Part shown: positions 1-23,035 of the stretch, piece after piece
Layout of the letters: every line of letters begins with the position of its first letter
How positions within the stretch are numbered: position 1 is the stretch's first letter
Virus record (IMG/VR): IMGVR_UViG_3300037245_002249
Location: 1-23,035 of that record
DNA: 23,035 nt
Strand: one strand, 5' to 3'
DNA from: a virus
Notes under the pieces: generated by a model
Told to the model about the DNA's origin: nothing
Databases searched by the model: none
The model's input: only the letters and a program-made list of their open reading frames with translations
Program-made: the position numbers and the translations under genes

Positions 1-472
1 CACCACCACCTGCCAATCTGTACTCTGATTTATTCTGGTCGGCATACTCAGCTTTCAAAGTGAAGCTCGCCCCGGATTTATTGCAAAAGTGTCCTGTCCA
101 TCGAGTGGTCCCGGTATACCAGCCTATTTTCTCAGCATTGTAAGCAGGGGGAGCCGTATTTGTGAACGTAGGGACTACTGAGGCCCCGCCACCGGCTACA
201 ATCATCTGTAGGTATACAATACCGTTAATCAGGCCTCCCTCGTCTACAATGGCCGTGTCGGAGTCTGCAAGGTATAGAGAACCATCGACATCTAACAGAG
301 CGCCTTTAGCGACCTGAGGCCGTGTTGACCCGGAATTCCAGTTCGTCAGCCTGAAAATAGAAACGGAGCCACCGGCCCCTAGAAGTGTTTTTGCGTCCCG
401 GGTTACTAATGCGGCAAAGTTCGCATCGTTACCTGGGGCTGTTGTTGCGTTTGGTACTAATAATAGTGACAT
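1..472 (-). CDS. Partial tail-tip/fibre-like protein (N-terminal part)
   Basis: The ATG at 472-470 overlaps the stop of the upstream gene (TAATG), and the frame stays open to the window edge, giving about 157 residues (starting MSLLLVPNATTAPGND). It lies just after the tape measure and a minor tail protein, where siphophages encode tail-tip, baseplate or receptor-binding proteins. The visible part is rich in Gly, Ala, Ser and Thr and looks beta-structured. I see no catalytic motif. The product is incomplete, so the function is inferred from position only; it could be a fibre, a tip protein or a collar-type protein. Confidence 0.6.
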   Translation of the reverse strand, partial: MSLLLVPNATTAPGNDANFAALVTRDAKTLLGAGGSVSIFRLTNWNSGSTRPQVAKGALLDVDGSLYLADSDTAIVDEGGLINGIVYLQMIVAGGGASVVPTFTNTAPPAYNAEKIGWYTGTTRWTGHFCNKSGASFTLKAEYADQNKSEYRLAGGG

Positions 473-1218
473 TAAAAAGCCTCCCTGAAATCTAATGTAG
501 CGTCATAAAGCCCCGGAGTTCCGTCCAGGGCATAAGGAAAAGTATCTGATGTTATACGGCACCATTGCGGCCGGTTCAAAGGGTTCTCCATGAGTCCCTC
601 TCGCATAAACATTAAAACAGGATCAATACGACCGGTCGTTTTCCAGATAGTCCGGATTAAAAGCTTATCCGCTAAATCAAGCCCTGTGGCTCTCATTGAG
701 AAAAGGAATACTTCATACCCTTTCTGCCCGAACGGTTGGCCTGTGGCTGACTGTGTGGGATTGTCGACTAATTCAGAGGCGGGCTGAGAGGGGAAATCCA
801 CATAATCAATCTGAGTATAGATCCCGCAGTCTAAATAGCCTATCTGGATCTTATCAACATCTGGGTCAGTGATATCTATTACCCAGTATCTCCACTGTTG
901 AGTTGTTTCAAAGAACCAGACTTGATTTACCTCTGTATAAAGGGGAAGAGGTATAGTTGCCGCCGGGATCAAAGGGTCTGTATTTGAGTACCCGATTGTA
1001 ATAGTCGCATTCTCTGAAAGGTTTGTACCTACCAGGGAGAACATATTTATATCCTTGATATCAGCCCCAAAGTCTGCAATAATCTTTGTATTGTTCCCTG
1101 TAGACTCTGCATATCTGGAAAGTAAAAAGATCTGCATATTGGTTTCAGGCTTAAAGCTGGTCCTGTTTGTCATCGTGAGGGAGGCCGCTGTAATGTTATG
1201 GTCTGCGTTTATTCTCAT
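472..1218 (-). CDS. Minor tail protein downstream of tape measure
   Basis: A 248-residue protein. It starts with ATG 15 bases after the tape measure stop, behind a GGGGG-type ribosome binding site. The segment around residues 35-130 alternates hydrophobic and polar residues, with a WRYWVIDITDPD stretch and a following QIGYLDCG. That pattern resembles the jelly-roll (discoidin-like) fold often seen in phage tail-tip proteins. The position right after the tape measure is where distal tail proteins are usually encoded. Known of the family: such proteins cap the tail tube and bind receptor-binding proteins. Inferred: this one does the same. I do not recognise a named family with certainty. Confidence 0.6.
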   Translation of the reverse strand: MRINADHNITAASLTMTNRTSFKPETNMQIFLLSRYAESTGNNTKIIADFGADIKDINMFSLVGTNLSENATITIGYSNTDPLIPAATIPLPLYTEVNQVWFFETTQQWRYWVIDITDPDVDKIQIGYLDCGIYTQIDYVDFPSQPASELVDNPTQSATGQPFGQKGYEVFLFSMRATGLDLADKLLIRTIWKTTGRIDPVLMFMREGLMENPLNRPQWCRITSDTFPYALDGTPGLYDATLDFREAF

Positions 1219-1233
1219 GCTCTTATTATCCCC

Positions 1234-3198
1234 CTATCTAGCCTGTAGGACAAGCTGTCCTGTTCTGACACCATTATTAACCACATTTAGAATAGGCTTC
1301 TTATCAATATTCACAATGATTACCTGTGATCCTGCCCCTCCACCTCTTATCTGTTTAAGAAGGGATGTCTGATCATCTCTAGTTAATACCATTTCTGCAC
1401 TATTCAGATTTGCTGGTACATTATCTCCTGTAAAGCTGTTCCCTGGAACAATCCCACCCTCTTGAAATGAAGGGATAGGAGTACTTAATATTTTAATCTG
1501 CTGTGCTATCCCTGAAGCCAATACACCACCGGCATTTATGACATTTAGAGGGAAAGGTCCACCATCTACCAGGGTCTTTGTGAATGCTGCTCCTGAGTTT
1601 ATCCCTGCTGTTACTGCACTGGCTGCTTTCTGGGCTATCAATAGGCCCCGGCTCTCTACCCCTGCCGCTGCGAACAATTCAGACAATCCAGAGAATAGGC
1701 TTGTAGAAGATGCTAATTTCTGCTGATTTAATGTCTCTTCTGCGACTACAAGCTCTTGGTGATAAGCAAATAACGCTGCGTCTGCGTCTCTCTGCTCATC
1801 CAGGTTCTCTATATAGGCGTCTGTCCACTCGTCATCTGCTCCGATTAAATCACTAAAGGTTTCTTCATTGGTTGCTGTCAGGTCTTCCATCTGGTCCCGT
1901 AGACCTTCAAGGATTTCCGTCACTTTCGGAAGGGTGTTAACCGCTGTTTCTGCGTATTCTTCCCACATATCAATTTGCTGTTGAAGTAGGTCTATTTTCC
2001 CTTGTTCAGTCTTGGCATATTCATCATTCACAAGATCAAGATATTCATTCAGGGCTATTAGTCTTAGTGCTTCTTCCTCTAATGCGAGCTGAGCCCGTTC
2101 CTCTTCAAGCCTTGCTAAATCCTCTTCTGATCTAGCCAGAGCGTCTTTAGACTCTTTGTTTTTGATTAGAAAAAGGTCCTGAATCCCGTATGCTTCAATA
2201 AGTGCTGTGACTTTCGCTAATTCTTCATCAAGTCCTTTCCGATATCCAAGTGCTGCCCCTGCTATTTTCTCCGCTGTCAGTCTTGCCAATGTATCAGTAA
2301 GGGTCTGTAATGAGACTTCAGAATCCAGCGTTCCATCCCCTAAGTCTTTTATTACACTATTTACATTGTTCGCTTCTGTAACTGCATCAGCAAAGGCTCT
2401 GGTTAAATCACCGAAAACCGTAGTCATCTGGGTCGCTATCGGCAGGAGGTTCTGTCCCAGTGCTACAGAGAGGTCATCTACTGCGGCAGCTGCAATGCGC
2501 TGTTGGTTGGCGAATGATTCACTTGATCTTGCGAAATCCCCTATAGCATTCTGTGATTGTTCCTGAGCTATCTGGAGAGTGGCAAAGGCTTTGGCCTGTC
2601 TCTCTGTTTCAAAGGTTAATCCGGCCTGAGTGTTTTCAAGTACTTTGGCTTTAACATCTACATCAAGAATTGATATTCCCAGGGCCTTAACAGATTCTCG
2701 TTCTCCAAGTAATGCCTTTGTGAGTGCCTGGGATGCTCCTTCTGCACCTCCTGAGAAGTTTGTGAAAGAAGCAAGGTCGACAGCCAACTTGTTTACTTCT
2801 GTAGATAGATCAAGGGCCGACTCCTGAGTGAAGCCAAACCCTGTTAATAAATCGCCTGTGTCTGATAGGAGTGTCCGGGCTGCTGTGGATGATAACCCAA
2901 AGTTAGTGGATAGATCTGTGGCCGACTCTTCTGCTGCAATAGCTATGTCTCTGAAAACAACATCGAACTTATTTCTGGTTTCCTCTGCATCAGAAGCAGC
3001 AAGGATAAGCTCTTTTGATACTTTGGCTATTCCGGCAACAGCTGCTACGGCAAATCCTGTGGTGATAATCTTCCCAAGGTTGGAGAACTTCTGACCAAGG
3101 GTCTTGACCTGTTTCTCGGTCTTCTTAGCACCCTTGTCAAACTTCTTTGTGTCTGCTTCAATTTCCCAAAATAGGGTCCCTATCTTTTGTTCTGCCAT
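1234..3198 (-). CDS. Tail tape measure protein
   Basis: A 654-residue protein, the longest in the window. The N-terminus is typical of phage tape measures: a short beta start (IGTLFWEIEADTKKFDKG), a charged helix, then a hydrophobic helix at about residues 42-60. Long Ala/Glu/Leu-rich helices with coiled-coil character follow to about residue 480. A second hydrophobic, Gly/Ala-rich stretch lies at roughly 530-575, and the end is beta-rich. In siphophages the tape measure fills the tail tube, sets its length and is released on infection; at about 1.5 angstrom per residue this size would suit a tail near 100 nm. The ATG overlaps the stop of the frameshifted chaperone ORF (TAATG), the expected neighbour. 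No peptidase or lysozyme domain is evident. Confidence 0.93.
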   Translation of the reverse strand: MAEQKIGTLFWEIEADTKKFDKGAKKTEKQVKTLGQKFSNLGKIITTGFAVAAVAGIAKVSKELILAASDAEETRNKFDVVFRDIAIAAEESATDLSTNFGLSSTAARTLLSDTGDLLTGFGFTQESALDLSTEVNKLAVDLASFTNFSGGAEGASQALTKALLGERESVKALGISILDVDVKAKVLENTQAGLTFETERQAKAFATLQIAQEQSQNAIGDFARSSESFANQQRIAAAAVDDLSVALGQNLLPIATQMTTVFGDLTRAFADAVTEANNVNSVIKDLGDGTLDSEVSLQTLTDTLARLTAEKIAGAALGYRKGLDEELAKVTALIEAYGIQDLFLIKNKESKDALARSEEDLARLEEERAQLALEEEALRLIALNEYLDLVNDEYAKTEQGKIDLLQQQIDMWEEYAETAVNTLPKVTEILEGLRDQMEDLTATNEETFSDLIGADDEWTDAYIENLDEQRDADAALFAYHQELVVAEETLNQQKLASSTSLFSGLSELFAAAGVESRGLLIAQKAASAVTAGINSGAAFTKTLVDGGPFPLNVINAGGVLASGIAQQIKILSTPIPSFQEGGIVPGNSFTGDNVPANLNSAEMVLTRDDQTSLLKQIRGGGAGSQVIIVNIDKKPILNVVNNGVRTGQLVLQAR

Positions 3199-3931
3199 TA
3201 GTTCCCCGCTTTTTTAAAGGCTATATAGTTCGCCATGAACTCGTCACTACCCTTTTCTATCCATATTTGATCTACAACTTCTTTCGGGACATTTAGTAGG
3301 CTAATAGCATTTGTAACATCAACAATATCCATATCCATGTAATATTCTTCTTTGCTGATGTTACTTTCATTTTTAAGGGTCGCAATTAGCTTGGATTCAT
3401 CGAAGTCGTATTCACTTTTTTTTTACCTTGGCTCATGTCTTTTGTGACTGCCATAGATAAAAACTTCCATACCGTGGAAGCCTCAGTTTTGCCGTTCCAG
3501 AACTTGTATTCAAACAGTTCCTTGTCCGTATTCCCGTTGTCTTCCAAAATAGTCTTTATCAAAGAAAACCGGTCATTCATAACGTCTTTATGATTCCCGG
3601 CTTTGATCTTCTTTTTTATCTCCATTATCTCAAGCTTTATCGGCCTGACTTCTGCTCTCTTTGCCTTGTTATCTTCATGCCTTAACATAAAAATATCTTT
3701 TGATGTTAACCCAGGAGCATCCAGCCCCTCGCATGGCCTTGATATGATCCATCCCATATCTTCTGTTTTCATCTGTATTTCTTCTTGAAGATCCACAGCA
3801 TCAGACAACTCTTCTGCAATTATGTTGTATCTCCTGATAACATCGTTACTAATAAAATCAACTCTTACTCTCTTCTGTAATTCTTCCCCACGCTCATTAT
3901 ATGGGACCCCGATTTCTATCTTCTGTTTCAT
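3198..3931 (-). CDS. Tail assembly chaperone, frameshifted (GT-like) form
   Basis: If ribosomes slip -1 on the A9 run at 3416-3424, reading continues as AGT GAA TAC GAC and stays open for 72 codons to a TAA at 3200-3198. The product is 244 residues: 172 from frame 0 plus a 72-residue extension containing SKEEYYMDMDIVD and ending IAFKKAGN. The extension has no good start or ribosome binding site of its own, and its stop overlaps the tape measure start (TAATG). This is the layout of the lambda G/GT system, where a small fraction of ribosomes make the long form that binds both tape measure and tube protein. The frame and the A9 run are seen; the slippage itself is inferred from the family. Confidence 0.8.
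3386..3931 (-). CDS. Tail assembly chaperone, short (G-like) form
   Basis: A 181-residue protein between the tail tube and tape measure genes, the conserved position of the lambda G / G-T type tail assembly chaperone. It is mostly helical and highly charged, with no enzyme motif. Its ribosome binding site is strong (AAGGAGG in front of the ATG at 3931) and directly follows a terminator-like hairpin. The last codons before its stop contain nine consecutive A residues (GGT AAA AAA AAA GTG), after which only nine more residues are read in frame 0. Chaperones of this class coat the tape measure before tube assembly. Function is inferred from position, size and the frameshift site. Confidence 0.85.
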   Translation of the reverse strand: MKQKIEIGVPYNERGEELQKRVRVDFISNDVIRRYNIIAEELSDAVDLQEEIQMKTEDMGWIISRPCEGLDAPGLTSKDIFMLRHEDNKAKRAEVRPIKLEIMEIKKKIKAGNHKDVMNDRFSLIKTILEDNGNTDKELFEYKFWNGKTEASTVWKFLSMAVTKDMSQGKKKVNTTSMNPS

Positions 3932-3944
3932 CTCCTACCTCCTT

Positions 3945-3981
3945 AAAAAGAGGGCAGCCGGAAGGAGGACCGGCCACCCTC
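3945..3981 (-). terminator. Hairpin plus T5 after tail tube gene
   Basis: On the minus strand GAGGG-TG-GCCGG, an 8-nt loop, then CCGGC-TG-CCCTC are followed at once by TTTTT. The stem has ten pairs in two blocks with a symmetric internal loop. It lies right after the tail tube stop and right before the AAGGAGG of the chaperone gene. It probably terminates part of the transcripts, because downstream genes of the operon must still be expressed. Confidence 0.8.
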
Positions 3982-3988
3982 GGAACAC

Positions 3989-4819
3989 TTATACTGAAAT
4001 TGGATCTCCCTGGTAGATACTAAAAAGCTGCTTACCTAGATCCAGGGTTGCATCTGGGTTGGCTGTAAATGCGGCATTCCATTCATCCATAATATTGGCG
4101 GCAAGAGAACCCTGTTTTGTAAGAACAAGAGAACCCGGGTCCAGGTTTGTTTTGAAAAACTTTGCTTCATAATCAAAAAGAGTAAAAGCAACATCTGTGT
4201 AATGTCTGACTCTCAGAATGAAAGGGACAAGTGTCTGAGATGCTGAACCAGAGAATAGAGTGCTTCCGGCAGCAGGAGTATAGTCATAATCTACAACTAC
4301 ATCCTGAGAAGTGGTTGTTACACCTGAACCGAACAGCATAACAGCCCAGCCGCCCTGTACTTCAACCATTTCATATTCATCACCGAGGACAAATGCGCCA
4401 TCAGTTCCACCGGTTACGCTGTTGATTGTCTGTACGGTTCCATCTCCGTTCTGACCGTCAAGGATAACAGCTACATTCTTTTCCCAGGTATCGCTTACTA
4501 GGGTATCCTCTGCTCCTGCAACGGGAGTGGCCGCTGTGACTTCTCTGGTAATAAGACCACCTGAAATAAACGCAAGAGCTTCTGTGTCCCAGGTTCTGAG
4601 CCCTGTGGGGGCTATTGCTACAGACTGATCTTTAGCATCCAGGGGAGGATCTTCTGCGTTCCCATTCTCTACCAAAGGAGCAGAATAGTTGTGTGTGAAA
4701 GACAGGCCATCTGCCATTACACCAAGGTCAAAGTAATTAGATTCACCATCTGCCAGAACATCAAGCCTGACACCAGCCGGGGTGCTATATCCCGTTTTTA
4801 GGGTTTGGTAAGTTGCCAT
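3989..4819 (-). CDS. Major tail tube protein
   Basis: A 276-residue protein, acidic and rich in Gly, Ala, Thr and Val, as expected of a beta-barrel tube subunit. It starts MATYQTLKTGYSTPAGVRLD and lies between the tail terminator and chaperone genes, the standard site of the major tail protein in siphophages. Known role: it polymerises as stacked hexameric rings around the tape measure. A terminator-like hairpin follows its stop, as after the capsid gene, which fits a product needed in many copies. The ATG overlaps the upstream stop (TAATG). The identification rests on size, composition and position rather than on a residue signature. Confidence 0.82.
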   Translation of the reverse strand: MATYQTLKTGYSTPAGVRLDVLADGESNYFDLGVMADGLSFTHNYSAPLVENGNAEDPPLDAKDQSVAIAPTGLRTWDTEALAFISGGLITREVTAATPVAGAEDTLVSDTWEKNVAVILDGQNGDGTVQTINSVTGGTDGAFVLGDEYEMVEVQGGWAVMLFGSGVTTTSQDVVVDYDYTPAAGSTLFSGSASQTLVPFILRVRHYTDVAFTLFDYEAKFFKTNLDPGSLVLTKQGSLAANIMDEWNAAFTANPDATLDLGKQLFSIYQGDPISV

Positions 4820-5214
4820 TAGTCTAACTCCTTTACTGCCTTAACAGTAACAGTGACAGGCATATTATATGAATCGTTCTCATCTTCAGGGGCTATGATT
4901 CCATTTGTAATGCAATAGAATCTACCACCGTCAAACGGGACGATATTTAACGCATCTATGAGAGCAGATGCAAGCTCTTTTGTCTCTCCCTCTGTGGGAG
5001 CTCTGCAATTAACAGTAATATCATTACTTAAATAATCTGATGTTTTATCAACAGGAACAGCAGTATAAATGCTCGCTGTTGTATCTTCTATTGTCCATTC
5101 TATCGGCTCTACAATCCCGACAACCAATGCCTTTGATGCTCCCCATGAAGAAAGCATGTTATAGAAAGTAGAATCATCTTTAAGCGTTGTATACAGCGTA
5201 AACTCTCCGTTCAT
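4819..5214 (-). CDS. Tail terminator / tail completion protein
   Basis: A 131-residue protein directly upstream of the tail tube gene, where gpU or SPP1 gp17-type tail terminators are encoded. The pattern is alpha/beta: an N-terminal helix region (LKDDSTFYNMLSSW), strands, a helix around ETKELASALIDAL, then GGRFYCITNG and a final strand MPVTVTVKAVKEL. Proteins of this class cap the finished tube and join it to the head. The start overlaps the stop of the preceding gene by four bases (ATGA). Assigned by position and secondary-structure pattern. Confidence 0.62.
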   Translation of the reverse strand: MNGEFTLYTTLKDDSTFYNMLSSWGASKALVVGIVEPIEWTIEDTTASIYTAVPVDKTSDYLSNDITVNCRAPTEGETKELASALIDALNIVPFDGGRFYCITNGIIAPEDENDSYNMPVTVTVKAVKELD

Positions 5215-5546
5215 CTGATCACCTTAAGCCCTACAGTCCATACTTCGTCCTGTTCGCCTACGTTATCAATGGAATCTATGGTGTATTCAACTCCCGCATA
5301 TACCAGCTTTCCATCTTCTACCATCCCGCCGACCTCTTCCGCTGCAAATACCTTTGTAACATCAGTAGCCCATGTCTGGGAAAAATACCGTTCTGCTGCT
5401 GAGGCTGTGTACATTACTCCTTTAACTGCATCTGAATTCACAGGGGACCCGTTTTCTGCCATTCCTGTTGAGGCATTGGGGGCGCTTGTGTATACCCTTG
5501 GAATTGCTGATTTTTGCCATGGTGCAAAATACTGGTTTATGCTCAT
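5211..5546 (-). CDS. Head closure (stopper)-like protein
   Basis: A 111-residue protein with a strand-rich second half (KVFAAEEVGG...GKLVYAGVEYTIDSIDN...WTVGLKVIR), matching the small beta-barrel of head-closure/stopper proteins such as SPP1 gp16. The set of connector, gp10-like protein, this gene, tail terminator and tail tube is the normal composition of a siphophage neck cluster. A stopper closes the portal channel after packaging and offers the docking face for the tail. The start overlaps the upstream stop. Alternative: another neck component such as an adaptor. Confidence 0.58.
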   Translation of the reverse strand: MSINQYFAPWQKSAIPRVYTSAPNASTGMAENGSPVNSDAVKGVMYTASAAERYFSQTWATDVTKVFAAEEVGGMVEDGKLVYAGVEYTIDSIDNVGEQDEVWTVGLKVIR

Positions 5547-5962
5547 CCTACAAACCCCGCTGAGAGTCTTAGTAAATGCTCTTGTACTGTGTCAAACATA
5601 GCCTTTGCTACAGCCCTTTGATGCCCTGTGTTATTAACAACGATATCAACCGCCGGTCTGAGGTACGGTTTTGCAGCCATCTTTCTTGTTCCATATTCTT
5701 GATATATCGAATATAAAAGTCCACTCCCTACAACGGCAGAAAGACCCGAAGGCCTTTTATTTAACTGTGGGCCATCTGTATGGCCTCCTGACTCTTTAGA
5801 TGTTTTCCACATTATGGAGCCTTTTAGTTGCCCTTTATCCACTGGAGCCAACGCTTTTGCCTGGGTTGCTACTTTAATAACAGTCTTAAGCATGGCTTTC
5901 TCAGTCCCTTGTTTATTGGCTTTGATTGCTTGGGGTACAAATGACACAACTTTTACACTCAT
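5543..5962 (-). CDS. HK97 gp10-like neck/tail protein
   Basis: A 139-residue protein that fits the HK97 gp10 family well: an N-terminal basic helix (MLKTVIKVATQAKALAPVDK), the signature APVDKGQLKGSI at about residues 40-51, then a strand with YSIYQEYGTRKM and AKPYLRPAVD, followed by a C-terminal helix. Family members sit at the head-tail junction. The start overlaps the connector stop (TAATG). Among the neck genes this has the clearest sequence signature. Confidence 0.83.
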   Translation of the reverse strand: MSVKVVSFVPQAIKANKQGTEKAMLKTVIKVATQAKALAPVDKGQLKGSIMWKTSKESGGHTDGPQLNKRPSGLSAVVGSGLLYSIYQEYGTRKMAAKPYLRPAVDIVVNNTGHQRAVAKAMFDTVQEHLLRLSAGFVG

Positions 5963-6645
5963 TAGAGCCCCCTCTGGAACCGGGGGAGTCCTTTAGAGAA
6001 CCATGCGGGCATCCCGGTCTTACCATCTATTTTCTGATCTGATGTACTGAACGATACAGAAAGAGGCCCTACAGACCTTGATGCGAGCCCTGTCCCTGGT
6101 AAAGTGGTAGATGTTCCATTGATTAAATACTGGATTCCTTTTGCAATAATGTCCTGATACCCGATTGATATGCCACCAGTCAGAATTGACCCCGCCTGTG
6201 TCGCTGTAGCGGCCTCAGACAGTTCTATGAAGGTAACATGGTAATCTGTACCACTTATAGTAACAGACGCTCCATTGGACGTTATATCGACTATATGAGC
6301 ATCAGCAGGGATGTTGTCTCCCTCTATCAATTGCCCTGGTTCCAGGAACTCCGAAATATCAGTGAAGATAAACGGGTTATTTATCCCGGATACCGCCCTC
6401 CAATCCCAACCAGACCGGAAAGATCTGTAAAGACTGTTTGTATTGAAGTCAGAAACGAGCTCATAGACACTGATGAACTCTGAATCAAGGGTAGTATCTC
6501 CACCGAACTTGTAATTATAGGTGTTATTTGTTGTCAGTTTTACCTTTGCATCTATAATTGGAAGCTTTGCAGTAATAGCTGCATCTGATGCTGTATCAGT
6601 TATACCAAGCAATTCTTTTGTTTTAGCCAGTGTTATTACGATCAT
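5962..6645 (-). CDS. Head-tail connector (adaptor)
   Basis: A 227-residue protein. The N-terminus (LAKTKELLGITDTASDAAITAKLPIIDAKV) has the helical pattern of gp6/gp15-type adaptors that dock under the portal, and the C-terminus (GYQDIIAKGIQYLI, then GPLSVSFS and GMPAWFSKGLPRFQRG) is also typical. The family is usually 100-130 residues. Here about 90 extra residues at roughly 55-150, rich in strands, are inserted in the middle and may form a separate beta domain exposed on the neck. The start overlaps the upstream stop by four bases (ATGA). Confidence 0.72.
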   Translation of the reverse strand: MIVITLAKTKELLGITDTASDAAITAKLPIIDAKVKLTTNNTYNYKFGGDTTLDSEFISVYELVSDFNTNSLYRSFRSGWDWRAVSGINNPFIFTDISEFLEPGQLIEGDNIPADAHIVDITSNGASVTISGTDYHVTFIELSEAATATQAGSILTGGISIGYQDIIAKGIQYLINGTSTTLPGTGLASRSVGPLSVSFSTSDQKIDGKTGMPAWFSKGLPRFQRGL

Positions 6646-7187
6646 TCTTCTATCCAGCTGAACGTGCGCCCGATTGCTACATCAGCCCCGTTTGTGTTTG
6701 TGACTCTGATCAAAAGCAATAGACCTTTATCCACTTCAAAGGGCAAACCAGTAGAGGTAGTGGCCCCTGTATCGCCCTGTACAGCGGATGTGGCTGTTAC
6801 TAACTGCCCTGCAATCCTAACACCGTCACCGGTTATTGTTGGGGCTACATATAATTTACTTTTTGCAGCGTCACCGCCAGACCGTCTATTAAATGTAACC
6901 AGCTCAGTACCATTTGCTGAAACGGTTGTTCCTACGAAATACTCTACCGTCACAGGCCCTGCGGTTGCATTGAATATCGGGTTTTCTGCTACGACATGAT
7001 CGCATGTGCATCCAGTAGGGTCTAAAAGATAGTTGATTATTTCTGATTCGCCTACACCCAAAGTATAGTCTGCATGAGTGAATGATTTCCCGTTAACAAA
7101 TGCGTCCTCTCCGGGGGTCACTGTCTTAATAGCATCTGCTCTGCTAAAGCTTCTACTTAATACTTCTACTGCCTTGGCTATGCTCAT
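6642..7187 (-). CDS. Putative virion decoration protein B (paralog of next gene)
   Basis: A 181-residue protein of unknown family. The second half looks like a beta-sandwich: VTVEYFVGTTVSANGTELVTFNRRSG, later LLLLIRVTNTNGADV and a final TFSWIEE. The upstream neighbour (7184-7744) has the same order of elements (VDIKLREGDTFSAGSAVTPINRNR, then NYVITITPDDTTTVV and LSLFWYEENKG), so the two look like diverged tandem paralogs. A CTCDHV segment lies near residue 58. The position in the head region suggests a capsid surface or vertex protein; this is inference. The start overlaps the upstream stop (ATGA). Confidence 0.55.
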   Translation of the reverse strand: MSIAKAVEVLSRSFSRADAIKTVTPGEDAFVNGKSFTHADYTLGVGESEIINYLLDPTGCTCDHVVAENPIFNATAGPVTVEYFVGTTVSANGTELVTFNRRSGGDAAKSKLYVAPTITGDGVRIAGQLVTATSAVQGDTGATTSTGLPFEVDKGLLLLIRVTNTNGADVAIGRTFSWIEE

Positions 7188-7744
7188 GAGTCTATCCCCT
7201 TATTTTCTTCATACCAGAATAAAGAGAGAACAACGGTTGTTGTGTCATCTGGGGTTATGGTGATTACGTAATTTGTGTCCTGTGCTAATACAAGTTCTTG
7301 CTCTGCCCCTGCCCCGCCTCCTGATACTGCTACCGGATTGCCTGAAGTCCCTATTCCTGTTTGCTGTATAACTGTACCGGCGGGTGTTGCTGTTGCATTC
7401 GTTACCATTGTCTGCATATTTGTGGTATTTGTAGCCAGTCTATTCCTATTTATTGGGGTTACTGCTGAGCCTGCTGAAAAGGTATCCCCTTCTCTTAGTT
7501 TAATATCGACATAGTTTGCGCTTGAGGTAATCCCTATAGGACGCCAATGGATAAACTTGCCACTTGATACAGAAGGAGTAGTGAAGGCTATATCATACGC
7601 TGATGCAACGTCAGTCACCTCTATAATTGCCGTGAACGCTATCCCATCATGGATATATGCATGATCAGAACTTATTGAAGCCTGGAAGCCTGTTAACCCT
7701 TCCTGACCCTGTGACATTATCTGTGTCTGTTTATCTTGGCCCAT
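7184..7744 (-). CDS. Putative virion decoration protein A
   Basis: A 186-residue protein of unknown family. After a polar start come likely strands (FQASISSDHAYIHDGIAFTAIIEVTD) and a predicted jelly-roll with FIHWRPIGI and VDIKLREGDTFSAG. A low-complexity Gly/Ala stretch (VAVSGGGAGAEQE) precedes the last strands. The architecture matches the following gene, with which it shares the (T/V)FSxxxxxTxxNRxx region and an aromatic C-terminal strand. The ribosome binding site GAAGG lies in the last codons of the upstream gene. Proposed role: a subunit displayed on the capsid. No direct proof in the sequence. Confidence 0.55.
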   Translation of the reverse strand: MGQDKQTQIMSQGQEGLTGFQASISSDHAYIHDGIAFTAIIEVTDVASAYDIAFTTPSVSSGKFIHWRPIGITSSANYVDIKLREGDTFSAGSAVTPINRNRLATNTTNMQTMVTNATATPAGTVIQQTGIGTSGNPVAVSGGGAGAEQELVLAQDTNYVITITPDDTTTVVLSLFWYEENKGIDS

Positions 7745-7747
7745 ATT

Positions 7748-8050
7748 TCAACCTTCAAGAAGCCCTATTAGGACGTCTTTTTTGTCTCTTGGATTATATT
7801 CAATTTTAGCCTCATCAAGTAAGGCTATGATTTCTTTCTTGGTTTTCTCTGGTTCTGTAGGCTGTTCTATTACAGCAGGTTTTTCGTCTACAGCTGGTTT
7901 TTCTTCGCTGATAAGCGCTACTGTTGGGATCTCTTTTAAAAGCCGGATTACCCTGGCATCGTCTGTTTCATATAGTCCTTTGTTGAACTTACATAATGGC
8001 TTATTCTTCTCTTTATCCCATACAATCCCGGTTCCCTTAAAAATAGTCAT
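7748..8050 (-). CDS. Small head-region protein with C-terminal HeH/LEM-like domain
   Basis: A 100-residue protein in three parts. Residues 1-45 form a small alpha/beta unit (FKGTGIVWDKEKNKPLCKF, KGLYETDD). Residues 46-68 are a linker with a tandem EKPAV repeat and many Pro and Glu. Residues 69-100 (KKEIIALLDEAKIEYNPRDK and onward) resemble the helix-extended-loop-helix (HeH/LEM-like) domain that ends many phage head proteins of this size. Such proteins are common between capsid and connector genes; their role is unclear. The start follows AAAGGAG. A terminator-like hairpin lies just upstream. Confidence 0.65.
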   Translation of the reverse strand: MTIFKGTGIVWDKEKNKPLCKFNKGLYETDDARVIRLLKEIPTVALISEEKPAVDEKPAVIEQPTEPEKTKKEIIALLDEAKIEYNPRDKKDVLIGLLEG

Positions 8051-8062
8051 GATATCTCCTTT

Positions 8063-8087
8063 AAAATAAGGCGATCAGAAGACCGCC
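8063..8087 (-). terminator. Hairpin plus TTATTTT after LamG-like gene
   Basis: On the minus strand GGCGGTC, loop TTCT, GATCGCC form seven pairs including one G-U, followed by TTATTTT. The G-U pair exists only in the minus-strand RNA. It lies six bases after the LamG-like gene and before the ribosome binding site of the next gene. The stem is strong and the T-tract imperfect, so partial termination is likely. Confidence 0.65.
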
Positions 8088-8093
8088 CTATAT

Positions 8094-8795
8094 CTAGTTT
8101 GCCTGGATAAACTTCATCCATCCGGTTTCAAGTACAACCGCAGAAGAAGCCCCGTTTCTTACTGAAATACTGGGGGTAGCTACAGTTACAGGAATAGATG
8201 CGTTTGAACATCCGACTTTTACACCGTCGAAATATACATTTACAAACTCACCATCAAAGTAGCATTCATAAGTGTGTGCTCCAGTGGTAAGGGTTCCGAC
8301 ATCGATGCTGGTTACTGATGCCCCGGCTGCATAAACATTAAACTTAATTGCTGTTACTGCATCCAGTTTACTGAAGAAGAATCCACCGGCTGATACAGCT
8401 ATTGCATGGGCTGAACTTGCAGCGGTCAAAGTGGTGTCTACTCCACAAAGACCAAACAGGAAATCTGACTGGGTTGCTTCATCAATGCTGAACTTCCCGC
8501 CGAAATAGAACGGTTTGTTTGATACTGCTGCAAAGGCAGAACCCAAGAGCTGTGAACTATACCCGTTAAAATCAGTGGCCCCGGTTGTCATTGTGATCAG
8601 GCTGTTTGCAGAGACACTATTTACAGTGGTATTGCTTCCTGTTTCTGTAGAGACCCACCCGATCAATTCACTTGATGCTGTGGGGATGCTTGAATCTGGT
8701 ACATATTTCTGTACACCGGTTCCCCAACCATCATGCCAACGGTGGGAATATTTGTCGTCTAAAAGTATAATATTGTCATTTACATTGATAAACAT
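8094..8795 (-). CDS. LamG/jelly-roll-like virion protein
   Basis: A 233-residue protein from the ATG at 8795, chosen because AAGGGGG lies five bases before it and straight after the stop of the previous gene; an in-frame ATG further upstream (8852) would overlap that gene by 47 bases without a good site. Residues about 85-230 look like a concanavalin/LamG sandwich: FYFGGKFSIDEATQSDFLFG, GAHTYECYFDGEFVNVYFDG and LETGWMKFIQ. These folds often bind carbohydrate and decorate phage capsids or tails. Placed between capsid and connector genes, a capsid-bound role is likely. Inference beyond the fold pattern. Confidence 0.68.
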   Translation of the reverse strand: MFINVNDNIILLDDKYSHRWHDGWGTGVQKYVPDSSIPTASSELIGWVSTETGSNTTVNSVSANSLITMTTGATDFNGYSSQLLGSAFAAVSNKPFYFGGKFSIDEATQSDFLFGLCGVDTTLTAASSAHAIAVSAGGFFFSKLDAVTAIKFNVYAAGASVTSIDVGTLTTGAHTYECYFDGEFVNVYFDGVKVGCSNASIPVTVATPSISVRNGASSAVVLETGWMKFIQAN

Positions 8796-8805
8796 TTTAT
8801 CCCCC

Positions 8806-9231
8806 TTATGTGGTGAATGTTTCGACTGATGTGCCACCGGTAACAGTAACACCCAAAACGGTTATATTTGCAATTGTCAGTGTGTCGGTTTCAGCATGCG
8901 CCCAGGTTGCCTCAGTTCCACTAACAACTATAACGGCCTGACCGTCTACGATTGTTAAGGTTGTGCTTACTATGGATGCTGTACCGCCGCCAGTATCTCC
9001 AATGGACGCTGTGGTTGTATAAGCCTTATTCAGCCACCCGTGTACCGCTCCTGCTGCATTTTCAATGGAAATCTTAACATTCCTTGTCCATGCGGAAGTG
9101 GTTGGAACAGGGGCTACTGTTTCAGGGTCTATAACCATTACAATATCGCCAGCCAAAGCGCTTTCAATGGATGCTAAGTATCCTCTAAGCTCAGGCTGTA
9201 TACCTCTCATATCTTCAATACTACGTACCAT
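8806..9231 (-). CDS. Small beta-rich protein after the major capsid gene (possible decoration protein)
   Basis: A 141-residue protein. Residues 1-35 are polar (MVRSIEDMRGIQPELRGYLA). The rest is strand-rich with an Ig-like pattern (WTRNVKISIENAAGAVHGWL, then TLTIVDGQAVIVVSGTEATW). It starts behind AGGAGTTAAATT, directly after the terminator-like hairpin that follows the capsid gene. Beta-sandwich proteins encoded next to the capsid gene are commonly decoration or cement proteins that sit on capsomers. I do not recognise a specific family. Confidence 0.55.
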   Translation of the reverse strand: MVRSIEDMRGIQPELRGYLASIESALAGDIVMVIDPETVAPVPTTSAWTRNVKISIENAAGAVHGWLNKAYTTTASIGDTGGGTASIVSTTLTIVDGQAVIVVSGTEATWAHAETDTLTIANITVLGVTVTGGTSVETFTT

Positions 9232-9243
9232 AATTTAACTCCT

Positions 9244-9268
9244 AAAAAGCAGGGCCTTGAAGCCCTGC
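9244..9268 (-). terminator. Intrinsic terminator after major capsid gene
   Basis: On the minus strand GCAGGGC, loop TTCAAG, GCCCTGC form seven perfect pairs followed by TTTTT. It starts eight bases after the capsid stop. A leaky terminator here would leave more capsid mRNA than downstream mRNA. Confidence 0.85.
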
Positions 9269-9275
9269 CGATCGA

Positions 9276-10247
9276 TCATGAAGTGGATGTACCTGTTACA
9301 GTACCGTGGAAGTGCGCAGAACCGTAGTCAATACCGGCCTGAGAAAAGAGCTGCCAATCTTCACCGGCACCGGCTTTAGACAGAGGCTCGAGAATAACAC
9401 GGTTTTCATCTACAGGTTTATTAAGGACAGGCTGGAAAGCCACTGCCATTTTACCCATATTCAAGACAGCAATTGTTGCCTGTGGGACTCTGGGAACATA
9501 TGCAATCTCAAAGATACCGAAATCAGTCTCTATCAGGGTGATGTTAGAACCACCGATAGTTCTGTCTGTGGGAACATAGGTGTAGATGTCTGTGAGCTGC
9601 TGCTTATTCCAAGAGTTACACATAATAGTGAAGTTCCCGCCCTGGTCAAATGCGCCGTTATCAGCCATTTCTTTAAAGAGGGAGTCCATTATCGCTTTTG
9701 TGATGACAACGCTTCCAGCGGCCACAGTATTAACTGTAGAGCCTGTTATGACACCACGGGTCTTAAACGCTACGGTTGCGGATGTTGCAAGGGCATAGGT
9801 TCCATTCAGGAATGAATATTCCATGTCCATTTTCATCTGGTCCATGTGTGTCTGGACCTGGAATGCAAGCTCATCCTGTACGGGGTTGCTGCCGAACTCA
9901 TCGTATGCGGCGCCGGAGGTACTGACTTCGATTCTCTTGAGTCTACCAGCTGCGGATAGTTTGGCGTATGAAACGGAAACTTTGCTCTGGAAGATCTGAG
10001 CGACATTCTTCTCATTGTCACGGACATATGATACTGCCGTGGGAGCTGCCAATGATGCTGTTTCAGTAATAGCGGGCTGAGAAGCTGCTTCCATGTCATA
10101 GGATGAAGACATTGCAAACTCAGGTGAGTTTACATCCCCTGCTGCGGGGATTCTGTCGAGAAAGGGTGTCATTACTTTTGAAGGGGTGAATAATTGTCCT
10201 GCCAGATTTGGCAGATTCCATAAGGTTCCGGCTCCAACATTTGCCAT
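9276..10247 (-). CDS. Major capsid protein (HK97 fold)
   Basis: A 323-residue protein following the scaffold gene. The start MANVGAGTLWNLPNLAGQLF and the segment FLDRIPAAGDVNSPEFAMSS resemble the SU10-type (DUF5309) group of HK97-fold capsid proteins. Later features fit: a long helix (FQVQTHMDQMKMDMEYSFLN), MDSLFKEMADNGAF, a strand (NFTIMCNSWNKQQLTDIY), then FGIFEIAYVPRVPQ and a C-terminal ENRVILEPLSKAG. It forms the icosahedral shell. The ATG at 10247 follows AGGAGTTAATC. No separate delta domain is obvious, consistent with the independent scaffold gene upstream. An intrinsic terminator follows. Confidence 0.9.
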   Translation of the reverse strand: MANVGAGTLWNLPNLAGQLFTPSKVMTPFLDRIPAAGDVNSPEFAMSSSYDMEAASQPAITETASLAAPTAVSYVRDNEKNVAQIFQSKVSVSYAKLSAAGRLKRIEVSTSGAAYDEFGSNPVQDELAFQVQTHMDQMKMDMEYSFLNGTYALATSATVAFKTRGVITGSTVNTVAAGSVVITKAIMDSLFKEMADNGAFDQGGNFTIMCNSWNKQQLTDIYTYVPTDRTIGGSNITLIETDFGIFEIAYVPRVPQATIAVLNMGKMAVAFQPVLNKPVDENRVILEPLSKAGAGEDWQLFSQAGIDYGSAHFHGTVTGTSTS

Positions 10248-10274
10248 GATTAACTCCTGTTGCAGCCGCCTTTA

Positions 10275-10934
10275 TTACGACTGCGATTTTGTTTGTTTCA
10301 TCAGTTGAAGTCTAAGGGCTAAGGCACTATCGCCTTTCTCTCTTGCTTCTCTGATCTTTGTATCTAAATCAGCAGGGGGGATTTTCTTGTCCCTCGGCTG
10401 TTGATTCCCTTTGTATTTATCTTTCAATTCGGAACTCAGACGGCTTTCAAGCTCTGTTTTGAACCATGCTGCATCAGATTCCAGCTTCTCTATGGCTTTG
10501 TCACCATATACTGAATAATCCCTTGCTTTGATCGGGTCAAACTCAATCTCTTTGGCTTTCGCTTCTAAATCAGTCTTAAGCTGTGAAATACCTTCTTTCT
10601 TTGCAATACCTTCCTTGTATTCTGCAAACTCTCTTGACACTTTGTCAGCTTTAGATTCTTCCGGGTTGAGTTCCAGACGCAAAGCCTTCTCTTTCTCGGC
10701 CCATTCTGCCTTCATCTTCCCATTTTTGAAGTTTTCAAGGGTTGTTTCCCCTCGTTTGTTCTGCTCGCTATCAAATGCACTCAGCATAAGCTTGTTGCTT
10801 TTGATTAGTTCCCAGGCTGCCTCTTTAGTTTCAAGTCCGGTCATCGGGTTTGATAATCCCTCAAGTTGTCCCTTAATCCCTGTAAGGTCTATTCCTTCCT
10901 TCGCTACTGATTCTATGTCTTCGTAAAGTCCCAT
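10275..10934 (-). CDS. Capsid scaffolding protein
   Basis: A 219-residue, highly charged, helical protein immediately before the capsid gene, as in SPP1- and HK97-like phages with a separate scaffold. It is rich in Glu, Lys and Ala (about residues 60-170 likely coiled coil) and ends with a basic helix (KIREAREKGDSALALRLQLM), the type of segment scaffolds use to bind capsid subunits. The start at 10934 was chosen because GGAAGGA lies six bases before it; the longer in-frame ATG at 10967 has a poor site and would fall almost at the predicted transcription start of the promoter at 10980-11008. Scaffolds guide shell assembly and then leave. Confidence 0.85.
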   Translation of the reverse strand: MGLYEDIESVAKEGIDLTGIKGQLEGLSNPMTGLETKEAAWELIKSNKLMLSAFDSEQNKRGETTLENFKNGKMKAEWAEKEKALRLELNPEESKADKVSREFAEYKEGIAKKEGISQLKTDLEAKAKEIEFDPIKARDYSVYGDKAIEKLESDAAWFKTELESRLSSELKDKYKGNQQPRDKKIPPADLDTKIREAREKGDSALALRLQLMKQTKSQS

Positions 10935-10979
10935 TCTGTTTCCTTCCCACACAGTGCTCGCCTGCATAGTTCTTTTATT

Positions 10980-11008
10980 ATTCTACAACATCATGGTCAA
11001 TTTGACAA
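10980..11008 (-). promoter_or_regulatory. Internal promoter before scaffold and capsid genes
   Basis: On the minus strand TTGTCA (11008-11003), a 17-base spacer and TAGAAT (10985-10980) each match the sigma-70 consensus in five of six positions. Predicted start is near 10973, giving a leader of about 40 bases to the scaffold ATG at 10934. Confidence 0.6.
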
Positions 11009-11012
11009 TGAT
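10990..11012. promoter_or_regulatory. Palindrome overlapping the scaffold promoter (operator-like)
   Basis: ATCATGGTCAA and TTGACAATGAT flank one central T: 11-base arms with ten complementary positions. It covers the -35 box and most of the spacer of the internal promoter, the usual place of a repressor or activator site. No T-tract follows, so it is not a terminator. Confidence 0.5.
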
Positions 11013-11017
11013 ATGGT

Positions 11018-12061
11018 TTATTTCGCCATTATCTTCCCTGATTTGGTAAATATCAAGTCATTATCTTTCATCCATACATCAAATGTTCTGTATGATGCAA
11101 CCTCGCTTTCTCCCGTTGCAGGATTAAGCCCTCTTCTTGCCTCTGGTGGTGTATCGTCCACAATATCCAGGCTCCAGCATCGATCGTTTATGTCGTATCT
11201 GGGAACGCCTGAATTGCCGACTATCAAGGCTGTAGCACCGTTAGGATACACAAATGGCTCTGAGGCTCCTACTATCTGCCCGTCCATGCTTCCGCTCTGT
11301 TGCCTTGTTCTGGTGTCCAGTACTGCCGAATACATCCTTGTAAGGCCTATACCTGCATTCACGGCAGCTTGAGTCTGTGCATAGGCCCCGGATGACATAG
11401 CTCTATGGCCTTCTGTCCTGGCTATTCTGAGAGCATTATTTGCAGTGGTGTTGAATATGTTTTGAAGATCTCTTGCAAGCTCATCAAAGGAGTTCCCTTG
11501 TCTCAGTGCTGCGATAATAGAGCTCTTAATCTTCTCAAGGTCTTTTATCGCATTGCTGTTCAGCTTATCGGCCAATGTCCCATATTGTGGTAAATATGCC
11601 GCATACTTGGCTTTATTAGCCTTGTCTATTGATTGCCATATCTCATCAGTACCGAAGACCGCGACCTCTACGGCCTTCTCATCTATCACAGTAAAGAACT
11701 GATCAGAAAACCAATTGACTGAGTACATATTCTGGTAGTAGGTGTTTGACATTGCTGTCTCTGATATAGCAAACTGAGCTTTCCCGGCTTTCCTGGCTGC
11801 ATCGGTGTAGGCTTTGGCTGTCTGCTTCTGTAGGCTCTCCAACCGCCCGAACTTAATAAGCTCATTGTAATACCCTGCGTCCGCTGGGTCTGTACCGGTT
11901 AATTTCAGGTAGGCTTTATCCAGGTTGTCTGTTATCTCATCATAGGCCGTCTTGTAATGGCTTAAAAGCTTCTCTGTCTCACCTGTAGGCTTGTCAGTCC
12001 ATGAGCCGAGTATTGCCCTTGTTCTTTCCTGTCCGGCTAATTCCATCTGCTCCAGGGTCAT
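11018..12061 (-). CDS. MuF-like head morphogenesis protein
   Basis: A 347-residue protein directly after the portal, the usual place of MuF/SPP1 gp7-like minor head proteins. The first about 170 residues are helical. The MuF domain follows: a helix with FDELARDLQNIF, the signature IARTEGHRAMSSGAY at about 213-227, VLDTRTRQQSGSMDGQ at 247-262, and Cys295 and ARRG at 308-311. These residues are typical of the Mu gpF family. Family role: a minor capsid component linked to the portal, sometimes ejected with DNA. I see no toxin domain fused to the C-terminus. The start overlaps the portal stop (ATGA). Confidence 0.88.
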   Translation of the reverse strand: MTLEQMELAGQERTRAILGSWTDKPTGETEKLLSHYKTAYDEITDNLDKAYLKLTGTDPADAGYYNELIKFGRLESLQKQTAKAYTDAARKAGKAQFAISETAMSNTYYQNMYSVNWFSDQFFTVIDEKAVEVAVFGTDEIWQSIDKANKAKYAAYLPQYGTLADKLNSNAIKDLEKIKSSIIAALRQGNSFDELARDLQNIFNTTANNALRIARTEGHRAMSSGAYAQTQAAVNAGIGLTRMYSAVLDTRTRQQSGSMDGQIVGASEPFVYPNGATALIVGNSGVPRYDINDRCWSLDIVDDTPPEARRGLNPATGESEVASYRTFDVWMKDNDLIFTKSGKIMAK

Positions 12062-13422
12062 TCTTCAACCTGTGTCTCTGTGTTTGTGATTCCAAGTAAA
12101 TCAGTCGGCTGTTGCGCTTTAAGCTTTTCCAGCTCTTTCTCTACATCTTCCACTATTGATTTAGGGAGGAACTTCAAGAGAGTTTCCTTTGATACGATAG
12201 GCAGGAGGATCTGTGCTATCTCTGCTTTAGCCTTCATGTCCATTGGGATGTTCCTGGATGCTTTCACAGTGGCCTTGTAATCTCCTACATCAATCGAGGC
12301 TGATTCTGCTTTTGTAGCACTGAATATGTCTGCGTAGAAGGATAGACGCCTAACGAGTCCCTGGTTAAAATAGGTTTCTATTTGTGAGGCCTTGAATTCC
12401 ATCCCAATCAATTTGAACGCTATCGCCACCCCAGAAGCATTACCAGCAAAGGATTCATCAGACATATCGGGGATCTTAACGGATTTATGAAAAAGCTCTT
12501 CTACTCTGTCAGTAAGATCATTATAGAACTCATTCACTCCACCAAGATTCTTTTCAAGGTATCTAGGGAGGTTGCTGCTTTCATCGTCTTCTATTTCATC
12601 TATTACACTGATTTTCCCCTCTGTGTATTTCCTGACAAAATCAACATCTGCCTTACTACCAAGCAGGAGCATAAGAGCGTTGAACCTGTCCACTTCGTTA
12701 ATTGATTTACTTATCAACTCATCAAATGAGTCTATCAGAGGCTTCTCCGCCTCAAACAAAGGGGTGGCTCTACGGTTCGACATAAACACATTCACAGGGA
12801 CTGTGGTATAAGGATGTTCTATATCATTAGGCTCTTTTACCCATGTTCCGGCCTTGTTCCTGTTCCAGACTTCCCGTTTAAGCGGGAAATAAACATCTGC
12901 CCTCTTATCTTCTTTATCTCCTGTGAAATAAACAGCGAACTCCAAAACTTTCTTGATGTCATCGGTATATTTCAGGAAGACTGACCCGGATGGGACTATC
13001 TTATATTCTGCCGTAAGCAGCTTAGAGGGGAAATCGAACTGTTCGGAGGTCCACCATATTTCATATGACTCCCCTTGGATAAGGCTTTCCTCATACAGCT
13101 CTGATGTCTCAATAGGTTCTTTATTGTAAACATCCATAGCCCGCATGTACTTAATGAAATCATCGTCTTTTTCTGCCTCTGTCTCTGTAGGTTCAACCAA
13201 TTCATAGTCAGTGACAATATCACCTGATCTCCCGGCATATCCTGCCATATCCTCGACAGCCATCTTTGCCAGGGGTACAGGGATCCGGTTATCTGGCTTT
13301 TTCCCTACTTCTTTATTCAGGATATAAGGGTTTCGGCCCTCTACATATGCCTCATTGGTTTGTATCCGTGGCAATCTCATCTCTACTTTGCTGAATATTT
13401 CCTGTAATTCTTTGCTTGTCAT
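12058..13422 (-). CDS. Portal protein (SPP1 gp6 type)
   Basis: A 454-residue protein between large terminase and MuF. Features typical of the SPP1 gp6/Phage_portal_2 family: PYILNKEVGKKPDNRIPVPL near residue 32, then LAKMAVEDMAGYAGRSG, a strand-rich wing, ISKSINEVDRFNALMLLLGS near residue 235, and the stem/crown helices ending in an acidic tail. The dodecameric ring sits at one capsid vertex and is the channel for DNA entry and exit. The length is slightly below that of SPP1 gp6 (503). The start follows GGAGGG; the ATG is 50 bases after the terminase stop. Confidence 0.9.
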   Translation of the reverse strand: MTSKELQEIFSKVEMRLPRIQTNEAYVEGRNPYILNKEVGKKPDNRIPVPLAKMAVEDMAGYAGRSGDIVTDYELVEPTETEAEKDDDFIKYMRAMDVYNKEPIETSELYEESLIQGESYEIWWTSEQFDFPSKLLTAEYKIVPSGSVFLKYTDDIKKVLEFAVYFTGDKEDKRADVYFPLKREVWNRNKAGTWVKEPNDIEHPYTTVPVNVFMSNRRATPLFEAEKPLIDSFDELISKSINEVDRFNALMLLLGSKADVDFVRKYTEGKISVIDEIEDDESSNLPRYLEKNLGGVNEFYNDLTDRVEELFHKSVKIPDMSDESFAGNASGVAIAFKLIGMEFKASQIETYFNQGLVRRLSFYADIFSATKAESASIDVGDYKATVKASRNIPMDMKAKAEIAQILLPIVSKETLLKFLPKSIVEDVEKELEKLKAQQPTDLLGITNTETQVEE

Positions 13423-13472
13423 TATGGCCCTCCGTGATAGCCTTGTTTACTCTTTTATGATAACACATTGAT

Positions 13473-14726
13473 TTAATGGTATGAAGTCGTTTTATTCCGC
13501 TTATATTTCCAGCGAACAAGGGAAGCATAGGAGTCAGGGCAGTCATCATGCTCTGAGTTCTCGTTGTAATCCATGATAGCCTCTACGTATTCAGCATCTC
13601 CCTGCTCTAAATCGAATATTACATCTTTCCATCGGGATTTACCAAATGAGCTAATTTTATAGTACTTATTCATGGCCTCATGGTAGCCAGTAAGCTTTGT
13701 GGCTGTCATAGGAGTCAGCTCTTTTTTCAGATACCCCTTATCAGCATTGTTTTCCAGGGCAGCCCCGATTACCTGGAATCTCTCAAGCTTGGACACTATT
13801 GAGTTCATATGGCGGTCTATATGCCCCTCCATTTTCCATCCTACAGTGTGCAGCTTATTATTTACCTCGGCTATTATCGTAAGGGAGCAGCTGTCAGGCC
13901 CTCCATATGCGGCATCTATCTGCCCGTAGGCTTTGGCCCCTATTGGGAAAGGTCCGTATGCTGGTTCATGGAACAATACATCCCCATCAGCTACATGCTT
14001 AAGCTCATAGTTGGCAGCGAATAGAGAAGATGTCATTCTATCCTTTCTGTCCTGGATGCTCTCAGGGCTGAGTATCCCTGTCTCATATACTGTATGCTTG
14101 GCTGCTGGAGGCATCAGTGAAAACGCATCGTCTTTATGCCAGGGAGTCCCGGTATTAAAAACCCTGTGTTCTGCTTCTGAGGCTATATTTATCAGCTCCA
14201 TATATTGGGCCTTTGTACTCTTCCTCTCGGCCTCGGAGACCCTATCTTTCAAGGTCACAATATCATCAGTCAGGACAGAGCCATGTTTACCAGTGATAGA
14301 AGCCTTAAGCCCCAATCCCAGGATCTGCCGCCCCATTGTTCCCCGGTATGTGCTCAATTCAAGCTCAGTAGAGTTATCTATTATAAACCTAGGGTATTTT
14401 CCGTATACATCTTTCATCAGCATCATGGCAGAATCAGACCGTATTATTTTAGATACAGCATTCAGCACATCTTTAACGTCTTCCTGGGACTTTCTGAGGA
14501 ATATTATATTTTCTGTTGGTTTTGCTATTACCCTGAGAGCCAGGGCTATTATTAGACAGGTTGTCTTGTATGAGCCTCTGTGAGCCTGTAGCGTACCGTT
14601 CTCGTATAAATGGAACATTGTAGTGATCCAGTCTTTATGGAGGTCGCTATTAAGCTTTGTGAAGCCTTGGGAGTGAGCAAAAGGGATAGGGTTCTCTATT
14701 ATCTGCTGGAGAAGGGCTGTACTCAT
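13473..14726 (-). CDS. terL: Terminase large subunit
   Basis: A 417-residue packaging ATPase/nuclease. The ATPase domain has a Walker A-like AHRGSYKTT at residues 48-56 and a Walker B-like GSVLTDDIV at 149-157. TGTPWHKDD at 192-200 resembles the coupling motif III. The nuclease domain shows GQIDAAYGG at 268-276 (Asp271), ALENNADKG at 323-331 and DDCPDS at 394-399, the acidic residues expected of the RNase H-like fold. It cuts concatemeric DNA and pumps it through the portal. The start overlaps the small subunit stop (ATGA). All core motifs are present, so it is probably functional. Confidence 0.93.
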   Translation of the reverse strand: MSTALLQQIIENPIPFAHSQGFTKLNSDLHKDWITTMFHLYENGTLQAHRGSYKTTCLIIALALRVIAKPTENIIFLRKSQEDVKDVLNAVSKIIRSDSAMMLMKDVYGKYPRFIIDNSTELELSTYRGTMGRQILGLGLKASITGKHGSVLTDDIVTLKDRVSEAERKSTKAQYMELINIASEAEHRVFNTGTPWHKDDAFSLMPPAAKHTVYETGILSPESIQDRKDRMTSSLFAANYELKHVADGDVLFHEPAYGPFPIGAKAYGQIDAAYGGPDSCSLTIIAEVNNKLHTVGWKMEGHIDRHMNSIVSKLERFQVIGAALENNADKGYLKKELTPMTATKLTGYHEAMNKYYKISSFGKSRWKDVIFDLEQGDAEYVEAIMDYNENSEHDDCPDSYASLVRWKYKRNKTTSYH

Positions 14727-15166
14727 TTATGGCCGTATAGTTTTTGTAGCTCTTCATATGCGGAGGTATCAACAGAATACTCTATTTGCTGTCTATCTGT
14801 GTATCCGAACTGCTTTAACATGAAGATTCCAACTGATGGATGGATGGTCCCTAATATAGATGCTTGATAGATCCATTCCTCTACTTTTGACCGTGCTTTT
14901 TTAATTGAGTAAGAAAACTCTACCTTTTTTTCATTGTCATAAATGCTTTGTCTGGATGCATATCCAAGGAATAAAGCCATTCCTGGGAGGCTTGGAGCGT
15001 TTAATGATAGGATTATAGGCCCTTTGGATGTTGTCAGGATCGTCCCGTCTTCATCTTTGGCATATTCAGTCTCACATGATTTGAAATATTCCTCTATCTT
15101 TTTATCCAGCTCTTCTGTCGTTTTATATATTGGAGGTCTCCCCCCTGGATGCTTATCCTTTCCCAT
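14723..15166 (-). CDS. terS: Terminase small subunit
   Basis: A 147-residue protein that opens the late operon. The N-terminus MGKDKHPGGRPPIYKT is the typical basic start of this type of small terminase, followed by a helical region with LPGMALFLGYASRQSIYDNE, a helix-turn-helix candidate at about residues 60-80. IGTIHPSVGIFMLKQFGYTD then leads to the oligomerisation and C-terminal region. It recognises the packaging site and stimulates the large subunit. It has a strong ribosome binding site (AAGGAG) and lies directly after a consensus-like promoter. Confidence 0.9.
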   Translation of the reverse strand: MGKDKHPGGRPPIYKTTEELDKKIEEYFKSCETEYAKDEDGTILTTSKGPIILSLNAPSLPGMALFLGYASRQSIYDNEKKVEFSYSIKKARSKVEEWIYQASILGTIHPSVGIFMLKQFGYTDRQQIEYSVDTSAYEELQKLYGHK

Positions 15167-15182
15167 AGTATCTCCTTGATTT

Positions 15183-15210
15183 ATTATACCATGGGGATTA
15201 TGTTTGTTAA
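15183..15210 (-). promoter_or_regulatory. Promoter of the late (packaging/morphogenesis) operon
   Basis: On the minus strand TTAACA (15210-15205, five of six matches), 16-base spacer, TATAAT (15188-15183, perfect). The predicted start near 15176 leaves a leader of about ten bases holding AAGGAG and the terS ATG. Confidence 0.75.
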
Positions 15211-15215
15211 TGGGG

Positions 15216-15242
15216 ATAAAAAATGCCCTCCAGTTGGAAGGC
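15216..15242 (-). terminator. Intrinsic terminator of the accessory operon
   Basis: On the minus strand GCCTTCC, loop AACT, GGAGGGC form seven pairs (one U-G), followed by ATTTTTTA. It lies eight bases after the last accessory gene and just before the late promoter, so it separates two transcription units. Confidence 0.85.
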
Positions 15243-15249
15243 TTTATTG

Positions 15250-15429
15250 TTAGGGTTTTTTCATATTGCGGTCAATTAACCCGTATATCTGAACATAATC
15301 TGCAATCTTTTCTATCTTGACGGCTTGTCCACTTCCGTACTTAGCGTTGTATTCCTCTTCCGCTTGCCCTATCGTTTCCGCAATTACAATATGTTTCTGG
15401 TATCCACTATTTATTTCATACGCATTCAT
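15250..15429 (-). CDS. Small protein of unknown function (59 aa)
   Basis: Last gene of the accessory operon. I chose the ATG at 15429 because it overlaps the stop of the preceding 39-aa gene (ATGA) and follows GGTGGAG; an upstream GTG in frame would lie inside that gene. The product starts MNAYEINSGYQKHIVIAET and looks alpha/beta (IGQAEEEYNAKYG). It contains IYGLIDRN near the end. Small proteins of this look are common in phage early regions; no function can be given. The operon terminator follows eight bases after its stop. Confidence 0.6.
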   Translation of the reverse strand: MNAYEINSGYQKHIVIAETIGQAEEEYNAKYGSGQAVKIEKIADYVQIYGLIDRNMKKP

Positions 15430-15545
15430 TTCTCCACCCTCTTCAGCCACCACGTTTCCCGGCCGTTCCGGGTTACTCTGTCATACCAATAGCCCAATCT
15501 GTATAGGCTGGTTACTTCTAGGTCTCTTTCTAGTATGTATTTCAT
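15426..15545 (-). CDS. 39-aa protein of unknown function
   Basis: A short gene with an ideal ribosome binding site (AAGGAG seven bases before the ATG at 15545). Its start overlaps the stop of the upstream gene and its stop overlaps the start of the downstream one, both as ATGA, so it is part of a coupled chain. The product starts MKYILERDLEVTSLYRLGYW and ends WWLKRVEK; it is basic and rich in Trp, Tyr and Arg. The pattern YDRVTRNGRETWWLKR suggests a small beta-hairpin. No family recognised. Confidence 0.7.
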   Translation of the reverse strand: MKYILERDLEVTSLYRLGYWYDRVTRNGRETWWLKRVEK

Positions 15546-15997
15546 TTTGTCTCCTTGTGTTTGGATAGGAAGGTTTTGGCTCTATCACCCCATTGTTTTG
15601 TGAAGTTTCTTAGCACCATTGCTGATACGGAATCAAGTGTCGTTCCTGAAACATCACATATATCGGCTATCTGTTCTGGGGTTGGTTCATAAAACACTTC
15701 TTTTGGGTATGCCTCTGACCATTGCTTTATCTCTTCTGCAAGCTCCACAGCTTCGGATAGCCTCTTTTCCAGATCCAGCCTCTCAATATCCACCTCGTCA
15801 AATTTCTTGCATAGATTCTCATGAAGCTCTGACAACTCAAGGTTTTTATTTATCAGAAAATCATTTTCTTTTTCCAGTTCGGATACGTGTCCATCTTTTA
15901 AACCTTGCTTATATACAGACAATAGGCCTCTTTCTTTGTACATGAGATCGATTTCTCTCACCTTTTCCTTTTTAACGAAGTATTTACCGCCGCTCAT
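15542..15997 (-). CDS. Coiled-coil accessory protein (151 aa)
   Basis: A 151-residue protein. Residues about 35-90 form a long heptad-like helix (HVSELEKENDFLINKNLELS and onward), rich in Glu, Leu and Lys. The C-terminal third contains PEQIADICDVSGTTLDSVSA, which could be a small helix-turn-helix-like unit, and ends with a basic helix. The start overlaps the upstream stop (ATGA). A DNA-binding or adaptor role is possible but unproven. Confidence 0.6.
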   Translation of the reverse strand: MSGGKYFVKKEKVREIDLMYKERGLLSVYKQGLKDGHVSELEKENDFLINKNLELSELHENLCKKFDEVDIERLDLEKRLSEAVELAEEIKQWSEAYPKEVFYEPTPEQIADICDVSGTTLDSVSAMVLRNFTKQWGDRAKTFLSKHKETK

Positions 15998-16338
15998 TTC
16001 TTTGCATCCCAGTTGCTTTTAAACCCAGTCACTATTATTCCGCATGTATTACAGGGTGCTTTTATTGTTGGTGATTCATGCTTACAATTCCCGCAGCATT
16101 TAAGCCGTTCTATCTCCTGTCCTAAATCATCAATATCCCTTCCGAACTTATCACGCATTTTTATTGCAGCATCAAGCTCTATTCCTAGTTCTTCCTGTGC
16201 TGATTCATATCCCTGGTAAAACCCTATTGAATAACTTTCATTTATGCCGTTTTCTTCATGTAGTTTAGTAGCTAAATGCATTTGTTCAATATTTGTATGA
16301 TTAGGCGTACTTAGAATCGCCTCTTTAATCTTATCCAT
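15994..16338 (-). CDS. Helical protein with C-terminal zinc ribbon (114 aa)
   Basis: Residues 1-80 are helical (MHLATKLHEENGI, then YQGYESAQEELGIELDAAIK). The C-terminus carries IERLKCCGNCKH and PCNTCG, giving paired CxxC motifs (Cys82/85 and Cys96/99) typical of a zinc ribbon, then SNWDAKK. The gene at 16538-16822 ends in the same way (LERLKSCVDCKH, ECTGC, MWEAKL), so the two are probably diverged copies. The start overlaps the upstream stop (TGATG). Zinc binding is inferred from spacing; the partner is unknown. Confidence 0.65.
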   Translation of the reverse strand: MDKIKEAILSTPNHTNIEQMHLATKLHEENGINESYSIGFYQGYESAQEELGIELDAAIKMRDKFGRDIDDLGQEIERLKCCGNCKHESPTIKAPCNTCGIIVTGFKSNWDAKK

Positions 16339-16541
16339 CAGTCCAGCTCCTTCACACCAGAGTTATTCCTGGTATATTCAAACACTGTATTTTGCTTTTC
16401 GTTTACAGTCTTATACTTTGCGCTTCCAGTAAGATCCCCTTTCTTGGTGCATCTCAGCTTCTTGTAATATCCACAAGCTCTGTTTTCGCTTCCTGAACAC
16501 ATCCCGGCTCCTGCGTAATGGACACAATCTCTGTTATTCAT
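16338..16541 (-). CDS. Small Cys-rich protein (67 aa)
   Basis: The ATG at 16541 was chosen because it overlaps the upstream stop (ATGA) and follows GGGAGG. The N-terminal half holds Cys6, Cys15, Cys23 and Cys31 (NNRDCVHYAGAGMC, then ACGYYKKLRC), a likely zinc knuckle. The second half is polar and probably flexible. The DC-x2-Y-x-G-x-C type start resembles that of the gene at 16822-17127. Function unknown. Confidence 0.6.
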   Translation of the reverse strand: MNNRDCVHYAGAGMCSGSENRACGYYKKLRCTKKGDLTGSAKYKTVNEKQNTVFEYTRNNSGVKELD

Positions 16542-16822
16542 AGCTTTGCCTCCCACATTTCATGCAACCCTTGTGATGGATGACACCCTGTGCATTCTGT
16601 GGGGATTTCTGGATCATCGTTGTTATGTTTACAATCCACACAGGATTTGAGTCTTTCTAATTCTTCCTTTATACAATAGAGGAACGTTTCAATGTCATCT
16701 CTCTTGTATTTCTCACATAAGCTTTCAGCAAGCCCATTCCATGACCAGTCATCCTCTTCATAAAATAGCTTTAACAACGAATCAGGCTTATCGGGCATGT
16801 TTAGTGAATATTCATTAGTCAT
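16538..16822 (-). CDS. Zinc-ribbon protein (94 aa), paralog of 15994-16338
   Basis: The ATG at 16822 overlaps the upstream stop (TAATG) and follows a GGGGGG run; an in-frame ATG ten codons upstream would lie inside the preceding gene. Residues 1-55 are acidic and helical (LLKLFYEEDDWSWNGLAESL). A zinc ribbon follows with Cys61, Cys64, Cys77 and Cys80, then MWEAKL. The last third matches the gene at 15994-16338. A role in binding nucleic acid or protein is only inferred. Confidence 0.65.
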   Translation of the reverse strand: MTNEYSLNMPDKPDSLLKLFYEEDDWSWNGLAESLCEKYKRDDIETFLYCIKEELERLKSCVDCKHNNDDPEIPTECTGCHPSQGLHEMWEAKL

Positions 16823-17127
16823 TACATCAACCCCCCTGCCCTTTGTATGCAAAATAGGGCCTGTGTATAATCCTCTTTGCTTAGCTTTGCAGCATCCAGG
16901 CCGGTTCTGACTTCATCCATTGTAACTGTTGCTTTATTGGTGGTGATTTTCATGCCTGACAACAAAGTAGAAACCTCTTCTTTGGTTACTGCCTGGTTTC
17001 TCCCGGTGTTTATATCTACAATATTGATTTCTTCATACCAGGGACACAAATCACATATGATCATTGGAGCATCTGGTTTTAGCTTACATCCATTAGGACT
17101 GTATTTTTTACAATCTTTCTTTTCCAT
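16822..17127 (-). CDS. Small Cys-rich protein (101 aa)
   Basis: The N-terminus has Cys6, Cys14, Cys25 and Cys28 (KKDCKKYSPNGC, then IICDLCPWYEE), a candidate zinc-binding unit. The rest (VTKEEVSTLLSGM, ATVTMDEVRTGLDAAKLSKE) is helical and polar. The start lies 20 bases inside the end of the upstream gene and follows GAGGAAACCA. No recognised family; similar small Cys-rich genes surround it. Confidence 0.6.
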   Translation of the reverse strand: MEKKDCKKYSPNGCKLKPDAPMIICDLCPWYEEINIVDINTGRNQAVTKEEVSTLLSGMKITTNKATVTMDEVRTGLDAAKLSKEDYTQALFCIQRAGGLM

Positions 17128-17377
17128 TGGTTTCCTCTTTGGCGTATCTTTCAGGATAGTTATCTATTAGATCGCCTTGGGCTATTCCATCTTCCTTGAG
17201 ATAGTCATCCATTCCGTTATAAACATCTATACATGTTTCACACCAATATGCAGACATGAGAATGTCATCAACTGTTGTTGTTGATTTCATCTTTGTCCCT
17301 TTTGGGAAAGAGCGTGAACAGCCATGGCAGACATGCGGGTTCCTTGTAATCACATTTTTGTCTTTAATACATTTCAT
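17108..17377 (-). CDS. Zinc-finger-like protein (89 aa)
   Basis: Contains CHGCSRSFPKGTKM at residues 17-30 and WCETC at 45-49. Two CxxC pairs around a short strand region form the pattern of a treble-clef or ribbon zinc site, common in small phage proteins. The C-terminal part is acidic (DDYLKEDGIAQGDLIDNYPE) and then basic. The ATG at 17377 follows AAGGGGTTGTT, nine bases after the preceding stop. Function unknown. Confidence 0.65.
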   Translation of the reverse strand: MKCIKDKNVITRNPHVCHGCSRSFPKGTKMKSTTTVDDILMSAYWCETCIDVYNGMDDYLKEDGIAQGDLIDNYPERYAKEETNGKERL

Positions 17378-17386
17378 AACAACCCC

Positions 17387-17632
17387 TTAAAACAATTCTA
17401 TCTGTGAGCCTCTACACACCGGCTCTGGTTCATCCCTTATTGCCATTACCTCTTTCCGTATCTCATTATCTGTTGGCATTTTGATTTTAAACTGGTCTGT
17501 CTTCTGCTGGTTCTGATACATTAAAGCACTTGTAACAGCTCCTATAGCTTCATTGATACTTCCTGTCATAGATAGTTCAATAAAGCGCTCAGAGCTTACT
17601 ATGGTGTCTCTGTGGTGTTTCCAGGGAGTCAT
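17387..17632 (-). CDS. Small helical protein (81 aa)
   Basis: Starts MTPWKHHRDTIVSSERFIEL. It overlaps the upstream stop by four bases (ATGA). Predicted helices span about residues 13-40 and 50-65; no Cys cluster and no membrane segment. The N-terminal WKHHRDTIVSS could be a small nucleic-acid contact, but nothing identifies a family. It is translated in the coupled chain of the accessory operon. Confidence 0.55.
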   Translation of the reverse strand: MTPWKHHRDTIVSSERFIELSMTGSINEAIGAVTSALMYQNQQKTDQFKIKMPTDNEIRKEVMAIRDEPEPVCRGSQIELF

Positions 17633-18048
17633 CGAACTTTTGTTATTATTACATCGTCAGTTCTGTCTAAATTAGGCCGTTCTTGAAGGTGTACAGTAAC
17701 AATAAATCCTGGAGCCAGTTCAGGAGAATTAACCATTAACACCTCCCCTAACATAATTTCAACATCCACCGGCTTCTGCTCTCTCTTCCAGCTGGATTCT
17801 TTCAGGGCGTGATATTTATCCATTAAGGCAGCGTACTTGTCAGCGTTCTTTTCGTACAGGTCAACAACCTCTTTATATTTCTTGTAAGAGACTGTTTTAG
17901 GATGCTTTTCCAACCATTTTTTGGCACGGAGAACAACATCCTCTTGGTGATCACAATTCATGTCGCTGAATGCACATTCATTACAATCATCTATAAACTC
18001 ACAATTCCCCTCTTTTACTATCTTCTTGCATATATCTCTCTTTTTCAT
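17629..18048 (-). CDS. Cys-rich protein with coiled coil (139 aa)
   Basis: First gene of the leftward block downstream of the lone plus-strand gene. The N-terminus is Cys-rich (Cys7, Cys16, Cys22, Cys25, Cys32, including CNECAFSDMNC). A basic/acidic helix follows (LRAKKWLEKHP, then YKEVVDLYEKNADKYAALMD), and the end is strand-rich (PGFIVTVHLQERPNL). The ribosome binding site is very strong (AAGGAGGGG). Its upstream region overlaps the palindrome at 18083-18110, so both divergent genes may be controlled together. Function unknown. Confidence 0.6.
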   Translation of the reverse strand: MKKRDICKKIVKEGNCEFIDDCNECAFSDMNCDHQEDVVLRAKKWLEKHPKTVSYKKYKEVVDLYEKNADKYAALMDKYHALKESSWKREQKPVDVEIMLGEVLMVNSPELAPGFIVTVHLQERPNLDRTDDVIITKVR

Positions 18049-18082
18049 ACATCCCCTCCTTGGGGTATCTGTTTCTATCTAA

Positions 18083-18110
18083 ATAGCCATTATGCTATAA
18101 TAATGACTAT
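18083..18110. promoter_or_regulatory. Palindrome between divergent genes (operator-like)
   Basis: ATAGCCATTAT and ATAATGACTAT, 11-base arms with ten complementary positions, flank a 6-base centre. It covers the -10 box of the plus-strand promoter and lies 35 bases before the start of the divergent gene at 18048. Confidence 0.5.
18093..18101 (+). promoter_or_regulatory. Extended -10 promoter of the lone plus-strand gene
   Basis: TGCTATAAT is a perfect extended -10 element (TG, one base, TATAAT). No good -35 is found at 16-18 bases, as is usual for this promoter type. The start of transcription would be near 18108, about 25 bases before the ATG at 18133. Confidence 0.65.
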
Positions 18111-18132
18111 ATTTATATTTAGGAGTAATAAA

Positions 18133-18306
18133 ATGGCTAATGTAGCAAGACGTGGTAATTCTTGGGTGGTCCTTCACGCGACTAACAATATGGTTCTTGG
18201 TAGAAGCTCCACAAGAGAGGGAGCCGTTAAACTGGCAAAGGCGATACACAAGAAGAACGGTATTACAAAACCTGTACGAGTGATAAAAGACCCCAAGATG
18301 AAATGA
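18133..18306 (+). CDS. Lone plus-strand basic protein (57 aa)
   Basis: The ATG at 18133 follows AGGAG at eight bases. The product starts MANVARRGNSWVVLHATNNM and has GRSSTREGAVKLAKAIHKKN, then PVRVIKDPKMK. The strand-strand-helix-strand order (NSWVVLH, MVLGRSS, EGAVKLAKAIH, PVRVIK) loosely recalls DUF2188-type proteins, without proof. It is strongly basic, so nucleic-acid binding is plausible. It is the only plus-strand gene inside a run of leftward genes, and has its own promoter overlapped by a palindrome, so independent control, perhaps autoregulation, is likely. Function not known. Confidence 0.7.
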   Translation: MANVARRGNSWVVLHATNNMVLGRSSTREGAVKLAKAIHKKNGITKPVRVIKDPKMK

Positions 18307-18318
18307 ATCTATAGGGGT
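18290..18318. terminator. Weak two-way terminator candidate between convergent genes
   Basis: ACCCC-A-AGAT, a 7-base loop, ATCT-ATA-GGGGT form a nine-pair interrupted stem at the end of the 57-aa gene. Short T-runs follow on both strands (TTTT at 18324-18327 on plus; TCTTTT on minus). Its position between a rightward and a leftward gene fits, but the T-tracts are short. Confidence 0.35.
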
Positions 18319-18337
18319 GTGGGCTTTTGCAATTATA

Positions 18338-19126
18338 TTATTCATCAAGGAAACAACCACACCCGCCGAAGTCGAAAAGATCTATCTGCTTGGTACATTT
18401 AGGCATTAAATACTTCTTCCTGAAATCAATCATAGACAAATAGTTTAAAGTCCCATCAATAGTGACCCTGATAAAAGGGCATTCTTTCCCGATATGCTGA
18501 TATACTTCCTGCTCTTTTTTCTCAAGCTCGTGGTATCTTTCAGGCATCTTATCATATAGCATTTTAAATTGAGCCTGTCCCGTCTTTATACAGAACCCAC
18601 CACAGTTATTATGAGGGAACCCCAGTTTATACAGGGCCGGGACTTCTATCCCATCGTCAGCAAGAATAGATAACATCTCTGGTTTGCTCAGTAAGGGACG
18701 TGCCATCATAGGGGCCTCATACTTCCAGCCTCCTTTATCCATCTTTCTTTTAGCCATCCTGTGGTGTCTATGCTCTTCTGTCCAATCTATGCCGGTATAA
18801 CAGACGCAATTCTCAGGAGTGAAGTTATCTTTCATCCATTTGTCAGCCAGTTCCCTTTTTAATATCCTGCTACATGGATCTATTCTTGAATTACCCATTA
18901 ATCTAACATCTTTGAATACTAGCCATATATCCCTCCCATCTTCTAGCCTGACAAAATGACCGCCTATTTTTGCAGCCCCTTCTTTTATGAATCGGTACAG
19001 GTCTTTATCTTCTGATTTCGTATCAGTAAATAACAAGTACAGGTTGCCTGTGCCGTGTTCTTCTGCAACTCTCTTTGCTGCACAATATGATCCAACACCA
19101 CCTGAAAACATAACTATATGATTCAT
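18338..19126 (-). CDS. PAPS-reductase-like PP-loop protein
   Basis: A 262-residue protein of the adenine nucleotide alpha-hydrolase superfamily. The PP-loop is SGGVGS at residues 8-13, after a hydrophobic strand. LLFTDTKSEDKDLYRFI at 31-47 matches the second strand and helix of the PAPS_reduct domain, CSRILKREL at 85-93 and GIDWTEEHRHHR at 112-123 fit the nucleotide-binding region. The C-terminal half has NNCGGFC at 173-179 and a GGCGCFLDE end, so Cys residues that could hold a metal or Fe-S cluster. Family members activate substrates by adenylation and include sulfate assimilation enzymes and thiolation enzymes such as DndC. Standalone phage versions have no known substrate. No DndB, D or E partners are seen. 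Confidence 0.82.
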   Translation of the reverse strand: MNHIVMFSGGVGSYCAAKRVAEEHGTGNLYLLFTDTKSEDKDLYRFIKEGAAKIGGHFVRLEDGRDIWLVFKDVRLMGNSRIDPCSRILKRELADKWMKDNFTPENCVCYTGIDWTEEHRHHRMAKRKMDKGGWKYEAPMMARPLLSKPEMLSILADDGIEVPALYKLGFPHNNCGGFCIKTGQAQFKMLYDKMPERYHELEKKEQEVYQHIGKECPFIRVTIDGTLNYLSMIDFRKKYLMPKCTKQIDLFDFGGCGCFLDE

Positions 19127-19185
19127 TTATGAATCTCCTTATAACTTGCCTTAAAAATTAAAGGGACTTCCCCCTACCCGCCGAT

Positions 19186-19443
19186 TTATTCATCATTCAA
19201 GGCTTTATTATATTCCTTCATAATAAAGGCCTCGACTATTTGGTATGGTTTGCAGTCGTACAGTTCAGCTGTGTTTTTTATCCAGTAGATAACATCAAGA
19301 GGAAGAGGCAAAGAAAAGAACCAGCTGCCTGATTTTAAAAGTTTTTCCTCATTATTCAGTTTCTCTTTGCTCTTCTTCTTAAGCTCTATAGACTCATAAA
19401 CTTTCTGGATTCTATACGCTGATGATCTTGTCTTATTACTCAC
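19186..19443 (-). CDS. Small basic helical protein (85 aa)
   Basis: Starts at GTG (19443) behind AGGAG at eight bases (AAGGAGACAATATA). The N-terminal half is very basic (MSNKTRSSAYRIQKVYESIE, then KKKSKEKLNNEEK). The second half has SLPLPLDVIYWIKNTAELYD and CKPYQIVEAFIMKEY, a helix pair that could resemble a ribbon-helix-helix or small DNA-binding fold. It precedes the PP-loop gene with a 59-base gap. Function unknown. Confidence 0.6.
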   Translation of the reverse strand: MSNKTRSSAYRIQKVYESIELKKKSKEKLNNEEKLLKSGSWFFSLPLPLDVIYWIKNTAELYDCKPYQIVEAFIMKEYNKALNDE

Positions 19444-19567
19444 TATATTGTCTCCTTAATGCTTGATTCCTGCTGGTGGTTAAGGCGCAATCATCCCAAA
19501 GGAGTATTGCACCATAAGATATGATTCCTACCGGAGCCATAAGGCGGTTTGTCTCATTTTCTGGCAT
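19436..19567 (-). CDS. Possible 43-aa protein in the large gap
   Basis: An open frame starts ATG at 19567 behind GGGAG with only three bases between, and ends with a TAA overlapping the start of the next gene. The product starts MPENETNRLMAPVGIISYGA and ends LRRQYSE. Upstream in the same frame an open stretch containing GKYNQRGDGLKCYRGAG is broken by one TGA, so this may instead be the tail of a decayed gene. The same bases also form a hairpin (19484-19513). Low confidence. Confidence 0.35.
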   Translation of the reverse strand: MPENETNRLMAPVGIISYGAILLWDDCALTTSRNQALRRQYSE

Positions 19568-19668
19568 GGTCTCCCAAACAATCAACCATTTGCTATTTCA
19601 TCCAGCCCCACGGTAGCACTTCAATCCATCGCCCCGCTGGTTATATTTCCCCACGGCAGACAGACGGC
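19568..19668. other. Rest of the gap with no clear gene
   Basis: No start with a good ribosome binding site gives a reasonable protein here. On the minus strand CCAGC and GCTGG enclose a 29-base region (19605-19643), CCGTGGGG occurs twice, and ATGGT/ACCAT pair across 19565-19588. These could be extra stems of the structured RNA candidate or remnants of a decayed gene. Confidence 0.35.
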
Positions 19669-19827
19669 TCAGAGTAACGACCAGGGCATAAAAAAAGACC
19701 TTAACCAGTTCCTCAAGGAACGACCCTTAACACATTTTGCATAACTAAAATGTATGAAGGGACTGGTTAAAGTCTCTAAATATTCTTCTGTTATGCCGTC
19801 ATATTTGCTCAGGGTCGTTACATCTGA
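19669..19827 (-). ncRNA. Structured RNA candidate with nested long-range stems
   Basis: Complementary blocks are nested in order: GTAACGACC (19674-19682) with GGTCGTTAC (19813-19821), extended by TCAGA with TCTGA across one bulged base; GGCATAA (19685-19691) with TTATGCC (19791-19797); a 13-pair stem 19697-19709 with 19762-19774; inside it a hairpin CCCTT...AAGGG with ACATTTT/AAAATGT (19724-19761) and a small hairpin TTCC/GGAA. The only imperfect pair of the 13-pair stem is C-A on plus but G-U on minus, so a minus-strand RNA is favoured. T7 follows the 13-pair stem on minus, so the core could also terminate transcription. No known class recognised. Confidence 0.6.
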
Positions 19828-19878
19828 ACACTTAAATAGTACACCCTGTAGGGTTATTTATCAAGGGCTTAAACTTAC

Positions 19879-20124
19879 TTACCCCCAATTCGCCCGTAAT
19901 GATTCAGCTTCCGATGTGTTTAATCTGTGTGCTTTACCAGCTCCAGGCATTGAACTAGACATATCTAAACTGACTCGCTTGTCACAATCTCTAGAGCAAA
20001 CATATCCACCATAAAAATTGACCTTTGCCTTGTCTCCTGATTCTGGAATGTATGCACTCCCACCAAGATAATAAGCTGTTCCATTCAAAGGCCTCCCACA
20101 CCCTCTACATTCTGCACCTTTCAT
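19879..20124 (-). CDS. Treble-clef zinc-finger protein (81 aa)
   Basis: Contains CRGCGRPLNGTAYYLGGSAY at residues 6-25 and GGYVCSRDCDKR at 39-50, giving Cys6, Cys9, Cys43 and Cys47. Spacing and the strand between the pairs are typical of a treble-clef zinc finger, close in style to small phage and FCS-like zinc fingers. The C-terminus is helical (NTSEAESLRANWG). The ATG directly follows the YopX-like gene's stop (TAGATG), with GGGGG as ribosome binding site. The long structured gap follows. An overlapping plus-strand frame was judged spurious. Confidence 0.72.
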   Translation of the reverse strand: MKGAECRGCGRPLNGTAYYLGGSAYIPESGDKAKVNFYGGYVCSRDCDKRVSLDMSSSMPGAGKAHRLNTSEAESLRANWG

Positions 20125-20631
20125 CTATTCCCCCTCCTTGTCTTTTATGACAATACCCAGGTTATCAAGTGCTTTAATCGTTCCCCCTGCACCAATAGCC
20201 TTTGAAAGCCTGGAATCTGCCAAAGTTGATAGAGTCTCAGGTTCCCCCTCCTGGTCATGGATGTTGCCGAGGTATTTGGTATCAAAGGTTTTCCATTGAG
20301 CTATATACCCATACTTATGTTCATTTGATACATCTTTATTAAGCCATTCATAATAAATCATTTGACTATGATATGCTCCTGATATAAATACTACTTTATG
20401 GATGTCTCCACCGTGATTAAATAAATCCCCTTCCCAGATCTTCTCACCTGTTTTATATTTCTCCCCTGTATACTGCCCTACTGTTTCAGGGATGACAGGA
20501 ATACACTTATGGAAATCGCTTTTCTTCTCACCAGTGATTATAGCTGGATCACCAAGCAAGTTCTTAACAAACCAACCCTTAACCCATTCCCCATTATCAA
20601 CACGCTTTCCTCGAAATAATATCTCTCTCAT
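20125..20631 (-). CDS. YopX-family protein
   Basis: A 168-residue protein from the ATG at 20631, chosen for AAGGAG nine bases before it; an in-frame upstream ATG (20685) would overlap the preceding gene. The family pattern is clear: MREILFRGKRVDNGEWVKGW, PETVGQYTG, KIWEGDLFNHGGDIHKVVF, and near residue 120 the closing KYLGNIHDQ. YopX proteins are widespread in prophages; function unknown. This copy carries about 45 extra residues after the domain, ending LDNLGIVIKDKEGE. Confidence 0.85.
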   Translation of the reverse strand: MREILFRGKRVDNGEWVKGWFVKNLLGDPAIITGEKKSDFHKCIPVIPETVGQYTGEKYKTGEKIWEGDLFNHGGDIHKVVFISGAYHSQMIYYEWLNKDVSNEHKYGYIAQWKTFDTKYLGNIHDQEGEPETLSTLADSRLSKAIGAGGTIKALDNLGIVIKDKEGE

Positions 20632-20641
20632 AATCGTCTCC

Positions 20642-20974
20642 TTAAATCGCTTTCCCATATAGGCAGATCTGGAGATACAAATCATTCTTAATCCGTATCT
20701 CTCTCATTCCTTTGCTCAGACCCTGGTTATTGAACTGTCTGATTTTACGGCCTGCATATGCTTTCTGGGTTTTACTCAGCTTTCTTGATAGCTTCGTCCC
20801 ACTGGCTCCAAACCGGCCACGGGTCTTATGTGTCCTCTTACTCATCAAAACCCTTCCAGCGGTCGCCACAGGCTTTACATGCTGTATTTTAGAAAGCTTC
20901 TCAACCTTGTTCTTTCCAAACAGACCCCGTATCAAGTTCCCAACAAATCCACGTCTTACAGTTTTCTCTTTCAC
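20642..20974 (-). CDS. Very basic protein (110 aa), first gene of leftward operon
   Basis: Starts at GTG (20974) with AAGGAG six bases before it. The product is packed with Lys and Arg: GLFGKNKVEKLSKIQHVKP, SKRTHKTRGRFGASGTKLSR, KAYAGRKIRQF. It resembles ribosomal-protein-like or DNA-coating tails in composition, but has no recognised domain. The end is more hydrophobic (DLYLQICLYGKAI). As the promoter-proximal gene it would be made early. A nucleic-acid-binding role is inferred from charge only. Confidence 0.6.
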   Translation of the reverse strand: MKEKTVRRGFVGNLIRGLFGKNKVEKLSKIQHVKPVATAGRVLMSKRTHKTRGRFGASGTKLSRKLSKTQKAYAGRKIRQFNNQGLSKGMREIRIKNDLYLQICLYGKAI

Positions 20975-21004
20975 AATTAGCTCCTTAGTATTTAACTTGA
21001 TTTC

Positions 21005-21033
21005 AATATAATCCGGATACGTTTATTATGCAA
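21005..21033 (-). promoter_or_regulatory. Promoter of the leftward accessory operon
   Basis: On the minus strand TTGCAT (21033-21028), 17-base spacer, TATATT (21010-21005, five of six matches). The -35 is weak (three of six). The predicted start is about 25 bases before the GTG at 20974. Confidence 0.5.
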
Positions 21034-21099
21034 GCTTTATTTAACTTATTTACATAACTTTATTATTTATTTTAATATCGCCTATTCCGTTTACATTGC
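21034..21099. other. AT-rich divergent control region
   Basis: About 66 bases between the two divergent promoters, made mostly of A and T with TTATTTA-like repeats. No gene. It could act as UP elements, hold regulator sites, or be an unwinding element of an origin; nothing here decides. Confidence 0.4.
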
Positions 21100-21128
21100 T
21101 TGACATGATAAACTATCTACATTAGTAT
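21100..21128 (+). promoter_or_regulatory. Promoter of the rightward recombination operon
   Basis: TTGACA (21100-21105, perfect), 17-base spacer, TAGTAT (21123-21128, four of six). An overlapping TATGAT lies three bases further. The predicted start near 21135 is just before the structured leader. Confidence 0.7.
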
Positions 21129-21137
21129 GATATATGC

Positions 21138-21248
21138 CACAGGGCAAAAAGAAACCCAGCCGGGAAGCTGGGCGTGATCAGTGGTTAGCTGATCGGGTTG
21201 TTATTAGACAACAGTTTAACCCCTGTGAGTATGAAAGTAAAGAGGGTT
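21138..21248 (+). promoter_or_regulatory. Structured 5' leader of the ERF gene (riboswitch-like)
   Basis: CACAGGG (21138-21144) pairs with CCCTGTG (21221-21227), closing a branched fold. Inside are CCCAGC/GCTGGG (21155-21172), GATCAG/CTGATC with a 7-base loop (21176-21194) and GTTGT/ACAAC (21197-21212). AACCC at 21218-21222 can pair with GGGTT at 21195-21199 or with GGGTT at 21244-21248, which is the ribosome binding site. Both copies lie in an identical GGGTTGTT. The pairings exclude each other and the closing stem. It is not a tRNA: no T-arm or anticodon loop fits. Confidence 0.6.
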
Positions 21249-21252
21249 GTTT

Positions 21253-21807
21253 ATGAAAGAACTTATTAAGATTCAGAATGCTTTGTGTGTCCCAAAAGAT
21301 AGAAAGGATGCTCAGGGAAAGTACAATTACAGGTCTATGGAAGATATTTTATCTGCTGTTAAAAAGCTTATGTCTGAGGATTTCATGCTTTTGATGTCGG
21401 ATGAGGTTGTAAATATTGGGGCCAGAAACTATGTAAAAGCATCTGTCCGGCTTACGAACGGGGAGGAATCCGTATCTAACGAGGGTTATGCGTGGGAGCC
21501 TGACAAGATCGCTTCTATGTCAGGGCCTCAGATAACCGGTTCATGCTCTTCATACGCTCGCAAGCTCGCTCTATGTGGGTTATTCATGATAGACGACAGC
21601 AAGGATGTTGATTCTCTGTCTGATCTGGAGAAAGGAAGCGGCTCTGGTGTAAAAATGGCAACAGACGAACAGATGGAGGAAATGAAAGGGCTTGTTGTTG
21701 CTCTGGAAACTATTGATCCTGGTAAGTCAGACTACATTGATAAACAGATTCAGAATCCATCCCTTGAGTATGCCAAAGCAGCGGAGATTATCAGGAGATC
21801 AAAATGA
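21253..21807 (+). CDS. erf: ERF-family single-strand annealing protein
   Basis: A 184-residue protein from the ATG at 21253, behind AGAGGG (an in-frame TTG two codons earlier is less likely). The ERF core is clear: KYNYRSMEDILSAVKKLM at residues 23-40, ASVRLTNGEESVSNEGYAWE, QITGSCSSYARKLALCGLFM at 93-112, then DDSKDVD. These match the superfamily motif in which the annealing protein binds ssDNA and promotes pairing for phage recombination and concatemer formation. It lies directly upstream of an exonuclease gene, its usual partner. The start is covered by the switch-like leader. Confidence 0.88.
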   Translation: MKELIKIQNALCVPKDRKDAQGKYNYRSMEDILSAVKKLMSEDFMLLMSDEVVNIGARNYVKASVRLTNGEESVSNEGYAWEPDKIASMSGPQITGSCSSYARKLALCGLFMIDDSKDVDSLSDLEKGSGSGVKMATDEQMEEMKGLVVALETIDPGKSDYIDKQIQNPSLEYAKAAEIIRRSK

Positions 21808-22436
21808 AGCTGAGAGAAATTATAGAACACAAGGTTGTTCAGGGCTCTCCTGAATGGGAAGAACAAAGAACCGGCTGTCTTACTGGGTCAACATTTGACG
21901 ATATCATGCCAGCTGAAAAAGCAAGGGTTCCATGGACAAAAACACAGCTGGATGTCCTCCGTAAAGTGGCGTCTGAGATTCTTACTGGTGAGAGTTGCGA
22001 TATGCAATTCAAAACAAAACCAATGGAATGGGGCTCAGAATGGGAACCAATCGCCAGGGAATGTTTTTCAACAGAAATGATGATGAATGTCAGAGATTGC
22101 GGGATATTTGAATACTCCCCTATGATCAAATCATCACCGGACGGAATTATTGCTAACGGTTCTGGAGTTCTGGAAATCAAATGTCCAGACAAGCATACGC
22201 ACCTTGGTTATTATCTTGACCCTGATTCCCTCTGGAAGAAATACAAATTTCAGGTAATCGGAGAAATGCTCTGTACTGGTATAGAAAGCGGGTTCCTAAT
22301 CTCTTTTGATCCAAGGTTCCCAGATGATAAAAGAATGGTAGTTGTGGAACCTCCCAAGGGGTATAGAGACGATATCAAAAGGCTAGAAGATAGGTTAATG
22401 GATGCATGTGCACTTATTGCGACTTGGATAAAATAA
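21804..22436 (+). CDS. YqaJ/lambda-type exonuclease
   Basis: A 210-residue nuclease of the PD-(D/E)XK type. Motifs in order: QGSPEWEEQRTGCLTGS at 13-29, MEWGSEWEPIARECF at 74-88, SPDG at 111-114 (Asp113), LEIKCP at 123-128 (Glu124, Lys126) and FQVIGEMLCTG at 149-159. This is the complete active site of YqaJ/lambda exonucleases, which resect dsDNA ends 5' to 3' and hand ssDNA to the annealing partner. The ATG overlaps the ERF stop (ATGA). Confidence 0.9.
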   Translation: MKLREIIEHKVVQGSPEWEEQRTGCLTGSTFDDIMPAEKARVPWTKTQLDVLRKVASEILTGESCDMQFKTKPMEWGSEWEPIARECFSTEMMMNVRDCGIFEYSPMIKSSPDGIIANGSGVLEIKCPDKHTHLGYYLDPDSLWKKYKFQVIGEMLCTGIESGFLISFDPRFPDDKRMVVVEPPKGYRDDIKRLEDRLMDACALIATWIK

Positions 22437-22558
22437 TGGGTGATGCTGGAAAGAGTTGTGCTAATTGTGGGTTATCTTCTTCTTGTAGAATAAGACAGCA
22501 GTCCGGTTGTTTCTGTGGTAGATGGAAGAAGAAAAAGGAAAAGGAGATTGTTAAATGA
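22436..22558 (+). CDS. 40-aa zinc-ribbon-like protein
   Basis: The ATG at 22436 overlaps the exonuclease stop (TAATG), and the stop overlaps the next start (ATGA). The product starts MGDAGKSCANCGLSSSCRIR and ends GCFCGRWKKKKEKEIVK. Cys8, Cys11, Cys17, Cys25 and Cys27 suggest a zinc site, and the tail is very basic. No family recognised. The coupled position makes it a probable real gene. Confidence 0.65.
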   Translation: MGDAGKSCANCGLSSSCRIRQQSGCFCGRWKKKKEKEIVK

Positions 22559-22800
22559 GCGAGAAGAAATACAAGAAAGAAGCAGCATCCCTTTTTAGTA
22601 GTTTCGGCCTGAGTTATGACGAGTCAGACAAAACAGCATATGAGCTATTAAAGCTCGCCAGGGATTTGGCTACATTCAAGAACATAACAGATAAAGAGGC
22701 TTTAGCGGAAATAGGGTTTTCTGAAAAGCTTGTTCCTTTAGCCCTTGGAACACTTGAGAGTGCAAAGGCTTTAGGGATTGTCATCAAGGAGGATGATTAA
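22555..22800 (+). CDS. Small helical protein (81 aa)
   Basis: Starts MSEKKYKKEAASLFSSFGLS behind AAGGAG (AAGGAGATTGTTAA). Mostly helical, with a possible helix-turn-helix around KNITDKEALAEIGFSEKLVP at about residues 42-61. It is in the plus-strand recombination operon. A role in DNA metabolism or regulation is possible; no signature. Confidence 0.6.
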   Translation: MSEKKYKKEAASLFSSFGLSYDESDKTAYELLKLARDLATFKNITDKEALAEIGFSEKLVPLALGTLESAKALGIVIKEDD

Positions 22801-23013
22801 ATGAAAGAATGGATAAGTGTTGTGGATAGTATTCCTGTAAAACAGATAGAGTGTGTTTTTTATGCAAATAAATATGAATGGTGGACTGGTATGTTTACCC
22901 CTGCCGCCATGTCTGATTCTGGTAGAGAGGTCTTCCAGTATCATGAGCATTGGGGGGATGATAACTATCATACTGTCGAAAACGTTATTTGTTGGATGGA
23001 ACTTCCAGTATGA
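22801..23013 (+). CDS. DUF551-like protein (70 aa)
   Basis: The start MKEWISVVDSIPVKQIECVF and the closing VICWMELPV match DUF551 proteins, which open with WISV-x-D-x-x-P and end with WMPLP-like residues. The ATG directly follows the upstream stop, with AAGGAGG eight bases before it. These are common in early regions of phages; function unknown. Confidence 0.75.
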   Translation: MKEWISVVDSIPVKQIECVFYANKYEWWTGMFTPAAMSDSGREVFQYHEHWGDDNYHTVENVICWMELPV

Positions 23014-23035
23014 AAGCCCTCTGTTCAAAGATTCA
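23010..23035 (+). CDS. Start of a further plus-strand gene (cut by window end)
   Basis: An ATG at 23010 overlaps the stop of the DUF551-like gene (ATGA), as in all other junctions of this operon. Only MKALCSKI is visible. Confidence 0.45.

Follow-up and report, generated by a model that had tools for sequence, protein, structure and literature searches.

The window analysed here, 23,035 nucleotides covering positions 1–23,035 of the IMG/VR virus record IMGVR_UViG_3300037245_002249, comes from an uncultivated phage and probably represents a fragment of its genome. The left part is read leftward from the minus strand in the order tape measure, major head, head morphogenesis, portal and terminase, then a run of small genes, and the ERF and YqaJ recombination genes are read rightward from position 21247. 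The divergent region between these two gene blocks carries a good terminator-like hairpin on the minus strand (GCCCAGC..GCTGGGT, 21154–21173) with a T-rich tail. The terminase shares 66–71% identity with those of five IMG/VR contigs (L002–L006) and about 44% identity with those of Lactococcus and Enterococcus phages and Clostridia prophages. The element that is the subject of interest lies on the minus strand between two small genes, downstream of a group extending from 20974 to 19879. The last gene of this group (19879–20124, minus strand) encodes an 81-residue cysteine-containing protein whose sole homolog, at 40% identity, is from Pseudomonas phage UFJF_PfDIW6; since the terminase is nevertheless of the Bacillota-phage type, the genome appears mosaic or its host uncertain.

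The earlier note had placed the element in 435 free bases among genes otherwise packed without gaps. The figure is overstated, because a 43-codon open reading frame at 19436–19567 occupies part of this region and the free stretch is nearer 19568–19878. The description of the packing holds roughly, with further gaps close by, for example at 19127–19185 and 20975–21246. The 43-codon frame (minus strand) begins with ATG at 19567, 3 nt after a GGGAG site, and its stop codon overlaps the GTG of the following gene (GTGA). Its coding signal is weak, at 0.035 nats per codon, a search for homologs of its product found none, and it may not be a gene. The gene that follows (19186–19443, minus strand) starts with GTG at 19443, preceded by an AAGGAGA site, and encodes a basic 85-residue protein of no known family. 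A single-sequence structural model of this protein consists of a long helix and two short C-terminal helices (pLDDT 79.6, pTM 0.38), and the protein is possibly a DNA- or RNA-binding regulator. A weak hairpin with a T-rich tail is found at 19176–19159 on the minus strand. A search with the read-through peptide of the downstream segment gave nothing. Two further features of the neighbourhood are recorded here. Positions 18338–19126 (minus strand) encode a PAPS-reductase-like protein (phrog_424), about 43–45% identical to its best phage homologs, whose match to PADLOC SspD (5e-14) relates it to DNA phosphorothioation enzymes. Between the element and the 43-codon frame, at 19572–19665 on the minus strand, there is a sub-threshold match to the Rfam family RF02932, Betaproteobacteria-1 sRNA (25.3 bits against a cut-off of 49.4, with E 0.36 over the whole window and 0.007 over the gap alone); the folding of this stretch is no better than that of shuffled sequences (z 0.4).

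The element itself spans 163 nt, from 19829 to 19667 on the minus strand, and in its minimum-energy structure, fold A, it forms 59 pairs at −63.2 kcal/mol, with z of about −7 for the inner 159–161 nt. The four complementary blocks claimed previously are all present in strict nested order (5 + 9, 7 and 13–14 pairs), and the fold is two pairs longer than had been proposed, closing at 19829 and 19667. The outer stem, P1, is formed by 16 pairs between a 5′ arm at 19813–19829, GTTCAGATGTAACGACC, and a 3′ arm at 19667–19682, GGTCGTTACTCTGAGC; within it lie the block pairs TCAGA/TCTGA and GTAACGACC/GGTCGTTAC. In the second stem, P2, GGCATAA (19791–19797) pairs with TTATGCC (19685–19691), which overlaps the end of a run of T residues. 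The stem of 13–14 pairs closes a three-way junction from which two inner hairpins branch.

For positions 19669–19827, the minus strand folds at −59.6 kcal/mol, against −32.3 ± 3.9 kcal/mol for shuffled sequences (z −7.0, none of 200 shuffles as good). For 19669–19829, the energy was matched by none of 1000 shuffles. When the window and five relatives were scanned, 19669–19827 proved to be the strongest fold of the window after GC correction; the two segments ranking above it are one plain hairpin common to relatives L002 and L003. We conclude that the fold is real and non-random. An assembly artefact is unlikely because the arms are imperfect and interrupted. A coding origin was considered and rejected: frame 0 is open for 62 codons across the element, but there is no start codon near the 5′ end, the coding score is negative and relatives are lacking.

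On the plus strand, the folding energy of 19669–19827 is −54.5 kcal/mol (z −7.1, none of 200 shuffles as good), compared with the −59.6 kcal/mol of the minus strand. The one mismatch reported in the long stem is, as had been claimed, U·G on the minus strand and C–A on the plus strand, and further minus-strand G–U pairs occur at 19754/19731, 19776/19695 and 19828/19668. Four helical pairs are thus G–U on minus and C–A on plus, and the opposite case, G–U on the plus strand only, does not occur. This asymmetry points consistently, if weakly, to a minus-strand RNA.

The flanks of the 5′ end and the inner stem bear on the same question. A sigma70-like promoter, TTGATA-17-TACTAT, is found on the minus strand at 19864–19836, matching the consensus at only 9/12 positions. 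No other such site occurs on the minus strand between 19000 and 21200, and its predicted start, 19829, is exactly the first paired base of P1; given the density of these sites in the window, 18 in 23 kb, chance would place a predicted start at most 3 nt from the 5′ end in about 0.5% of cases. The inner part of the element, a long stem with the three-way junction (P3–P5, 19694–19777, minus strand), is a terminator-like domain, positions 19691–19776 (86 nt) folding at −35.6 kcal/mol with z −6.9 and none of 1000 shuffles as good. P3 ends at 19697, and the T7 tract follows directly at 19696–19690, as the earlier note had observed; this is the only minus-strand run of at least seven T in the window. 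Compared with a usual intrinsic terminator, P3 is long and its GC content only moderate. The suggestion that the element is an elaborate terminator is partly right, the inner domain with T7 being a terminator by sequence. Taken together, the folding energy, the strand asymmetry, the T7 at the inner stem and the promoter-like site at its 5′ end give good support to a structured RNA from the minus strand, and the element is probably such an RNA.

Folding of growing prefixes from 19829 reveals a second structure, fold B, which like the promoter-like site had been missed in the earlier note. Both 5′ arms pair, again in nested order, with inner copies of their partners: AACGACCC of the P1 arm (19812–19819) with GGGTCGTT (19719–19726, minus strand), and GCATAAC of the P2 arm (19790–19796) with GTTATGC (19739–19745, minus strand). 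The pairing probability of both is about 1.0 in prefixes ending from 19719 to 19701; fold B is the minimum-energy fold in every prefix tested over this range, and its core has a z of −5.3. Plain prefix energy is uninformative as a test, its null also forming A hairpins, and the null used here consisted of 1500 shuffles in which every A pair was kept but permuted, with or without pair flipping, and A pairs were penalised. At a prefix of 111 nt, fold B was reached by none of the 1500 A-preserving shuffles, or 7 with flipping, and at 129 nt by 3, or 10 with flipping; because fold B had been seen before its test was chosen, this result is only suggestive. At full length, by contrast, the best fold other than A is unremarkable, 126 of 1500 shuffles reaching it (147 with flips). 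The computed energies of the B and P3 folds cross at 19699 (−36.0 versus −35.3 kcal/mol), P3 being ahead by 3 kcal/mol at 19697. As modelled, the balance just before T7 is that expected of a switch. In equilibrium folding restricted to nested pairs, the terminator wins once T7 has been made.

Relatives of the element were sought widely. Querying phages and plasmids with the 435-base gap by blastn returned short chance matches only, and searches of IMG/VR with the neighbouring proteins found none. Among 160 loci related by their terminase (IMG/VR and GTDB), blastn and a covariance model derived from the element's single sequence recovered nothing but the window itself and one chance blastn match in a coding region. 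Stem patterns and exact blocks in viral and genome contigs gave matches that fold differently or fall in genes. Some 1,200 genomes, about 800 searched with the model and 398 by DNA, yielded short matches at close to the chance rate, the best of them (E 1e-4, 41 nt) in one genome of the 398 and not sharing the fold. The element is absent from the portions available for the five contigs closest by terminase, two of which (L005 and L006) barely reach the region; the structures that these five contigs do contain are simple terminator-like hairpins or lie inside genes. Such absence is consistent with an accessory element. No family in Rfam 15, including riboswitches, 6S, GOLLD, ROOL and introns, scored above its gathering cut-off, and the best score on the element was 17 bits, at chance level. 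The element is an orphan, without a relative in the collections searched. With no homolog found, its folds are computed from one sequence and its function is read from sequence anatomy alone.

Given the arrangement of the promoter-like site, T7 and the downstream genes, both preceded by ribosome-binding sites, the element occupies a leader-like position. We tentatively favour the view, plausible though somewhat short of probable, that it is a 163-nt minus-strand leader RNA, transcribed from its own promoter, which acts as a conditional, attenuator-like intrinsic terminator for the 43- and 85-residue genes downstream. Transcription would start at about 19829, and during synthesis the 5′ arms would pair with the inner copies in fold B, holding the left strand of the terminator stem in a loop. 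When the polymerase reaches the T7 tract, the P3–P5 hairpin would become the better fold and termination would ensue; were fold B to persist, read-through into the downstream genes would result. In the read-through RNA, both 5′ arms could then change partners to the copies lying past the T tract, giving fold A and sealing the 5′ end in a stem. The outcome would be set by an effector, which may be a phage or host protein, an RNA or the rate of transcription. The analysis shows the folds with their computed energies, the T7 tract and where the promoter-like site and genes lie; from these we infer a working promoter and terminator, the competition of B with P3 in the cell, and such an effector. 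Counting against this reading are the imperfect promoter match, the length and moderate GC content of P3, the equilibrium advantage of the terminator once T7 exists, the unremarkable non-A fold at full length and the doubtful standing of the 43-codon frame.

The main rival, possible but on the doubtful side, is an independent small RNA, some 140 nt long, running from 19829 to the T7 tract and acting in trans. The promoter-like start and the T7 end do mark out a neat unit, and the fold of the terminated RNA combines the P3–P5 domain with a 5′ hairpin (GTTCAG/CTGAGC), whose loop AACGACC is a possible pairing seed. However, the partners of P1 and P2 that lie beyond T7 would be superfluous to such an RNA, for which no relatives were found. 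We regard as unlikely an unregulated elaborate terminator, or an RNA-stability or processing element, that closes the upstream genes (20974 to 19879) and undergoes no switching. Operon ends commonly carry strong hairpins, and here the inner stem with its T7 lies directly downstream of the 81-residue gene; nevertheless, such an element has no need of the P1 and P2 arms or of duplicated inner copies, and a promoter-like site stands between the upstream gene and the fold.

Less likely still is an element acting as DNA, either what is left of a small mobile element whose ends are inverted, or a structure used in replication, cruciform or single-stranded. The inverted arms and inner repeats fold as DNA too (z −6.2), and absence from the available parts of the closest relatives would fit, but no target-site duplication was seen at the ends, the record holds no second copy, no copies were found in the phage, plasmid, viral-contig or genome searches, and all the wobbles are G–U on one strand, as in RNA. 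The idea of a DNA origin raised in the earlier note finds no support, since there are no iterons and the recombination genes are located elsewhere. A retron-type or other reverse-transcribed RNA, or its decoy, is highly improbable, the likeness to retron RNAs being one of superficial anatomy (paired ends, a long inner hairpin and a T-rich 3′ side), with no reverse transcriptase (RVT_1) match in the record by a search whose control was positive in three known genomes, and no Rfam match above cut-off.

In its possible mode of action, the proposed leader may resemble known attenuators. The trp leader is an attenuator with mutually exclusive antiterminator and terminator structures. The same is true of the Bacillus subtilis rplJL leader (PMC4538822). 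The element has in common with these leaders a promoter-like site upstream, a putative leader, a stem with a T tract and small genes downstream. Fold B provides the earlier fold that excludes the terminator stem, as computed and as chosen after inspection, and P3 with T7 provides the terminator stem and U tract. Its terminator domain, built around a three-way junction, is far larger than theirs, and its 5′ arms possess a second set of partners past the T tract; no sequence relation to them was found, and it has no known ligand. The put RNA of phage HK022, of about 70 nt, forms two stem–loops and binds RNA polymerase (PMC9378689). Both are phage-encoded cis RNAs near a promoter that affect termination, in our case by proposal, but at 163 nt, with a nested structure, a three-way junction and its own T tract, the element departs from put in size and from its two stem–loops. 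GOLLD and ROOL are both in Rfam, and are far larger than 163 nt. These two are large, ornate, phage-associated RNAs (PMC12286853), which the element resembles as a structured RNA of unknown role in a phage genome, and from which its far smaller size and lack of an Rfam match set it apart. With intrinsic terminators it shares a stem directly followed by T7 and a single direction, but its 86-nt branched domain lies within two more nested stems and has an alternative fold.

It is conceivable, if improbable, that the element represents a new class of phage leader RNA, an antiterminator/terminator switch in which the 3′ partner sites are duplicated, on either side of the T tract. By pairing first with one set and later with the other, a single pair of 5′ arms would permit read-through and afterwards seal the 5′ end of the resulting transcript. 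Regulatory RNAs are rarely annotated in uncultivated phages, since there are no homologs for alignment. If the switch works, it would provide compact control of small phage genes, with a clear prediction, drawn from the two sets of arm partners, that mutation and rescue can test; if it does not, the phage is still left with one strong orphan RNA, marked by this element.
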